Assembly (NCBI GenBank): GCA_022825235.1
Contig: JAJDYI010000066.1
Span: forward strand, 62,001 to 126,000
From: Alphaproteobacteria bacterium
GTDB taxonomy: Bacteria > Pseudomonadota > Alphaproteobacteria > TMED109
Reading direction: 5' to 3'
Length of the DNA stretch: 64,000 bases
The first letter of the stretch is position 1; each line of letters starts with the position of its first letter. A program made the position numbers and the translations under genes. This document shows, one piece after another, positions 1-64,000 of the stretch. The notes beneath the pieces were generated by a model. The model made no database searches. It was not told where the DNA came from and saw nothing but the letters and a program-made list of their open reading frames with translations.

Positions 1-503
1 CCATCTTCAATCCGCCGAGCGCGTGGGCTGTCGCCAAGCGCGACAACCCGGACGTGGCGCAACACCTCTGGCACTGTGACGCTCCGCGTGGCCCGGTCGG
101 CCGCTTCCGCGCCTTCAACTCGGTGTTCTGGGGGATCTGGGACTTCTCCGAAAACCAGTCGGCGGCACGGGATCTGCTCCGCTACGTGGCGGAACCGGAA
201 GTGATCGTGGCCATGCTGGAGGCCTCACAAGGCTACGACCTCCCGTTGTTCCGCTCGCATTACGACCGCACGTCGGTGTGGGCGGAAGCCGGACCGCCGG
301 CGGGCGGGCTCTACAACTACGCCCTGCGCGGGGACGAGCGCACCGTGACCGACGGTTACCCCGCTCCCCCGGAAATCGCGGCCCGGATCAGCATGCAGCG
401 GATCGTTCCCAACCTCGTGGCCAGGGTGACGCAGGGTGGCGACTCCTTCGACGACGCCATCAGCTGGGCGGAGAACGAACTCGAGGGCGTACTTCGCGGT
501 TGA
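1..503 (+). CDS. ABC transporter substrate-binding protein, C-terminal part (first of two tandem copies)
   Basis: The gene enters the window already open and ends at 503. The visible 166 or so residues correspond to the last third of an extracytoplasmic solute-binding protein of an ABC importer. They align without gaps to the C-terminus of the complete gene at 718-2073: by eye about 36 residues differ, so identity is near 78%. Shared blocks include FWGIWDFSE, SAARDLLRYVA and the ending AENELEGVLRG. No permease lies between the copies, so this looks like a tandem duplication of the binding-protein gene ahead of one set of membrane components. The N-terminus and signal peptide lie outside the window. 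Whether both copies feed the same transporter is inference. Confidence 0.85.
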   Translation, partial: IFNPPSAWAVAKRDNPDVAQHLWHCDAPRGPVGRFRAFNSVFWGIWDFSENQSAARDLLRYVAEPEVIVAMLEASQGYDLPLFRSHYDRTSVWAEAGPPAGGLYNYALRGDERTVTDGYPAPPEIAARISMQRIVPNLVARVTQGGDSFDDAISWAENELEGVLRG

Positions 504-717
504 TCGCTGCTTTCGCCGGGGCGCAGGCATCCGCACCCGAGCCGCCGCCGACCCCGGCCTCGCCGGACCCCGACACCTCGCCGCGGCCGCACGGACCGGC
601 TGTACGCCAGGCTTGAACCGACCACACCAGGGCAGGGCCCAAGGTCAAGCAGACCATAGGGGCTCTTGCTATGCTCGGCGTCCTTTCGAGGTCAGTGGGC
701 TGCGGAAGGGGGGAACC

Positions 718-2073
718 ATGGGCACGAAGGCAACCGCTTCACGCCGGACCTTCATGAAGACTGCGGGAGCCGCAGCGGCAGGGGCGCTCGCCGCTCCCTA
801 CGTGAAGACCGCACATTCCGCCGGCAAGTTGAAGCTGGGCCTGTGGGACCACTGGGTACCGGGCGCCAACGAGGCGCTGGAGCAGATCCTGACCCGCTGG
901 GGCGAGGACAACGGCGTCGAGGTCACGATCGACTTCATCACCTCGATCGGGAACAAGCTGCTCCTGACGGCGCAAGCGGAGTCGCGAGCCGGCTCCGGGC
1001 ACGACATCTACTCGCACGCATTCGCGATGGTCCCGCTCTTCAAGCATCGGCTGGTGGCCGTGGACGACGTCGTCGAGGACATCCTCTCCACCCAGGGCCC
1101 GATCGCCGAGATTTCCAGATTTTCCGCCTTCCTCGACGGCGCGTGGAAGGGAAGCCCCTCCCCCACCGGAACCCTCTCGTACCCGACGGTCGCCCGCCGC
1201 GACCTGTTTCTGGAACACGCGGGAATCGATCTGACGGAGCTGTTCCCGGCCAGTGACGCGCGGGACCCGGCCAAGGTTGACGGCTGGGACTGGGAGACGT
1301 TCCGCGAAGCAGCGGCGGCGCTCCACGCCGCCGGACATTCGTTCGGCGCCCCGCTGGCGACGACCCCGGACGGCAGCGCATGGCTCGCCCACCTGTTCGC
1401 CTCCTACGGCGCGGCCATGGTGGACGAGCGAGGCGAAGTCGTCGTCAATTCGGACGCCGTGCGCGAGGTGCTCGAGTACCTGATCCGCCTGGCGGAATTC
1501 ATGCCGGACAGCGTCTACGCGTGGGACGACGCCAGCAACAATCGCTGGCTCATCTCGGGCCAGGGTGGCGCCATCTTCAATCCGCCGAGCGCGTGGGCGG
1601 TTGCCAAGCGGGACAACCCGGATGTGGCCAGGCACGTATGGCATTGCGATGTTCCGCGCGGGCCCGCCGGGCGGTTCCGAGCCTTTACGTCGTTCTTCTG
1701 GGGCATCTGGGATTTCTCTGAAAGCCAGTCGGCCGCCCGCGATTTGCTCCGCTACGTGGCGCAGCCGGAAGTGGTAGCCACGATGCTGCGGGCCTCGCAG
1801 GGCTTCGACCTTCCGATGATCCGCTCGCACTACGACCACTCGAACGTCTGGGCGGAAGCCGAGCCGCCGGCGGGCGTGCTCTACAACTACGCGATGCTGG
1901 GGGACGAGCGAACAGTGTTCGCCGGCTACCCGGCTCCCCCGGAGATCGGGGCGCGGATTGCCACACAGCAGATCCTCCCGACCCTGGCCGCCCGGGTGAC
2001 GCAAGGCGGTGACAGCATCAGCGAAGCCGTCGGCTGGGCGGAGAACGAGCTCGAAGGTGTACTCCGCGGCTAG
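718..2073 (+). CDS. ABC transporter substrate-binding protein (Tat-exported, carbohydrate type)
   Basis: Predicted periplasmic solute-binding protein of 451 residues, the usual size for family 1 sugar/polyol-type binding proteins. The ATG at 718 is chosen because a twin-arginine signal follows at once: SRRTFMK at residues 8-14, an Ala-rich hydrophobic stretch, then AHSA near residue 34 as a plausible cleavage site. A purine-rich GGAAGGGGGGAA element sits just upstream. Export in folded form through the Tat system is inferred from the motif. It heads a run of same-strand genes (two permeases and an ATPase to 4990). The substrate cannot be read from the sequence; a sugar, polyol or glycerol-phosphate-like compound is likely from the permease and ATPase types. 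The C-terminal third is duplicated in the partial gene upstream. Confidence 0.9.
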   Translation: MGTKATASRRTFMKTAGAAAAGALAAPYVKTAHSAGKLKLGLWDHWVPGANEALEQILTRWGEDNGVEVTIDFITSIGNKLLLTAQAESRAGSGHDIYSHAFAMVPLFKHRLVAVDDVVEDILSTQGPIAEISRFSAFLDGAWKGSPSPTGTLSYPTVARRDLFLEHAGIDLTELFPASDARDPAKVDGWDWETFREAAAALHAAGHSFGAPLATTPDGSAWLAHLFASYGAAMVDERGEVVVNSDAVREVLEYLIRLAEFMPDSVYAWDDASNNRWLISGQGGAIFNPPSAWAVAKRDNPDVARHVWHCDVPRGPAGRFRAFTSFFWGIWDFSESQSAARDLLRYVAQPEVVATMLRASQGFDLPMIRSHYDHSNVWAEAEPPAGVLYNYAMLGDERTVFAGYPAPPEIGARIATQQILPTLAARVTQGGDSISEAVGWAENELEGVLRG

Positions 2074-2124
2074 CCGCCGCAGCGCAGCCAGTCGGGACAT
2101 GGTGCAGGGAACAGGCCCCGGCTG

Positions 2125-3009
2125 ATGCGCGTGCTGCCCCCGCTGCTCAGGCGCAAGCCCGCCGTCGCGGTCCTCATGTGCGTGCCCCTGTTTGCGCTCA
2201 TTCTCGGACTGGTGGCGTATCCGTTCTTCCACGCGCTCTTCCTCGCCACCCTGAACAAGGCGGAGACCGCGTTCGTCGGACTGGACAACTTCACCTTCCT
2301 GTTCGGGCGCCAGACCTTCTGGATGGTCGTTCGCCAGAGCCTTCTGTTCGCCCTGGTCGCGGTCGTCTTCAAGGCCCTGATCGGGCTGGCCGCCGCCCAC
2401 GCCATCAACACCATTCCCACCAAGGGCCAGCGCAAATGGCGCGGCATGATGCTGATTCCCTGGGTGATCCCCCCGGCCCTCTCCACCCTCGGATGGTGGT
2501 GGCTGTTCGAGCCCACGTACAGCGCGATCAACTGGGGGCTGACCAAGTTCGCCATGCCCGCGGTGCCGTGGCTGTCGGACACGTTCTGGGCTCGGTTCTC
2601 GATCATCCTGGTGAACGTCTGGGTCGGCGCCCCCTTCTTCCTGATCATGTATCTGGCCGCCCTCAAGTCGATCCCAGGCGAACTCTACGAAGCGGCGGAG
2701 ATGGACGGCGCCGGCCCCTGGCAGAAGTTCTTCTTCATCACGCTGCCGATGATCCGGAACATCATCGCGATCACCACGCTGTTCTCGATCATCGTCACCC
2801 TGGCCAATTTCGACATCGTCCGTGTCCTGACCCAGGGCGGGCCGCTCAACACGACACATCTCTTTGCCACCTACGCGTTCCGGGTGGGCATCGAATCCGG
2901 CGACATCCCGCTTGGCGCCTCGGTCTCGCTGTTCATGTTCCCGATGCTGGCCATCCTGGCCTTCATCATCCTCCGGAACGTCCGCCGGCGCGCGGCGAGC
3001 CTCGCATGA
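2125..3009 (+). CDS. ABC transporter permease, MalF/UgpA-type
   Basis: Inner-membrane permease of 294 residues with about six hydrophobic segments, beginning with one right after a basic N-terminus (LLRRKP). The binding-protein-dependent transport signature is present: an EAA loop around residues 190-209 reading EAAEMDGAGPWQKFF, the contact site for the ATPase. Family membership (MalF/UgpA/LacF type) follows from this loop and from pairing with a MalG-type partner. The stop codon overlaps the start of the next gene by four bases (ATGA), so the two permeases are translationally coupled and should form a heterodimer. Confidence 0.9.
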   Translation: MRVLPPLLRRKPAVAVLMCVPLFALILGLVAYPFFHALFLATLNKAETAFVGLDNFTFLFGRQTFWMVVRQSLLFALVAVVFKALIGLAAAHAINTIPTKGQRKWRGMMLIPWVIPPALSTLGWWWLFEPTYSAINWGLTKFAMPAVPWLSDTFWARFSIILVNVWVGAPFFLIMYLAALKSIPGELYEAAEMDGAGPWQKFFFITLPMIRNIIAITTLFSIIVTLANFDIVRVLTQGGPLNTTHLFATYAFRVGIESGDIPLGASVSLFMFPMLAILAFIILRNVRRRAASLA

Positions 3010-3881
3010 CCGCCATTCCGTTCAAGACGGCGCCCAGCCTCCGGTCCAATCGCCGCTGGGCCCTGATCGCCGCCTATGCGTGCCTCGGGATCTTCGTGGT
3101 CTTTTTCCTGTTCCCGCCGTACTACATGCTGGTGACGTCGCTGAAGACGAACGCGGAAATCGCCGAGCTCGCCTCCAACCCCTGGATCGTGACCGACGGG
3201 GTGACGCTCGGCCACTACGAACATCTGCTCACCGAATCGTCGTTTCCCAGGTTCTTCCTGAACACGACCATCGTCACCGTGATCGTGGTCGCCATCACCA
3301 TGGTGATCAGCGTGCTCGCCGCGTACTCGCTGGCCCGGCTGCGGTTCTGGGGATCCGGCGTGCTCGCCACCGGCGTGTTCCTCACCTACCTCGTACCGGA
3401 CACGCTGCTGTTCATCCCGCTGTTCAAGATCGTGGGATGGCTCGGCCTGCTCGATACGTACTGGTCGCTGGTCCTGGTGTATCCGACCCTTACCGTCCCG
3501 TTCTGCACGTGGATCATGATCGGCTACTTCGGATCGATCCCGCGCGAGCTTGATGAAGCGGCACTCATCGACGGTGCGAATCACATGCAGATGCTGCTCA
3601 AGGTCTTCATCCCCGTCGCGCTCCCCGGGCTGATCGCGGCGACGATCTTCGCGTTCACCGTCGCGTGGGCCAATTTCCTCTATCCGCTCGCCTACATCTA
3701 CTCCGAATCCGAGATGGTCCTGACCGTGGGCACGGTCACGACCCTGATCAAGGGGGACGTGTTCCACTGGGGCGGGCTCATGGCCGGCGCGCTGCTCGCG
3801 GCGGCACCTCCCGTGATCCTCTACGCGTTCCTGATGGACTACTACATCGCCGGGCTCACCTCGGGCGCGACCAAGGGCTGA
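3006..3881 (+). CDS. ABC transporter permease, MalG/UgpE-type
   Basis: Second permease subunit, 291 residues from the ATG in the ATGA overlap with the preceding gene. About six transmembrane segments. The cytoplasmic EAA loop is visible near residues 180-200 ([15 protein letters not shown]), and the C-terminal region matches the carbohydrate-uptake-transporter-1 permease pattern. It should pair with the MalF-type subunit and receive substrate from the Tat-exported binding protein. The ATPase gene starts five bases after its stop, completing an operon of binding protein, two permeases and ATPase. Confidence 0.9.
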
Positions 3882-3886
3882 TCCCG

Positions 3887-4990
<1,104 letters not shown>

Positions 4991-5045
4991 GCCCGGGACC
5001 CGCCGGCTCCGCCCCAGAAGACCACTGCCGCCGGGCGCCCGGGTG

Positions 5046-6461
5046 ATGCCCGAGGTCAGCGGGGCCGTGCGGGAGGCCCTGGGGAGCGTGGTCGGCACCG
5101 CCGGAATCTTCACCGACCCGGCGGACCTCGAACCCCACCTGGTGGATGAACGGGGAGCGTTCCACGGCGTCTCCCCGGTACTGCTCAAGCCTGCGTCCAC
5201 GGATGAGGTCGCGGCCGCGGTCCGCATCTGCGCGGAAGCGGGCGTGGGCATCGTGCCCCAGGGTGGGCGCACCGGCCTCTGCGGCGGCACCGTGCCTGTC
5301 ACCCCGGGCGGCGAAGTGCTGGTCAGCCTCGAGCGCCTGCGGCGGATCCGGGACCTCGACGCCCAGGGCTTCACCATGACCTGTGAGGCCGGATGCGTGC
5401 TCCGGACCCTGCAGGAAGCCGCCGAGCGCGCCGGCCGGCTCTTCCCGCTGTCACTGGCGGCGGAAGGGAGCTGCACGATCGGCGGGAATCTCGCGACCAA
5501 TGCCGGTGGCATCAACGTGCTGCGGTACGGCATGGCCCGCAACCTCACGCTGGGACTTGAGGTGATCCTCCCCGACGGCTCGATCTGGGACGATCTCGGG
5601 GCCCTCCGCAAGGACAACCGGGGTTACGACCTCAAGCAGATGTTCATCGGAGCGGAGGGCACGCTCGGCATCATCACCGCCGCGACGATGGAGCTCTTCC
5701 CCCGCCCCCGGGATGTGGATACAGCGTTCCTGGCGGTGGCCGATCCGGCGGCGGCCCTTCAGCTCTTCGCCGTGGCGCGGGAGGTGGCGGGCGACATGAT
5801 CGTCGCCTTCGAGCTCAACGACCGGCAGGCGCTGGACATGGTGTTCCGGCACATGGACGGCGTCCGTGACCCGTTTCCCGAGCGGCACCGCTGGTACGTG
5901 CTGCTCGAGCTCACCGCGGGCGTCGACGGCCATGCCCGGGCGGCGGGCGAGCAGATTCTTGCCGAGGCTCTCGAGCGCGGCCTCGTGCTGGATGGCGTGC
6001 GCGCCGAAAGTCTCGCCCAGCGCACCGGACTGTGGCGGCTGCGCGAAACCGTGACCGAAGCCCAGAAGCACGAGGGGCGCAGTCTCAAGCACGACATCTC
6101 CGTGCCGGTGACCGAGGTGCCACGCTTCATCGCCGAGGCGACGGAGGCCATCCGCGCGCACTGGCCCGGTTACCGGGTGCTCGCGTTCGGCCACGTGGGT
6201 GACGGCAACATTCACTTCAACGTCTTCGGGCCGCCCGGTGACGACGGCGAGCAACTGTTCGCGGAAGGCGAAGCCATCGAGGACGTCGTGTTCGCGATCG
6301 CCGACCGGATGCGCGGCAGCTTCAGCGCCGAGCACGGCATCGGTCAGCTGAAGCGCCGCGCCCTCCGACAGTACGCGCCGGCCGGGTCCCTCGCGATGAT
6401 GCAGGCCCTGAAGCGGACCCTGGATCCGCAGGGGATCATGAATCCCGGCAAGGTCGTGTAG
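5046..6461 (+). CDS. FAD-binding oxidoreductase, GlcD/D-2-hydroxyacid dehydrogenase type
   Basis: Flavoprotein of 471 residues belonging to the FAD-linked oxidase family (glycolate oxidase subunit D, D-lactate and D-2-hydroxyglutarate dehydrogenases). The FAD-binding PCMH domain contains PQGGRTGLCGG at residues 71-81 and later GSCTIGGNLATNAGG; the C-terminal domain has FGHVGDGNIHFN and SAEHGIGQLKR (about 427-437) and ends in MNPGKVV. A GTG directly before the ATG (5043) is an alternative start. It follows the ABC operon by about 55 bases, so co-transcription is possible. The partners GlcE and GlcF are absent, which favours a single-subunit D-2-hydroxyacid dehydrogenase over the glycolate oxidase complex. 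The substrate is not determined. Confidence 0.87.
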   Translation: MPEVSGAVREALGSVVGTAGIFTDPADLEPHLVDERGAFHGVSPVLLKPASTDEVAAAVRICAEAGVGIVPQGGRTGLCGGTVPVTPGGEVLVSLERLRRIRDLDAQGFTMTCEAGCVLRTLQEAAERAGRLFPLSLAAEGSCTIGGNLATNAGGINVLRYGMARNLTLGLEVILPDGSIWDDLGALRKDNRGYDLKQMFIGAEGTLGIITAATMELFPRPRDVDTAFLAVADPAAALQLFAVAREVAGDMIVAFELNDRQALDMVFRHMDGVRDPFPERHRWYVLLELTAGVDGHARAAGEQILAEALERGLVLDGVRAESLAQRTGLWRLRETVTEAQKHEGRSLKHDISVPVTEVPRFIAEATEAIRAHWPGYRVLAFGHVGDGNIHFNVFGPPGDDGEQLFAEGEAIEDVVFAIADRMRGSFSAEHGIGQLKRRALRQYAPAGSLAMMQALKRTLDPQGIMNPGKVV

Positions 6462-6467
6462 GCCGGC

Positions 6468-8561
6468 TCAGCCTTCCAGCAGTTCCCGGAACGCCGCCTC
6501 GTCCAGCACGGCGACGTCGAGCTCTTCGGCCTTGCGCCGCTTGGCGCCGCCGCCGTCGCCGGCGACGAGATAGTCGGTCTTCGCCGACACCGCCGACGCC
6601 ACGCGGGCGCCGCGCGCCTCCGCCCGGGCCTTGGCCTCGTTCCGGGAGAGCCCGGCCAGGGTGCCAGTGAACACCAGCTTGCGGCCGGCCAGCGGCGAAT
6701 CGTCGGGTGGCGCCTCCGCCCGCTCCACGTGCACCCCCGCCGCCAGGAGGTGCTCGACGATCGCGCGCGTCGCCGGGTCGGCGAAATAGGCGACCAGGGA
6801 GCGAATCTGCGCAGCACCGATCCCGTCCACGCCGGCGAGCTCGGCATACGCGGGTGTCTCCGGGTCCTGCGCCTGGTCAACCAGCTCCATCAGCCTGGCG
6901 AGCGACTCGGCGGCACGGGCCAGCTGCGCCGCGTTCCCCTGTCCGATGTGCCGGATCCCGAGTGCAAACAGGAACCGCTCGAAAGCAATGTCCCGGGCCC
7001 CGTGGATGGCCGTGCGCAGGTTGTGGACCGACGTGGCGCCCCACCCCTTCTCGCCGCTCAGCGCTTCGAGCCACGCCTCGTCGTCAGCTTTCCGGAAGAT
7101 GTCGGCCGGCTCGCGGATGTCACGGCGGTCCCAGAACGCCCGCAGCTGGCGTTCTCCCAGGCCATCGATGGCGAAGGCATTCCGGCTGACAAAATGCACC
7201 AGCTGCTGAAACGCCTGCGCCTCGCAGGCCCGGCCGGCCGGGCAGCGGATCACGACCTCGTCCGGCTCCCGGACCGCCCGGCGGCCGCAGACCGGGCAGC
7301 GCTCCGGAAATTCGAATGCGGCGGACGTCTCCGGCCGGGCATCGTGGTCGACCTCCACGATCTGCGGGATGACGTCGCCCGCGCGCTGGACCGTCACGAG
7401 GTCACCCGCGCGGACGCCGAGGCGGTCGATCTCGTCTCGGTTGTGGAGCGTCGCCCGCGCCACCACCACGCCCCCCACCGTCACCGGCTGCAGGGTGGCG
7501 ACCGGGGTCAGGGCGCCGGTGCGGCCGACCTGCACGTCGATCGATGCGATGCGCGTCTTGGCGCGCTCGGCCGGGAACTTGCGGGCGACCGAATGCCGCG
7601 GCGCCCGCGAGGACGCGCCGAGGCGCTCCTGCCAGTCCAGATGGTCGACCTTGTAGACGATCCCGTCCACGTCGAACCCGAGTTCCGAACGCCCCGCATA
7701 GAGCCGCTCGGCGTAGGCCACCATGTCGGCCACTTCCCGGCACACGGCGGTCTCCGGCGTGACCTCGAACCCGAAGCCGGACAGCCGGTCGCGCGCCTCG
7801 GTCACCGTGTCGCCGAGGGGCTCGGAGACCTCGCCCCAGCTGTGGACGTAGAACCCGAGGTCGCGCTCGGCCGTGATCACCGGATCGATCTGCCGAACCG
7901 AGCCGGCGGCGGCATTGCGCGGGTTCACGAACGCGCGCTTGCCGGCCGCCACCTGCTCAGCGTTCAACCGGTCGAAGGCCGCGACCGGGAAGTACACCTC
8001 GCCCCGCACCTCGAGGCGCGCCGGCGGGGCGCCTCGGAGCTGCTTCGGCACGGCGGCGAGCGTCCGCAGGTTGCGCGTGACGTCCTCCCCGTCCCGCCCG
8101 TCGCCCCGCGTGGCGCCGGCCACCAGTTTGCCGTCCTCGTACCGCAGCGAGGCGGACAGGCCGTCGATCTTGGGCTCCGCCGCCACCGCGATCTCGACCG
8201 CGGCGTCCAGGTTGAGGAACTTCCGGACCCGGTCCACGAACTCCTGCAACTCGCCGTCGGTGAACACATTGTCGAGCGACAGCATTGGCTGCGGGTGCCG
8301 CACCTTGCGGAAGCCGGACGCCGGCGGCGCCCCGACCCGCCCGGACGGGCTGTCGTTGCGTACGAGTTCCGGCCACTCGGCCTCGATCGCCGCATTGCGT
8401 TGGCGGAGCGCGTCGTACTCCGCATCCGAGATCTTCGGCGCATCGTCGATGTAGTACGCGCGGTCGTGCCGCAGGATCGCCGCCGCCAGGCGCGCGAGCT
8501 CGGAGCGCGCATCGTCCCGGCTCAGCGCCGCCACGTCGATCTGGGCGGTGCCCGTGCTCAC
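6468..8561 (-). CDS. ligA: NAD-dependent DNA ligase LigA
   Basis: Seals nicks during replication and repair using NAD. From the GTG at 8561 the protein has 697 residues, normal for LigA. Visible landmarks: NAD-contacting Ia region with DDAPKISDAEYDALR (39-53), adenylation motif KIDG with the nucleophilic lysine at about 131, OB fold, a four-cysteine zinc site beginning CPVCGRR near residue 421, helix-hairpin-helix repeats, and a C-terminal BRCT domain (about 610-697) with GRKLVFTGTLAG. The GTG overlaps the recN stop by four bases, showing translational coupling. The reading frame stays open upstream to beyond 9100, but that part runs antisense to nothing and inside recN, so it is not ligase. 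The gene converges with the FAD oxidase, with six bases between the stops. Confidence 0.97.
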   Translation of the reverse strand: MSTGTAQIDVAALSRDDARSELARLAAAILRHDRAYYIDDAPKISDAEYDALRQRNAAIEAEWPELVRNDSPSGRVGAPPASGFRKVRHPQPMLSLDNVFTDGELQEFVDRVRKFLNLDAAVEIAVAAEPKIDGLSASLRYEDGKLVAGATRGDGRDGEDVTRNLRTLAAVPKQLRGAPPARLEVRGEVYFPVAAFDRLNAEQVAAGKRAFVNPRNAAAGSVRQIDPVITAERDLGFYVHSWGEVSEPLGDTVTEARDRLSGFGFEVTPETAVCREVADMVAYAERLYAGRSELGFDVDGIVYKVDHLDWQERLGASSRAPRHSVARKFPAERAKTRIASIDVQVGRTGALTPVATLQPVTVGGVVVARATLHNRDEIDRLGVRAGDLVTVQRAGDVIPQIVEVDHDARPETSAAFEFPERCPVCGRRAVREPDEVVIRCPAGRACEAQAFQQLVHFVSRNAFAIDGLGERQLRAFWDRRDIREPADIFRKADDEAWLEALSGEKGWGATSVHNLRTAIHGARDIAFERFLFALGIRHIGQGNAAQLARAAESLARLMELVDQAQDPETPAYAELAGVDGIGAAQIRSLVAYFADPATRAIVEHLLAAGVHVERAEAPPDDSPLAGRKLVFTGTLAGLSRNEAKARAEARGARVASAVSAKTDYLVAGDGGGAKRRKAEELDVAVLDEAAFRELLEG

Positions 8562-10222
8562 TCGACGCCTTCCTGCAGCAGCCGCCTCGCGGCCGCGCGG
8601 GCCTCGTCGGTCAGCCCGCGGCCCGACATCATCCGCGCGATTTCCTCGACGCGAGCCGCCTCGTCGAGCTCCGAGGCCGACACGGCGTCGCCGGACCGGA
8701 GGACCAGCCACTGGCGCCGGCCGCGCGCCGCCACTTGCGGCTGGTGGGTTACGGCGAACACCTGATGACGCCGCGCGAGCCGCGCCAGGCGCGCACCCAC
8801 CGCGTCCGCGACCGCGCCGCCAACCCCGGCGTCGATCTCGTCGAACACGAGCGTCGCAGGCTCGGTCACCCGGGCCAGCACCATGTGGACCGCCAGCAGG
8901 AAGCGCGACAACTCGCCCCCCGATGCGATCCTCTCGAGCGGACCGATCGCCGCATCCTGGGTCGTGGCCACCCCGAAGCGCACCCGCTCGCCGCCGTGCG
9001 GCCCCCACTTGTCCCGCGGCAGCGCCTCGAGCTCGGTCACGAACCGCGCCCGGCCCAGGTGCAGGGCATCGAGCTCGTCGCCGATGCGCGAGTCCAGGAA
9101 CCCCGCGGCCTTTTTCCGTTCCGCGCTCAGGACCTCGACGCCCTTGTCGAACGCCTCGCGGGCGGCAGTGGCGGTCCCGGCGAGTTCCTCCACGCGGCAC
9201 CCGTCGGCATCGGTCTGCGCCGCCCGTTTCTGCAATCCCTCCCGCACGGTGCCGAGTTCGTCCGGGGGAACACCGTGGCGCCGGGCCGCTGAGCGAAGCG
9301 CAAAGAGCCGTGTCTCCACCTGCTCCAGCTCACTCGGGCTCAGCTCGAGATCGGCTCGCACCGCATCCAGCAGGTTCCGGGCCTCGCCCAGCTCGACCAG
9401 CGCCCGGTGCAGCGCCGACCGAAGTTCAGCCAGCGGGCCCGGAACCTCCGGCAGTCCGTCGAGCGCGCCGACCGCTTCCTGGAGGGACAGCGCCGCGCCG
9501 GTCGTCGCCGCGTCCTCGCCCATGGTGGCTGCCAGCTGCTCGACCACCGCTGCCACCCGGGCGGCCTGCATCAGGAACGTGCGGCGCTCCGCCAGCTGCT
9601 CGGCCTCGCCGGCCACTGGCGCCAGTGCATCGAGCTCCGCCAGCTGGCTCCGGATTTCCTCCTCGGCGGCAACCGCGCCGGCCAGTCGTTCGGCAGCCTC
9701 CCGGTGCGCCGCCTCGGCGTCGCGCCAGGCACGATACTGCTTGTCGAGGTTCTGCACGTCGCGGGCGAGGCTGCCGAACGCGTCGAGGAAATCCCGGTGC
9801 CGAGATGGGTCGAGCAGTCCCCTCCGGTCGTGCTGGCCGTGGATCTGCAGGAGCCGATGGCCGAACTGCTCCAGCAGGCGGACCGTCACCGGGACATCAT
9901 TGACGAAGGCGCCACCGCGGCCGTTGCGCGCCAGCACCCGGCGGCACAGGAACGCACCGTCGCTCTCGATCCCGTGCCCGGCGGCGAACGCGACCGCCGG
10001 ATGACCGGCGTCCACCTCGAACAGCGCGGTCACGATTCCCTGGTCCGCCCCGACCCGCACCAGGCTCGCGTCGGCCCGCCGGCCGGCTGCCAGCGCCAGC
10101 GCCTCCATCAGCACCGACTTCCCCGCGCCGGTCTCGCCCGACAACACGCAGAAGCCCGGACCGAACGAGAAATCCAGGGACTCGATCAGAACGACATTCC
10201 GTACCGAAAGGCTGATCAGCAC
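8558..10222 (-). CDS. recN: DNA repair protein RecN
   Basis: SMC-like ATPase of 554 residues acting in double-strand break repair. Walker A GETGAGKSVLMEAL is at about residues 29-42, a long coiled-coil middle rich in Ala, Glu, Leu and Arg follows, and the Walker B region LVFDEIDAGVGG lies near 456-467. The GTG start at 10222 is preceded by a GGCGGAG Shine-Dalgarno element and places the typical RecN N-terminus (ISLSVRNVVLIESLDFSF) at the start. It lies 16 bases after bamD and overlaps ligA by four bases: the bamD-recN-ligA order is a known alphaproteobacterial arrangement. Confidence 0.95.
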   Translation of the reverse strand: MLISLSVRNVVLIESLDFSFGPGFCVLSGETGAGKSVLMEALALAAGRRADASLVRVGADQGIVTALFEVDAGHPAVAFAAGHGIESDGAFLCRRVLARNGRGGAFVNDVPVTVRLLEQFGHRLLQIHGQHDRRGLLDPSRHRDFLDAFGSLARDVQNLDKQYRAWRDAEAAHREAAERLAGAVAAEEEIRSQLAELDALAPVAGEAEQLAERRTFLMQAARVAAVVEQLAATMGEDAATTGAALSLQEAVGALDGLPEVPGPLAELRSALHRALVELGEARNLLDAVRADLELSPSELEQVETRLFALRSAARRHGVPPDELGTVREGLQKRAAQTDADGCRVEELAGTATAAREAFDKGVEVLSAERKKAAGFLDSRIGDELDALHLGRARFVTELEALPRDKWGPHGGERVRFGVATTQDAAIGPLERIASGGELSRFLLAVHMVLARVTEPATLVFDEIDAGVGGAVADAVGARLARLARRHQVFAVTHQPQVAARGRRQWLVLRSGDAVSASELDEAARVEEIARMMSGRGLTDEARAAARRLLQEGVE

Positions 10223-10238
10223 GAAGCGCTCCGCCGGA

Positions 10239-11057
10239 TCAGAACAGTCCGAAGAGCCAGGATGACCGCGGAAGCTCCGGCCCGTCTCCCTCGAGCAAGT
10301 CGTAGGCGTAGGCGTACCAACGATTGTTCGGATAGTTGTGGCCGAGCACGGCGGCGTACTGCCGGGCCTCTCCGGCAATGCCGAGGGCCAGGTTCAGTTC
10401 GACCAGGCGGGCGAGCGCCTCTGGGATGTGGGAGGTCTCGGGGTACGCGCGGACGACCGTCGCGAACCGGCGGAGCGCCGCAGGGTACTGGCGGAGTTGC
10501 AGATAGGTCCGCCCGACCTCCATCTCCTTGCCCGCGAGATGGTCGTAAACGAGATCGAGCTTCACCGCGGCATCGCGCGCATAGACGCTGCCCGGATAGC
10601 GGGCGATCACCCCCTCGAGCGCCTGCCTGGCCAGCCCGGTCTGCGTCTGGTCGCGGCGCACGTCCGGGATCTGCTCGTAGTAGCAGAGCGCGATCAAGTA
10701 CCGCACGTAGGGCACGTCGGCACTGCCGGGATGCAGGTCGATGAATCGCTCCGCCGCCCCGATCGCAAGGGTGTAGTCGTTCTTCAAGTAGTTCGCGTAC
10801 GCGACTAGCAGCTGCGCGCGCGTGGCCCAGTCCGAATACGGGTACTGCGCCTCGACCTGCTCGAATTCCGCGACGGCGAGCAGGTAGTCGTTGGCAAGGA
10901 GGGCATCGAGAGCGGAGTTGTAAATCTTCTCCAACGGGCGTTCAACGGGCGCCTCCGGCTCCTGGAAGATCGAGCACCCGGCAAGCGCCACTGCCGCCGC
11001 CAGTGGGGCCACCGGGCGCAGAGCGCGCCAGATGCTGTGGGATGAAGAGACGGACAT
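10239..11057 (-). CDS. bamD: Outer membrane protein assembly factor BamD (lipoprotein)
   Basis: Lipoprotein of 272 residues, part of the BAM complex that inserts beta-barrels into the outer membrane. A short N-terminal signal ends in the lipobox LAGC with the acylated cysteine at residue 28. The body contains TPR-like helical repeats typical of BamD/ComL, including the block ALLANDYLLAVAEFEQVEAQY and FIDLHPGSADVPYVRYL. It is first in an apparent operon with recN and ligA. In many alphaproteobacteria lpxC directly precedes it, but here lpxC lies about 20 kb away at 31140-32072. Confidence 0.95.
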   Translation of the reverse strand: MSVSSSHSIWRALRPVAPLAAAVALAGCSIFQEPEAPVERPLEKIYNSALDALLANDYLLAVAEFEQVEAQYPYSDWATRAQLLVAYANYLKNDYTLAIGAAERFIDLHPGSADVPYVRYLIALCYYEQIPDVRRDQTQTGLARQALEGVIARYPGSVYARDAAVKLDLVYDHLAGKEMEVGRTYLQLRQYPAALRRFATVVRAYPETSHIPEALARLVELNLALGIAGEARQYAAVLGHNYPNNRWYAYAYDLLEGDGPELPRSSWLFGLF

Positions 11058-11429
11058 TGGGGGTGTATACCATGCGAAACGGGACGAGGGGCACGGCAGT
11101 TACCGCGGCGACAGGCCCGGTATCGGCTGTGCCCGGATACCGGAAATTCCGCTGTCGCTGTTGCAGGGCGGCGCGCTTCGCCCCTGCCTCATGCACCCGG
11201 CAGGTCCTTGTTGTTGCTAACGTTCGGCGACGGTCCGTGGCATCGCAGCATGTCCGAAGCTCGTCATCGAGTTGATGACCGGAGACGTGAGCCCGCGGGT
11301 TGAATTCGACGGTCAATGGCGGCGCTCCTCGAACCGTTCGGGCAAGGTTTTGCTGGACGCGTCGGGTGCAAATTTTGAAGCACGCCGAAAGGCGGTGCTC
11401 GGACGCCGTGCGCCAGTCGCGGGGAACGA
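11058..11429. other. Intergenic region without recognisable gene
   Basis: About 370 bases between bamD and the AbiE remnant. It includes the promoter-side region of the bamD operon. Frames on the minus strand downstream of the toxin remnant no longer resemble the family, so the remainder of the toxin appears deleted or randomised. I see no RNA gene, terminator or repeat here. Confidence 0.5.
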
Positions 11430-11608
11430 ACGAGGCGCGAGAGAGGTTGAGCACCGTTTCGCCTTTGAGGACGAGACGGTCGGCCAGAACCCGATCCCGT
11501 GATCTCCCGTAACAGGTCCAAGAGCCCTAGTACTTTCTCCGGCGTGCCGGCCAGATGACCGGTCTCATCGGCGAGACGCTGCAGGATCTGTGCAGACGGT
11601 GCGGCCAA
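11430..11608 (-). pseudogene. AbiEii-type nucleotidyltransferase toxin, frameshifted N-terminal remnant
   Basis: Reading on the minus strand from a TTG at 11608, the first 38 residues (ILQRLADETGH, GTPEKVLGLLDLLREI) match the N-terminal pattern of AbiEii/AbiGii-family toxins. After the codon for LREI the match continues in the next frame as RDRVLADRLVLKGETVLNLS, the conserved nucleotidyltransferase region that normally reads LKGGTALNL. One frameshift therefore separates the halves, the second glycine of the GG(T/S) motif has become glutamate, and the rest of the toxin is missing. The assignment rests on recognised family motifs; decay is seen directly. The gene is non-functional as read. Confidence 0.7.
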
Positions 11609-11830
11609 CTACGGGTCCTCGAAGCGTCGTTCGAGGACGTCGATCGGCAAAATGATGTTCCAGTCCCTGACCGTACTTCCCTCGCCCGAATTGGCGCTAA
11701 GGACATATTGCGTCTGAGCCGGCATGAGTGTGCGAAGCGGCTCAAGCGCAGCGTCCGGAACGAAATGCTGGACCAGCTGGTTGACATGGCGCGCATGTGC
11801 GCTGCGAAGCCGCCAGAGCCGGAGCCGGCC
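11609..11830 (-). pseudogene. Possible AbiEi-type antitoxin C-terminal remnant
   Basis: A minus-strand frame with protein-like composition (QYVLSANSGEGSTVRDWNI, ILPIDVLERRFEDP) ends in TAG at 11609-11611, touching the TTG of the toxin remnant. In AbiE modules the antitoxin gene lies upstream of the toxin gene and abuts or overlaps it, so the position fits a decayed antitoxin. No antitoxin helix-turn-helix could be found upstream, and the similarity of the C-terminus itself is weak. The upper boundary is arbitrary. Confidence 0.3.
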
Positions 11831-12104
11831 GACCCGAAACTGGTCAGCGAAGTGGAGTGGGTCGCGCAGACGCTCGTTGAGCCGCCGTGCGGGTAGCGAG
11901 GGCAGTCCCTTCGATGAGTGGCAGGCGGAGTTCATAATGCGTGTTCGACAAGCACTGTCTGTTGCGGGTTCCCTACCGGCAGCCGGATCAGGAGTCGAGG
12001 CGGGGGGTATGCGGCACGCATGGACGGGCAAGGGGCCCGGCCCTAGCACAGACATTGGATTCGCGGGAATCGTTCAGACCCGGGCCCCGCAGGGGACAGA
12101 GCAC

Positions 12105-13007
12105 ATGAGACCAACAGTCATCGCGCTGGCCACGGCAGCCATCGCGGCAGTGCTCTCGGTATCCCCCATCGCAGCCGCAGACCCGGCCAGAGGATGGTAC
12201 GGCGGAATCGAAGTGGGGGGCGCGGAGCCGGGCGACCTTCGAATCTTCGGGCAAAGCAACGATGTCCCGACGAACTGCGACGGGCATTTTCCGCCAGTTG
12301 TGGTCAACGGGCAGTCCCTGCCGCTGCCGCTGGACCACGCCGACTGCAACCAGGGCACCGAAGCATGGACGAATCAACTCGCGATCGGGGCCGGTCGGCT
12401 GCTTGGGCTGCAATGGGGATACACTTGGCCGACGGTTCGTGTCGAGGCCGAATACCTGCGTCGTCATCACGGCCGCCGGGGCGGCAACGTAACCGTCGAG
12501 GGTGACAAGCAGGCAGAGTTCGTGCTCGGGGAAGAACGGCTGGACGCTCTTGAGGCCGACGAGGTGTTCGGGAACGTCTACTACGACCTGCGCGGTGTTC
12601 CGGGGGATTTCTCGCCCTACGTCGGTGCCGGCATTGGCCTGATCTCGGCGAAGCTCGCCTACCGCTCGGCATACCAACGCAACCCCGACGCCGCCGTCTT
12701 GCGTGGCCTGGGACGGCATCCAGCGGCAGCCGGCACCCTGTCCCTGCAGGATGCGACCCTGGTGGATCGCCTCCGGGCCTATCAGGTTGTGCTCGGCATC
12801 GACAGGCCGCTCACGGACGGGGTCGTGCTGGGCATCAAGGTGCGAAGAGTGGTCGTGGTCGATGCATTTGCTGACAGCGGATCACCTGGCCTACTGCGAG
12901 GCCATGCTCCGACGGTGGCGCCAGGCGGCCGACAGGTCGTCAACACGATCACCACGGACGACCTCGGGTACTGGGGCGTTTCGATCAGCGTGAAGTACTT
13001 CTTCTGA
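12105..13007 (+). CDS. Outer-membrane beta-barrel protein (function unknown)
   Basis: Predicted exported protein of 300 residues. The ATG at 12105 is followed by a hydrophobic signal peptide ending near SPIAAADPA (about residue 26). The mature protein shows alternating hydrophobic/polar stretches (GWYGGIEVGG, TVRVEAEYLRRH, FSPYVGAGIGLISAKLAY, LGYWGVSISVKYFF) and ends in phenylalanine, the pattern of an outer-membrane barrel processed by the BAM machinery. The repeated aromatic-Gly pattern resembles small porin-like or Opa/OmpW-type barrels, but no precise family is recognised. A long inter-strand segment near residues 190-260 may be a surface loop. It stands alone between a decayed toxin-antitoxin locus and an unrelated minus-strand gene. 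Confidence 0.75.
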   Translation: MRPTVIALATAAIAAVLSVSPIAAADPARGWYGGIEVGGAEPGDLRIFGQSNDVPTNCDGHFPPVVVNGQSLPLPLDHADCNQGTEAWTNQLAIGAGRLLGLQWGYTWPTVRVEAEYLRRHHGRRGGNVTVEGDKQAEFVLGEERLDALEADEVFGNVYYDLRGVPGDFSPYVGAGIGLISAKLAYRSAYQRNPDAAVLRGLGRHPAAAGTLSLQDATLVDRLRAYQVVLGIDRPLTDGVVLGIKVRRVVVVDAFADSGSPGLLRGHAPTVAPGGRQVVNTITTDDLGYWGVSISVKYFF

Positions 13008-13304
13008 CAGGAGTTCTGTCGATTGGTTGGATGCTCGCGCTGCCAGCTTCCGATCCGTTGCACGGATCATCGGGGGCGGCCGACCCGAGCGCTCCCGTGT
13101 AGCGGCGCCAGGCCCTGACACCGGACGTCGCGAGGCCGGCGGCGCGTCCAGCCGCGGCGCGGCTCCTTCGCTGCGCGAGGCCCCTTCGGGTCACCTGCCG
13201 CCGTCCACGCAACGGAGTGCGGCCACGGCATGCGGAACGGCGGGACTGCAGGCAGCGCAGGGCGATCGACCACCGTCACGCCGGAACACGCTCCGGCGGA
13301 CAGC
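13008..13304. other. Intergenic region, no gene seen
   Basis: About 300 bases between the outer-membrane barrel gene and the converging hypothetical gene. It is GC-rich and contains no frame with family similarity, no tRNA-like fold and no hairpin followed by a T tract that I could find. Confidence 0.5.
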
Positions 13305-13811
13305 TCAGCGCCGTTTGAGGATGTCGCGAATTCTTACCCGAACCGACGCCGCTTCCGAGATGGCGGCCTGGGCAAGCATGCCGTCCACCCTTTCTCGGTA
13401 TCGCGGAAAGCGCAGCGACAACTCGTTGAACCCGTTGTAGGCCCAGGCCCTCACGAACTTGTTGTCGCTCTCGAGGCATGCCTCCAGAAACCCTTCGAGA
13501 CCGGCACTCTCGTCTTCGAGAATCTCCAGGTACAGCAGACATTGGAGCATGTGCAGTTTGCTCTCCCAGTGTTCCTGAACGGACAGTGCGCCGAGGATCG
13601 TCCGGCAAGCAGGAGCGGTCAGGGAATTGCCGGTCTCAAGGTGTTGCTTCAGCAGCCAGGTTGCCGCCCGTTGCAATTCGACATCCACGATATGAGCCAG
13701 GATCGTCGCGACGAAATCCTCTTCTGCGCGATGACGCTCATACATCGATTGCAGCGCGGCAGCGGACTTCCCGTCCCAGGAACCCATCTCTTTGGATAAC
13801 GCCGTCGTCAC
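13305..13811 (-). CDS. Hypothetical protein, HEAT/ARM-like helical
   Basis: A 168-residue cytosolic protein without signal peptide. The GTG start at 13811 is favoured by a GGAGGA element seven bases upstream; an internal ATG at 13787 is an alternative. Composition is helical, with regular Leu/Ala spacing and paired-helix units such as LQRAATWLLKQHLETG and KFVRAWAYNGFNELS, reminiscent of HEAT-like adaptor proteins. The C-terminus is basic (VRIRDILKRR). I do not recognise a named family. It lies alone in an accessory region, convergent with the beta-barrel gene. Confidence 0.65.
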   Translation of the reverse strand: MTTALSKEMGSWDGKSAAALQSMYERHRAEEDFVATILAHIVDVELQRAATWLLKQHLETGNSLTAPACRTILGALSVQEHWESKLHMLQCLLYLEILEDESAGLEGFLEACLESDNKFVRAWAYNGFNELSLRFPRYRERVDGMLAQAAISEAASVRVRIRDILKRR

Positions 13812-14333
13812 ATCCGGTTCCTCCGCCTATGGGAGCCGCATGGCGAATTGGTGAAATCTCCCGCCCCCGACACGCCCGCCCGGGAAAAACGGTGCCAGCG
13901 CGTTCGCCGATTGCGTGCGGTCATCGCCACCCGGCCTGGAAGCATGGTCGGCGCCTGTCCGTCCGGAATTCCCCGGGGCTCAGATGCAAACGGCCGGTGC
14001 ATGAACTTGCAATTGGCCGATGTCGCACCGGGGCTTCCATCCACGTACCTGGTCGGCACTCGAAGGCTGAGTAGAGGTCCGCTTGTGGCTCCCAGGCTAC
14101 GTCCTCGCCCTCGGCTTCCACGGCATGCCCATCGACTGCCTGGAGCAGCCGGCAAACGCTGCGAACGGCGGCTTCGGAGATCGGCGAGCGACTGTCAGCG
14201 GTTGACCAGGAATTGGCGGGCCAGGGCCTGAGCAAGTAGGACGTCGCCTGCCTGCTCGCGGAAGTGCATTCCACTGGATGCTCCGCGAGACGCTGGCTCG
14301 ACGACGGCACGCGGCCTGTGCGAAGGCCTCCCG
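13812..14333. other. Gap with possible decayed minus-strand coding remnant
   Basis: Over 500 bases without a convincing gene. On the minus strand around 14200-14280 a short stretch (MHFREQAGDVLLAQALARQF, ending in a stop near 14203) and, in another frame around 14080-14180, AVRSVCRLLQAVDGHAVEAE look protein-like and could be two frames of one broken gene. No family is recognised. Confidence 0.25.
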
Positions 14334-15302
14334 CTATTCCTCCGGCTGCGCCGGCAGCAGTTCGGGGTGGAGCGTGGTGAAGATCGCGTCGAAGCTGCCC
14401 TCGGCGCCATCGGCCTCGGCGAAGTCGGCTCTGGCTTGGCCCGCGACGAGACGCGGGGCGCCGTCGGCGGCGGGGCGGCTGGAGAATTGACCGGACCACG
14501 ACCCGCCCGAGCGCGTCACGTCGCGGTCGGGATGGGCCACGGAGACGCGCTCGCCCTCGAACCCGCCCGCCTCACCGATCGGCGTCAGCGCGAAGCGGAT
14601 CTCGTACCCGGCCGGGGGGTGCTCGGTTTCGCCCTGGCCGCGGCGCCAGCCGAGGATGGCGTAGAGGTGCTCTCGCTCAAGCGCGATGTCGCCGACGCAG
14701 CCGATGCAGCCAGCGACCGCGCCGGCCGCGAAATCTGCCTGCAGCGTCATCGCTGCGGCGAACTCCTCAGCCACCGGTTCGACGGCGCCGGGCGCGCGAT
14801 AGCGGTAGACCCCGCCGGCGCTGCCGGCATAGCTGGCCGCGCCGGTCAGCGGGAGTTCTGGCGGGCCGGCGGGATCAAGCTCGGGCCCATCGACGAACGG
14901 GACGATCGTCGCGCCGGCCGGGTCGAGGCGGCGCGTCGTCGTCGCTCCGTCGAAGCGCATCCAGAAGCCGGCCGAGAGGTAGTCGGACGGGTCGTCGTTG
15001 TCCCAGCTGATCAGCGCGTAGGCCAGCGTGACGCCGTCGCCGTCGGTCTTGCCGAGGGTCCAGCGGCGCCCGGCGTGATTGGGCATGAAGGGGAACCAGG
15101 ACCAGCTGTACCATTCGTCTCGCAGCGAATTGAGGTTGTCCCGCCCGCCGTCCGGGCGCGGCACCGAGACGCGCAGTACCTCGCCGTCAAAATCGGTGAC
15201 GCGGGGAGCAGCCGGGACGGTGTCGGCCATGTCGCCGCCGCCAGCACAGGCGGCAAGCACGAAGGCGAAGGCAAGACACATGACAGCGAGGCCGGATTTC
15301 AT
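14334..15302 (-). CDS. TbpB-like beta-barrel lipoprotein (hypothetical)
   Basis: Lipoprotein of 322 residues: the signal ends in LAAC with the acylated cysteine at 19, followed by a Gly-rich linker. The C-terminal third has the pattern of the transferrin-binding-protein-B-like barrel domain: GGSWSGQFSSRP, then LVAGQARADFAEADGAEGSF and DAIFTT, that is strands of a small eight-stranded barrel in which the product is compared to a solute-binding surface lipoprotein. An AGGGAA element precedes the ATG at 15302. Surface display and ligand binding are inferred from the family only. No TonB receptor or Slam-type exporter is encoded nearby. Confidence 0.65.
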   Translation of the reverse strand: MKSGLAVMCLAFAFVLAACAGGGDMADTVPAAPRVTDFDGEVLRVSVPRPDGGRDNLNSLRDEWYSWSWFPFMPNHAGRRWTLGKTDGDGVTLAYALISWDNDDPSDYLSAGFWMRFDGATTTRRLDPAGATIVPFVDGPELDPAGPPELPLTGAASYAGSAGGVYRYRAPGAVEPVAEEFAAAMTLQADFAAGAVAGCIGCVGDIALEREHLYAILGWRRGQGETEHPPAGYEIRFALTPIGEAGGFEGERVSVAHPDRDVTRSGGSWSGQFSSRPAADGAPRLVAGQARADFAEADGAEGSFDAIFTTLHPELLPAQPEE

Positions 15303-15675
15303 AAGGTCAATTCCCTGTATTCGGACGGGCGGAGGGTCGGTTAACGCAGCCTAGTCCTGCACCGTCCTTCGATATGCATGCCGCGGGCGCTACTCAGGAC
15401 GGGAAGGGACTGCCGACAACGAATTTACACGGCACAGTAGGCGGACGCTGCCTGCCCCCCGGCCTGGCCCCTTGCCTCCGGCTTTCGGGTCTAGGCTCCG
15501 GTGATCGAAGGTCCTTCTCGGTTCGCCCATCCCGCGCGGGCCGCCGTCACGGCCGTCCTGAGAAGCCTCCAACACGCTGCCGCGCTGACCGGGCGGTAGT
15601 ATTCGGCCGTCCCGGCTTCCCGAAGTACTGACGGGATGATCCTTCGTCCTTCACCAGGGCACGAGACCCGATCCG
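15303..15675. other. Divergent intergenic region
   Basis: About 370 bases between the divergent lipoprotein and phosphatase genes; it must contain promoters for both. No operator, RNA or coding pattern is recognised. Confidence 0.5.
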
Positions 15676-16464
15676 ATGGCTTCCACCGACGAATTTCTCG
15701 CTTTCGCGCACGAGCTCGCCGATCTTGCGCGCACCGCCATCCGGCCGCTGTTCCGCGCCCGTGACGCCATCGAGGTGAAGAGTGGCAAGGGCAGCCGGTT
15801 GCAGCTGGTGACCGACGCCGACCGGGCGGCCGAGGCCAGGATGCGCGACGCGATCGGTCGCCGCTTCCCCGGCCACGGCATCGTGGGAGAGGAATATGGG
15901 TCCCACAATCCGGACGCCGAGCACACGTGGATTCTCGACCCGATCGACGGCACCAAGGCGTTCGTGGCCGGCCTGCCCGTGTTCGGCACCCTCGTCGGGC
16001 TGCTGGAGGCGGGGCAGCCGACCATCGGGATCATCGATCAGGCGATCACGGGTGAACGCGTGTGGGGCGCACCGCACGGTGCCTGGCTGAACGGCGATCA
16101 GGTGACGACTGCCCGTCCCGCGGATCCGGAACGCATGATCGTCGCCATGACGGAGCCCGGCATGATCCGCACCACTTCGGGTTGCGCGGCCTTCCAGCGG
16201 CTGGCGGACCAGGCCCTGTTCGTACGGTACGGCACCGACTGCTGGGGGTACGCGATGCTGGCTGCCGGCCACATCGACGTGGTGGTCGAGTCCGACATCA
16301 AGCCGTGGGACGTGCTGCCGGGCGCCGCCGTCATTGCCGCCGCCGGCGGCATCGCCAGCGCGTGGGACGGACGCCTGCCGGGGTCCAACGGGACGGTCCT
16401 CGCCGCTGGCGACCCGGCCCTGCACGCGGCGATCGTGGATCAATTTCCCGATACGGACGCGTAG
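15676..16464 (+). CDS. hisN: Inositol monophosphatase-family phosphatase, HisN-type histidinol-phosphatase
   Basis: Metal-dependent phosphatase of 262 residues. The family metal-binding motifs are intact: GEEYG (71-75), DPIDGTKAF (88-96) and a C-terminal IKPWDVLPGAAVI (about 210-222). The sequence DPIDGTKAFVAGLPVFGTL is characteristic of the subgroup acting as histidinol-phosphatase in alphaproteobacteria and actinobacteria, so histidine biosynthesis is the most likely role; inositol-1-phosphatase activity is the alternative. No other his gene is in the window. The protein is cytosolic and complete. Confidence 0.8.
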   Translation: MASTDEFLAFAHELADLARTAIRPLFRARDAIEVKSGKGSRLQLVTDADRAAEARMRDAIGRRFPGHGIVGEEYGSHNPDAEHTWILDPIDGTKAFVAGLPVFGTLVGLLEAGQPTIGIIDQAITGERVWGAPHGAWLNGDQVTTARPADPERMIVAMTEPGMIRTTSGCAAFQRLADQALFVRYGTDCWGYAMLAAGHIDVVVESDIKPWDVLPGAAVIAAAGGIASAWDGRLPGSNGTVLAAGDPALHAAIVDQFPDTDA

Positions 16465-16517
16465 CGGGCATCCGGCCACTTGCGCCCGGCCCGCCACTCT
16501 TCTACGACACTGCGGTG

Positions 16518-17849
16518 ATGGGGGCGCATGCGCGAACGAGCGGACCGGGTGTGGCCGCCGGGGGCAACGGACCATTGTTCGCCGGCATCGGCCGCCATCC
16601 TTCGGCGCCGGCCGGGCAGGCGATGCTGGCCACCGTAGCTGCGCCGGCGGGCAGGCCGGGGCCGGGCTCGGGCGATTTCGCGGTCGACCTCGAGAATTTC
16701 TCGGAGTTCGGCGCGCCGACCCGTATCGAGACCGTGGACGGCGTCCGGTACTTCATCAACGAGTTCTGGACATCCCGGCAGCGCCAGGCGAATCGCATTC
16801 ACGAGGTCTCGTACCGGGCGTGCTTCAAGCCGCAGCTGCCGCGTTTCTACATCGAGCGTCTCACCGACCCGAACGACATCGTCTACGACCCGTTCATGGG
16901 ACGAGGCACGACCCCGGTCGAAGCGGCGCTGGCCGGACGGATTCCCTACGGGAACGACACGAATCCGCTGAGCAGGGCGTTCACCGAGCCTCGCATCAAT
17001 CCCCCGGCCCTGTCCGAAATCGCCGCACGTCTCGAGGCGATTCCCTGGCAGACATACACCCAGGCGCAGCACGGCGAGCTGGCGGCCTTCTACCATCCCG
17101 AGACCCTCGCGCAGATCGAGGGTCTCAGGCATTGGCTCCTCGAGCGTCAGGATGCAGGCCGGCTGGACCCGGTTGACAAGTGGATCCGGATGATCGCGCT
17201 CAACCGGCTGACCGGGCACTCATCGGGGTTCTTTTCGGTGTACACCCTGCCGCCGAACCAGGCCGTGTCGCTGGAGCGGCAGCGAATCATCAACCAGCGC
17301 CGCAACCAGGTGCCTCCCCGCCGGGATGTGCCGGCGCTTATCGCGCGCAAGTCACGTTCCCTGCTGTCGTCCGGGGTGCTCCCGGCAGCACGGGCCCTGC
17401 TGCTCCTGACAGGGCAATCGCATGAGACGCCCCGGATCCGGTCGGGGACGGTGGCCCTGACCGTGACCTCACCGCCGTTTCTCGACATTGTCGACTACGT
17501 CACCGACAACTGGCTGCGGTGCTGGTTCCTGGGCATCGACCCCCGCGCGGTCAAGCTCTCGCAGTTCCGCAACGTCGACCGTTGGCAGCGTTTCGTCCGG
17601 TCCACGCTCGTGGAGTTGGCCCGGATCACCAAATCCGGCGGTCACATCGCCTTCGAGGTCGGCGAAGTGCGCAACGGCACGGTCCGGCTGGAGACCCATG
17701 TCGTGGCCGCCGCCCGGGGGCTGCCCCTGAACGTGCTCGGGGTGATGGTCAATCAGCAGGAATTCACCAAGACCTCCAACTGCTGGGGCATTGCCAACAA
17801 CCGGCGCGGCACGAACAGCAACCGCATTGTGGTGATGCGAAAGACCTGA
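16518..17849 (+). CDS. DNA methyltransferase (N4-cytosine/N6-adenine type), orphan
   Basis: Protein of 443 residues from the ATG at 16518; the first 60 residues are Gly/Ala/Pro-rich and an ATG at 16623 is an equally plausible start. The SAM-binding motif DPFMGRGTT is at about 124-132 and the catalytic-type motif TSPPF at about 317-321, in the order motif I then motif IV; in the common beta class TSPPY precedes DPFxGSGTT. Catalytic TSPPF replaces the usual (S/D/N)PP(Y/W) with a Phe. No restriction endonuclease, specificity subunit or phage gene lies beside it, so it is probably a solitary methylase with a regulatory or housekeeping role. It follows hisN by 53 bases and may be co-transcribed. 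Target sequence and base are unknown. Confidence 0.75.
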   Translation: MGAHARTSGPGVAAGGNGPLFAGIGRHPSAPAGQAMLATVAAPAGRPGPGSGDFAVDLENFSEFGAPTRIETVDGVRYFINEFWTSRQRQANRIHEVSYRACFKPQLPRFYIERLTDPNDIVYDPFMGRGTTPVEAALAGRIPYGNDTNPLSRAFTEPRINPPALSEIAARLEAIPWQTYTQAQHGELAAFYHPETLAQIEGLRHWLLERQDAGRLDPVDKWIRMIALNRLTGHSSGFFSVYTLPPNQAVSLERQRIINQRRNQVPPRRDVPALIARKSRSLLSSGVLPAARALLLLTGQSHETPRIRSGTVALTVTSPPFLDIVDYVTDNWLRCWFLGIDPRAVKLSQFRNVDRWQRFVRSTLVELARITKSGGHIAFEVGEVRNGTVRLETHVVAAARGLPLNVLGVMVNQQEFTKTSNCWGIANNRRGTNSNRIVVMRKT

Positions 17850-17858
17850 CGGCGGGCA

Positions 17859-17877
17859 TCGCGGCGTGAAGCCGCGA
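17859..17877 (+). terminator. GC-rich hairpin after the methyltransferase gene
   Basis: TCGCGGC (17859-17865), loop GTGAA, GCCGCGA (17871-17877): a perfect seven-base-pair stem starting ten bases after the stop codon. There is no T tract, so it is either a weak terminator or a 3' end stabiliser; termination is inference. Confidence 0.35.
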
Positions 17878-18135
17878 CGCAACCGGGCCGGCGGCTGCGG
17901 GCCGGAACCGCCGGAAAACGAGCGGGATTTCTGGAGCCATGGGTCGAAGGCGGGTTTCGCTGCCTCGACGTCCCTGCGGACGGGACCACGCGCGCACATT
18001 CCTCCTGCCCGCCTCGCCCGCGAGGCCGGGCCCGTGCCGTGCCGGTCCATCGGTAGAACGACGCGAGGGGCGGTCGGTCGACCGGCGACGCGTTGTTGAC
18101 CTGTCGGGCTGAACCACTACGCTCCGTGTGTCCTC

Positions 18136-18326
18136 CCGCGGGAGAGTTCGGTGCACGGCACCGACGCCGAAGGAGCAACGGGGCCTCGGAACCTCTCAGG
18201 CACCAGGGACCGCGGGAATGGAGCACCTCTGGAGAGTGGCGAAGGCGACTTCGCCCACCGAAGGGGTAAGTCCGACATCCGTTCTGGATGCCGGACGAAT
18301 CTCTCAGGTCCCATGACAGAGGAGGC
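18136..18326 (+). ncRNA. Tandem glycine riboswitch (two aptamers) upstream of gcvT
   Basis: Two consecutive glycine aptamers. Aptamer 1 (about 18136-18217) has the conserved GGGAGAG near 18140, the core CGCCGAAGGAGCAA-like segment at 18162-18179 and the closing CTCTCAGGCA at 18193-18202. Aptamer 2 (about 18224-18326) has CTCTGGAGAG at 18227, CACCGAAGGGGTAA at 18256, a variable P3 arm around 18280, and AATCTCTCAGGTCCCATGAC ending near 18316, with CCTCT (18226-18230) pairing to AGAGG (18319-18323). This is the classic arrangement preceding gcv genes, where glycine binding usually turns expression on. The region between 18327 and 18367 would hold the expression platform; I see no terminator with a T tract, so translational control is possible. 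Confidence 0.92.
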
Positions 18327-18421
18327 CTTGCCCGGCACCGGTTCGCCCGTGCCGCAGGGAGGCGCTCCTGCCAGGATCCTCGCAAGAGACCGCGCGGCCC
18401 ACACCGCTTCGTGACCTGCAC

Positions 18422-19486
18422 GTGGCCCTCGGGGGCAAGCTGGTCCCGTTCGCCGGCTGGGAGCTCCCCGTCCAGTACGAGGGCATCCTCGCCGAACATC
18501 GCTGGACCCGGGATTCGGCTTCCCTCTTCGATGTGTCCCACATGGGCCAGGTCGAGGTGTCCGGCCAGGACGCCGCCGGCCAGCTCGAGACCCTGATCCC
18601 GGCCAGCCTGCAGGCGCTGCCGAAGGGCCGCACCCGCTACGCGGTCATCACCAACGACGACGGCGGCATCGTGGACGATCTCCTGGTGACCCGCCGGGCC
18701 GACGACGTCTTCATGGTCCTGAACGCAGCGCGAGTCGACGCAGACCTCGCCTGGTTCCGGTCCCGGCTGCCCGCACTCGCGTTCCGACACCGGCCCGAGC
18801 GGGCTCTTCTGGCGCTCCAGGGCCCGTTGGCAGCCGCAGCGCTGTCTGAATTGGCGCCGGCAGCTCTCAAGCTGGCGCCGTTCGCGTATGGCGAATTCGA
18901 TGTGGGCGGCGTGCCCTGCACGTTCAGCCGGAGCGGCTACACCGGCGAAGACGGCTTCGAGATCGGCTGCGACGGCACGGCCGCCGTGACGGTCGCCGAG
19001 GCGCTGCTCGCCCGGCCCGAGGTTCGGCCCGCAGGCCTCGGCGCGCGCGACAGCCTCCGCCTCGAGGCCGGCCTCTGCCTTTACGGAAACGACATCGACG
19101 CCGGCACCAGCCCGGTGGAAGCCGGCCTGACGTGGACGTTCGGCGCCCGGCGCAAGGCCGCCCTCGGAGTGCCCGGCGCAGCGCGTATCGAGCGCGAGCT
19201 TGCGGCGGGCCCCGCGCGCCGCCGGGTCGGGCTCCTGCCGGAGGGGCGGGGCGTGGTCCGCAGCGGTGCGGCAGTCCACGACGAGTCCGGCCACGAAACC
19301 GGCGTGGTCACCAGCGGCAGTTTCTCCCCGTCGCTCGGCGTTCCCATCGCGATGGGATACGTCGCCACCCATCACGCCGAGCCCGGCACCGCGCTCCAGC
19401 TCGACCTCCGGGGGCGGCAGGTGCCGGCCCGTGTCGCCGCCCTTCCGTTCGTGCCCCCGCGCCGCCATCGGCAGCAGCCCGCCTGA
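18422..19486 (+). CDS. gcvT: Glycine cleavage system T protein (aminomethyltransferase)
   Basis: Tetrahydrofolate-dependent aminomethyltransferase of the glycine cleavage system. The sequence shows GKLVPFAGWELPVQY, the DVSHMGQ block and SGYTGEDGFEI. GTG 18422 is the first ATG/GTG/TTG in frame and gives 354 residues, but the conserved N-terminal TPLRDLH is encoded just upstream (18401-18421) in the same open frame. A CTG at 18368, five bases after a strong AGGGAGG element (18356-18362), would give 372 residues, the usual GcvT length, and is probably the true start. The frame is closed by a stop at 18314. The gene sits under the glycine riboswitch and leads gcvH-gcvPA-gcvPB. Confidence 0.93.
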   Translation: MALGGKLVPFAGWELPVQYEGILAEHRWTRDSASLFDVSHMGQVEVSGQDAAGQLETLIPASLQALPKGRTRYAVITNDDGGIVDDLLVTRRADDVFMVLNAARVDADLAWFRSRLPALAFRHRPERALLALQGPLAAAALSELAPAALKLAPFAYGEFDVGGVPCTFSRSGYTGEDGFEIGCDGTAAVTVAEALLARPEVRPAGLGARDSLRLEAGLCLYGNDIDAGTSPVEAGLTWTFGARRKAALGVPGAARIERELAAGPARRRVGLLPEGRGVVRSGAAVHDESGHETGVVTSGSFSPSLGVPIAMGYVATHHAEPGTALQLDLRGRQVPARVAALPFVPPRRHRQQPA

Positions 19487-19496
19487 GGAGATGCGC

Positions 19497-19871
19497 ATGC
19501 AGAACTACCGCTACACCAAGGACCATGAATGGGTCACCGTGGATGGTGACGTGGCCACCGTCGGGATCACCGAATACGCGCAGGAACAGCTGGGGGACAT
19601 CGTGTTCGTCGAGATGCCCGACGTCGGCCGGACCGTCGCTGTCGGCGACGAGGTCGCCGTCGTGGAATCGGTCAAGGCCGCCTCCGAGATCTATGCGCCC
19701 GTCGCGGGCCGGATCACGGAGATCAATCCTGCGCTCAACGATGCGCCCGAAACCGTCAACGAGGACGCCACCGGCAGCGGCTGGTTCTTCCGGATCCAGA
19801 TGACCACCCCCGGGGAGTTCGACCAGCTCCTCGACGAGGCCGCCTACCAGGCGCTCACCGGCGGATCCTGA
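19497..19871 (+). CDS. gcvH: Glycine cleavage system H protein (lipoyl carrier)
   Basis: Lipoyl-carrier protein of 124 residues that shuttles the aminomethyl group between the P, T and L proteins. The lipoylation site is Lys60 in VESVKAASEIYAP. The start at ATG 19497 is chosen over the ATG at 19491 because the Shine-Dalgarno GAGGAG (19485-19490) touches the latter but is six bases from the former. It lies ten bases after gcvT and four bases before gcvPA. Confidence 0.97.
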   Translation: MQNYRYTKDHEWVTVDGDVATVGITEYAQEQLGDIVFVEMPDVGRTVAVGDEVAVVESVKAASEIYAPVAGRITEINPALNDAPETVNEDATGSGWFFRIQMTTPGEFDQLLDEAAYQALTGGS

Positions 19872-19875
19872 CCCC

Positions 19876-21228
19876 GTGCGTTGGCTCCCCAACACTGAGG
19901 CGGACCGCCGCGCGATGCTCGATCGCATCGGGGTCGCGACCGTCAACGACCTCTTCTCCGACGTGCCTGCCGACGTGCTCGACCCGGCGCTTGACCTGCC
20001 CCCCGCAGCGGGCGAAATCGAGATCGAGCGGACCTTCCGCGAGCTGGGCGGGCGGAACCGCGCGGCCGGTGACGGACCGTTCTTCCTCGGCGGCGGCGCC
20101 TATCGCCACCACATACCGGCCAGCGTCGATGCGCTGATCCAGCGCGGAGAGTTCCTCACCTCCTACACGCCCTACCAGCCGGAGATCAGCCAGGGGACGC
20201 TGCAGACCCTGTTCGAGTTCCAGACCCAGGTCGCGCTGCTGACCGGATGCGACGTGGCCAACGCGTCGATGTACGACGGTTCGACGGCTTGCGCCGAAGC
20301 CGCCCTGATGGCGGCCCGGATCACCCGCCGGGCCCGGATCGCCGTCGCCGGGGGCCTGCATCCGCACTGGCACGACACGCTGGCCACGTACTTCCACTTC
20401 GCGGGCCTGGAACTGGTGCCGTTGCCGGTCGCCGAGCCGGGGTGCTGGCTGCCCGACGGCCCCGGGGCACTGCCCGACGACTGCGCCGCCGTGCTGGTCC
20501 AGTACCCCGACGTCTTCGGCGCGGTGGGCGACGTCCGCCCCTGGGCCGAAGCCGCCCATGCCGCCGGCGCCCTCCTGATCGTGGCCGTACCTGAGGTCGT
20601 CGCGCTGGGTTCTCTCCGGTCCCCGGGGACGGACGGCGCCGACATCGTGGTCGCCGAGGGACAGTCACTCGGCGTGGGCCTGGCGTTCGGCGGACCGTAC
20701 GTCGGACTGTTCGCGACCAGCGACCGGTACGTGCGGAACATGCCCGGGCGGCTCGCCGGCGAGACCGTGGACACGGAGGGCAGGCGCTCGTTCGTGCTCA
20801 CGCTCGCCGCCCGCGAGCAGCACATCCGGCGCGGCCGCGCCACGAGCAACATCTGCACCAACAGCGGGCTGTGCGCGCTCGCCTTTTCCGTGCACCTCGC
20901 GCTGCTGGGCGAATCAGGCCTCGCGCGCCTCGCGCGCCTTAACCACGAGGCGGCCGTCCGGACCGCGGAACGCGTCGACGCCGTCGCCGGCGCCAGTGTC
21001 GCCAACCGTACGTTCTTCAACGAATTCGCGGTCGCCCTGGACCGTCCCGCCGCAGACGTGGTGGCGGCGATCGAGCAGCGCCACGGCGTCCTCGCCGGGG
21101 TGCCCGCCAGCCGCCTCTACCCGGACCGCGAAGACCTCGCGCGCCACCTCCTGATCGCTGCCACCGAACTGACGAGCGACGCCGACATCGAGCGGCTCGG
21201 CACCGCGCTCGAGGAGACGCTCCGGTGA
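19876..21228 (+). CDS. gcvPA: Glycine dehydrogenase (decarboxylating) subunit 1
   Basis: N-terminal half of the split glycine decarboxylase (P protein), 450 residues. Recognisable blocks are FLGGGAYRHHIPA, LTSYTPYQPEISQGTLQ and MYDGSTACAEA. The GTG start at 19876 is four bases after the gcvH stop. It forms an alpha2-beta2 enzyme with the PLP-bearing subunit encoded next and overlaps it by four bases (GTGA). Split P protein is the form found in many alphaproteobacteria, firmicutes and archaea, unlike the single-chain enzyme of E. coli. Confidence 0.97.
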   Translation: MRWLPNTEADRRAMLDRIGVATVNDLFSDVPADVLDPALDLPPAAGEIEIERTFRELGGRNRAAGDGPFFLGGGAYRHHIPASVDALIQRGEFLTSYTPYQPEISQGTLQTLFEFQTQVALLTGCDVANASMYDGSTACAEAALMAARITRRARIAVAGGLHPHWHDTLATYFHFAGLELVPLPVAEPGCWLPDGPGALPDDCAAVLVQYPDVFGAVGDVRPWAEAAHAAGALLIVAVPEVVALGSLRSPGTDGADIVVAEGQSLGVGLAFGGPYVGLFATSDRYVRNMPGRLAGETVDTEGRRSFVLTLAAREQHIRRGRATSNICTNSGLCALAFSVHLALLGESGLARLARLNHEAAVRTAERVDAVAGASVANRTFFNEFAVALDRPAADVVAAIEQRHGVLAGVPASRLYPDREDLARHLLIAATELTSDADIERLGTALEETLR

Positions 21229-22733
21229 GCGGCACGCAACGCGGCGCCCCGGACCGCGTCGAGCCCCTCCTCTTCGAACTCGGCGCCCCGGGCCGACGCG
21301 GTGTCGACCTGCCCGAGCCGACCGGCGCCGCGACGCGGCTCGGTGCGGCCGAACGCACTGCGGAGGTCGGGCTGCCCGATCTCGACGAAGCCACCGTCGT
21401 GCGTCACTACACCCGACTCAGCCGCCTCAATCACGGCATCGACACCGCGTTCTATCCGCTGGGCTCGTGCACGATGAAGCACAATCCGCGGCTGCACGAA
21501 AAGCTGGCCCGGCTGCCGGGCTTTGCCGACGTCCACCCGCTCCAGCCAGCCGACACCGTGCAGGGGGCGCTCGCGGTGATCGACGAGATGGCGCGGTGGC
21601 TCCGGATCCTCACCGGGCTCCCGGCGGTGGCGATGTGGCCGGCCGCGGGCGCCCACGGCGAGCTCTGCGGCCTCATGGCCATCCGGGCTGCGCACGAAGC
21701 CAACGGCGAGGCGCGCACCCGGATCCTGGTGCCCGATTCCGCGCACGGAACCAATCCGGCGACCGCCGCGTTCTGCGGCTTCGAGGTGCACAAGGTCCAG
21801 GAGAACCCGGACGGGCGAGTCGACACGGCGAGCCTCAAGGCCGCCCTGGGCCCCGACGTCGCCGCCATCATGCTGACCAATCCCAACACGTGCGGAGTGT
21901 TCGAATCGGACATCCGGGCGATGGCCGAGGCCACCCATGCTGCCGGCGCCTACTTCTACTGCGACGGCGCCAACTTCAACGCGATGATCGGCAAGGTGCG
22001 CCCGGGCGATCTCGGCGTGGACGCTATGCACATCAACCTGCACAAAACCTTCTCCACGCCGCATGGCGGCGGCGGCCCCGGGGCCGGTCCCACCGTGCTG
22101 TCCGCCGCGCTCGCGCCGTTCGCGCCGCTTCCCTGGGTCCTGCCGGGGGAGGGCGGAGAGCTTCGGCTGCAGGAGCAGGCGGTCGGTCCGGCGGCCGCGA
22201 GTTTCGGGCGGCTGCGGGCGTTCCACGGGCAGATGGGCACGTTCGTTCGGGCCCTGGCCTACTGCCTGAGCTACGGCCGCGACGGGATCCGGAAGGTCGC
22301 CGAAGACGCGGTGCTCAACGCGAACTACCTGCGCGCCGCGCTGGCCGACACGCTGTCGCCGGCCTACCCGGGGCCCTGCATGCACGAATGCCTGTTCGAC
22401 GATTCGTTTCTGGACGGGACCGGAGTGTCGACCCTCGATTTCGCCAAGGCGCTGATCGAAGCGGGCTTCCATCCGCCCACCGTGTATTTCCCTCTGGTGG
22501 TTTCGGGCGCCCTGCTGGTGGAACCCACGGAGACGGAGAGCCGGGCCACGCTGGACGACTTCATCGGGACGGTCCGCGCGCTCGTGGCCCGGGCCCGGGC
22601 CCGGGGACCCGAGACCGGCGGATTCGCCGACGCGCCCGCGAACGCTCCGCGTCAGCGGACCGACGAAACCCGCGCCGCACGGAATCCCGTGCTCCGATGG
22701 AAACCCCCGACAACGTGCGACTCGATGTCCTGA
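21225..22733 (+). CDS. gcvPB: Glycine dehydrogenase (decarboxylating) subunit 2
   Basis: C-terminal, pyridoxal-phosphate-binding half of the P protein, 502 residues. The PLP lysine lies in HINLHKTFSTPHGGGG (Lys274), and TAFYPLGSCTMKHNP and PDSAHGTNPATA are family blocks. The GTG start overlaps the previous stop. The last 30 residues after the conserved domain are Arg/Ala-rich and may be a non-conserved tail. It closes the riboswitch-controlled operon; dihydrolipoamide dehydrogenase (L protein) is not in the window and is normally shared with other complexes. Confidence 0.97.
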   Translation: MSGTQRGAPDRVEPLLFELGAPGRRGVDLPEPTGAATRLGAAERTAEVGLPDLDEATVVRHYTRLSRLNHGIDTAFYPLGSCTMKHNPRLHEKLARLPGFADVHPLQPADTVQGALAVIDEMARWLRILTGLPAVAMWPAAGAHGELCGLMAIRAAHEANGEARTRILVPDSAHGTNPATAAFCGFEVHKVQENPDGRVDTASLKAALGPDVAAIMLTNPNTCGVFESDIRAMAEATHAAGAYFYCDGANFNAMIGKVRPGDLGVDAMHINLHKTFSTPHGGGGPGAGPTVLSAALAPFAPLPWVLPGEGGELRLQEQAVGPAAASFGRLRAFHGQMGTFVRALAYCLSYGRDGIRKVAEDAVLNANYLRAALADTLSPAYPGPCMHECLFDDSFLDGTGVSTLDFAKALIEAGFHPPTVYFPLVVSGALLVEPTETESRATLDDFIGTVRALVARARARGPETGGFADAPANAPRQRTDETRAARNPVLRWKPPTTCDSMS

Positions 22734-22813
22734 CCTGACCCCTCGGCATGCCCTATGTCTGCAGTGGCCTGCCTTCAGGCGAAAGACCGAGCCGCAGCCC
22801 CGTCGCCAGATTG

Positions 22814-24937
22814 ATGATCGCCTCCCCTCGCCTGCGTCGGCTGTCCCGCACAGCCGGCCTGCTCGTGGCCTTCGGGCTCACCGCGCCGGGCGTGGCCGGG
22901 GCCGCGCCCGGCCCTGCATCCGAATGGGCCGCCGGCGATTCCTGGCGGACGCGGATCGTCTCGGCGGTGACCGCGACCGGGACCCGGGCCACCCTGCCGC
23001 TCGGCCTGCAGATGGACCTCGACGAGGGCTGGCACATCTATTGGCGAAGCCCCGGCGAAGCCGGCATGCCGCCTACGCTCAGCATCGAGCCCGGCTCGGA
23101 GAACGTTGCGGCGGCCGAATTCCTGTGGCCGGCCCCGCAGCAGTCGATCGAGCAGGGCGAGCTGGTCACGCGCACCTACGCGGGGAACGTGCTGCTGCCG
23201 TTCCGGCTCCATCTCAAGCAGCCGGGCCGGCCAACCACGCTCGTCGCCGGTATCGACTACCAGGTCTGCGACCAGATCTGCATTCCCGTGCGGGTCGACG
23301 CACGGCTGCACGTCCCCGCCGGAACCGCCGCCCCCAGTCCCCACGCCCGGCCTGTCGCCGAAGCGGAGGCCAGGGTGCCGGTCAGCCTGGAGGCCGCCGG
23401 ATTCGAACGGCTGGACGCTGGATTTGACGGGATCGGCACGGTGCGGGTCACGGCCGAGAGCCTGTTTGCGCTCAACGCCGCGCCCGACGAGATCACTGCC
23501 CTGCTGGAGGGGCCGGAGGGACTTTTCTTCCGGAGCGGCCCTGCCACTGTATCGGCCGACGGGAAGGTGGTGAGCGTGGACGTGGCGGTCCTGCCGCCGT
23601 TCGATCCCGAGCAGATTGCCGGTGCCGACCTGGGCGTCACCCTGGTCGCCGGCGCGGCGAACGCGTACCGCGAGCTTGTCGTCGGCGTGAGCCCGGCACC
23701 GGCCGGCAACGGCATGACGGTGGGCGTTGCCTTCCTCCTAGCCCTGCTGGGGGGCCTGATCCTGAACCTGATGCCGTGCGTGCTGCCGGTGCTCGGCATC
23801 AAGGTGGCCCGTCTGATCGATGCCGCCGGGCGGGACCGCGCCACCGTCTCCGCGAGCTTCCTGGCAACAGCAGCCGGCATCGTGGCGTCGTTCGGCCTGC
23901 TGGCGTCGCTGGTCGCCGCGGTCCGCGCGGGCGGCCTGACAGCCGGCTGGGGGTTCCAGTTCCAGGTCCCGGGCTTCATCGCGTTCCTCGCCGTGATCGT
24001 GCTGCTGTTCGCGGCAGTCCTCGCGGGCGTCTGCGAGATTCGCCTGCCGGTCCGGGTGAACCGCTGGCTGCACCAGACCGGCGGCAATGCCAAGGGGCAC
24101 GTCGGCGCATTCGCGGAAGGCGCGTTCGCCACCGTCCTGGCCACGCCGTGCACCGCACCCGTGGTCGGCACCACGGTGGGATTCGCGCTCACCCGCGGGT
24201 TCGGCGACATCGCGCTCGTCTTTCTCGGCCTCGGGCTTGGCATGGCGGCCCCCTGGCTACTGGTCGCGGCCCGCCCCGGCCTGCTGGCCGTGCTGCCCCG
24301 CCCCGGTCCCTGGATGGGCCGCCTCAAGCTGGTCCTTGCGCTCCTGCTCCTCGGCACCGCCGTCTGGCTGCTGTCGGTGCTGCACGCGGCCGCCGGGCTC
24401 ATCCCGACCGTGCTCGCGGCCGGTCTCAGCGTGCTCGCGGTGCTCGCCTTCGCGGTCCGGACGCCCGAACGGGCGGTCCCGGCAGTGCGGGCGGCCGGCT
24501 TGGTCGCGGTGTTCATGGCCGTGCTGGCTCCGGCCCTGACCGAACGCGGTCCAGCCGGCGAGACCGCCCGTGCGGGCGACCCGCTGTGGCTGCCGCTGGA
24601 CCCGGCGGCGGTGTCCGCGATGGCGACGGAGCGGGTCGTGCTGGTGGACGTGACCGCCGAGTGGTGCGTGACCTGCGTCGTCAACAAGCGCCTGGTACTC
24701 GACCGCGCGCCGGTGCGGCGCCTTTTGGAGGCCGGCGAGGTTGTCGGCCTGCGCGGCGACTGGACCCTCCCCGACCCCGCCATCGCCGCGTACCTGGCGA
24801 ACCACCACCGCCTGGGCATCCCGTTCAACGCGGTGTACGGCCCGGGCCTGCCGCAGGGCGAGGTCCTGCCGGAGCTACTGAGCCCGACGGCGGTGGTCGA
24901 GGCCGTCGAACGCGCCAAACGGGCCGATGTCAGGTAA
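22814..24937 (+). CDS. DsbD/ScsB-like protein-disulfide reductase
   Basis: Membrane electron carrier of 707 residues. A signal peptide (RLSRTAGLLVAFGLTAPG, to about residue 32) leads to a periplasmic N-terminal domain with the cysteine pair CDQIC (about 151-155). A set of about eight transmembrane helices follows with paired cysteines in LMPCVLPVLGIK (about 319) and ATPCTAPVVG (about 445). The C-terminal thioredoxin-like domain has WCVTC (about 617-621). Order and motifs fit DsbD and its ScsB relatives: electrons pass from cytoplasmic thioredoxin to periplasmic thiol substrates. ATG 22814 is preferred to ATG 22748 because the signal peptide follows directly. No partner gene (dsbC, scsC, ccmG) is adjacent. 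Confidence 0.88.
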   Translation: MIASPRLRRLSRTAGLLVAFGLTAPGVAGAAPGPASEWAAGDSWRTRIVSAVTATGTRATLPLGLQMDLDEGWHIYWRSPGEAGMPPTLSIEPGSENVAAAEFLWPAPQQSIEQGELVTRTYAGNVLLPFRLHLKQPGRPTTLVAGIDYQVCDQICIPVRVDARLHVPAGTAAPSPHARPVAEAEARVPVSLEAAGFERLDAGFDGIGTVRVTAESLFALNAAPDEITALLEGPEGLFFRSGPATVSADGKVVSVDVAVLPPFDPEQIAGADLGVTLVAGAANAYRELVVGVSPAPAGNGMTVGVAFLLALLGGLILNLMPCVLPVLGIKVARLIDAAGRDRATVSASFLATAAGIVASFGLLASLVAAVRAGGLTAGWGFQFQVPGFIAFLAVIVLLFAAVLAGVCEIRLPVRVNRWLHQTGGNAKGHVGAFAEGAFATVLATPCTAPVVGTTVGFALTRGFGDIALVFLGLGLGMAAPWLLVAARPGLLAVLPRPGPWMGRLKLVLALLLLGTAVWLLSVLHAAAGLIPTVLAAGLSVLAVLAFAVRTPERAVPAVRAAGLVAVFMAVLAPALTERGPAGETARAGDPLWLPLDPAAVSAMATERVVLVDVTAEWCVTCVVNKRLVLDRAPVRRLLEAGEVVGLRGDWTLPDPAIAAYLANHHRLGIPFNAVYGPGLPQGEVLPELLSPTAVVEAVERAKRADVR

Positions 24938-25011
24938 CCTGCAGTCCGCTGCTGAAGGGTCCATCGGCTCACTCGCAGCCGCGTACCACCACACCAACCC
25001 GGGAGGCTCCG

Positions 25012-25494
25012 ATAGCCATTTCCACCGGTGATTCCATCCCCGCCGCCACCCTCCGCCGTCTCGGCGCAGACGGCATGGAAGAAGTTTCCACGACCGCGTT
25101 CTTCAGCGACCGCAAGGTGGTCCTGTTCTCGGTACCCGGCGCGTTCACGCCGACCTGTTCCGTGCAGCACCTCCCGGGCTTCGTGCAGAACGCCGACGCG
25201 ATCAAGGCGAAGGGCGTCGACGAGATCGTTTGCATCGCCGTCAACGACGCGTTCGTGATGGACGCCTGGGCCAAGAGCCAGAACACCGGCACATCGGTGA
25301 CGCTGCTCGCCGACGGAAACGGCGAGTTCACGCAGGCGCTCGGTCTCGGGTTGGACGGCACCGGCTTCGGCCTTGGCCAGCGCGGGCAGCGGTTCGCGAT
25401 GGTGGTGGAAAACGGCACGGTCGCCCACCTGGCCGTCGAGGCGCCGGGCGCGTTCGAAGTGTCGAGCGCCGAAAGGATCCTGGCCGCCCTCTGA
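25012..25494 (+). CDS. Peroxiredoxin, Prx5 type
   Basis: Thiol peroxidase of 160 residues if translation begins at 25012. The peroxidatic cysteine is Cys49 in VPGAFTPTCS; one further cysteine (IVCIAVND, near 76) is in the Prx5 position of unclear role. The family N-terminus (AISTGDSIPAATL) is present, yet its first codon is ATA, preceded at five-base spacing by a strong GGGAGG (25001-25006). The first ATG in frame is at 25075 and would delete the first 21 residues, including the first strand. So either ATA initiates or an ATG has been misread. It reduces hydroperoxides with glutaredoxin or thioredoxin in the family; it lies between a DsbD-like gene and ETF-QO. Confidence 0.88.
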   Translation: MAISTGDSIPAATLRRLGADGMEEVSTTAFFSDRKVVLFSVPGAFTPTCSVQHLPGFVQNADAIKAKGVDEIVCIAVNDAFVMDAWAKSQNTGTSVTLLADGNGEFTQALGLGLDGTGFGLGQRGQRFAMVVENGTVAHLAVEAPGAFEVSSAERILAAL

Positions 25495-25534
25495 TGCCCT
25501 GTGGCATCGTGCGGCCTGCCTGGGACCGCTGCCG

Positions 25535-27190
25535 ATGAGCGAGACGTCCGCGCCGCCCCCCGAACGCGAAGCCATGGAGTTCGACGTGGTGATCGTGGGC
25601 GCCGGGCCCGCCGGCCTGGCGGCCGCCATCCGGCTTCGCCAGCTGGCCGATGAAACCGGCCAGGACATCTCGGTCTGCATCGTGGAAAAGGGCCCCGAGG
25701 TCGGCGCCCACACGCTATCGGGAGCCATCCTCGACCCGCGCGGTCTCAATGAACTGATTCCTGACTGGCGGACGCTCGACACGCCGGTGCAGACGCCGGT
25801 CCGGGAGGAGCGCCTGCTCTTCCTCGGCGCGAAGCGCAGCTTCGCCTGGCCGCACGCCCTGCTGCCGCCCGCCATGCGGAACGAGGGCAACTACATCATC
25901 AGTCTCGGCAACCTCTGCCGCTGGCTGGCCGGCCGGGCCGAGGACCTGGGCGCCGCGGTCTTTCCCGGCTTTGCGGCGACCGAGCTGCTCATGGACGGCG
26001 AACGGGTAGCGGGCGTGGCGACGGGTGACATGGGACTGTCCGAGGACGGCGCACGGGGCCCTGCGTGGCAGCCGGGGGTCGAGCTTCGGGCCACCTTCAC
26101 GCTACTGGCGGAGGGCTGCCGCGGGAGCCTCGGCAAGCAGGCGATAAGCCGGTTCGACCTCGATCGGGACAGTGAACACCAGACCTACGGACTCGGCCTC
26201 AAGGAGCTGTGGGAAGTTGCGCCCGAGCGTCACCAGCCGGGCCTCGTCCTCCACAGTGCCGGCTGGCCGTTACCCGCCGACACCTACGGCGGGGCGTTCC
26301 TCTACCACCTGGAGGACCGCCAAGTGGCCGTCGGCTTCGTGGTCGGGCTCGACTATCCGAATCCGCACCTCAGCCCGTTCGGCGAGTTCCAGCGGTTCAA
26401 GACCCATCCCGCGATCCGGCCGACGTTCGAGGGCGGCCGGCGCATCGCGTACGGCGCCCGCGCCCTCAACGAGGGCGGGCCGCAGAGCCTGCCCCGGCTG
26501 GTGTTTCCGGGCGGCGCGCTCCTGGGTTGCGATGCGGGCACCCTGAACGTTCCCCGCCTCAAGGGGACGCATACCGCCATCAAGTCGGGCGCGTGCGCCG
26601 CCGAGGCGGTCGCCCGGGCCCTGGCCGACGGTGCCGCCGAGTGCAATGCCTACGACGCCGAGTTCCGGGCGTCCTGGGCGTACCGCGAGCTGCTGCAGGG
26701 CCGGAACGTGCGCCCGGGATTTCGCTACGGGCGATTCTGGGGGACGGTCCATGCCGGCATCGACCAGATCCTGCTCCGCGGCCGGGCGCCGTGGACCCTC
26801 CGCCACGGCGAGCCCGACCACGCCAGTCTCGACGATGCTGCCGCGGCGCCACCGATCACCTATCCGAAGCCCGACGGCGAGACCACGTTCGATCGCCTGA
26901 CCAACGTGGCGTTTTCCGGAACCAACCACGAGGAAGGTCAGCCGTGCCATCTGCAGCTGGCCGATGCAGAGGTTCCGCTGAACGTGAACCTCGCCCGTTA
27001 CGACGGGCCGGAGCAGCGGTACTGCCCGGCGGGCGTCTACGAGTTCGTGGTCGAGGAGGGCGCGCAACGGCTCCGGATCAACGCGCCCAACTGCCTGCAC
27101 TGCAAGGCCTGCGACATCAAGGATCCGACTCAGAACATCACCTGGGTTCCGCCACAGGGTGGCGAGGGTCCCCGCTACCCCAACATGTGA
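25535..27190 (+). CDS. Electron transfer flavoprotein-ubiquinone oxidoreductase
   Basis: ETF-QO of 551 residues, a membrane-associated flavoprotein carrying electrons from ETF (fed by acyl-CoA, dimethylglycine and sarcosine dehydrogenases) to ubiquinone. The FAD-binding GAGPAGLAAAIRL lies near the N-terminus (about 22-34), followed by GAHTLSGAILDPRGL. The C-terminus has the [4Fe-4S] cysteines: YCPAGVYEF and NCLHCKACDIKDP, then TQNITWVPPQGG. The ATG at 25535 is followed by MSETSAPPPE. ETF subunit genes are not in the window. The GTG of the next gene overlaps its stop. Confidence 0.95.
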   Translation: MSETSAPPPEREAMEFDVVIVGAGPAGLAAAIRLRQLADETGQDISVCIVEKGPEVGAHTLSGAILDPRGLNELIPDWRTLDTPVQTPVREERLLFLGAKRSFAWPHALLPPAMRNEGNYIISLGNLCRWLAGRAEDLGAAVFPGFAATELLMDGERVAGVATGDMGLSEDGARGPAWQPGVELRATFTLLAEGCRGSLGKQAISRFDLDRDSEHQTYGLGLKELWEVAPERHQPGLVLHSAGWPLPADTYGGAFLYHLEDRQVAVGFVVGLDYPNPHLSPFGEFQRFKTHPAIRPTFEGGRRIAYGARALNEGGPQSLPRLVFPGGALLGCDAGTLNVPRLKGTHTAIKSGACAAEAVARALADGAAECNAYDAEFRASWAYRELLQGRNVRPGFRYGRFWGTVHAGIDQILLRGRAPWTLRHGEPDHASLDDAAAAPPITYPKPDGETTFDRLTNVAFSGTNHEEGQPCHLQLADAEVPLNVNLARYDGPEQRYCPAGVYEFVVEEGAQRLRINAPNCLHCKACDIKDPTQNITWVPPQGGEGPRYPNM

Positions 27191-28329
27191 AACTGCTCAT
27201 GCGCACCTTCGCTGTGTCCTTCCTGCTGGCCGGGCTCGCCCTGTCCGGTGCCGCCGACTCGGTCGCGGACGAACGCCTCGCCACCATCCGCCTGCCCGAG
27301 GGCTTCGTCATCGAGCCGTTCGCCGAGGTACCCAACGCGCGGCAGATGGCCTGGGGCGAGCAAGGCACCCTCTTCGTCGGCACCCGCCGGGACGGACGGG
27401 TGTTCGCAGTGAACGACGACGACGGCGACGGGCGGGGCGAGCGCGTGCGCGTGATCGCCTCGGGGCTCCAGATGCCAAGCGGGGTCGCGTTCCGCGGCGG
27501 CGCCCTCTACGTCGGCGCCGTCAGCACGATTCTGCGCTTCGACGGCATCGAGGCCAGGCTGGACGACCCGCCGCCCCCCGTCATCGTCACGGACCGGCTG
27601 CCCGCCGACCAGCATCACGGCTGGAAGGTGCTGGGGTTCGGGCCGGACGGCTACCTCTACGCCCCGGTCGGCGCGCCCTGCAACGTCTGCCGGGTCGACG
27701 GCTACTACGGCAGCGTGCTCCGGATGCGCCCCGACGGCTCCGAGATCGAGGTCTACGCGCGGGGGGTCCGCAACTCGGTCGGGCTCGCATGGCATCCGGT
27801 CACCGGCGAGCTCTGGTTCACCGACAACGGCCGCGACCATCTGGGCGACGACCTCCCGCCCTGCGAACTGAACCTGGCCGTCGGACCGGGGCGCCACTAC
27901 GGGTATCCGTTCTGTCACGCCGGCACGCTCCGGGATCCCAACCTGGGGGGCGACGGGGAATGCGCCGACACGGAGCCGCCTGCGCAGGCCCTGGGCCCTC
28001 ACGTGGCGCCGCTCGGCCTGGCTATTCATTCAGGCACCGGGGTGCCTGCCGGCTACCGCGGCGCAGTGTTCATTGCCGAGCACGGGTCCTGGAACCGGAC
28101 CCGGAAGATCGGCTACCGGATCACCGTCGTCCGACTCGCCGACGATCACCGGACCGCGCTGGGCTACGAAACGTTCGCCGACGGATGGCTCAGGAATGAG
28201 CGCGCCTGGGGACGGCCGGCCGATGTGCTGGAAGCGCCGGACGGCTCCCTCATGATTGCCGACGACCGGGCCGGCATGATCTATCGAATCCGCTATGTCG
28301 GCGAAAGATCCGACGCCGGCGGCGGCTGA
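27187..28329 (+). CDS. PQQ-dependent sugar dehydrogenase/sorbosone dehydrogenase-family protein
   Basis: Exported beta-propeller protein of 380 residues from GTG 27187 (ATG 27199 is an alternative). A signal peptide is visible (FAVSFLLAGLALSGAADS). The mature part begins LPEGFVIEPFAEVPNARQMAW and contains DQHHGWKVLGFGPDGYLY, VRNSVGLAWHPVTGELWFTDN and IAEHGSWNRT, the pattern of soluble aldose dehydrogenases of the YliI/sorbosone dehydrogenase type, which use PQQ in the periplasm. A cysteine pair (CNVC) and two later cysteines could form disulfides. The cofactor is inferred from the family; PQQ synthesis genes are not in the window. GTGA overlap with ETF-QO implies co-translation. Confidence 0.85.
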   Translation: MKLLMRTFAVSFLLAGLALSGAADSVADERLATIRLPEGFVIEPFAEVPNARQMAWGEQGTLFVGTRRDGRVFAVNDDDGDGRGERVRVIASGLQMPSGVAFRGGALYVGAVSTILRFDGIEARLDDPPPPVIVTDRLPADQHHGWKVLGFGPDGYLYAPVGAPCNVCRVDGYYGSVLRMRPDGSEIEVYARGVRNSVGLAWHPVTGELWFTDNGRDHLGDDLPPCELNLAVGPGRHYGYPFCHAGTLRDPNLGGDGECADTEPPAQALGPHVAPLGLAIHSGTGVPAGYRGAVFIAEHGSWNRTRKIGYRITVVRLADDHRTALGYETFADGWLRNERAWGRPADVLEAPDGSLMIADDRAGMIYRIRYVGERSDAGGG

Positions 28330-28335
28330 GAGCGG

Positions 28336-31095
28336 CTACTCGCTTTCGACCCGCGTGCCGTCGGGATAGGTCGTCACGGTCCGGCCTTGCGCCGCACCGT
28401 CCGCGAAGGTCGCTTCCAGCTTCACGCCGTTCGCGTAGGTCAGGATCCCGGGACCGTGGAAGGTGCCGTTTGCGAAGCTGCCTTCGTACCGGGTGCCGTC
28501 CGGGTACACAAGGACGCCCTGTCCGGTCTGCTGGCCGCCCGAGATCGCGCCCTCGTACCGGGTACCGTCCGCGTAGAGGACCGTCGCTGACCCCTCGCGG
28601 CGCTCGCCGTTCTCGTACCTCCCGCTAAACCGGCTTCCGTTGGGGTGCGCATACGTGCCCTCGCCGTGGAACCGGTTGTTCAGGAAGGCGCCTTCGTAGG
28701 TAGCGCCATCGGCAAACCGGTAGACGCCCTGCCCCTCGCGGCGCCCGTCGACGAAGTCGCCCTCGTAGGCCGTCCCGTCGGCGAACCGGAACACGCCCTG
28801 CCCTTCGCGCCGGCCATCGACAAACGGGCCTTCATAGGTCGCGCCGTCGGATAGCGTCAGCTTGCCGACCCCGGACATGGTGCCTGCGACGAAGTCCCCC
28901 TCGTAGGCGCCGCCGACGGCGAACGTCAGCGTGCCCCGACCGGTCATCGCGTTGTCCAGGAACGCGCCGACGTAGACGTTGCCGTTGGCGAACGTCAGCG
29001 TGCCCGCACCCTGCCGGCGGCCGTTCTCGTACGTCCCCGAGTACGTCTCGACGTCGGGGTGCCTGTACGTTCCCTCGCCGTGGAACTGGTTGTCGCGGAA
29101 CCCGCCCTCGTACGTCCTGCCGTCGGCAAACCGGTACACGCCGGAACCCGTGCGCTGCCCGGCCACGAAGTCCCCCTCGTAGACGTCGCCGCTCTGAAAC
29201 GCCAGGGTGCCGGTGCCCGCCGGCTGGCCGTCCACGAAACCGCCTTCGTACCGGCTTCCGTCCGAGTACACCATCGCCCCGGTTCCGCTGCGGCGCTCCC
29301 CGCGTTCGTAGGTGCCGCTGAAACTGCCGCCATCCGGGTGCGTGTACGTGCCCTCGCCGTGAAACTGGTCCGCCTCAAACGCGCCTTCGTACCGCGCTCC
29401 GTCCGCGAACTCCAGCACGCCGCGGCCCGACCAGGCGCCGTCCCGGAAGTCCCCCTCGTAGCGCAGGCCGTCCGCTGTGCGGAGCACACCGCGGCCTTCC
29501 CGCCTGCCCGCAGCGAAGTCGCCCTCGTAGACATCGCCGTTTACGAACCGGAATGCCCCCTGGCCGTCGGGCAGGCCGTCCGCGAAATTGCCCTCGTAGA
29601 TGTCGCCGTTCGCGTAGTTGAGCGTTCCGGTGCCATGCATGACGCCGCCCCGGATCTCGCCCGTGGAACGGCTCCCGTCGACATACACCAGCGTCCCCGA
29701 ACCCTGCACCAGCGTGCCGTTCTCGTAACTTCCGGTGTACGCGCTCCCGTTCGTGTGCGTGTACGTGCCCTCACCGTGAAACTGGTTGTCCACGAAGGCG
29801 CCTTCGTAGGTCGCGCCGTCGGCAAACCGGAACACGCCCTGCCCCTCGCGGCGCCCGTCGACGAACTCACCTTGGTAGGTGCCGCCGTCGGCGAACGTCA
29901 GTGTGCCGGCACCCGCCATGACGCCGGCGGCAAACGTACCGGCGTAAACATTGCCGTCGGCGAACGTCAGCGTGCCAGTGCCGTGCCGCTGGCCGTTCTC
30001 GTACGCGCCTGAGTAGGTGACGCCGCCAGGCTCCGCGTACGTTCCCTCGCCGTGGAACTGGTTGCCGCGGAACCCGCCCTCGTACGTCCTGCCGTCGGCA
30101 AACCGCTGCACCCCCCGGCCCTCCCGGCTGCCCGCCACGAAGTCACCCTCGTACATGTCGCCGCCCTGGAACGTGAGCTTGCCGACCCCCTCTGGCTGGC
30201 CCGACACAAACGGTCCCTCGTACACGTCGCCGCGGGCAAACGTGAGCGTGCCGGCGCCGGTTCGCTGGCCGGCCACGAACTCCCCCTCATAGACGTCGCC
30301 GCTCTGGAACGTGAGCTTGCCAACCCCCGTCGGCTGGCCGGCCACGAACGGTCCCTCGTACACATCGCCGCGCTGGTACGTCAGCCTCCCTTCGCCCGCC
30401 GGCTGACCGTCCACGAACTCCCCCTCATAGACGTCGCCGCCCTGGAACGTGAGCTTGCCGACGCCGGCCCACTGACCATCCACGAACTCACCTTCGTAGA
30501 GGCTCCCGTCCGCGTACACCCGTGTCCCCGAGCCGCTGCGGCGCTCGCCGCGTTCGTAGGTGCCGCTGAAGCTGCTGCCGTCCGGGTGCGTGTACGTTCC
30601 CTCGCCGTGGAACTGATCCGCCTCGAACGCCCCCTCGTACCGCGTCCCGTCCGCGAACTCCAGCACGCCCTGACCCGAGCGCGCGCCCGCCTGGAACTCG
30701 CCCTCGTAGCGGGAGCCGTCGGCAAATCGGAAAACCCCTCGGCCATCGGGCCGGCCGGCCGCAAAGCCGCCCTCGTACACGTCGCCGTTGGCGTACGCGA
30801 GCGAGCCGCTGCCGGACATCTCGCCGTCGACGAACGTGCCCGCGTATTCGTTGCCGTTCGCGAACGTGAGCGTTCCCGAGCCATGCATGACGCCGCCGCG
30901 GATCTCGCCGACGTAATGGCTCCCGTCCGCAAAGCGCATCTCGCCCTGCCGCTCGGCGTCGGGAACCGGCGCCGGGCCCGGCGGGGCGGGCGCCTCGACG
31001 TCCTCGTTCGCTTCCTGCGCCTGCGCCGGCAAGGCGCTCCCCGCTCCGAAGAGCGCGAGCAGGGCGCCAACGATGTGTGCAGCGAGCGGCGGCAT
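28336..31095 (-). CDS. Giant exported MORN-repeat protein
   Basis: A 919-residue protein starting at ATG 31095 with a signal peptide (residues 1 to about 26, ending PAQAQ), a short acidic/proline linker to about residue 50, then about 37 tandem MORN units of some 23 residues to the C-terminus. The unit reads G-x-G-x-(L/F)-x-(F/Y)-A-(D/N)-G-x-x-Y-E-G-x-F, for example FADGSRYEGEF. No catalytic domain is attached, unlike the usual MORN kinases or phosphatases. Six units carry a variant FHGEGTY module, spaced several units apart. Periplasmic or surface location follows from the signal peptide. MORN repeats form extended beta-hairpin arrays that bind lipids or proteins in known cases; the role here is unknown. 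It lies 44 bases downstream of lpxC on the same strand. Confidence 0.85.
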   Translation of the reverse strand: MPPLAAHIVGALLALFGAGSALPAQAQEANEDVEAPAPPGPAPVPDAERQGEMRFADGSHYVGEIRGGVMHGSGTLTFANGNEYAGTFVDGEMSGSGSLAYANGDVYEGGFAAGRPDGRGVFRFADGSRYEGEFQAGARSGQGVLEFADGTRYEGAFEADQFHGEGTYTHPDGSSFSGTYERGERRSGSGTRVYADGSLYEGEFVDGQWAGVGKLTFQGGDVYEGEFVDGQPAGEGRLTYQRGDVYEGPFVAGQPTGVGKLTFQSGDVYEGEFVAGQRTGAGTLTFARGDVYEGPFVSGQPEGVGKLTFQGGDMYEGDFVAGSREGRGVQRFADGRTYEGGFRGNQFHGEGTYAEPGGVTYSGAYENGQRHGTGTLTFADGNVYAGTFAAGVMAGAGTLTFADGGTYQGEFVDGRREGQGVFRFADGATYEGAFVDNQFHGEGTYTHTNGSAYTGSYENGTLVQGSGTLVYVDGSRSTGEIRGGVMHGTGTLNYANGDIYEGNFADGLPDGQGAFRFVNGDVYEGDFAAGRREGRGVLRTADGLRYEGDFRDGAWSGRGVLEFADGARYEGAFEADQFHGEGTYTHPDGGSFSGTYERGERRSGTGAMVYSDGSRYEGGFVDGQPAGTGTLAFQSGDVYEGDFVAGQRTGSGVYRFADGRTYEGGFRDNQFHGEGTYRHPDVETYSGTYENGRRQGAGTLTFANGNVYVGAFLDNAMTGRGTLTFAVGGAYEGDFVAGTMSGVGKLTLSDGATYEGPFVDGRREGQGVFRFADGTAYEGDFVDGRREGQGVYRFADGATYEGAFLNNRFHGEGTYAHPNGSRFSGRYENGERREGSATVLYADGTRYEGAISGGQQTGQGVLVYPDGTRYEGSFANGTFHGPGILTYANGVKLEATFADGAAQGRTVTTYPDGTRVESE

Positions 31096-31139
31096 GCGGC
31101 GGAGTGTAGCCGATGCGGGAAGCCTTCCGGGCGGCTGCG

Positions 31140-32072
31140 TCAGGCGACCGCGATCCGGGTCTCGGCCTGGGCCCAGGTCCCGGAGGCCGGCGGGCACGTG
31201 CTCCGTTCCCAGTTGGCGGGTTCGGAGAAAATCTCGGTCAGGAGCCGGCGATTCATCTCGTGCCCGCCCCGCACGAAGGTCACCCGGCCAAGCAGAGGTG
31301 CCCCCGCGAGATAGAGGTCGCCTACGCAATCGAGCACCTTGTGCCGAATGAACTCGTCGGGGTAGCGAAGCCCGCCCCTCGCGTCGACGCGCATGCCGTC
31401 GACCTGGATCACGTTCCCCGGGTTCCCGCCAAGCCCGAGTCCCTGGCTGAGCAGGGTCTCCGCATCCTCGGGCGTGCAGAAGGTGCGGGCCGGGGCGAGC
31501 TCGTCCCTGAACCGGGATCCCTCGAGAGTGAACTCGTAACTCTGCCGGCCGATTGCCGTGCCCGGGTAATCGATGGTGCCGCAAACCACGAACGCTTCGG
31601 CGGGCTCCATCCGTACGGAGCCCGCACCGTTGTCCACGCGCACCGGCCGGCGAACCCGGATCCAGGATCTCAGGCGGTCCTGTGCCACCACGCCGGCCTC
31701 CTCAAGCGGGCCCACGAGACCGGCGGCCGATCCGTCCAAGATCGGAACTTCGCGCCCGTTGAGCTCCACCCGGGCATTGTCGATGCCCAGCCCGGCGAAC
31801 GTGGCCAGCAGATGCTCGACGGTCCAGATCGATACGCCGTTGCCTGCGCCGAGCATCATCGTCCGGCGCCTGGCGTCGGTGACCCGCCCCCACTGTGCGG
31901 GAACTTCCGGCGACCCGGGCAGATCCGTCCGCACCAGGACGATACCGGTACCGGCGGCCGCGGGATGGATCGTCATCGCCACCGGTTCACCGGTGAACAG
32001 CCCCAGGTCACGGTACGTAACGGGCCTGGCAACGGTGTGCTCAAGTGCGCGCATCGGCGATCCCGGCGACAT
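31140..32072 (-). CDS. lpxC: UDP-3-O-acyl-N-acetylglucosamine deacetylase LpxC
   Basis: Zinc deacetylase catalysing the committed step of lipid A synthesis. From ATG 32072 it has 310 residues; the ATG at 32054 is an alternative. Zinc ligands are intact: His87 in WTVEHLLATFAG, and His and Asp near 244 and 248 in FIRHKVLDCVGDLY. Other blocks are LNGREVPILDGSAA and ARTFCTPEDAE. The C-terminal GHEMNRRLLTEIF follows. In many alphaproteobacteria lpxC precedes bamD-recN-ligA; here a MORN-repeat gene follows instead, and bamD lies elsewhere in the window. A palindrome lies 143 bases upstream. Confidence 0.95.
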   Translation of the reverse strand: MSPGSPMRALEHTVARPVTYRDLGLFTGEPVAMTIHPAAAGTGIVLVRTDLPGSPEVPAQWGRVTDARRRTMMLGAGNGVSIWTVEHLLATFAGLGIDNARVELNGREVPILDGSAAGLVGPLEEAGVVAQDRLRSWIRVRRPVRVDNGAGSVRMEPAEAFVVCGTIDYPGTAIGRQSYEFTLEGSRFRDELAPARTFCTPEDAETLLSQGLGLGGNPGNVIQVDGMRVDARGGLRYPDEFIRHKVLDCVGDLYLAGAPLLGRVTFVRGGHEMNRRLLTEIFSEPANWERSTCPPASGTWAQAETRIAVA

Positions 32073-32565
32073 CAACAGTACGGGCTCCAAGCCCGAAAGC
32101 GGCGGTGCCGTGCCTGGCCGGGGAGCGCCGCATCCCGCAGGCGAGGCGGTTCCACGGACGCCAGACGCGACGCAGCCGGAGCCAATGTATCGTCGGGGCG
32201 CCAGGTCGGCCAATCAACAATCATTTCAATTGTTGCAGTGCCGTGAACACCCGGTTGTACCAATCAGAGCAAGAGGGAGTGGGCGTCGGTGCGGCCGCGC
32301 GGTCCGAACCGGAAGCTGGGCACCCGTCCCATCGCCGCATCCGGCAGCCGCTGGCCGCCGGGTGCCCGCCCGCAGGACTGGCCGCAGCATACCGGCACGG
32401 GCCTGCGGGGCTCGCCCGTGGGGTGCCATCCCGCCGTGGAGTCGGTAGAACACGCATCTGCGGCGGCCCCGCCGGACCGCCGCCTGCCGCAGCCATGCAT
32501 CGGCCCGGCGATGGCCGGGCACACGCCGGCCCAGGCCCGCAAGTGCACCTCCGCAGGGGATACCC
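32073..32565. other. Divergent intergenic region between lpxC and the esterase gene
   Basis: About 490 bases, GC-rich except for an AT-rich stretch near 32211-32240. Must carry promoters for both divergent genes. Apart from the palindrome annotated separately, nothing is recognised. Confidence 0.5.
32215..32235. promoter_or_regulatory. Palindromic operator candidate upstream of lpxC
   Basis: CAACAAT (32215-32221), a seven-base spacer, then ATTGTTG (32229-32235): a perfect seven-base inverted repeat within a locally AT-rich patch in an otherwise GC-rich gap. The size fits a dimeric repressor site. The regulator is not identified. Confidence 0.35.
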
Positions 32566-33543
32566 ATGAACCAAATCGAAACCATTGATCCTGCTGTCGT
32601 CGAGGCCAGCCGCCGCGCCACCGGAGACGAGACTCCCATCGATTTCCGCACCCTCGTCGATGCGCCGGTTGCCGACATTCGCGCCGCCTACGACGCGACC
32701 TGTGTCTATTGGAATGCGAGTCCGCCAGCGGTTGCGGCCGTCTCGGATATTGCCCTGGAAGGCCCACACGGCGAACTGCGCGCGCGCATCTATCGTCCGT
32801 CCGAGGCGACGCTTCCCGGCCTCCTCTACTTCCATGGCGGCGGCTTCATGCTCGGGAGCATCGAGACGCACGACACCATGTGCCGCCTGCTGGCCCGTGA
32901 GGCGCAGGCCGCCGTGATCTCCGTGGACTATCGCCTGGCGCCGGAGCACCGGTTTCCGGTCGCAGTCGAGGAATGCGTGTTCGCCTGCGACTGGCTGGTC
33001 CAACACGGCGCGGAGATTGGCGTCGACACCGCCCGGCTCGCCGTGGGCGGCGACAGCGCCGGCGCCAACCTTGCCCTGACCGTCCTCAACGAGCGGCGCA
33101 CACCGCTCCGCGCGGGAATCCTGTTCTACGGCTGTTACGGGCATCTGCCGGAACTCGGCTACCCCCTTGGCCCGGCCGCCAAGGCCTACGGCGACGGGCG
33201 CTACGGCCTCGGCCTCGACCTCATGCGGCGTTTCTACACCGACTACCTGCGCGATGATGCCGACGGTCACGATCCCCGCTTCTGTTCGCTTCGCGGCGAC
33301 GTTCGCGGTCTGCCTCCGGTCCTGCTGACGGCGGCGGCGCTCGATCCGCTACGTGACGACGCGGAAGCCTTCCGGCTGCACCTCGAGGCCGCCGACGTGC
33401 CGCATCGCTACATCCTGTACCCCGGCATGCCGCACGGCTTCCTCAAGCTCGCACCCGAAGTGGACACCGCGCAGCAGGGACTCCGCGATGCGGCTGCCTA
33501 TTTGCAGGAGCACTGGGGCGCTGAAGCCCGGCCCGGCCATTGA
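32566..33543 (+). CDS. Alpha/beta hydrolase, HSL-family esterase/lipase
   Basis: Carboxylesterase-like enzyme of 325 residues. The oxyanion-hole motif HGGG is at 90-93, the nucleophile elbow GDSAG at about 162-166, the acid DPLRDD near 260 and the catalytic His in MPHGF near 290: the full triad of family IV (hormone-sensitive-lipase-like) esterases. No signal peptide, hence cytosolic. Start at ATG 32566. Typical substrates are short-chain acyl esters; the natural one is unknown. Confidence 0.9.
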   Translation: MNQIETIDPAVVEASRRATGDETPIDFRTLVDAPVADIRAAYDATCVYWNASPPAVAAVSDIALEGPHGELRARIYRPSEATLPGLLYFHGGGFMLGSIETHDTMCRLLAREAQAAVISVDYRLAPEHRFPVAVEECVFACDWLVQHGAEIGVDTARLAVGGDSAGANLALTVLNERRTPLRAGILFYGCYGHLPELGYPLGPAAKAYGDGRYGLGLDLMRRFYTDYLRDDADGHDPRFCSLRGDVRGLPPVLLTAAALDPLRDDAEAFRLHLEAADVPHRYILYPGMPHGFLKLAPEVDTAQQGLRDAAAYLQEHWGAEARPGH

Positions 33544-33667
33544 CACCCGGGCTCCCGCTGACGACGCTCCGTGGTAGTAATGTGACCGGTCGGCACCGAA
33601 CCGGAGAGGTCCCGCGGCGGGACGGCGTCCGCCGGTTTGCCCGTTCGCCCAGACCAAGGAGAAGCCG

Positions 33668-34324
33668 TTGAGCGATCTGCTGCGCGAGATCGATGAGGAT
33701 CTTCGCATTGAACGGTTGCGTCGTCTCGGACGCCGCTACGGTCCCGCGGGGGCAGGTGCCGCCGGGCTTGTCGCCCTCGCTATCGGCGGATGGTTTCTGT
33801 GGCAAAACCATCTCGAGGAGCGGCGGGCTGAAGATGCGGACCGCTACGCGGCCGCGATCGCGGCTCTCGAGGACGGCAACACCGGACTGGGCATCTCCGA
33901 TCTCGCCAACCTGACCCGTGAAGCCGAGCCGGGGTATGCGTTGCTTGCCAAGCTCTCGGAGGCGGCCGCTCTCACCGCCACCGGCGATCGGGCCGCGGCC
34001 ATCAGTCTCTACGACACCATCGCGCGAGACGACGACGCCCCGGGCCACTTCCGGGCGGTCGCTGATCTCCAAGCGGCGTTCCTCATGCTGGACCAGGGCG
34101 CCGCCGCGACCATCCGCGAACGCATCGCCTGGCTCCTGGCGGATCCGACTGGACCCTGGTACGCGCTGGCCCGCGAGGTCAACGCCCATCTCGCCTACCG
34201 GGAATCCGAGACCGAAACCGCGAAATCCGAATTCCAGGAGCTGGCCACTGACGCCAATGCACCCAACGGCGTACGTGTCCGTGCGCGGCGGATGCTGCTG
34301 CTGTGGCCCGACGTGGAGGGCTAG
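33668..34324 (+). CDS. YfgM-like tetratricopeptide protein, single-pass membrane
   Basis: A 218-residue protein with one transmembrane helix (AGAAGLVALAIGGWFLWQN, about 29-47) after a basic N-terminus, and a periplasmic TPR-like domain rich in Ala/Leu helices. TTG 33668 is the start: AAGGAGA lies five bases upstream and the family N-terminus LLREIDEDLRIERL follows. The family (YfgM, UPF0070) is an ancillary factor of the SecYEG/periplasmic chaperone network in E. coli. The order yfgM-like, bamB-like, der seen here is common in proteobacteria and supports the call. Its stop touches the next start codon. Confidence 0.83.
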   Translation: MSDLLREIDEDLRIERLRRLGRRYGPAGAGAAGLVALAIGGWFLWQNHLEERRAEDADRYAAAIAALEDGNTGLGISDLANLTREAEPGYALLAKLSEAAALTATGDRAAAISLYDTIARDDDAPGHFRAVADLQAAFLMLDQGAAATIRERIAWLLADPTGPWYALAREVNAHLAYRESETETAKSEFQELATDANAPNGVRVRARRMLLLWPDVEG

Positions 34325-35626
34325 ATGCACGTCGTCGCCCTCGCGCTCGCGGCACTGGTTCTCGCCGGATGCACCTCCTGGTTCGGGGCCGACGACGATC
34401 CGCCGCTGCCCGGCGAGCGGGTCTCGATCCTGGCTCTCGAGGAGCGCCTGGCCCCGGCTGACCCCTCCGACGACCCCGTCATCCTCACGGAGCCCGTGGC
34501 AGCGGCCTGGCCGCAGCAGGACGCGAACGCTGACAACCGGCCGCCCCACGCGGCGTACTCGGGGGCTCTCGCCGTCGCCTGGAACCTTAGTGTCGGCAGC
34601 GCCGACTCCCGGACCTCGCGCATGCTGGGCCAGCCCGTTGTCGGCGACGGCCGCCTTTATTTCCTTGACGCCGACGGCCGGGTGTTCGCGCTGTCGCTGG
34701 AAAACCGCCGAACGGCCTGGTCCCGGTCCATCCGACCCCAGGGAGAGGACGGCGGACGCGGTGTCGGCGGCGGCGTGGCGCTCGACGGCGGGACCCTGTT
34801 CGTGACCACGGCGTACGGTGACTTGCTGGCGCTCGACGCCGCGACCGGAGATGTGCAGTGGCAGCGCGGTTACGGCATTCCGTTTCGCGCGGCGCCGACC
34901 GTGCAGGGTGCGCGGGTGTACGCCGGCCTTCTGACCGATCAGACCGTGGCGCTCCAGCGGGCGGACGGCAGCGAGATCTGGCTGCACGACGGCGCCTTCA
35001 AGCAGGGGCCGTCGCTGCTGAACGCGCTGCCGGCCGCCGCAAACGACGATGTGGTGATCGCCCCGTATTCCACGGGCGAGATCGTCGCCCTTCGGGCCGA
35101 CAATGGCCGGGAGGCCTGGCGGGTACCGCTGGTGGAAGTCTTCCGGGGAGCTGCGCAGATCGAGATCGAGGATGTCGCCGGCGGCCCCGTCATCGATGCC
35201 GGCTCCGTCATTGCCGGCGGCGCCACCGGGCTGCTCGGCAGCTTTGACTTGCAGACCGGGGCGTTGCAGTGGCGCATCCCGCTGTCTGTTGCGCACACCC
35301 CGCGCGTGACTGGGGACTGGCTGTATGCCCTGACCGCAGACGGGGAAGCGGTGTGTCTGCGGCGAAGCACCGGCCACGTACGCTGGCGCACGAATCTCGC
35401 AGATGTCCTCGGAATCGACGACGACGACCTCGCGTGGTCCGGCCTCATCGTCGCCGGCGGGACCGTCATCGTCGCCGGATCCCAGCGGCTGGTGAGCCTC
35501 AGCCCCTCGGACGGCTCCGTGGTCCGCACCGTCGCCCTTCAGGGTAACCCGGCGAGCGCACCGATCGCCGCCGCCGGCACCCTGTATGTGCTGACCCGCG
35601 AGGGCGCGATCGTCTCGCTGAACTGA
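34325..35626 (+). CDS. bamB: BamB-like outer-membrane assembly lipoprotein (beta-propeller)
   Basis: Lipoprotein of 433 residues with signal ending LAGC (Cys16). The rest is a PQQ-binding-like beta-propeller: repeated strands with the ending A-x-D-x-x-T-G-x-x-x-W, such as LYFLDADGRVFALS, LALDAATGDVQWQ, VALRADNGREAWR and SFDLQTGALQWR. BamB is the scaffold of the BAM complex at the outer membrane. The symbol is by synteny and fold, with der immediately downstream as in E. coli. The ATG follows the previous TAG with no gap. Confidence 0.87.
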   Translation: MHVVALALAALVLAGCTSWFGADDDPPLPGERVSILALEERLAPADPSDDPVILTEPVAAAWPQQDANADNRPPHAAYSGALAVAWNLSVGSADSRTSRMLGQPVVGDGRLYFLDADGRVFALSLENRRTAWSRSIRPQGEDGGRGVGGGVALDGGTLFVTTAYGDLLALDAATGDVQWQRGYGIPFRAAPTVQGARVYAGLLTDQTVALQRADGSEIWLHDGAFKQGPSLLNALPAAANDDVVIAPYSTGEIVALRADNGREAWRVPLVEVFRGAAQIEIEDVAGGPVIDAGSVIAGGATGLLGSFDLQTGALQWRIPLSVAHTPRVTGDWLYALTADGEAVCLRRSTGHVRWRTNLADVLGIDDDDLAWSGLIVAGGTVIVAGSQRLVSLSPSDGSVVRTVALQGNPASAPIAAAGTLYVLTREGAIVSLN

Positions 35627-35638
35627 GGGCGGTCGTCC

Positions 35639-36988
35639 ATGCAGTTGCGGGTGGCGATCGTCGGCCGCCCCAACGTCGGCAAGTCGACGCTGTTCAATCG
35701 CTTGGCCGGCCGGCGGGCGGCCCTCGTCGATCCGATGCCCGGCATGACGCGGGATCTCAACGTGTCGTCCGGACAGGTCGGCGCCGGGGACGTCCAGATC
35801 GTCGACACGCCTGGACTCGAAGAAGCGGATGCCGACACGCTGGCCGCCCGGATGACCAGGGCCAGCGAGCAGGCTCTTTCCGAAGCCGACCTGGTCCTGT
35901 TCATGATCGACGGCCGGGACGGCGTGACCCCGGTCGACCGGGTGTACGCACGGTTGGCCCGGGTGCATGCCCGCGACGTCGCCCTCCTAGTCAACAAGTG
36001 CGACAGCCCCGCCCTCGCCGCGCAGGCGGTCGAAGGGTTTGAGCTCGGGCTCGGCGAGCCGATTCCGATCTCCGCGGAGCATGGCCTCGGGATCGGTGAC
36101 ATCGAGGCGGTGATTGCCGCCCGACAGTCCGCGGAAGCGGCGGCCGACGCGGACGCCCCGGACCCAGCCCGGCCAGTTTCCATCGCGATCGTCGGGCGCC
36201 CGAACAGCGGCAAGTCCACGCTCACCAACCGGCTGCTGGGCGAGGAGCGGATGCTGACCGGGCCGGAACCCGGAATCACGCGTGATTCGCTTGGTCACGC
36301 CTGGACCTGGCGTGGCCGCCGGGTCGAGCTCGTCGATACCGCCGGGCTGCGGCGCAGCAGCCGGATCGACTCGCGCCCCGAGGCCGCTTCCGCCGAAGCC
36401 ACGCGGCGGGCGCTTCGCTTCGCCGAAGTGGCCGTGCTCATGCTCGACTGCAGCGAGGCCCTGGTCGACCAGGACCTGGCCATTGCCGCGGAGGTGGTAG
36501 CGGAAGGGCGCGCCCTGGTGGTCGCCGCCAACAAGTGGGACCTAATCCGGCGATCCGCTCCGGTGCGCCGGGCACTGACGCAGCGGCTTGACGAGACGTT
36601 GCCGCAGGCCCGCGGAGTTCCCTGTGTTCCGCTCTCGGCCCTGACCGGCCATGGAACCAACCGTCTCATGCAGGCAGTCTTCGCCGTCCACCGGCGATGG
36701 GCACGCCGCGTGCCCACGCCTTCCCTCAACCGCTGGCTCCGCGATCAAATTGACGCCCACCAGCCTCCCCGGGCGGGCGGGCGCGCCCAGCGCCTCCGGT
36801 TCATGACGCAGGTCAATGTCCGCCCGCCCACGTTTGCGCTGTTTGCCAACCACCCCAAGGGGTTGCCCCGGAGCTATGTCCGCTACCTCGCCAACGGTCT
36901 CCGCGACACCTTTGACCTCGACGGCGTGCCGCTGCGCATCATGGTGCGAAAGGGCGACAATCCCTACGCGGGCAGATCCACCAACTGA
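35639..36988 (+). CDS. der: Ribosome-assembly GTPase Der (EngA)
   Basis: Double-GTPase of 449 residues required for 50S ribosome biogenesis. Two G domains are visible: the first with GRPNVGKS (9-16), DTPGLEE and NKCD, the second with GRPNSGKS (about 187-194), DTAGLRR and NKWD, followed by a KH-like C-terminal domain ending PLRIMVRKGDNPY. Length and layout are normal. The ATG at 35639 follows the BamB-like stop by 12 bases. Confidence 0.97.
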   Translation: MQLRVAIVGRPNVGKSTLFNRLAGRRAALVDPMPGMTRDLNVSSGQVGAGDVQIVDTPGLEEADADTLAARMTRASEQALSEADLVLFMIDGRDGVTPVDRVYARLARVHARDVALLVNKCDSPALAAQAVEGFELGLGEPIPISAEHGLGIGDIEAVIAARQSAEAAADADAPDPARPVSIAIVGRPNSGKSTLTNRLLGEERMLTGPEPGITRDSLGHAWTWRGRRVELVDTAGLRRSSRIDSRPEAASAEATRRALRFAEVAVLMLDCSEALVDQDLAIAAEVVAEGRALVVAANKWDLIRRSAPVRRALTQRLDETLPQARGVPCVPLSALTGHGTNRLMQAVFAVHRRWARRVPTPSLNRWLRDQIDAHQPPRAGGRAQRLRFMTQVNVRPPTFALFANHPKGLPRSYVRYLANGLRDTFDLDGVPLRIMVRKGDNPYAGRSTN

Positions 36989-37133
36989 CCCGCAGCCGAC
37001 CGCCTGGGCGAACCGGACCGCGACCGCAGGAGCGCCCTCCGGCCCGGGTTCGGACCTTCCTGTCCCATGGAGGGCCTGGACCGGACTCTGCCGGTGCAGC
37101 CCTCCGGGAAGGACCGGGCGCCACGCCCGTCCG

Positions 37134-38000
37134 TTAGGCACCCTCCTGTCCGGTGTAGCGGCGGCCGATGGCGGCGACCTCTTCGGTGGTGGCGCCAATC
37201 TTCACTCCGGCGTCGATGAGCGCCACCACGTCGTCGCCCTGCATGACGTCGAGAAACGCGATTCCGGTCCGGTCACAGGCGGTCTTGACCCGCTCCCTCG
37301 CGGCCAGCATGGCAGGCGGATAGGGCGGATCGTGCGCCTCCCGGTAGCCGTGGGACATGCCCATGTCCCCGGGACCCCATTCCGCAAAGGCGATGCCGGG
37401 CACGGCGACGCTGGCCTCCACCTCGTCCAGGGCGCGGCGGTTCTCGATCTTCAGGCCCAGCATCAGTTCCCCCCTCCGGTTGAGCGGCCAGACATCGGCG
37501 CGTTCCAGGTAGTCGGCCACCGTCATGCCCCAAATGTCCGAGGCGGTCTCCTGTCCCCCGGAACCGCGCCGCCCCACGTCCAGGCGATCACCGACACCGT
37601 GCTCGTGAAACGGGTACCGTGATCCCTCCACGAAGGCTTTCACCGCGTCGGCGGCTTCCGCGTGACACAACAGCAGGCCGTGCACGCCCGCCGCTAGCGC
37701 CTGCCGGATCATCCAGCCATTGGCGCGCACTGTCCGGACGTCGCTACCGTCCGTCGGCAGTGTCACGATCACAGCCGGGGACCGGTGCCCGCTGCCAGTG
37801 GGGCCGCCGGCTACCAGTCCGCGCATGAACGCGTGCAGCCCAGGCATGTCGAAGGGCTGGTGTTCAAGATCGATGGTCAGATAGTCCGCCCAGGTGCGGG
37901 CCTGGCGGACGCCGCTGGCATGAGAGAGCTCGTTGACCACGTCGCAATACACCGGCTGCCCCTGTTCAAGCAGTTCGATGGCCCGGTTGATCCTGTGCAT
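37134..38000 (-). CDS. HpcH/HpaI-family aldolase
   Basis: A 288-residue protein with the layout of metal-dependent class II pyruvate aldolases (2-keto-3-deoxy-sugar-acid and 4-hydroxy-2-oxo-heptanedioate aldolases): an N-terminal DYLTIDLEHQPFDM segment, RQALAAGVHGLLL, and the metal/substrate region KIENRRALDEVEASVAVPG with AEWGPGDMGMSHG. An insert around residues 130-160 (HEHGVGDRLDVGRRGSGG) varies from the canonical proteins. The family cleaves 4-hydroxy-2-oxoacids reversibly; substrate unknown. It is followed on the same strand 200 bases upstream by an aminotransferase gene. Confidence 0.8.
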   Translation of the reverse strand: MHRINRAIELLEQGQPVYCDVVNELSHASGVRQARTWADYLTIDLEHQPFDMPGLHAFMRGLVAGGPTGSGHRSPAVIVTLPTDGSDVRTVRANGWMIRQALAAGVHGLLLCHAEAADAVKAFVEGSRYPFHEHGVGDRLDVGRRGSGGQETASDIWGMTVADYLERADVWPLNRRGELMLGLKIENRRALDEVEASVAVPGIAFAEWGPGDMGMSHGYREAHDPPYPPAMLAARERVKTACDRTGIAFLDVMQGDDVVALIDAGVKIGATTEEVAAIGRRYTGQEGA

Positions 38001-38199
38001 CGCGCGTTCCCGTGTTGCGCTGGGAGCGCCCTAAAGGGGCTCATGTCCGAAGGTTGACGTGGAGCCGGTCATGCGGCGAGGGGAGGCGGTGCCCTGCCTG
38101 ACGCGACGGGCGCCCCGCCTGCGGCCAGCCAGTGTGCGTAGCGCACGGCGCCGTGTCCTCGTGCCGGACGTCCGGCGGACGGACGGCCGCGCCTACTGC

Positions 38200-39618
38200 T
38201 CAGCTGCGTGCCTTGGGCTGCCAGGTCCCCGCCTTGATCAGCTCGTCGGTGAGGCGGTCAAGCGCCCGCTTGAAGAGATCGAGCGCCTCGTCCACCTCGG
38301 CCTCGGTGATGACCAGCGGCGGCGAGAACGACACGGCATCGCCGAGCGGCAATGCGCGGATAATGAGCCCCTCCTCCATCGCGTACTTGCCGAGCGTGGG
38401 GCCCACCAGCAGGTCGGGGTCGAATGGCGCCTTGGACTCCCGATCCGCGACCAACTCGACTGCTGCCAGCAGGGCTTCGCCGCGTACCTCGCCGACGAGC
38501 GGATGGTCCTGGGCAACCTCGCGGAGCCGCCGCTGGAAATAGGCGCCCACGTCGGCGCACATCGCGGGCAGGTCCAGCCGTTCCATGATGTCGAGGTTGG
38601 CCATGGCGGCAGCGGCCGCCACGGGATGTGCGCCGTAGGTGTAGCCGTGCGCGAAGTTGCTGACGCCGGGCGGCCCCTCCTTGATGACCTGCCAGATCTC
38701 CTCAGAGATGATGCTCCCCGACATGGGCACGTAGCCGCTCGTGAGCCCTTTGGCGATGGTCATAATGTCGGGCTCGATGTCGTAGGTCTCTGATCCGAAC
38801 CAGTTGCCTGTCCGGCCGAAGCCGGTGATCACCTCGTCGGCAATCATGAGCACGTCGTACTTTCGCAGGACCTTTTGGATTTCCGGGAAGTAGCCTTCCG
38901 GTGGAACGATCACCCCGCCGGCGCCCATCACCGGTTCGGCGATGAACGCCGCCACCGTGTCCGGGCCTTCCTCGAGGATCATCTCCTCCAGCTGCTTCGC
39001 ACACCATCCGGAAAAGTCGCGCTCGCTCATCCCGGGCTCGGCATGGCGCCAGTAGTGTGGAGTCTCGGTATGGCGAGCCATCGGCAGCGGCAGGTTGAAT
39101 GCCGTGTGGACGGCAGGCAGCCCGGTCAGGCTTGCCGCCGCGATCGTGACACCGTGATAGCCTCGGCGGCGGGAGATGATCTTCTGTTTCTCCGGTCTGC
39201 CCAGCAGATTGTTGTAGTACCAGACCAGCTTGACGTTGGTGTCGTTGGCGTCCGAGCCCGAGTTGCCGAACATAACCTTGCTCATGTTGTCGGGCACAAG
39301 GCGGAGGACGCGGTCAGCCAAACGAATTGGCGCCTCGGTCCCCATCGAAAAGAAGCTGTGGTAGTAGGCCAGTTCTTCGGCCTGCTTGGCGATCGCCTCG
39401 ACAACCTCCTGGTGTCCCCAGCCGATGTTGACGCACCAGAGGCCTGCCACGGCATCGATGAATTGCTTGCCAGCCGCATTGGTGAGCCGCACGCCATGGC
39501 CCGACACGATGATGTCCGGCCCGGTCTCGAGATGCGACTTGAGCGCCGTGTAGGGATGCAGAAAGCTCTGCTTGTCCATCTCCTCAAGCGAGAGATTGTG
39601 ATCCTGCTTGATGTCCAT
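38200..39618 (-). CDS. Class III aminotransferase (omega-amino acid/amine:pyruvate type)
   Basis: PLP-dependent aminotransferase of 472 residues from ATG 39618, with GGGGA upstream. Motifs: NSGSDANDTNVKL for cofactor phosphate binding, RRGYHGVTIAAASLTG, DEVITGFGRTG with the Asp that pairs with the pyridine nitrogen, and the Schiff-base lysine in TIAKGLTSGYVP (about 288). The pattern matches taurine/putrescine/beta-alanine:pyruvate aminotransferases. The donor cannot be told from sequence. It is divergent from the OYE-type reductase, with about 230 bases between. Confidence 0.9.
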   Translation of the reverse strand: MDIKQDHNLSLEEMDKQSFLHPYTALKSHLETGPDIIVSGHGVRLTNAAGKQFIDAVAGLWCVNIGWGHQEVVEAIAKQAEELAYYHSFFSMGTEAPIRLADRVLRLVPDNMSKVMFGNSGSDANDTNVKLVWYYNNLLGRPEKQKIISRRRGYHGVTIAAASLTGLPAVHTAFNLPLPMARHTETPHYWRHAEPGMSERDFSGWCAKQLEEMILEEGPDTVAAFIAEPVMGAGGVIVPPEGYFPEIQKVLRKYDVLMIADEVITGFGRTGNWFGSETYDIEPDIMTIAKGLTSGYVPMSGSIISEEIWQVIKEGPPGVSNFAHGYTYGAHPVAAAAAMANLDIMERLDLPAMCADVGAYFQRRLREVAQDHPLVGEVRGEALLAAVELVADRESKAPFDPDLLVGPTLGKYAMEEGLIIRALPLGDAVSFSPPLVITEAEVDEALDLFKRALDRLTDELIKAGTWQPKARS

Positions 39619-39852
39619 CTCTGAATCCCCCGTTGCGACAGCCCGTCGGCCGGCCGCGGTGGCGAGCCGCTCGCGCATCGCCGTTGCCACTCACTCTGGC
39701 CGTTCGCGGGCCGGCGCGACGCCCAATCATAGACAGCCGGCCCCACGCGAAGCTTGCCGCTGATCCGGCGTTCCGTTCGCTGCAGCTTGCGTCCCGCGAC
39801 CAAATCCGCGAGAACCACGCGTTCCGAAGGCATGCACGGACCGACTGGACGC

Positions 39853-40965
39853 ATGAACAGCCACCTCTTCTCACCCATCACGCTCCGCGAGCTGGAACTC
39901 GCCAACCGGATCGTCGTCTCACCCATGTGCCAGTACCAGGCCGTCGACGGCGCCGCCCAGGACTGGCACCTGATGAATCTCGGTCAATACGCCATGGGCG
40001 CTGCCGGCCTGGTGTTCACGGAGGCCACCCACGTCGCGCCGGAGGCGCGGATCACGCACCGCTGCCTCGGTCTCTGGTCGGACGAAACCGAGGCGGCACT
40101 CGCCAGGGTCGTGGATTTCTGCCGGGAGCACGGGGTCACCGCCCTCGGCGTCCAACTGGCGCACGCTGGCCGGAAGGCATCGTGCCATCCGCCACTGGCC
40201 GGCGGCAGGCCACTGGAGCCAAGGCACGGGGCGTGGACCGCTCTGGCGCCCTCCTCCCTTCCCTATGACGAGGACTGGCACGTGCCGAGGGCCCTGGACC
40301 TCAACGGTGTTGCCCAGGTCAAGCAGCAATTCGTCGACGCGGCGCAGCGCGCCGCACGGCTGGGTTTCGATGTCGCGGAGGTGCACGCCGCCCACGGCTA
40401 CCTGCTGTCCGAGTTCCTGTCGCCCCTCTCCAACCGGCGGGAGGACGCCTACGGCGGCAGCCGGGAGAGCCGGATGCGCCTCCTCCTGGAGATCTTCGAG
40501 GCCGTGCGTGCCGTCTGGCCACGAGCCCGCCCCCTCGGCGTGCGGATCTCCGCCAGCGAGTGGGTCGACGGGGGTTGGGACGTCGAGGACAGTGTCGCGC
40601 TCGCCCACGAACTGCGGGGAGCAGGCTGCGACTTCCTCGATGTCTCCTCGGGCGGCAATCATCCCGGGCAGGCCATCCCACTCGGCCCGGGCTATCAGGT
40701 GCCCTTCGCCGAGCGCATCAAGGCGGAGACCGGCATGACCACCATGGCCGTCGGCATGATCACCGAGCCGCAGCAGGCCGAGGACATCATCGCCTCAGGC
40801 AAGGCGGATCTCGTCGCCCTCGCGCGCGGCATGATGTTCGACCCCCGCTGGGCCTGGCACGCCGCCATTGCGCTGGGCGCGGACACCGCCTACGCCGAGC
40901 AGTACGCGCGCTGTCATCCCGCGGGCCGACCCCAGGTGTACCCGACCCGACAGGCCGTCAGCTAA
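39853..40965 (+). CDS. NADH:flavin oxidoreductase, Old Yellow Enzyme family (NamA/XenA-like)
   Basis: FMN enzyme of 370 residues. It has the OYE-class II pattern: N-terminal FSPITLRELELANRIVVSPM with the cysteine in SPMCQYQA, QLAHAGRKAS, AAHGYLLSEFLSPLSNRRED, and the C-terminal phosphate-binding stretch. Catalyses reduction of activated alkenes with NAD(P)H in the family. ATG 39853 is used; ATG 39832 is an in-frame alternative adding seven residues. Divergent from the aminotransferase gene. Confidence 0.92.
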   Translation: MNSHLFSPITLRELELANRIVVSPMCQYQAVDGAAQDWHLMNLGQYAMGAAGLVFTEATHVAPEARITHRCLGLWSDETEAALARVVDFCREHGVTALGVQLAHAGRKASCHPPLAGGRPLEPRHGAWTALAPSSLPYDEDWHVPRALDLNGVAQVKQQFVDAAQRAARLGFDVAEVHAAHGYLLSEFLSPLSNRREDAYGGSRESRMRLLLEIFEAVRAVWPRARPLGVRISASEWVDGGWDVEDSVALAHELRGAGCDFLDVSSGGNHPGQAIPLGPGYQVPFAERIKAETGMTTMAVGMITEPQQAEDIIASGKADLVALARGMMFDPRWAWHAAIALGADTAYAEQYARCHPAGRPQVYPTRQAVS

Positions 40966-41075
40966 CGTCCGGACCGGAAAGATCAGCGAACACAAGAACG
41001 GTATTTTGCGTCTAGATCAGTTTGTTATTACCGCGTGTCCGTCGAGATCAGGACGCTTGCTATCGAGGCGGCCAG

Positions 41076-42713
41076 TTACTGCCGGGTGCGCAGTGGCGAC
41101 GCCTGGACAAGCGCTATGGTGAGAAGCGGTGCCGCCGCACCGATGACCGCAACGGTGATCAAGAGCCAGCCCAGCTCGCTGTAGTCGGCGGGGACCTGTA
41201 TCACGTCGGTGACGCGGTCGCGCACCTCGCGGGTGACGACGTAGATCTCGTTCAGGTACTTGGTCAGCAGGCTCGAGGCCGACAGCGCGAGGTTGGTGAA
41301 CGAGGCCATGACGGCGAAGAAGGTCGCCTTCAGGTGAGCCGGCGCGTTCTTGGCGATCCAGGCCAGCATCGGGATCATCGCGACCTGCGCCAGCGGGGAC
41401 TCCATTGCCGTGTCGAGAATCGCGATGAAGCGGGCGTCCACCACGCCGTCGGTCGGCGGCCCGGTCCATTCGTGCAGGCCGTAGTACAGGCCGATGTTGG
41501 GCAGCGACAGGATGCCGCCGGCTACAGTCAGCAACGCGACAACGTAGGCGATCGGGCGGCTGGCCATGATCGGACGCAGCACCAGCATTCCCGCCAGCGC
41601 CAGCATCGAGGCGATCAGCGACAGAACCGACAAGAACTGCTGATCGAAGCCAAGCACGTCGATCGCGAACCAGGTCGCGCCGGGTCCGGGCAGCGGCACG
41701 GTGCGGAACACGAAGATGATGATGGCGGTACCCAGCAATGCGGAACGCACTCCGGGCGCCAACTCACGGATCAGGCGGTGCATCAGGAACAACACGACCG
41801 TCATCGAGCCCAAAAAGATGATCTCTTGCGCGAACGGAACGTCGCCCAGCCCGACGCCCAACGTGATGACCACGAAGGCGCCGCTGCCACCGAAGATCCA
41901 CCAGTTGGGCTCGGTCCTCTCCGCCGACGCGAACAGCAGGGCGTCGACGCGGGCCTCCTCGACGCCGGCTTGCCGCATACGGTGCGCGCGTCTCCGCAGC
42001 GACACCGCCCCCCAGACGACCCCGACGATGGAGATAACCGGAATGATGAGGGCGATCAGATAGATGCGGGCGTAGATCTCGGCCTTTTCCGGCTCTGACA
42101 GCGCCTCGACGCCGGCAAACATGACGATGTTGACGGCCGCCACCGCGACGATGCCACCGATGATCGCGAATCGCCCCAGCGTCTGCATGGTCGTGTGCAT
42201 CGCCTTGATCTGGTGATCGGCAAACGGCCGCCCGCCGCTGTCGACTGGCGGCACTGCCTCCACCGTCATGGCATCGGCGACCACGTCCTGCACGACGTAG
42301 CCCGTCGGCGCCAGCAGCACGCTCAGCACATACCAGGCCTCGACCGGCATGATCGCTGCCATGGCTTCGGTATGGGCGATCAGCGCGAACATGATGAGGA
42401 GGCTGAGCGCAATCACGGACGCGCCGGCGTAGACCAGCAGCGCCTTCCATCGCCAGATCAGATCAACCAGATGGCCGAGCGGCATCTTCAGCGCCCAGGG
42501 AATGCCGGCCCAGAACGACAACGAGGCGAGGAACGCCGCCGACAGGTCGAGATAGTCCTTGACGAAGAAGACGCCGACGATGCCGGTGAGCCCCGACACG
42601 CCGGCGGCCAGATAGACCATCAGGGGTGGCAGGTAGGACCAACGCAACTGGCGCCCGAGGTCGAGCACGGTCGCGACCAACCAGCGGCCAAGGGTGCCCG
42701 CGGCAGTCAACAT
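41076..42713 (-). CDS. BT1-family (folate/biopterin-like) membrane transporter
   Basis: Polytopic membrane protein of 545 residues with about 12-14 hydrophobic segments. The N-terminal half has YLAAGVSGLTGIVGVFFVKDYL and ISLSFWAGIPWALKMPLGHL, and the motif GYVVQDVVADAMTVEAV resembles the DVVADAL signature of BT1 folate/pteridine transporters in the major facilitator superfamily. ATG 42713 is preceded by GGGGAGAGG. Substrate is unknown; the eukaryotic relatives carry folates, but bacterial ones are uncharacterised. Confidence 0.72.
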   Translation of the reverse strand: MLTAAGTLGRWLVATVLDLGRQLRWSYLPPLMVYLAAGVSGLTGIVGVFFVKDYLDLSAAFLASLSFWAGIPWALKMPLGHLVDLIWRWKALLVYAGASVIALSLLIMFALIAHTEAMAAIMPVEAWYVLSVLLAPTGYVVQDVVADAMTVEAVPPVDSGGRPFADHQIKAMHTTMQTLGRFAIIGGIVAVAAVNIVMFAGVEALSEPEKAEIYARIYLIALIIPVISIVGVVWGAVSLRRRAHRMRQAGVEEARVDALLFASAERTEPNWWIFGGSGAFVVITLGVGLGDVPFAQEIIFLGSMTVVLFLMHRLIRELAPGVRSALLGTAIIIFVFRTVPLPGPGATWFAIDVLGFDQQFLSVLSLIASMLALAGMLVLRPIMASRPIAYVVALLTVAGGILSLPNIGLYYGLHEWTGPPTDGVVDARFIAILDTAMESPLAQVAMIPMLAWIAKNAPAHLKATFFAVMASFTNLALSASSLLTKYLNEIYVVTREVRDRVTDVIQVPADYSELGWLLITVAVIGAAAPLLTIALVQASPLRTRQ

Positions 42714-43492
42714 CCGGTCCTCTCCCCGCTGCGCGGCATGATCACGCACTTGGCTTCCGCGGCCTCACCACCTTCGCCCGATCACGCACCAGGCCCGCAG
42801 CTGGCCTTTCCCCTTAACGGCACGCTCGTCGCGCACCTTGAATTCGAACGAGTCTTTGAGGCGATCATAGATGGCCTGCGAGACCTGTCTCCGGCCGGGC
42901 ACGAGCTTCTGCGAAGTTGCGTGTGACGTTGCCGCGGCGCGGGTCAAGCGAGGAGCCCCGGCGGAAGTACCCAACGGGACGTGAGCAAATCCCACGTGTT
43001 CGAGTTGTTCCGAAGGCCGGTCACCCCGGCGGGTAATGCCACCCCTGGCGTGTCCGGATGCGCCCGCCGCAGGGCCACGGACAGCAGCGTTCGCGCGCAG
43101 GGCCGGGCGGCTGGACTGCGCACACCCCGGCCCCGCCACCAGAGCGGTTTGGCGGTCGCTCCCAACTCTCCAACCTCGAAGCCAGACCTCCGGAAGGGCA
43201 TCCGGTCCGGTCTGCCGGCGGCGATACGTCCTTGACTACCGACGGTGCACAATGGTTAATATGTCAAGTCGAATACGATATGCGTCGAGCTTGCAGTCGG
43301 ACCATGCGTTATCTTCACGGATGCCGGTCGACACCGAGAAGCCGGTCAAAACGTCAGGCACCGTCAACGGATAGACGGTCTGCGCAGAACTAGCGCCATG
43401 ACCATGTCGTCCACTGGCCCGGTATTGCCGACAAGTCTTGCCGATATCGCACGTCCCGGCACCTGACATCCCCCCGCCGAAACGAGAGAACG
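42714..43492. other. Long intergenic region before dxs, containing a cyclase fragment
   Basis: About 780 bases. The first 190 hold a nucleotide-cyclase C-terminal remnant on the minus strand. Around 43240-43330 the sequence is less GC-rich and may contain the dxs promoter. Nothing else is recognised. Confidence 0.5.
42765..42905 (-). pseudogene. Adenylate/guanylate cyclase, C-terminal remnant
   Basis: A 46-residue tail in an open minus-strand frame matches the end of class III nucleotide cyclases: QVSQAIYDRLKDSFEF, then VKGKGQLRAWCVIGRR and a stop at 42765. Active homologs read QVS-x-x-T-Y-x-x-L, then VKGKG-x-(M/L)-x-(T/A)-(Y/W)-x-(L/V)-x-(G/R). The catalytic domain upstream of residue PGRRQ is absent. 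It is a fragment left by deletion; the match is by recognised family motif. Confidence 0.65.
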
Positions 43493-45391
43493 ATGCCTGA
43501 GACACCCCTGCTCGATACCATCCAGGAGCCGAGCGATCTCAGGGCCCTGAAGCCGAACCAGCTGCGGCAGGTCGCGGACGAGCTCAGAGCCGAAACGATC
43601 GATGCGGTGTCGGTGACCGGCGGGCATCTCGGCGCAGGGCTGGGCGTCGTCGAACTCACAGTAGCGCTGCACTACCTGTTCGACACGCCGGCGGATCGCA
43701 TCATCTGGGATGTGGGGCATCAGGTGTACCCGCACAAGATCCTGACGGGCCGCCGCGGGCGCATCCGTACGCTCCGCCAGGGTGGGGGGCTGTCGGGCTT
43801 CACCAAGCGCTCCGAAAGCGAGTACGACCCGTTTGGCGCCGCGCACGCGTCGACGTCCATTTCGTCCGCTCTCGGGTTTTCCGTGGCCCGCGACCTGCAG
43901 GGAAAGGACCACAGGGTGATCGCCGTGATCGGCGATGGAGCGATGACCGGCGGCATGGCCTTCGAGGGTCTGAACAACGCCGGCGCCATGGCCAACAAGC
44001 TGATCGTGATCCTCAATGACAACGAAATGTCGATTGCGCCACCGGTCGGCGCCCTGTCGGCCTATCTATCGCGCCTGATTTCCTCCAAGTCGTACCGGTC
44101 CCTGCGCGATTTCGGGCTGGAGATGTCGAAGCGGTTCCCGGACACGCTGCATCGCTCGGCCCGACGGGCCGAGAGCTATGCGCGAAGCCTGCTGACCGGC
44201 GGCACCCTGTTCGAGCAGCTCGGCATGTTCTACGTCGGACCGATCGACGGCCACAACCTCGACCACCTCGTCCCCGTGCTGCGCAACGTGCGCGACGATG
44301 AAGCTCAAGGGCCCATTCTCGTTCATGTCGCGACCCAGAAGGGCAAGGGCTACGCACCTGCGGAGCATTCGGACGACAAGGGACACGGCGTCGGCAAGTT
44401 CGATGTAGCGAGCGGCGCGCCCAAAACCAGCGCCGGCTCCAACGCCCCTCCGAGCTACACGCGCGTGTTCGCGGACGCGCTAATCGAGGAAGCCCGCCGC
44501 GACGACCGGATCGTGGCCATCACGGCAGCGATGCCGTCCGGGACCGGCGTCGACCGCTTCGGAGACGTCTTCCCGGACCGGACGTTCGACGTCGGTCTGT
44601 CCGAACAGCACGCCGTGACCTTCGCGGCCGGCCTCGCTGCCGAGGGGATGCGGCCTTTCGCAGCCATCTATTCGACCTTCCTGCAGCGGGCGTTCGACCA
44701 GATCGTGCACGACGTGGCGATTCAGCGTCTGCCCGTGCGATTCGCCATCGACCGGGCCGGATACGTGGGAGCGGATGGACAGACCCACTGCGGCGCCTTC
44801 GACATCGCCTACCTGGGGTGCCTTCCCGACATCGTGCTCATGGCCGCGGCCGATGAAGCCGAGCTGGTCCACATGGTCACCACCGCGGCGGCCATTGATG
44901 ACCGGCCGTGCGCATTCCGGTACCCCCGCGGAAGCGGGGTCGGGGTGACGCTTCCGGAAACTCCCGAGGCATTGCCCCTGGGCCGGGGCCGCATTGTCCG
45001 GGAGGGAACGAAGATCGCTCTGCTCTCCTACGGAGCACGGCTCCAGGACTGCCTCAGGGCAGCCGAAGAGCTCGAAGCCAGCGGTCTCTCGACGACCGTG
45101 GCGGATGCCCGCTTCGCCAAGCCGCTCGACGAGGACCTGATCAAGCGATTAGCCGCCCACCATCAGGCGCTCGTCACCGTTGAGGAGGGATCAATCGGCG
45201 GCTTTGCCTCCCAGGTGATGCACCTGCTCATCCGGGAGGGCGTGTTCGACTCCGGCCTGACCTTCCGGCCAATGGTCATGCCTGACCGATTCCTTGATCA
45301 CGACACGCCCGCAGCACAGGTCCAGCGCGCCGGGCTGGACAGCGCGCACATCGCCGCCGTCGTGCAGGAGGCGCTCAACGGCGCGGGATAA
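43493..45391 (+). CDS. dxs: 1-deoxy-D-xylulose-5-phosphate synthase
   Basis: Thiamine-diphosphate enzyme of 632 residues, first step of the MEP isoprenoid pathway. It has [16 protein letters not shown], the ThDP-binding [18 protein letters not shown] and [13 protein letters not shown], and in the second half the catalytic-Glu region [15 protein letters not shown] with [10 protein letters not shown]. The C-terminal domain has RYPRGSG. Length is normal and the start ATG 43493 gives [10 protein letters not shown]. No other isoprenoid gene is adjacent. Confidence 0.97.
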
Positions 45392-45432
45392 GCGGCCGCC
45401 GGCACGCCACCCGCGCATCGCCCACAGTGCGA

Positions 45433-45455
45433 ATGCAAATGATTTGCATTTGCAT
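45433..45455. promoter_or_regulatory. Fur/Mur-like operator candidate
   Basis: A perfect inverted repeat ATGCAAATGATTTGCAT (45433-45449) overlaps a third half-site TTTGCAT ending at 45455, giving the 7-1-7 plus extra half-site layout of Fur-family boxes; the TGCAAAT-N-ATTTGCA core resembles alphaproteobacterial iron/manganese boxes of the Fur/Mur family. No uptake gene lies downstream; only the small frame 45512-45673. The assignment is by motif only. Confidence 0.45.
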
Positions 45456-45511
45456 CTATACCCTGCTACGGTGCGTTCCGTCCGGACTGCGTAGCAGTCA
45501 GCGACGGAGGG

Positions 45512-45673
45512 ATGCACACCGCGATCTACCCGGATCGCAATCACGCGACCAGGGAACCCGTCCGTCCGTTCGCCGATCCGGCGGCCGGCACCTCCTCACG
45601 AACGGGTTCCCTGGCGCCAACCGTCGAGGGGCCGGCGCACCGGCGCCTTCCCGCCGGGTGCAGTTGGGACTAG
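45512..45673 (+). CDS. Hypothetical small protein downstream of the Fur-like box
   Basis: A 53-codon frame from ATG 45512 (MHTAIYPDRNHATREPVRPF) to TAG 45671-45673, with GGAGGG directly before the ATG, which is too close for a good ribosome site. It is basic and Pro-rich. No family is recognised. It overlaps a 13-bp inverted repeat (45549-45614). It is listed because it lies 60 bases downstream of the palindrome and could be its target; it may equally be non-coding. Confidence 0.25.
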   Translation: MHTAIYPDRNHATREPVRPFADPAAGTSSRTGSLAPTVEGPAHRRLPAGCSWD

Positions 45674-45875
45674 CTCGAACCGGTTGTCATGCGATGCCGC
45701 CGACCGCAGGAAACGACTCACCGACAGCCAAAAGCCCGTGCGGCGCCAGGCGCACCGCCGCGATGGACGCTTCGATACCGGGACTTGACGTTGCAGCTCG
45801 TCGATCGAGGCCTGGACGCCTGAGCCGCAAGCGACAGGCCACGGCCCAGCGTCATCATCGGCAGAAGCCCTTTTT

Positions 45876-47075
45876 CTAGCCGCCTGCCTGGGCCTCGACC
45901 TGAGCCGCGCTCAGGCGACTCGAGTCGATCGGCAGACCGTAGAGCCGGGCAGCGTTCTCCCATAGCACTTTCCGCTGGACCCGTTCAGGCACCCCTGCCA
46001 TTTCGCGGGCGATGAACTCCTGACTGTCCGGCCACACCCCGTCCGGGTGCGGGAAGTCCGACCCCCACATCACGTTGTCCTCGCCGAGCACATCGATCAG
46101 GCGAAGTCCGATCGGATCACTCTGGTAGGTCGCATAGCATTGCCGGTGCCAGTAGTCCGACGGCTTCATCTGGAGCTCAAGATCTTGAAACTGGTCCTCC
46201 CACTCGAGGTCCATGTGTTCGAGCACGTACGGGATCCAGCCGATCCCGGCTTCCCCGATCACGAGTCTCAGGCCGGGATACCGCTCGAGCACCCCGCCGT
46301 AGATCGCTTCCATCAGCTTGTCCGCCATCTTCAGCTGGAATCCCGTAATGAAGGTGGCGAAGGCGGCCCGCCATTCCAGCCGTGTGAGGCCTTCGGGGTC
46401 GGGCTGCTTCCCGCCGATGGTGTGGATGTGGACGGGGAGCCCGCTCGCGCTGACGGCTTCCCAGAGCGGGTTCCAGTGATGGTGGTAGAGCGGCTTCATG
46501 TCGAGGGTGTTCGCGATCTCGAGACCGCGGACGGCACCGCGCTTCGTGACCTGCTCTACCTCGGCGACCGCCGCGTCGATGTCGTGGTTGGGAATGCACG
46601 CGATGCCCGCGAAACGCTCCGGACTCGCCGCACAGAAATCCGCGAGCCAGGCGTTGTAGATCCGCATCACCTCCGCCGCCGCCTCCGGATCGTTCAACCG
46701 GTTCGCGGCCCCCAGGATCCCGTAGAGGACCTCGCCCCGCACGCCGTCCAGGTCCTGGTCCCGCACCCGGAGCGCTGGATCCGTCAGGCGGCGAATTCCC
46801 TGCTCCCCGTCCCGGTAGAGACCCTGGGCGGCCATGCGGTCGGAACGGTGGATCTCGTCGGGCACGTACTCTCTGCCCGCCGACCCCATTCCATTCACGA
46901 GGCCAAAGTTGGCTCCGCCCCTGGACACCCACACAGGTCGTCTGCGCTCGTCCCGGTCCACGTACGGCATGCGGTCCCTGAGACGCTTCGGCGCCCGTTC
47001 GGTGAACAGGTCAGGCGGCAGCCAGATCAGGTCGATATGGCAATCCGCAGAGATCACTTTTCCCCGTACGTCCAT
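45876..47075 (-). CDS. Amidohydrolase-2 family protein (metal-dependent hydrolase/decarboxylase)
   Basis: A 399-residue TIM-barrel enzyme of the amidohydrolase-2 group (ACMSD-like). Metal-binding features: the N-terminal SADCHIDL, with Cys replacing the usual first His of HxH, the VHIHTIGG segment in the middle, and WGSDFPHPDGVWPD near the C-terminus providing the last Asp. The family includes decarboxylases and hydrolases of aromatic acids and imidazole or barbiturate rings; the substrate is unknown. It is complete, ending AAQVEAQAGG. Confidence 0.82.
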   Translation of the reverse strand: MDVRGKVISADCHIDLIWLPPDLFTERAPKRLRDRMPYVDRDERRRPVWVSRGGANFGLVNGMGSAGREYVPDEIHRSDRMAAQGLYRDGEQGIRRLTDPALRVRDQDLDGVRGEVLYGILGAANRLNDPEAAAEVMRIYNAWLADFCAASPERFAGIACIPNHDIDAAVAEVEQVTKRGAVRGLEIANTLDMKPLYHHHWNPLWEAVSASGLPVHIHTIGGKQPDPEGLTRLEWRAAFATFITGFQLKMADKLMEAIYGGVLERYPGLRLVIGEAGIGWIPYVLEHMDLEWEDQFQDLELQMKPSDYWHRQCYATYQSDPIGLRLIDVLGEDNVMWGSDFPHPDGVWPDSQEFIAREMAGVPERVQRKVLWENAARLYGLPIDSSRLSAAQVEAQAGG

Positions 47076-47275
47076 GTGGCTCCCATCCCAGCGTTGCCGT
47101 TCAAGCCGCAGCCGACTGACGCGCGTGGACGTGCCCGTCCCCAGCCCGCGCCGCTGGCCGACACGCGTTCCGCAATAACGCTCGGCCCCGTCGCGTTCCC
47201 GGGCGCCAACCTACGCCGCACCGCGCTGCGATGCTTTGGGCTTGCAGTCGCGATAATACGCCGGTGCGATTTCAG

Positions 47276-48202
47276 CTATTTGGCGCCGGCGGTGCGCCGG
47301 TAAGTGTAGATGCCGGCGAGAACAATCAGGCCCGCGCCGGCCAGGGTGTTGAGACCCGGAACCGTTCCGAACAGAAGGATCCCGTAACTGACCGCGAACA
47401 GGAGTTGTACATACGTCAGGGGCGCCAGCTTGCTCGCCTGAACCCGGGCAAACGCGAAACCCGCCAGGTACTGCCCGAGCGCCCCGAAACCACCGATCAC
47501 TGCCAGCATCCCCCAGCCGGCGGCATCCGGCGTTTGCCATTCGAACGGGACGGTCGTGCTGGTGACCACGACACCCGCCAGCGAGGAATACAGCAGACCC
47601 GTCTCGGGCGGATCGACCACCGAGACGAATCGGCTGGAGAGCATGTAGAACGCGAAGAGGAATGCGCCGGTGATCCCCGCCGCCACGCCGGTGAGCGTTC
47701 CCGGGGGCAGGGCGTTGCCATCCCCGGTCAACGTCGCGATGAGTGCAAGCGGCTGGACGACGATCAGGACGCCGATGAAGCCGACCAGCGCAGCGCACCA
47801 TTCCTGCCAGCCGACGCGCTCTCCCAGGGTCACGCCCGACAGCACCGTCATGATCAGGGGAGCGGTGAAGATGATCGCCGTCGCTTCCGCGATGGGCAAC
47901 CGCGCCAACGCGTGAAAGTAGAAGAACGTCATGCCGAACAGGAATATCGAGCGGACGATCTGGGCGCGTGGCCGATGGCTCCGGTGAAAGCGGGGCCCGC
48001 GTCCGAGCACGCGGAGAACGATCATCACCGCAACGATCAGGACGAAGTGAAAGGTGTAGCGGGCCCACACCACCTGCAGCACGGGAAACGTCTGGGAGAG
48101 CCACTTCCCGTACGCCTCCATGGTCGAGAACGAAAGGAGCATGCAGAAGAAGAACACGACCCCGACCTGCGCGCCGCCGGCCTTGCCGTTCTCGTTCAGC
48201 AC
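47276..48202 (-). CDS. DMT-superfamily (EamA) transporter
   Basis: Inner-membrane protein of 308 residues with about ten hydrophobic helices in two five-helix halves, the EamA layout. Blocks typical of the family are ATAIIFTAPLIMTVLSG near the end of the first half and ASKLAPLTYVQLLFAVSYG in the second, where the loop of helix four contains APL/P. Substrate unknown; relatives export or import amino acids and metabolites. Downstream of the amidohydrolase gene on the other strand order, with 200 bases between; no operon evident. Confidence 0.88.
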   Translation of the reverse strand: MLNENGKAGGAQVGVVFFFCMLLSFSTMEAYGKWLSQTFPVLQVVWARYTFHFVLIVAVMIVLRVLGRGPRFHRSHRPRAQIVRSIFLFGMTFFYFHALARLPIAEATAIIFTAPLIMTVLSGVTLGERVGWQEWCAALVGFIGVLIVVQPLALIATLTGDGNALPPGTLTGVAAGITGAFLFAFYMLSSRFVSVVDPPETGLLYSSLAGVVVTSTTVPFEWQTPDAAGWGMLAVIGGFGALGQYLAGFAFARVQASKLAPLTYVQLLFAVSYGILLFGTVPGLNTLAGAGLIVLAGIYTYRRTAGAK

Positions 48203-48407
48203 CGCAAGCGACCTCCCGTGCAGCGGGCCGGGTGATCACGCCCTGCGACCGCCGGGCCGCACAGTCCGGCGCCATCCGAACGTCCCGGCACCGCGGCCGC
48301 GCCACGCCCGGTTGCTCGCCGGCCAGCCCGCCCGCCCCGGGCATTTGGATCAGTGAGAACCACCGACGCCGGCAACCCGACAGCTGATCACCACGGGCCT
48401 GCTGCGT

Positions 48408-49295
48408 TCAGACCGGGTCGCCCCGGTACAGCGCCGCGACCGCGGTACCGTCGGCCTCGGCGTGGCCCCGCTGGACCATCAAGCGATGCAGCTCGGCCGC
48501 CGTTACGGCCATGGGCATGGCGGACGCGGTCGCGCGGGCGAGGTCGGATACCGTATCGAGGTCCTTGAGCATGGTGCGGATGTGCGACTCCACCGACTGG
48601 TCGCCTGACACCATCTTGGGAAAGAACTGCTGCAGCAGGAGCGAATCCGCCCGCCCGCCGGCCAAGGCATCGGGCAGCCGGGCGGCATCGATGCCGGCGC
48701 GTGAGGCCAGCGCCGCCGCCTCGGCAAGGACGGCGACCCCGCAACCCACGATCGCCTGGTTGATCAGCTTGGTGGTCTGCCCTGCGCCAATCGGTCCCAT
48801 CAGCGTAAACCGACGCGCCAGCACGCCCACGACCTCTTGCACCTGCTCGAAGTCCGCCTCACTTCCCCCCGCCATCACGGTGAGGTTCCCGGTCTCTGCA
48901 CCGACCACTCCGCCCGAAACGGGGGCATCCATCCAGTGCATGCCCGTCTCCCGCAACAGGCGCGACGCCATTTCCTCGCAAGCGTCCGGGCGGATGGAGG
49001 ACATGTCGACCAGCAGCTTGCCTTCCGCGCCCCCCGCCGCGATGCCCTCGCTCCCGAACACAACGGCCTCCACCGCTGCCGTATCCGAGAGGCAGGTAAA
49101 GACCACATCGGCCGAGCGCGTGACATCCGCCGCGGTTGGCTGCTGCACCGCACCACGGTCCACGAGTCCGCGTAGCTTGGCAGGATTGCGTCCCCAGATG
49201 ACCACGCGGTAACCCGCTTCGAGGAGGCGCATGGCCATCGGCGCCCCCATCAGCCCTAGACCGATGTATCCGAGGCTCGGCTTGTTCTGGCTCAT
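48408..49295 (-). CDS. NAD(P)-dependent beta-hydroxyacid dehydrogenase (3-hydroxyisobutyrate dehydrogenase family)
   Basis: Dehydrogenase of 295 residues. ATG 49295, preceded by AGGGGGAA, places the Rossmann motif GLGLMGAPMA (about 12-21) at the N-terminus. The substrate-binding block DAPVSGGVVGAETG and the catalytic lysine in GQTTKLINQAIVG are present, as in 3-hydroxyisobutyrate, tartronate semialdehyde and glyoxylate reductases. The exact substrate is unknown. It faces away from the CoA transferase gene. Confidence 0.92.
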   Translation of the reverse strand: MSQNKPSLGYIGLGLMGAPMAMRLLEAGYRVVIWGRNPAKLRGLVDRGAVQQPTAADVTRSADVVFTCLSDTAAVEAVVFGSEGIAAGGAEGKLLVDMSSIRPDACEEMASRLLRETGMHWMDAPVSGGVVGAETGNLTVMAGGSEADFEQVQEVVGVLARRFTLMGPIGAGQTTKLINQAIVGCGVAVLAEAAALASRAGIDAARLPDALAGGRADSLLLQQFFPKMVSGDQSVESHIRTMLKDLDTVSDLARATASAMPMAVTAAELHRLMVQRGHAEADGTAVAALYRGDPV

Positions 49296-49531
49296 GGCGT
49301 TCCCCCTCTCGTCCGATCGGACCATGATGCGCCCATGGCGGTGAGCGCCTTCCGGACGCCCGTTGCGTGGACCGGGCAAGCATAGGCTCGGGCCGCGGCC
49401 GGGCCGACCAGCCGCCTGCCCAGAGGTCAGGACGAGGCCGGATCTGTCACGTCTCGCGGATGGCCGTGTGCTCTGTAAACTCCGCCCCGGCCAGCCGAGC
49501 CAGACCATGGTCAGCCAGTTCCGGAGCGCCC

Positions 49532-50749
49532 GTGCAAGACACCCTCGACGGCATTCGAATCCTCGACTTCACCCAGGTCCTGGCCGGGCCGTTCTGCACC
49601 CAGCAGTTGGCGCTGCTCGGTGCCGACGTGGTCAAGGTGGAAAACCGCATCGGCGGTGACCAGGCGCGCCAGACCCTGCCGGCAACCGATCCGCACCTGG
49701 ACGCGCTTGGTTGCTCGCCGCTGTTTCTGGCCGTCAACACCGGCAAACGATCGCTCACCTTGGATCTGAAGCACAGCCGGGCCGGCGACGTCGTCCGCCG
49801 CCTGGCGGCTTCGGCGGACGTGCTCGTCGAGAATTTCAAGGCCGGGACCATGGATCGCATGGGATTCGGCTTCGGAGCGATGAGCGCGGTCAATCCGCGG
49901 CTGATCTACTGTTCAATCTCCGGTTACGGTCAGACGGGTCCCCGTTCGCCAGCCGCCGCGTACGACGCCGCGATCCAGGCGACGTCCGGAATGATGTCCG
50001 TCACCGGCACGCCGGAATCGGGGCCGGTCAAGACCGGTTACTGGCCGGTTGACATGGCCACCGCAACCCAGGCCTGCTTCGCGATCTCGGCCTCGCTCTA
50101 CCGCCGCGAACGCACGGGCGAGGGCGACTATCTTGACCTCTCCATGCTGGATACCGCCGCCGGGATCATGGCGCCGAACCTCGCGATCTATGCGACGAAC
50201 GGAACGGCCCCCAGTCCCTCAGGCAACCGTTCGCAGACCGGCAATCCGGTCGCGGACGTCTTCCCGGCCAGTGATGGACACGTCATGATCGCGGCTGCCA
50301 CCCAAAATCAATTCCTGTTGCTGGCGAAGCTGCTCGGGCGCGAGGACCTGACCGTCGACCCGCGCTTCGTCACCCTCTCCGACCGAATCGCGAACGCCGA
50401 GACGTTACACGCCCTGCTGGGCGACGCGTTCTCCCGCGAACGCGCAGCGGTCTGGGAAGAACGTCTGATGAACGCCGGCATTCCGGCCGCACGCGTGGCC
50501 ACGATCCCGCAGGTGTGGCAGGAGAACGCGCAACTGGCCCATCGTGGCACCTTCCGCTCGGTGCCCCGCCAGCGCGCCGTCGGGGAAGGTGACTGGCGGT
50601 ACGTGGATGTGGCCTTCCACGGTACGCGTGAGGTCGACCGGACCCCTCACCCGGCCCCCCTCCTCGGCGAGCACACGGACGAGATCCTGGCCGAATTCGA
50701 GTTCTCTCCAACCGAGATCGCCGAGCTTCGATCGCTGCAGGTCATCTAG
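49532..50749 (+). CDS. CaiB/BaiF (family III) CoA transferase
   Basis: CoA transferase of 405 residues. GTG 49532 is chosen because GGAG sits six bases upstream and the conserved start DGIRILDFTQVLAGPF follows. The catalytic Asp is expected in YWPVDMATATQAC (about residue 169); other blocks are ALLGADVVKVE, NTGKRSLTLDLK and FKAGTMDRMG. Family enzymes move CoA between a dicarboxylic acyl-CoA and a carboxylic acid. Earlier in-frame codons to 49367 give a non-conserved Arg/Ser-rich extension and are not used. Confidence 0.92.
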   Translation: MQDTLDGIRILDFTQVLAGPFCTQQLALLGADVVKVENRIGGDQARQTLPATDPHLDALGCSPLFLAVNTGKRSLTLDLKHSRAGDVVRRLAASADVLVENFKAGTMDRMGFGFGAMSAVNPRLIYCSISGYGQTGPRSPAAAYDAAIQATSGMMSVTGTPESGPVKTGYWPVDMATATQACFAISASLYRRERTGEGDYLDLSMLDTAAGIMAPNLAIYATNGTAPSPSGNRSQTGNPVADVFPASDGHVMIAAATQNQFLLLAKLLGREDLTVDPRFVTLSDRIANAETLHALLGDAFSRERAAVWEERLMNAGIPAARVATIPQVWQENAQLAHRGTFRSVPRQRAVGEGDWRYVDVAFHGTREVDRTPHPAPLLGEHTDEILAEFEFSPTEIAELRSLQVI

Positions 50750-50913
50750 TCTGCCGGGGCGCCTGACCCGGGTGGCCCGGAGGCCAGTGGGCTGCGAAAC
50801 CGCGCCACCGTCCTTTCCTGGTTCAGCGTGGGGTCCGGCACCGCCGGACGGCATTTGGGTACGCGTCGAATCACCTTTACACTGCGCGTCGCCACCGGGT
50901 ACTGGAGAATCCG

Positions 50914-51687
50914 ATGCGTTCAACGATGTTGTTTGCCGTCGCCGCGCTGCTGATCACGGCTGCCAACGCGCGCGAGGTGGATCCCGCCGGGTCCGAGCTG
51001 TGGGAAGACCTGAGCGGTGCCTACCTCGGCGAGAATGCCGAAGTTAGGTTCGACGATTCCATCCGCCTCATGATGGCTGACCGCGTCGAGAGCGCCCATG
51101 AGGTCCCGATCATGGTCAAGGTGCCGCACGAGCTGCGGGACATGCAGGAACTCGTGCTGCTGGTGGACCGCAACCCGATCCAGCAGGTCGCCCGGATCAC
51201 ACCGCACCGCCGGATCGAATCCGTCGGCATGAACATCCGGCTGGAAGAGTCTACCCCCGTGCGCGCCGCCATCCTCGATCAATCGGGAATCTGGCACGTC
51301 GCCACGAAATCCGTGCTGGTCATGAGTGCGGGCGGATGCTCCTCGCCGCCGCCCGACGGGGCCGTGATTGCGGCGGTGGGCGACGTCAAGATCAAGCAGT
51401 TCGAGCGGCACGGCGGCGCCAGCCGGCTCAAGGTCCGGATCCATCATCCCATGGACACCGGGTTCGTCGTCCTGGACGACGGTGACGTGGTCCCGCCGTA
51501 CTACGTCGAGACGGTCCGGATCGAGGATGCGCAGGGCGTGATCGCCGACATGCTGACCTGGGCCGCCATGTCGCGGGACCCGACCATCACCATTGATCTT
51601 CCCACCGAGGGCCAGTCGGTACGCGTGTCGGGCAACGACTCGCAGGGTCTGTCATTCGAAGGTTCCGAGAACGCCCCTGTCATGTAG
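50914..51687 (+). CDS. Quinoprotein-dehydrogenase-associated SoxYZ-like carrier protein
   Basis: Periplasmic protein of 257 residues: signal peptide (MRSTMLFAVAALLITAANA), an N-terminal SoxY-like domain whose cysteine arm reads SAGGCSSPP (Cys142), then a SoxZ-like domain beginning RLKVRIHHPMDTGF. This is a SoxY-SoxZ fusion of the type found next to PQQ-dependent alcohol dehydrogenases and their metallo-hydrolase, the quinoprotein relay. GGAG precedes ATG 50914. A carrier of a sulfur or other adduct on the cysteine is inferred by analogy to SoxYZ. The partner follows immediately. Confidence 0.85.
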   Translation: MRSTMLFAVAALLITAANAREVDPAGSELWEDLSGAYLGENAEVRFDDSIRLMMADRVESAHEVPIMVKVPHELRDMQELVLLVDRNPIQQVARITPHRRIESVGMNIRLEESTPVRAAILDQSGIWHVATKSVLVMSAGGCSSPPPDGAVIAAVGDVKIKQFERHGGASRLKVRIHHPMDTGFVVLDDGDVVPPYYVETVRIEDAQGVIADMLTWAAMSRDPTITIDLPTEGQSVRVSGNDSQGLSFEGSENAPVM

Positions 51688-52672
51688 CCGACGTGCAGCC
51701 GGACTTGCTCCGGCTGCTGCGTGTCTCGCCGTCCTCACCACGCTTGCGTGGGAGGCGTCGGGCGCGTCCTACGAACTGGAGCCCCAGCTGCTCGCACCGG
51801 GCGTCTACCTGTTTCCCGGCTCCCAGGACGGTCTCACTCCGGAGAACGGCGCCAACATTGCGAACGCGGGCTTCATCGTGGGTTCCCGCGAGGTGCTGGC
51901 CATCGAGGCCGGCCCCACCCATCGGTACGGCCAGGAGATGCTCGTCGCCATCCGGTCCGTGACGGACCTGCCCGTCCGGTACGCCGTGATCACGCATCGT
52001 CATCCGGACCACTCCTTCGGGCTCGGCGCCCTCGTCGATGCCGGAGTCGAGGTACTCATGCATCCTGCCGAGGCGGCAGGCCTCGCCCGCGAAGGTCCGG
52101 CGCTTCTCGATCTCATGACCGTGCTCGTGGGCGCGGAATGGACCGAGGGGACATCCACCGAAGCCCCGTCGAGCATGGTGGAGGAAGACCGCCTGGTGGA
52201 CCTCGGGAAACGCCCGGTGGACATTCTCGTGTTCGAAGGGGGGCACACGAAGGGCGACCTCGTCGTCCATGACCGGACGTCGGGCGTCACGTTCTTCGGG
52301 GACCTGCTGTTCGTCGAACGGGCGGCCACAGTGCCGCATGCGGACATCGGCATCTGGCTTACTCACCTTGACCGGCTGGAGGCACTGCCCTGGACGAAAG
52401 GCGTGCCGGGTCACGGTCCGGTCCTCGAAGATCCTGCATCGTTTGCGGACACGCGGGACTGGATTCGGTTTTTGCACCGGCGCGTCGCCGACGCCGTCCT
52501 CACCGGCGAAAGTCCGGCAGAAATCCTGGATCCCGGTGTTCCGGCGCCATACGCCGGCCTGGTCGAAGCAGGTCCTACGTTCAGCCGAGCCGTGCTCCAG
52601 CTCTATCGGCGCTATGAGGCCATGGACCCTGCGGCACTCGATGCCCTGGTGGAACAGCCGCCTCCGGACTGA
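51677..52672 (+). CDS. Metallo-beta-lactamase-fold hydrolase, quinoprotein relay type
   Basis: Zinc hydrolase of 331 residues in the metallo-beta-lactamase fold: HRHPDHSFG zinc motif, the later GGHTKGD and GDLLF, and a PGHGPVLED loop. The N-terminus is a signal peptide (GLAPAAACLAVLTTLAWEASG) whose first residues lie upstream of any ATG, GTG or late TTG; TTG 51593 would overlap the previous gene by 95 bases, while CTG 51677 gives an N-terminus SCSRRAAGLAP right before the hydrophobic stretch. The start is therefore uncertain. Together with the SoxYZ-like protein it matches the two-gene quinoprotein relay module. The order is carrier then hydrolase. Confidence 0.82.
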   Translation: MSCSRRAAGLAPAAACLAVLTTLAWEASGASYELEPQLLAPGVYLFPGSQDGLTPENGANIANAGFIVGSREVLAIEAGPTHRYGQEMLVAIRSVTDLPVRYAVITHRHPDHSFGLGALVDAGVEVLMHPAEAAGLAREGPALLDLMTVLVGAEWTEGTSTEAPSSMVEEDRLVDLGKRPVDILVFEGGHTKGDLVVHDRTSGVTFFGDLLFVERAATVPHADIGIWLTHLDRLEALPWTKGVPGHGPVLEDPASFADTRDWIRFLHRRVADAVLTGESPAEILDPGVPAPYAGLVEAGPTFSRAVLQLYRRYEAMDPAALDALVEQPPPD

Positions 52673-52846
52673 CCTGAACGTGCCGCAGGGCTCGGCAATG
52701 AAAGGGGGCGCCGGCTGGCGCGGCAGCGCCGCGGCTCGGGACGGCGCGAGCGCCCCTGTCGGGTTCCGCCTTTCCCCGCCGGCCTGACCGGCCCGGATGC
52801 GGGAACACGCGACCGTCCACTGCTGGCAGGAGTATTGCTGGGCGAA

Positions 52847-52922
<76 letters not shown>

Positions 52923-53115
52923 GCCGGCGGCATTGTCTGGCATGTGACCGGGAAGGTGTCAAATCCTGGGTCGCCGACGGGATGCGGCGCCGCCCGCACC
53001 AGCGGGCGTACACGGCCTATGAACACCCGCCAGCGTGCTATATCCACCTTCCAGCGCCGCATCCAACGATCCCCGGCCCGTAACCCTCGCCTTGTGTCCA
53101 GTCTCGGAGTCCCGC

Positions 53116-54324
53116 ATGTCGGACGTGAACAAGATCGTGCTCGCCTATTCGGGCGGCCTCGACACCTCGGTGATCCTGCGCTGGTTGCAGGAGACCTACC
53201 AGTGCGAAGTGGTCGCCTTCTCGGCGGACCTCGGTTACGAGAGCGTGGAGCGGGCCCGCACCAAGGCAGAGCAGATGGGGGTCCGCGACATCCGCATCGA
53301 GGACCTGCGCGAGACCTTTGTCCGCGATTACGTGTTCCCGATGTTCCGCGCCAACGCGCTGTACGAAGGGACCTACCTGCTCGGAACGTCGATCGCCCGA
53401 CCGCTGATCGCCCGCCGGCAGGTCGAGATCGCCCGCGAAGCCGGGGCGGACGCGGTCGCGCATGGCGCGACCGGCAAGGGCAACGACCAGGTCCGGTTCG
53501 AGCTCAGCTACTACGCGCTCAATCCGGATATCCGCGTTATCGCTCCCTGGCGGACCTGGGACCTGCAGTCACGAACCGACCTGCTCGCGTACGCGGAAGC
53601 GCACCAAATCCCCATCGACAACGCGAGCGCCGGCGAGCCTCCCTATTCCACCGATTCCAACCTGTTGCACACCTCCTACGAGGGCAAGGCGCTCGAGGAC
53701 CCGTGGCGCGAGCCCGACGAGGCGATGTTTCAGCGGACGGTTGCACCGGAAGCGGCGCCTGATGCTCCACACTATGTGGATATCGACTTCGAGGAAGGCG
53801 ATCCGGTCGCGGTCGACGGGACGCGCCTTTCCCCCGCCCGACTCCTCGAACGGCTCAACGAACTGGGAGGGGCGCACGGGGTCGGCAGACTTGACCTGGT
53901 GGAGAACCGGTTCGTCGGCATGAAATCCAGGGGCGTCTACGAAACGCCCGGCGGCACGCTGCTCCAGACCGCCCACCGGGCCGTCGAGTCGCTGACCATG
54001 GACGGACCGGCCATGCGCACCCGCGACGAGGTCATGCCGCGCTATGCATCGCTCGTCTACAACGGTTTCTGGTTCGCGCCCGAGCGGGAGATGCTGCAGG
54101 CCCTGATCGACGAGGCGCAGCGCCACGTCACCGGCACCGCCCGTCTCAAGCTCTACCGCGGGTCCGCCCGGGTCGTGGGGCGCCGGTCACCGAGAAGCCT
54201 CTACAGCGAGAGCATCGCGACGTTCGAGGCCGACTCGGTGTACGACCAGAAGGATGCCGAGGGTTTCATCCGCCTGAACGCGCTCCGCCTCCGGCAGCGA
54301 CGACGCGCCCAGGGCGATCACTAG
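53116..54324 (+). CDS. argG: Argininosuccinate synthase
   Basis: Joins citrulline and aspartate in arginine synthesis. 402 residues, normal length. ATP-binding P-loop-like [12 protein letters not shown] (10-21), [15 protein letters not shown], and the segments for citrulline and aspartate binding ([20 protein letters not shown]) are intact. ATG 53116 gives [15 protein letters not shown] tRNA-Ala gene lies upstream on the other strand. Arginine provides the ornithine used by the decarboxylase downstream in the window. Confidence 0.97.
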
Positions 54325-54602
54325 CCCAGTGTAAGTTCCACGAGCAGGCTGCGAAGAAACCAGACCGCCAGAATGAGGACGACCGGTGAGATATCGATGG
54401 TGCCGGTATCAGGCAGTATCCGTCGAATCGGGCGCAGCATCGGTTCGGTCAGGCGCCCAAGGGTCTGGTGCACACTGAAGACGAACCGGTTCCGGAAATT
54501 GATCACGTCGAACGCGATCAGCCAGCTCAGCACCGCCTGGATCACCACGATCCAGATGACCAGGTTCAGAATCTTGTCGATCAGCAAGATAAGGCTGTTC
54601 AT
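54321..54602 (-). CDS. YggT-family membrane protein
   Basis: A 93-residue protein with two hydrophobic segments ([20 protein letters not shown] and [20 protein letters not shown]) and the family pattern [10 protein letters not shown] and [14 protein letters not shown] between them. YggT proteins are small inner-membrane proteins linked to cell division and potassium/osmotic effects; the function here is unknown. The stop overlaps the argG stop by four bases on the opposite strand. Confidence 0.93.
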
Positions 54603-54701
54603 GAGAGCCCCTGCGCAGCCCGTGACACCAACGGGCCGTCAGTATATCGGCGGCACCTCGACCAGGCGCCCGGGCGTCCGCGGTCGCGGGACGGCAGGCC
54701 C

Positions 54702-55553
54702 ATGACAAGCGAATTCGCCGAGACCCTGCACGCGGGCTATACCCAGACCTTCGCAGTCACCCGGGTGCTGGCCGACGAACGCAGCGACTTCCAGCACATT
54801 CAGCTGTTCGAGAACCCCGCCTTCGGACGGGTGCTGGCGCTTGACGGCATCGTCCAGATCACCGAACGCGACGAGCACACGTACTCGGAAATGATGGCGC
54901 ATCCACCCATCTACGAGCACGGCCGGGTCGAGCGCGTGATGATCGCCGGCGGCGGTGATGGCGCCGTGGCGGAGGAGGTCCTCAAGCATCCGTCCGTCCG
55001 GTCCGTGGACCTGGTGGACATCGATCGGCGGGTGGTGGAACTCGCGCGCGAGTTCCTTGGGTCCGTGCACGGAGACGCGTTCTCGGATTCGCGCCTCCGG
55101 GTGCACTTCGACGATGCGGCACGGTTTCTCGAGACGCGCCAGAACATCTACGACCTGATCATTGCCGACCGCCCCGACCCCGTAGGCGCGGCGGCAAGCC
55201 TCTTCACGGAGGCGTTCTACCGGACGGTGGCCGCGGCACTTCGCGGTGCCGGCATCGCCGTCTTTCAGAGTGGCGTGCCCTTTTTTCAGGAGGACGAACT
55301 CCGGGAAGTCTGCCGCAGTATGCGCTCGGTCTGGGCGGGCGTATCGACGTACCTCGCCGTCACCCCCACCTATACCGGGGGCCTCATGGCGATCACGCGG
55401 GGCTGCCGGGAACCGTTGAGCGAAACCGCACTGGATGTCGCGGTCAAACGGTGCCGACGCGATCCTCCCTCGACCCGAACCTACACGCCCGATGTGCACC
55501 GGGCCGCTTATGCGCTGCCAGCCTGGATGCGCGCGATCACCGACGTGTCGTAG
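54702..55553 (+). CDS. speE: Spermidine synthase
   Basis: Aminopropyltransferase of 283 residues. It has DGIVQITERDEHTYSEMM, the SAM-derivative-binding IAGGGDGAVAEEVL, and IIADRPDPVGAAASLF carrying the catalytic Asp of the D-x-x-D-P motif. YTGGLMAITRG is in the C-terminal part. The enzyme makes spermidine from putrescine and decarboxylated SAM. ATG 54702 gives MTSEFAETLHAGYTQ. It converges with an ornithine-decarboxylase-like gene whose stop lies five bases from its own. Confidence 0.93.
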   Translation: MTSEFAETLHAGYTQTFAVTRVLADERSDFQHIQLFENPAFGRVLALDGIVQITERDEHTYSEMMAHPPIYEHGRVERVMIAGGGDGAVAEEVLKHPSVRSVDLVDIDRRVVELAREFLGSVHGDAFSDSRLRVHFDDAARFLETRQNIYDLIIADRPDPVGAAASLFTEAFYRTVAAALRGAGIAVFQSGVPFFQEDELREVCRSMRSVWAGVSTYLAVTPTYTGGLMAITRGCREPLSETALDVAVKRCRRDPPSTRTYTPDVHRAAYALPAWMRAITDVS

Positions 55554-55558
55554 CCCGC

Positions 55559-56698
55559 CTACCGACCCGGGTCGATGAAGTGGCTTCGCAGGGCCGGAAA
55601 CCCGTTGAACCGCGATGCATACACGCTGGTGTAGGCGCCCGCGCAGCGGATCCGAACCCGGTCACCGGCGGCAAGCCCCAGCGGCAGCCGGTACTCGACC
55701 GATTCGTACAGGATGTCGGCGCTGTCGCATGTGGGGCCGGCGAGCACCACCGGTCCAGACGGTTCGTCCATGCCCCTCGCCGTGATGGGATAGCGGATCG
55801 CGTCGCCCTCCGTCTCGGCAAGTCCGCCGAACCGGCCGATATCGAGAAAGACCCAGCGGCGCCCTTCCGCGGGCGACTTCCGGGTCACGAGCACCACCTC
55901 CGACTCGATGACTCCCGCGGCAGCGACCAGATACCGGCCGGGTTCGATCTCGAGAGCCGGCGCAGCGGCTCCGAAATACTGGGTCACGGCTGACCGAATT
56001 GCCCGCGCGCATTCCTCCAAACCCGGGATCCCGTCGTGGTACTGGACCGGCAGCCCGCCGCCGACATTCAGTGACTTGACGGGGAGGCCAAGGGCAGCAA
56101 GTCCCCCCGCCGCGCGGGCGGCGACCGCAGCCGCACGGTCCCAACTCGACGGATCGGTCTGCTGGGAGCCGACGTGGAACGACAGCCCGCGGGGTCGGAG
56201 ACCAGCCACGGCGGCGTGGCGCAGGAGGTCGACGGCCGCCTCCGGGACGCATCCGAATTTCCGGTCGAGCGGCCAGGCCGCCCCGGCGTTGTCGACGGCC
56301 AGTCTTGCGACGACCGCGGCACCGGGCGCGTGCCGCGCGATTTTCTTGAGCTCCGGCAGCGAATCGAACGCGAAGGTGCGAATGCCGCGGCGCCATGACC
56401 AGGCGATGTCGGCGGCCTTCTTGACCGTGCTGCCGTAGGCGAGACGGGCCGGCGGGACGCCGAGGCGAAGGCAGAGCCCGATTTCGGAACGGCTGGTCAC
56501 ATCAAAGGAGGCACCAAGCCGCTGGAGGCAGCTGACGATCTCCGGCGCGGGATTGGCCTTTACCGAATAGTGCACCCGCACACCCGGGAAGCAGCTCGAG
56601 ACCCGCCGGTAGGCGTCCGCGACAGCGCCGAGGTCGATGACCAGACACGGCGTGATGCGGCGACGGGTGTCGAGAAACCGCTCCGCAGCCGCGCTCAC
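55559..56698 (-). CDS. Ornithine/lysine-type decarboxylase (fold type III PLP)
   Basis: Alanine-racemase-fold decarboxylase of 379 residues. The PLP lysine is Lys47 in YSVKANP; SFHVGSQQTDP, the GGGLPVQY and EPGR phosphate-binding segments follow; the catalytic cysteine is in GPTCDSADILYE (about 322), the ornithine-decarboxylase signature. Putrescine from ornithine is the likely product; lysine decarboxylation is possible, since some enzymes of this group use both. The ATG overlaps the speD stop by four bases, so speD and this gene form one operon facing speE. Confidence 0.9.
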   Translation of the reverse strand: MSAAAERFLDTRRRITPCLVIDLGAVADAYRRVSSCFPGVRVHYSVKANPAPEIVSCLQRLGASFDVTSRSEIGLCLRLGVPPARLAYGSTVKKAADIAWSWRRGIRTFAFDSLPELKKIARHAPGAAVVARLAVDNAGAAWPLDRKFGCVPEAAVDLLRHAAVAGLRPRGLSFHVGSQQTDPSSWDRAAAVAARAAGGLAALGLPVKSLNVGGGLPVQYHDGIPGLEECARAIRSAVTQYFGAAAPALEIEPGRYLVAAAGVIESEVVLVTRKSPAEGRRWVFLDIGRFGGLAETEGDAIRYPITARGMDEPSGPVVLAGPTCDSADILYESVEYRLPLGLAAGDRVRIRCAGAYTSVYASRFNGFPALRSHFIDPGR

Positions 56699-57144
56699 GC
56701 GGAACTGCCGTTGCCGGGGTGACTGCCGCGCCTGAGCACCTGGACGTCCTTGCGGGTGGGGCGAAGATGCCGCTCCAGCTCCGCCAGCGCGGCGTTCGCA
56801 TCGGTGTCACCGCAGAGAAACGCATCGAACGCCGCATACCCTCGTTCGGGCCACGTGTGCACACTGATGTGCGACTCTGCCAGCACGGCGATGCCCGACA
56901 CCCCCTGTCCAGTGCCGAACCGGTGCAGGTGAAGGTGGAGGATGGTGGCACCCGCCGCACGGGCGGCATCCCGAATGGCCGTCCGGATTGCATCGGTGTC
57001 AGCCAGCGAGGCGGCACCCCAGAAGTCGGCGATCAGGTGCCGTCCCGCATACGTAGCACCGGATTCGGTAACGAACCTGTCCGCTCCGACCGTGCGGCGA
57101 GCATCGGCAGCGGCGGGATCGCAACCGGTCTGACTGCGGAGCAT
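56695..57144 (-). CDS. speD: S-adenosylmethionine decarboxylase proenzyme
   Basis: Pyruvoyl enzyme of 149 residues that makes decarboxylated SAM for spermidine synthesis. The self-cleavage site is Glu90-Ser91 in VLAESHISVHTWPERGY, which yields the pyruvoyl group on the new N-terminal serine; conserved His96 and Cys111 (FLCGD) are present. The bacterial small class-1b type is about 120-150 residues long. It is upstream of and overlaps the decarboxylase gene by four bases. Confidence 0.95.
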   Translation of the reverse strand: MLRSQTGCDPAAADARRTVGADRFVTESGATYAGRHLIADFWGAASLADTDAIRTAIRDAARAAGATILHLHLHRFGTGQGVSGIAVLAESHISVHTWPERGYAAFDAFLCGDTDANAALAELERHLRPTRKDVQVLRRGSHPGNGSSA

Positions 57145-57448
57145 CGCTCAGTTCTCACGACGGGGATCGGGGGCTGGTCGGGAGTTCCGGCGGTAGCCAA
57201 ATCCCTGGTCGAGATACGCCTGCCCCGACTGCGGAACCTAAACGCCCACCGCAGGGCGATGCAACACTCGCAGGAGCCTGGCCAGCGGCCCTTCGGCCAC
57301 AGTCCTCATCCGTGTCGACCGGCGGGCTTGGCCGCACGCCGCTTGCCGGCCGCGGCGAGGCCGCATTCTCGCATTTCGCCGGTCAACGGCCCTGGCCGGC
57401 GCCGGTCTCCGCGTCCGATACCGGACCAGTTGCACTCGCTGTTGCCGG
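57145..57448. other. Gap between speD and the HTH gene
   Basis: About 300 bases upstream of speD and containing its promoter. No coding pattern, RNA or repeat is recognised. Confidence 0.5.
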
Positions 57449-57673
57449 TCAGGATTTCGGCCGGCCAACACCCCCGTCGTCAACGGTAGACGTACGCCGA
57501 CGTGCATCTGCCCAGGCCTGAAGATCCTCGCGAAGATAGCGGATCCGGCCCCCAAATCGGTGGAACGCCGGACCTTCACCCGATGCCCGATACCGATCAA
57601 GCGTCCGCACCGACAGCCCAAACCAGTCGGCCGCCTGACGCGGTGTCAGGTACCTGGGCATCTCGTTCATCAT
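57449..57673 (-). CDS. Small helix-turn-helix (excisionase/AlpA-like) DNA-binding protein
   Basis: A 74-residue protein carrying one winged-helix/MerR-like HTH: YLTPRQAADWFGLSVRTLDR, then GPAFHRFGGRIRYLREDLQAW. This is the pattern of excisionase-family DNA-binding proteins. ATG 57673 and ATG 57670 are both possible starts; AGGAG precedes them. Such genes are usually next to an integrase or a restriction or plasmid gene, but none is seen here. It may be a remnant of a mobile element. Confidence 0.8.
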   Translation of the reverse strand: MMNEMPRYLTPRQAADWFGLSVRTLDRYRASGEGPAFHRFGGRIRYLREDLQAWADARRRTSTVDDGGVGRPKS

Positions 57674-58563
57674 GTTCTCCTCGTTCCGGGGGAGTGCAAT
57701 CGACCGACTGCGTAGCCCGCCAGACCCCGCAGATTCAGCGCGACCCGCCGGGACCCTGGCGGCCGGGCCAAGTGCTCTCCGTTGTTTGCCGACCCCGCGG
57801 TCATGTTCCCACCCGCACGCCTCGCATGCGGACCAGCCATTCCACTGACTTCCCCATTTAGCGCCCCGCAAGTGCAATGGGAAATTCATTTTTGCAATAG
57901 TTTTATGACCTTAGCTCATGTAATTGGGGTGCATTCGTCGTTGGTTGACGCCGTTCGGCGCCTGTTTGCGTCTGCTGGCTGGATCCAGACGGGGCGAGGC
58001 ACGGCGCCCGGTCGCGCTGGCGCGGACGGATGATGGCGACCAAGACTTGACCGCGCTCGGAACGGAGCCCCGTCCACCGGCACTGACCGAACCGGCGACA
58101 GGCCCCGCCGGCGGATGCCAAGGCAGCGGATTGCTGAAGCCGTGGTCAGCGCAACGGTCGCCGCTAACCGGGAGCAATTCAGGCGCCCGCGGGCGGCTCG
58201 ACATGACGGTTTCCGGGCTGCATGGTACGCTTCGGAGACATGTTTCAGAGCGACACACGGACGGTTTGCGGCGGACGTTCCCGACATCGTGGGTCATCGA
58301 AGTTCCCGGTCGAAGCACGGCCGGGATCCTCGTCGCCCCGGCCGGAAAACCGGCGACAACCCGGGAGTCAACCAGTTGACCGCACCGCCGCGAGCGCATC
58401 TTCGCCCGGGCCGCGCGGAATCGAATGGGACTCTTTGAACGGGGCCGGCCGACGCCCCCCCGGGAGGGCCGGTCCTTCGGTTGCCGGCCCGGCGAAACTG
58501 GCCGCGCAGCGCGCCGGACGCCCCCACTTCGTCGAGGCGTCAACATCCCACACGGAGGGCAGC
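57674..58563. other. Long gap with an AT-rich patch between the HTH gene and the TRAP operon
   Basis: About 890 bases. An AT-rich patch near 57860-57925, against a GC-rich background, may be the promoter region of the divergent HTH gene or scar of an element. The remaining part up to the TRAP operon is GC-rich with no recognised coding pattern. Confidence 0.5.
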
Positions 58564-59667
58564 ATGACGACATCTGACACGACGGCCGGGTATCGCACCG
58601 GTCTGCCGGCCGTGGCGGTCGCTGTCATCGTCGGCGTCACGGCGCTTGGCGCGGCACCGCGCGCTCAAGCAGCTGAATACACCATGGTGATTCCGCACCT
58701 GCTCCCCGTGGACCTGACCAACAACGAGGTCCAGCCCGCGCTCGTGCATTTCGAGTCGCTCGTGGAAGCGCGCACGGCCGGCGGCATCGAAGTGGAGATC
58801 TTCGGCGGCGGTCAGCTGGGTACCGAAGTGGAGAACGGCAAGGAAGCGCAGATCGGCAAGACGGTGCAGGCGGCGGTCATGTCGTCTGGCGCCATGTCGT
58901 CGTTCTTCAAGGAGTACCAGATCATCACCACTCCGTTCCTGTTCCCGAGCTACCAGGTGGCGCGGGCCTACTTCGACGGGGCCTGGCACGCGAACTTCAT
59001 GCGGGGCGCCATCGAATCCTCGGGACTGCGCTACCTCGGCACGTTCGACGACGGGGGTGGGTTCGTCGCCTTCACCAACAACAAGCGGCTCATCCGCACG
59101 GTGGACGACATCCAGGGACTGCGCATCCGCGTCGAAGAGAACCCGGCCCACGTCGCGACCATGAAGGCACTTGGCGCATCGGCCACGCCGTTGCCCTGGG
59201 GCGAAGTCATCACCGCACTCAGTACCGGCCTTGCCGACGGTCAGTTCAACGCCCCGGGGGCGAGCCTCGCGTTCAAACTCTGGGAAGTGAACGACTACAC
59301 GACCTGGAGCGGCCACGTGTACAACTCGATTTCCTGGATGGTGAGCGAACAGTGGTACCAGTCGCTGCCCGAGGACTACCGGCGCATTGTCGTCCAGTCG
59401 GCGCGCGAGGCCATCCAGATGTCGCACGGCTTTGCCACGCTCGCAGCGGTCCGGGGCTGGGTGGCATCCTGCCAGGAATTCGTGGAATGCCACATCCTGG
59501 GGAGCGAGGAGAAGCAGAGGATGGCCGCTGTCGCGCGGCCCGCCTGGAAGCGGTGGATTACGGAGGACTTCGGCGTCGATGCCGCCCTGGTCGATGCGCT
59601 GTGGGCCGAAGTCGGCCGAATCGATCAGGAACTCGCCGTGACCGACATGGAGCGCTACGGCGAATAG
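58564..59667 (+). CDS. dctP: TRAP transporter substrate-binding protein, DctP-type
   Basis: Periplasmic binding protein of 367 residues for a TRAP transporter. Signal peptide: VAVAVIVGVTALGAAPRAQA (to about residue 36). The conserved helix-binding region GLRIRVEENPAHVATMKALG, with the arginine that grips the substrate carboxylate, and the WGEVITALSTGLADGQFNAP block identify the DctP family. GGAGGG precedes ATG 58564. Substrate unknown; a carboxylate (dicarboxylate, sugar acid or ectoine type) is likely. Confidence 0.93.
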   Translation: MTTSDTTAGYRTGLPAVAVAVIVGVTALGAAPRAQAAEYTMVIPHLLPVDLTNNEVQPALVHFESLVEARTAGGIEVEIFGGGQLGTEVENGKEAQIGKTVQAAVMSSGAMSSFFKEYQIITTPFLFPSYQVARAYFDGAWHANFMRGAIESSGLRYLGTFDDGGGFVAFTNNKRLIRTVDDIQGLRIRVEENPAHVATMKALGASATPLPWGEVITALSTGLADGQFNAPGASLAFKLWEVNDYTTWSGHVYNSISWMVSEQWYQSLPEDYRRIVVQSAREAIQMSHGFATLAAVRGWVASCQEFVECHILGSEEKQRMAAVARPAWKRWITEDFGVDAALVDALWAEVGRIDQELAVTDMERYGE

Positions 59668-59746
59668 GCCCGCACGGCTCCGGTCCGCGACCTGACGCGT
59701 CGTTCGCCGACTGCCCCGGCGCAGCCCAGACCGGAACGCCGACCCG

Positions 59747-60253
59747 ATGGCCGGGATGCGCCGCCTCAGCAACGGGCTGAATGCCGTCGTCATCTACGTC
59801 TGCATCGCCCTCTTCGGCGTCATGCTGGCGATCTCGTTCGCCGGCTCCTTCTACATGGTGATCACGGGCGATTCGCTGAGCTGGACCTACTCGCTCGCCC
59901 GCCTCTTCGTGCCCTGGATCGGCCTGCTCAGCTCGACCGTCGCGCTGCGCTACGGAGAGCACGTCGCCATGACGCTGGTCTCCAGAAAACTCCCCCGGCC
60001 TTGGGCGGCCGCTACGCAGTGGCTGGTGCTCGGTGCGGTAGCGCTCCTCGGCCTGCTGCTCGTCGAGACCGGCTGGGACTTTTTCCTTAATTCCACCCAG
60101 TACTACATGGTGTCCGACCAGTTCCAGGTTCACCACCGCTGGATTGCGGCAGCGGTACCCATCACCGGCCTGATCATGCTGGTGCATCTCGCCCACGGGA
60201 AAGCGCTCCTCGACGGATCGCGGGACAGCATCATCGGGGAACGTGACGCGTGA
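59747..60253 (+). CDS. dctQ: TRAP transporter small permease, DctQ-type
   Basis: Membrane subunit of 168 residues with four hydrophobic helices, starting with VVIYVCIALFGVMLAISFAG. DctQ subunits bridge the large permease and support its function. ATG 59747. It overlaps the next gene by four bases and follows dctP by 79 bases, so dctP-Q-M forms one operon. Confidence 0.9.
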   Translation: MAGMRRLSNGLNAVVIYVCIALFGVMLAISFAGSFYMVITGDSLSWTYSLARLFVPWIGLLSSTVALRYGEHVAMTLVSRKLPRPWAAATQWLVLGAVALLGLLLVETGWDFFLNSTQYYMVSDQFQVHHRWIAAAVPITGLIMLVHLAHGKALLDGSRDSIIGERDA

Positions 60254-61527
60254 CCGCTGCTGCGGTCTTCCTCCTGCTGCTCGTCGTCGGCGCGCCGGTC
60301 GCACTGGTCATGGCGTTCTCGGGCCTCGCGGGCGCCGTCTCGCTCGGCGGACTGGATCTCCGCGGCATGCTTGCTGATCGCATGTTCTCCGGCGTTTCGG
60401 GCTTCGTGCTGATCGCGGTTCCGTACTTCATCTTCACCGCCGAGCTGATGAATCAGGCCGGACTTACCCAGAAGCTGGTCGCGTTCAACAACGCCCTGCT
60501 CGGCCGGGTCCGCGGCGCCCTGAGCCACGTGAACATCACGACCAGTGTGTTCTTTGCCGGACTCACCGGTGCCGCCATCACCGACGCGGTGGCGATCGGA
60601 CGGCTGCTGATCCCCGCCATGAAGCGCGAGGGGTACGACGCTGCCTACGCCGCGGCCGTGACCGCCTGCTCGTCCATCATCGGTCCCATCATTCCACCCA
60701 GCGTCGTCATGGTGGTGTACGCATCCATCCTGCGCGACGTCTCCGTCCTGGACCTGTTCGCGGGCGGGCTGCTCCCCGGTCTGCTCATGGCCGGGCTGCT
60801 GCTCGTGACGAGTGTCGTGCTCGCCTACCTCGGCGGTCATCCGAAGCATCCGGGGGCCCCGTTCCGGGTCGCTGTCCTCGCCTTCTTCGCATCGGTACCG
60901 GCCCTGCTGGTGCCGCTCATCATCCTGGGCGGCATTCTCGGCGGCTTCACCACGATCACCGAGGCCTCGGCGTTCGCCGCCGTGTACGCGCTGTTGATCG
61001 GCCTGTTCGGTTATCGGACGCTCGATTTCCAGAAGATCCGAAGGGCGCTGCACGTAACCGTACGCTACAGCGGCGTGGTGTTCTTCCTGCTCGCGACGTC
61101 AACGGTGCTTGGATGGTTCGTCACGCGTTCCGGGGTGGCCCGGGAGGCGGCCGGTTTCATCGCGAGTATCAGCACCGAGCCGACCGTCCAGATCCTGCTG
61201 GTGGACCTGTTCCTCATCGCCGTGGGCACCGTTCTCGACGTGCTGCCCGCACTCATCGTGGTGGCCCCGGTCCTGGTGCCGGCCATGCTCAGCCTTGGCT
61301 TCGACCCGCTGCACTTCGCGATCGTCATGATCGTGACCCTGAATGTCGCCAACATCACGCCCCCCGTGGGCATGACCCTGATGACGGCCTCGCACCTTGC
61401 GGGCGTCACGTACGAGCGCGCGATCCGCGCTTCGCTGCCGTTTTACGCCGGTCACCTCGGCGTCATTGTGATCGTCTCGGTGTGGCCTGGGATCGTGCTC
61501 TGGCTGCCGAATCTCATCAATTACTGA
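60250..61527 (+). CDS. dctM: TRAP transporter large permease, DctM-type
   Basis: Membrane subunit of 425 residues with about 12 hydrophobic segments, the Na+-coupled transport channel. GTG 60250 overlaps the dctQ stop by four bases. The DctM/IT-superfamily features GIIPPSVVMVVY-like IIGPIIPPSVVMVVYAS and NVANITPPVGMTLMTAS are both visible, the conserved inverted repeat of the family. It closes the TRAP operon. Confidence 0.95.
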   Translation: MTAAAVFLLLLVVGAPVALVMAFSGLAGAVSLGGLDLRGMLADRMFSGVSGFVLIAVPYFIFTAELMNQAGLTQKLVAFNNALLGRVRGALSHVNITTSVFFAGLTGAAITDAVAIGRLLIPAMKREGYDAAYAAAVTACSSIIGPIIPPSVVMVVYASILRDVSVLDLFAGGLLPGLLMAGLLLVTSVVLAYLGGHPKHPGAPFRVAVLAFFASVPALLVPLIILGGILGGFTTITEASAFAAVYALLIGLFGYRTLDFQKIRRALHVTVRYSGVVFFLLATSTVLGWFVTRSGVAREAAGFIASISTEPTVQILLVDLFLIAVGTVLDVLPALIVVAPVLVPAMLSLGFDPLHFAIVMIVTLNVANITPPVGMTLMTASHLAGVTYERAIRASLPFYAGHLGVIVIVSVWPGIVLWLPNLINY

Positions 61528-62065
61528 GCAAACGCGGTCCCGGGCGGCGCGGGGACCAGCCCGACCGGCCCTGAGGGAATGGGAACGTGCCGCAAGTTGT
61601 GTGCCGCACGACTGTTGATAAGATTAAATATAGTGTAAACCTGTGCTATACTTATACAACGCCAGTGGTTTGTAGACCGGGGCGGCGTAGCACACAGATT
61701 CGAAAGGAACTGGCGAAGAAACGTAATGATGGGACATGATGTAACTGCATAGATGAAGCGTGTTAACTTGCAAACTGTCAGGACTCGTCCTATATTCAAG
61801 ACATGCAGAAACCATCTCATCGACTTTATCTTATTAGGGTCAGTAAAAACACTTTGCGAACCCGAGCACGGGCCTTCGGACAACCATCTCCACGGCCAGT
61901 CAATTCCCTTCAGCATCAACTACCGCCGGCACCAATCATGGCATGCCAGCGGCAGCCCGTCGGGGAACCTGGCGGCGCACCGTCGCCGACCGGTGCATAC
62001 GCCGAGGCTGCGGATACGCGGAGGCCGGCCCGGATGCCGGAGCGACACGAAAGGGAGCAGGAAGC
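61528..62065. other. AT-rich gap downstream of the TRAP operon
   Basis: About 540 bases. Roughly 61610-61860 is clearly AT-richer than the surrounding DNA (for example TTGATAAGATTAAATATAGT near 61615). Frames here have unusual composition and no recognised family. Possibly horizontally acquired or a promoter/attachment scar. No RNA gene is recognised. Confidence 0.5.
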
Positions 62066-62875
62066 ATGGCCGATCGCCAAATCTTGAGCGAGACCAGAGG
62101 GCATCATCCGGCCGGAATCATGACGCGCGGGGGAACAGGGCGACCTGGCGCCCTCGCCGACACACTCGGAACCCGTGGAGTCGCTCTGGCGTGCGCCGTG
62201 CTGGTAGCCATGGGAACCGTCCTTCAGCTCGAACCTCCATCCCCTGGGCGGCTTCCCGGGGACCAGGCAACGCTGGAGGCACAGGCAGCGGGCATCAGCC
62301 GGGCAATCACCGGGACGGAGCGGGAGCTTGACCGGTTCCTGAGCGAGCCGCGGCGAATCGTGGCCCATCCCGGTATCTTTCGTCAGCTGCAGGCTGACCT
62401 CACGTGGCTCCGCGACCGAGGGAACCTCCTGGAAGCGACGATCTCGGAGCTGCAGCGCGCATCTGCGGGCCTTCCGGACATGCTGCAGGGAGCGGTCGTC
62501 GGCAGACCCGTGGCGTGGGTCGAAGCGACGTTCACTGCGGGAAACCGGGCTGTGGCGCCCGCCTTGCTGTGCGGTCGTGAAGGTTCGGACGGTCCCGGCA
62601 TCCGGATGGCGTCGGTCGTGGCACAGGCGACGAGCGACGGCGCACTGCAACCGCTTCGCTGCACTGCCGGGACGGATCCCTCCGCAGTGCTCGGGGACTG
62701 GGAGGTTCTGAAGAAGTCAGACCCCGGAGACCATGTGTCGGCGTCGGGGCGCGGAAATCCGGCGACATCGTTGCCGGATGGCAGCCTGGGTCACGACACT
62801 CCGCAGCAACCAGCGGGGGCCCAATGCGCACGTCAGAACGAGTCGCGGCTCACGCCCGACATCTGTTCCTTGTAG
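62066..62875 (+). CDS. Hypothetical membrane-anchored protein
   Basis: A 269-residue protein that I do not recognise. ATG 62066 is favoured by a preceding GGGAGCAGGAAG. A single hydrophobic segment (VALACAVLVAMGTVLQL, about 45-61) follows a basic N-terminus, so type II insertion with a periplasmic domain is likely. Residues 70-150 are charged and probably helical (LDRFLSEPRR, LTWLRDRGNLLEATI), a possible coiled coil. Cysteines at ALLCGR and LRCTAG and two near the C-terminus may form disulfides. It stands alone after the AT-rich gap; its C-terminal 60 residues are low in structure. Confidence 0.55.
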   Translation: MADRQILSETRGHHPAGIMTRGGTGRPGALADTLGTRGVALACAVLVAMGTVLQLEPPSPGRLPGDQATLEAQAAGISRAITGTERELDRFLSEPRRIVAHPGIFRQLQADLTWLRDRGNLLEATISELQRASAGLPDMLQGAVVGRPVAWVEATFTAGNRAVAPALLCGREGSDGPGIRMASVVAQATSDGALQPLRCTAGTDPSAVLGDWEVLKKSDPGDHVSASGRGNPATSLPDGSLGHDTPQQPAGAQCARQNESRLTPDICSL

Positions 62876-62984
62876 GGCCATTACCGCCGGCGCGCACGCC
62901 CCCGGTCGTCACCGGGTCGTTCGCGTCTGACCCCGAGCGGCAATGCGCCGCCAGGTAGTGGATGCGCGCCCGAGGTCGGGTGCG

Positions 62985-63230
62985 TCAGCCACCTGCGATC
63001 TTGGGCATCAGGCACACTTCGCTGTCCGGCCCGACGGGCGAAAACAGCGCGTCCTGGTGGATCTCGCCGTCGATGGCGAGCGCAATCCCCTCATCGAGGT
63101 GAGGGGCGAGCGCCGGGTAGCGCTCGCCCAGCCGGCGAAGCAGGTCGCGCACGTTGGAGGCAGCGATCTCCGCCTCCGTGTCTCCCCCCGCCAGTTGCCG
63201 GAAGTTGCCGATGAAGACCACGCGCGCCAT
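62985..63230 (-). CDS. MoaD/ThiS-family ubiquitin-like sulfur carrier
   Basis: An 81-residue protein with the beta-grasp pattern: VVFIGNFRQLAG at the start, VRDLLRRLGERYP in the helix, ALAIDGEIHQDAL, and a C-terminal SEVCLMPKIAGG ending in the diglycine needed for adenylation and thiocarboxylation. ATG 63230 lies 11 bases after the stop of the molybdopterin-hydroxylase gene on the same strand. A role in sulfur transfer for the molybdenum cofactor is likely by family and by this neighbour; thiamin synthesis is the alternative. Confidence 0.87.
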   Translation of the reverse strand: MARVVFIGNFRQLAGGDTEAEIAASNVRDLLRRLGERYPALAPHLDEGIALAIDGEIHQDALFSPVGPDSEVCLMPKIAGG

Positions 63231-63241
63231 CGCGATGGCGG

Positions 63242-64000
63242 TCAGGCCGCCTCTGGAACGCGCGCGTCCCCCAGCGCCTTTAGCACCCGCGGCGGCGACA
63301 TCGGAAGATCCGTGAACCGCAGCCCCAGCGCACTTTCCACTGCGTTGGCGATGGCCGCCATCGGCGGCACGATCGGCGTCTCGCCCACGCCGCGCACCCC
63401 GTAGGGATGCGTCGGGTTCGGCACTTCCACGATGACCGTGTCGATCATGGGGACGTCCGAGCACACCGGGACCCGGTAGTCGAGGAATCCGGGGTTCTGG
63501 AGCCGCCCCTTGTCATCGTAGATGTATTCCTCGTTCAGGGCCCAGCCGATTCCCTGGACCGCCCCGCCCTGCAGCTGCCCTTCCACGTAACTCGGATGCA
63601 CGGCCTTGCCGGCGTCCTGAATGACGGTGTAGCGCTCGATCGTCACCCGTCCGGTGTCGCGGTCGACGTCGACGTCGACGATATGCGTGCCGAAGCTCGG
63701 CCCAGCTCCCTGAGCGTTGATCTGCGCGCGCCCGACGAACGGGCCACCGCTCTTGCCGGCAAGCCGGGCAAGGTCGGCAAGCGACAGCGGTTCGAACTCG
63801 CCGGCATTGGAGCCCGCAGGACGCGCCTCACCATCGATCCATTCCACCGCGTCGGCAGGGATGTCCCAGATCTTGGCGGCGCGCTCGCACAATTGCCGGA
63901 TCATGTCCCTCGCCGCCTCGATGACGGCCATACCGCTGGCGAATGCCGTACGGCTCCCGCCTGTAAGGAAGGTGTATCCCAGCGTGCTGGTGTCGCCGAT
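63242..64000 (-). CDS. Molybdopterin-binding (xanthine dehydrogenase/CoxL family) large subunit, C-terminal part
   Basis: The gene continues past the right end of the window; the visible 252 residues are its C-terminal part. Blocks: QGAGPSFGTHIVDVDVDRDTG, YVEGQLQGGAVQGIGWALNEE, GFLDYRVPVCSDVP, and GVRGVGETPIVPPMAAIANAV with the conserved GE(T/P) loop that provides the catalytic glutamate of the molybdenum hydroxylases. Substrate type (purine, aldehyde, CO or aromatic) cannot be decided from this part. The MoaD-like gene follows it. Confidence 0.92.
   Translation of the reverse strand: MGDTSTLGYTFLTGGSRTAFASGMAVIEAARDMIRQLCERAAKIWDIPADAVEWIDGEARPAGSNAGEFEPLSLADLARLAGKSGGPFVGRAQINAQGAGPSFGTHIVDVDVDRDTGRVTIERYTVIQDAGKAVHPSYVEGQLQGGAVQGIGWALNEEYIYDDKGRLQNPGFLDYRVPVCSDVPMIDTVIVEVPNPTHPYGVRGVGETPIVPPMAAIANAVESALGLRFTDLPMSPPRVLKALGDARVPEAA

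Follow-up and report, generated by a model that had tools for sequence, protein, structure and literature searches.

The window analysed here is a stretch of 64,000 nucleotides from the genome of an alphaproteobacterium. On its reverse strand, at 28336..31095, lies a gene whose uninterrupted frame, from ATG to stop, specifies an exported-looking protein of 919 residues made up of MORN repeats. Immediately upstream on the same strand is lpxC, the longest open reading frame of which covers 31140..32213, with a probable start at the ATG at 32072 or 32054. Its product is recognized by PF03331 (E = 3.6e-85) and by TIGR00325, and at 236.8 bits (cut-off 187.25 bits) it is a full-length LpxC by the latter model. 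The motifs VEHLLA, HKVLDCVGD and GHE, which presumably hold the zinc and active-site residues as they do in E. coli LpxC, were seen by eye. The LpxC proteins of this genus share only 30–39% identity with those of other genera of the family, as against 53–58% for the product of the adjoining ETF-ubiquinone oxidoreductase (ETF-QO) gene.

The preliminary description placed the MORN gene directly downstream of lpxC, and the two are indeed separated by no more than 44 nt (31096..31139, reverse strand). Within this spacer the hexamer TACACT (31108–31103), 7 nt ahead of the MORN start codon, is identical in all seven members of the genus while the surrounding spacer is variable. It could be the -10 element of a leaderless promoter with no recognizable -35, and its conservation leaves room for the MORN gene having a promoter of its own, which counts against shared expression with lpxC. 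On the other side, 6 nt from the MORN stop codon, is a convergent gene for an exported-looking glucose/sorbosone dehydrogenase-like (GSDH) protein (27199..28329, forward strand), which is the neighbour in genus g4 as well, followed by the ETF-QO gene (25535..27190, forward strand), whose place beside lpxC or the lpxC-MORN pair is kept throughout the order. Also near lpxC, at 33668–36988, are genes for a TPR_21 protein, a BamB-like protein and Der. Close to the MORN gene of genus g5 is one for a lipoprotein, read by eye as bamD.

The N-terminus of the 919-residue protein, MPPLAAHIVGALLALFGAGSALPAQA/QEAN, resembles a signal peptide. The predicted peptide occupies residues 1–26 (31018..31095, reverse strand), the cleavage site (LPAQA/QEAN) having been placed by eye, and includes a hydrophobic stretch at residues 8–18 with a mean KD of 2.50. 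The assignment was made heuristically rather than with SignalP. By the same heuristic all 13 MORN genes tested specify an N-terminus with a hydrophobic stretch and possible cleavage sites, so the export claimed in the preliminary description stands as a prediction that extends to the orthologues; in the window's genus no Lys or Arg precedes the hydrophobic stretch. A Pro/Ala-rich linker and an entry strand follow (residues 27–60; 30916..31017, reverse strand), modelled with low confidence to about residue 48.

The remainder of the protein, residues 61–919, is a tandem array of units of the YxGxF...GxG type, which identifies it as a MORN-repeat protein; PF02493 matches the array with E = 4.1e-181. 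A hand count gives 37 units, 34 of 23 amino acids (the final one clipped by the C-terminus) and three of 24, and an HMM made from the protein's own units likewise finds 37 stretches. The figure of about 37 repeats given in the preliminary description is thus correct, as is its remark on the lack of a catalytic domain: the Pfam search credits no domain besides MORN. Weak Pfam rows for BsuPI and PATR were rejected, no single stretch passing by itself. No NCBIfam model matches the whole protein, and the PADLOC models for anti-phage defence gave no match to it. The mature protein is strongly acidic, with a net charge of -57 and a pI of 4.6; the 9-unit forms described below carry net charges of -4 to -12.

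Orthologues of three sizes are found. Those of genera g2 and g5 have nine units (249–257 aa; one unit region is unreadable in G007), those of four species of the window's genus have 18 (479 aa), and those of three species of that genus, the window's included, have 37 (917–919 aa). Aligned unit by unit, units 19–37 of the window protein (residues 477–919; 28339..29667, reverse strand) are collinear with the whole 18-unit array of the 479-aa form, the score of 182 comparing with a maximum of 88 among 300 shuffles of unit order. Units 1–18 (residues 61–476; 29668..30915, reverse strand) map onto the same array, units 7–11 being an expanded run, and unit 1 restarts at residue 477. Since both halves map to the ancestral array, the giant size, on the evidence of unit order, came about by duplication in tandem of the entire 18-unit array. 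The 9-unit arrays match the 18- and 37-unit arrays no better than shuffled ones by unit order, and their orthology rests on synteny, with genus g4 as the bridge. Between the 479-aa and long forms, conservation is highest in the last three units (20–21 of 23 residues).

The dN/dS values of the MORN gene are 0.14–0.16 among the long forms and 0.05–0.09 among the short ones, the latter close to the 0.05–0.08 obtained for lpxC. Judged by these ratios the gene is under purifying selection, the long form being held a little less tightly; and because three species keep a product of 917–919 aa at a dN/dS of 0.14–0.16, the frame is, by the same measure, not a chance open reading frame. Array length is constant within each subclade (917–919 aa in the three species with the long form, 479 aa in the other four), as would be expected if length matters.

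Structure prediction, which had been proposed for the array, yields a MORN beta ribbon. The AlphaFold2 model of the 479-aa orthologue (mean pLDDT 87.9; 360 residues at 90 or above) consists of predicted beta hairpins in a single continuous run, and that of the 919-aa protein shows the same elements with lower confidence (mean pLDDT 78.4, pTM 0.36). The best structural matches of the shorter model are the MORN1 proteins of Trypanosoma brucei (6t4r, 6t68), Toxoplasma gondii (6t69, 6t6q) and Plasmodium falciparum (6t4d), with Z scores of 18–21 and, for most chains, TM scores normalized by target of 0.86–0.90. The fold is therefore predicted to be an ordinary MORN ribbon of antiparallel beta hairpins. 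The likeness to MORN1 includes units of 23 amino acids, a twisted beta ribbon (predicted here), acidity and a conserved C-terminal end; MORN1, however, is a protist cytoskeletal protein with about 15 units in T. brucei, whereas the window protein is bacterial, predicted to be exported, and has 37. The MORN1 proteins form tail-to-tail dimers via their C-termini and possess an aromatic groove able to take protein partners, and the corresponding groove of MORN4 binds myosin 3a (PMC7725318).

To see how far the pair extends, MORN and LpxC searches were compared by position in 28 species of the order, which represent one family and eight genera. In 13 genomes from three genera, ranging in G+C content from 27 to 69%, lpxC has next to it, on the same contig and strand, the gene of an exported pure MORN protein. 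These are all seven genomes of the window's genus together with G007, G010, G014, G020, G023 and G025; the paired genes of the AT-rich genera are 7–16 nt apart, against 44 nt in the window. In G009, which belongs to a fourth genus, the two genes are on different contigs, lpxC near an end of the one and a pure MORN gene at the end of the other. Since the latter gene converges on the GSDH-like and ETF-QO genes that face its counterpart in the window, this genome very likely has the pair as well. In genera g3, g6 and g8, which make up a sister clade, no MORN gene lies between lpxC and ETF-QO, which face each other directly, and lpxC follows ftsZ wherever the contig permits checking. These three genera form one clade of the LpxC tree (support 100/100), a tree which is unsure beyond that clade owing to long branches and uneven composition. 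Because the genera lacking the pair form a single clade, one gain or one loss would suffice to explain its distribution.

Conservation across the Alphaproteobacteria at large, which the preliminary description had raised, is another matter: the pair is found well beyond a single genome, but adjacency was seen in none of 40 sampled Alphaproteobacteria outside the order that have both MORN-array and LpxC hits, a sample in which many have the two genes on different draft contigs, so that a few linkages at contig ends could escape. The nearest MORN arrays to lpxC among them are about 49–55 kb away. On this sampling the pair is an old one, conserved in one order. LpxK was found in 23 of the 28 genomes of the order, which, going by gene content, makes lipid A, the clade without the pair included; lipid A synthesis in general thus does not depend on the MORN protein.

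In the genomes G007, G010, G014 and G020, of the genera with the 9-unit form (loci L078, L081, L083 and L087), ftsZ is gone from the interval between ftsA and lpxC and lies about 16 kb off on the same contig, while the MORN-less genera keep ftsZ next to lpxC. In the window's genus it is lpxC that lies away from the ftsA/ftsZ neighbourhood, with the MORN gene retained beside it. The ETF-QO gene has been beside lpxC for as long as the MORN gene has; its function is unrelated, and we know of no envelope role for it. Its equally long retention makes conserved gene order weaker evidence of shared function, and the case for a functional link between lpxC and the MORN gene would then be that they lie on one strand, a short distance apart.

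The MORN gene might accordingly be a passenger, a repeat gene that came to stand behind the ancestral lpxC, stayed there along with ETF-QO for want of rearrangement, and has a function unrelated to lpxC. The sufficiency of one gain or loss, the similar persistence of ETF-QO and the absence of the pair from the genomes sampled outside the order would all agree with this. We nevertheless consider it unlikely, given that the MORN gene is codirectional with lpxC at gaps of 7–16 nt in the AT-rich genera and that lpxC of the window's genus left ftsA and ftsZ yet kept the MORN gene.

The explanation that we favour, to which we give about an even chance of being right, is that the exported, non-catalytic MORN ribbon is a structural element of the cell envelope, able to join with itself or with other proteins there, and is co-expressed with lpxC. 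The ribbon would sit in the periplasm or at the outer membrane, and would bind itself, envelope proteins or both through its aromatic groove and conserved C-terminal cap. Co-transcription with lpxC would supply it in step with the growth of the envelope. As a partner, an envelope-assembly protein seems a reasonable first guess, because a bamB-like gene in the window and the gene read as bamD in genus g5 are near the MORN gene. Consistent with a structural role are a pure array in every orthologue, each with a predicted export signal, the observed close and codirectional pairing, the dN/dS values, a length fixed by subclade, and a predicted fold like that of MORN1; the sequence, its repeat architecture, the purifying selection and the whole-array duplication are likewise matters of observation. 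Against it must be set the retention of ETF-QO, the TACACT element, a signal peptide without Lys or Arg and a model of the 919-aa protein that is only fair.

MORN arrays are best known from eukaryotes, and a predicted exported array of many units could also be released or displayed on the surface as a eukaryote-like repeat protein for contact with other cells. The window's genome (L093) and its relatives contain other exported-looking MORN proteins, some with trypsin-like or caspase domains, which would fit such a role. Tight pairing with a housekeeping gene of the envelope, seen in the small AT-rich genomes too, and strong purifying selection with no sign of the diversification expected at a host interface speak against it, and we regard it as slightly less probable even than a passenger gene.

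LpxC acts in the cytoplasm, across the inner membrane from the periplasm, whereas the MORN protein is predicted to leave the cytoplasm. This is one of the difficulties with the proposal, put forward in the preliminary description, of an action on the envelope by way of lipid binding. A periplasmic protein that bound LPS, lipid A or phospholipid, and by doing so had a direct effect on the transport of lipid A or the make-up of the outer membrane, would suit the conserved adjacency to lpxC in genomes that make lipid A, and phosphatidylethanolamine (PE) did co-purify with T. brucei MORN1 produced in E. coli; yet the protein is acidic (-57 in the long form, -4 to -12 in the 9-unit forms) where the ligand would be anionic, liposome tests with TbMORN1 were negative and leave membrane binding unsupported, and the authors of the MORN1 structures hold that lipid binding should not be deduced from the presence of MORN repeats (PMC7725318), so that we think this improbable and the least likely of the alternatives. 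Nothing beyond gene order links the MORN protein to lipid A; the observation in the preliminary description was sound and its interpretation over-extended.

The structural reading may be carried further. The protein could be a lineage-specific factor of envelope biogenesis, a beta ribbon of the periplasm that owes its length to expansion and whole duplication of the array (9, 18 or 37 units) and that ties the supply of lipid A to the assembly of the outer membrane or to the distance between the two membranes. This is speculative, and we rate its chances as low. Should the ribbon prove to be a periplasmic element of defined length, the Gram-negative envelope would gain a new structural kind; otherwise the protein is one further repeat protein within a stable gene neighbourhood. 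Bacterial MORN proteins are widespread and almost uncharacterized, and the conserved, codirectional and tightly spaced pairing with lpxC gives one of them a testable context. What is new here is the lineage-specific conserved pair and the duplication of the whole array, the protein itself being by its predicted fold an ordinary MORN protein.

In the library searched, no paper mentions both MORN repeats and LpxC, and at the level of titles and abstracts nothing directly relevant was seen on exported bacterial MORN proteins in connection with the periplasm, LPS, peptidoglycan or symbiosis. None of the solved structures matching by sequence has a bacterial molecule name, and PF02493 itself denotes a repeat rather than a function. 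Exported pure-MORN proteins of other Alphaproteobacteria (G049:C1, 463 aa; G028:C110, 536 aa) resemble the window protein in having a signal-peptide-like start and an array of many units, but are about half its length and are not beside lpxC. A second exported-looking MORN protein, of 532 aa and with few MORN units, is specified on contig C28 of the window's own genome (L093:4567-6165, reverse strand), and in relatives exported-looking MORN sequences are fused to a trypsin-like peptidase (PF13365) or a caspase domain (PF00656) (L094:6478-8412 and L095:5191-8523, both forward strand). Lastly, the 1.2-Mb alphaproteobacterial genome G051, in which LpxC was not found, contains 116 MORN matches and one open frame of 977 aa (several contigs, e.g. 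C33:222-2138).
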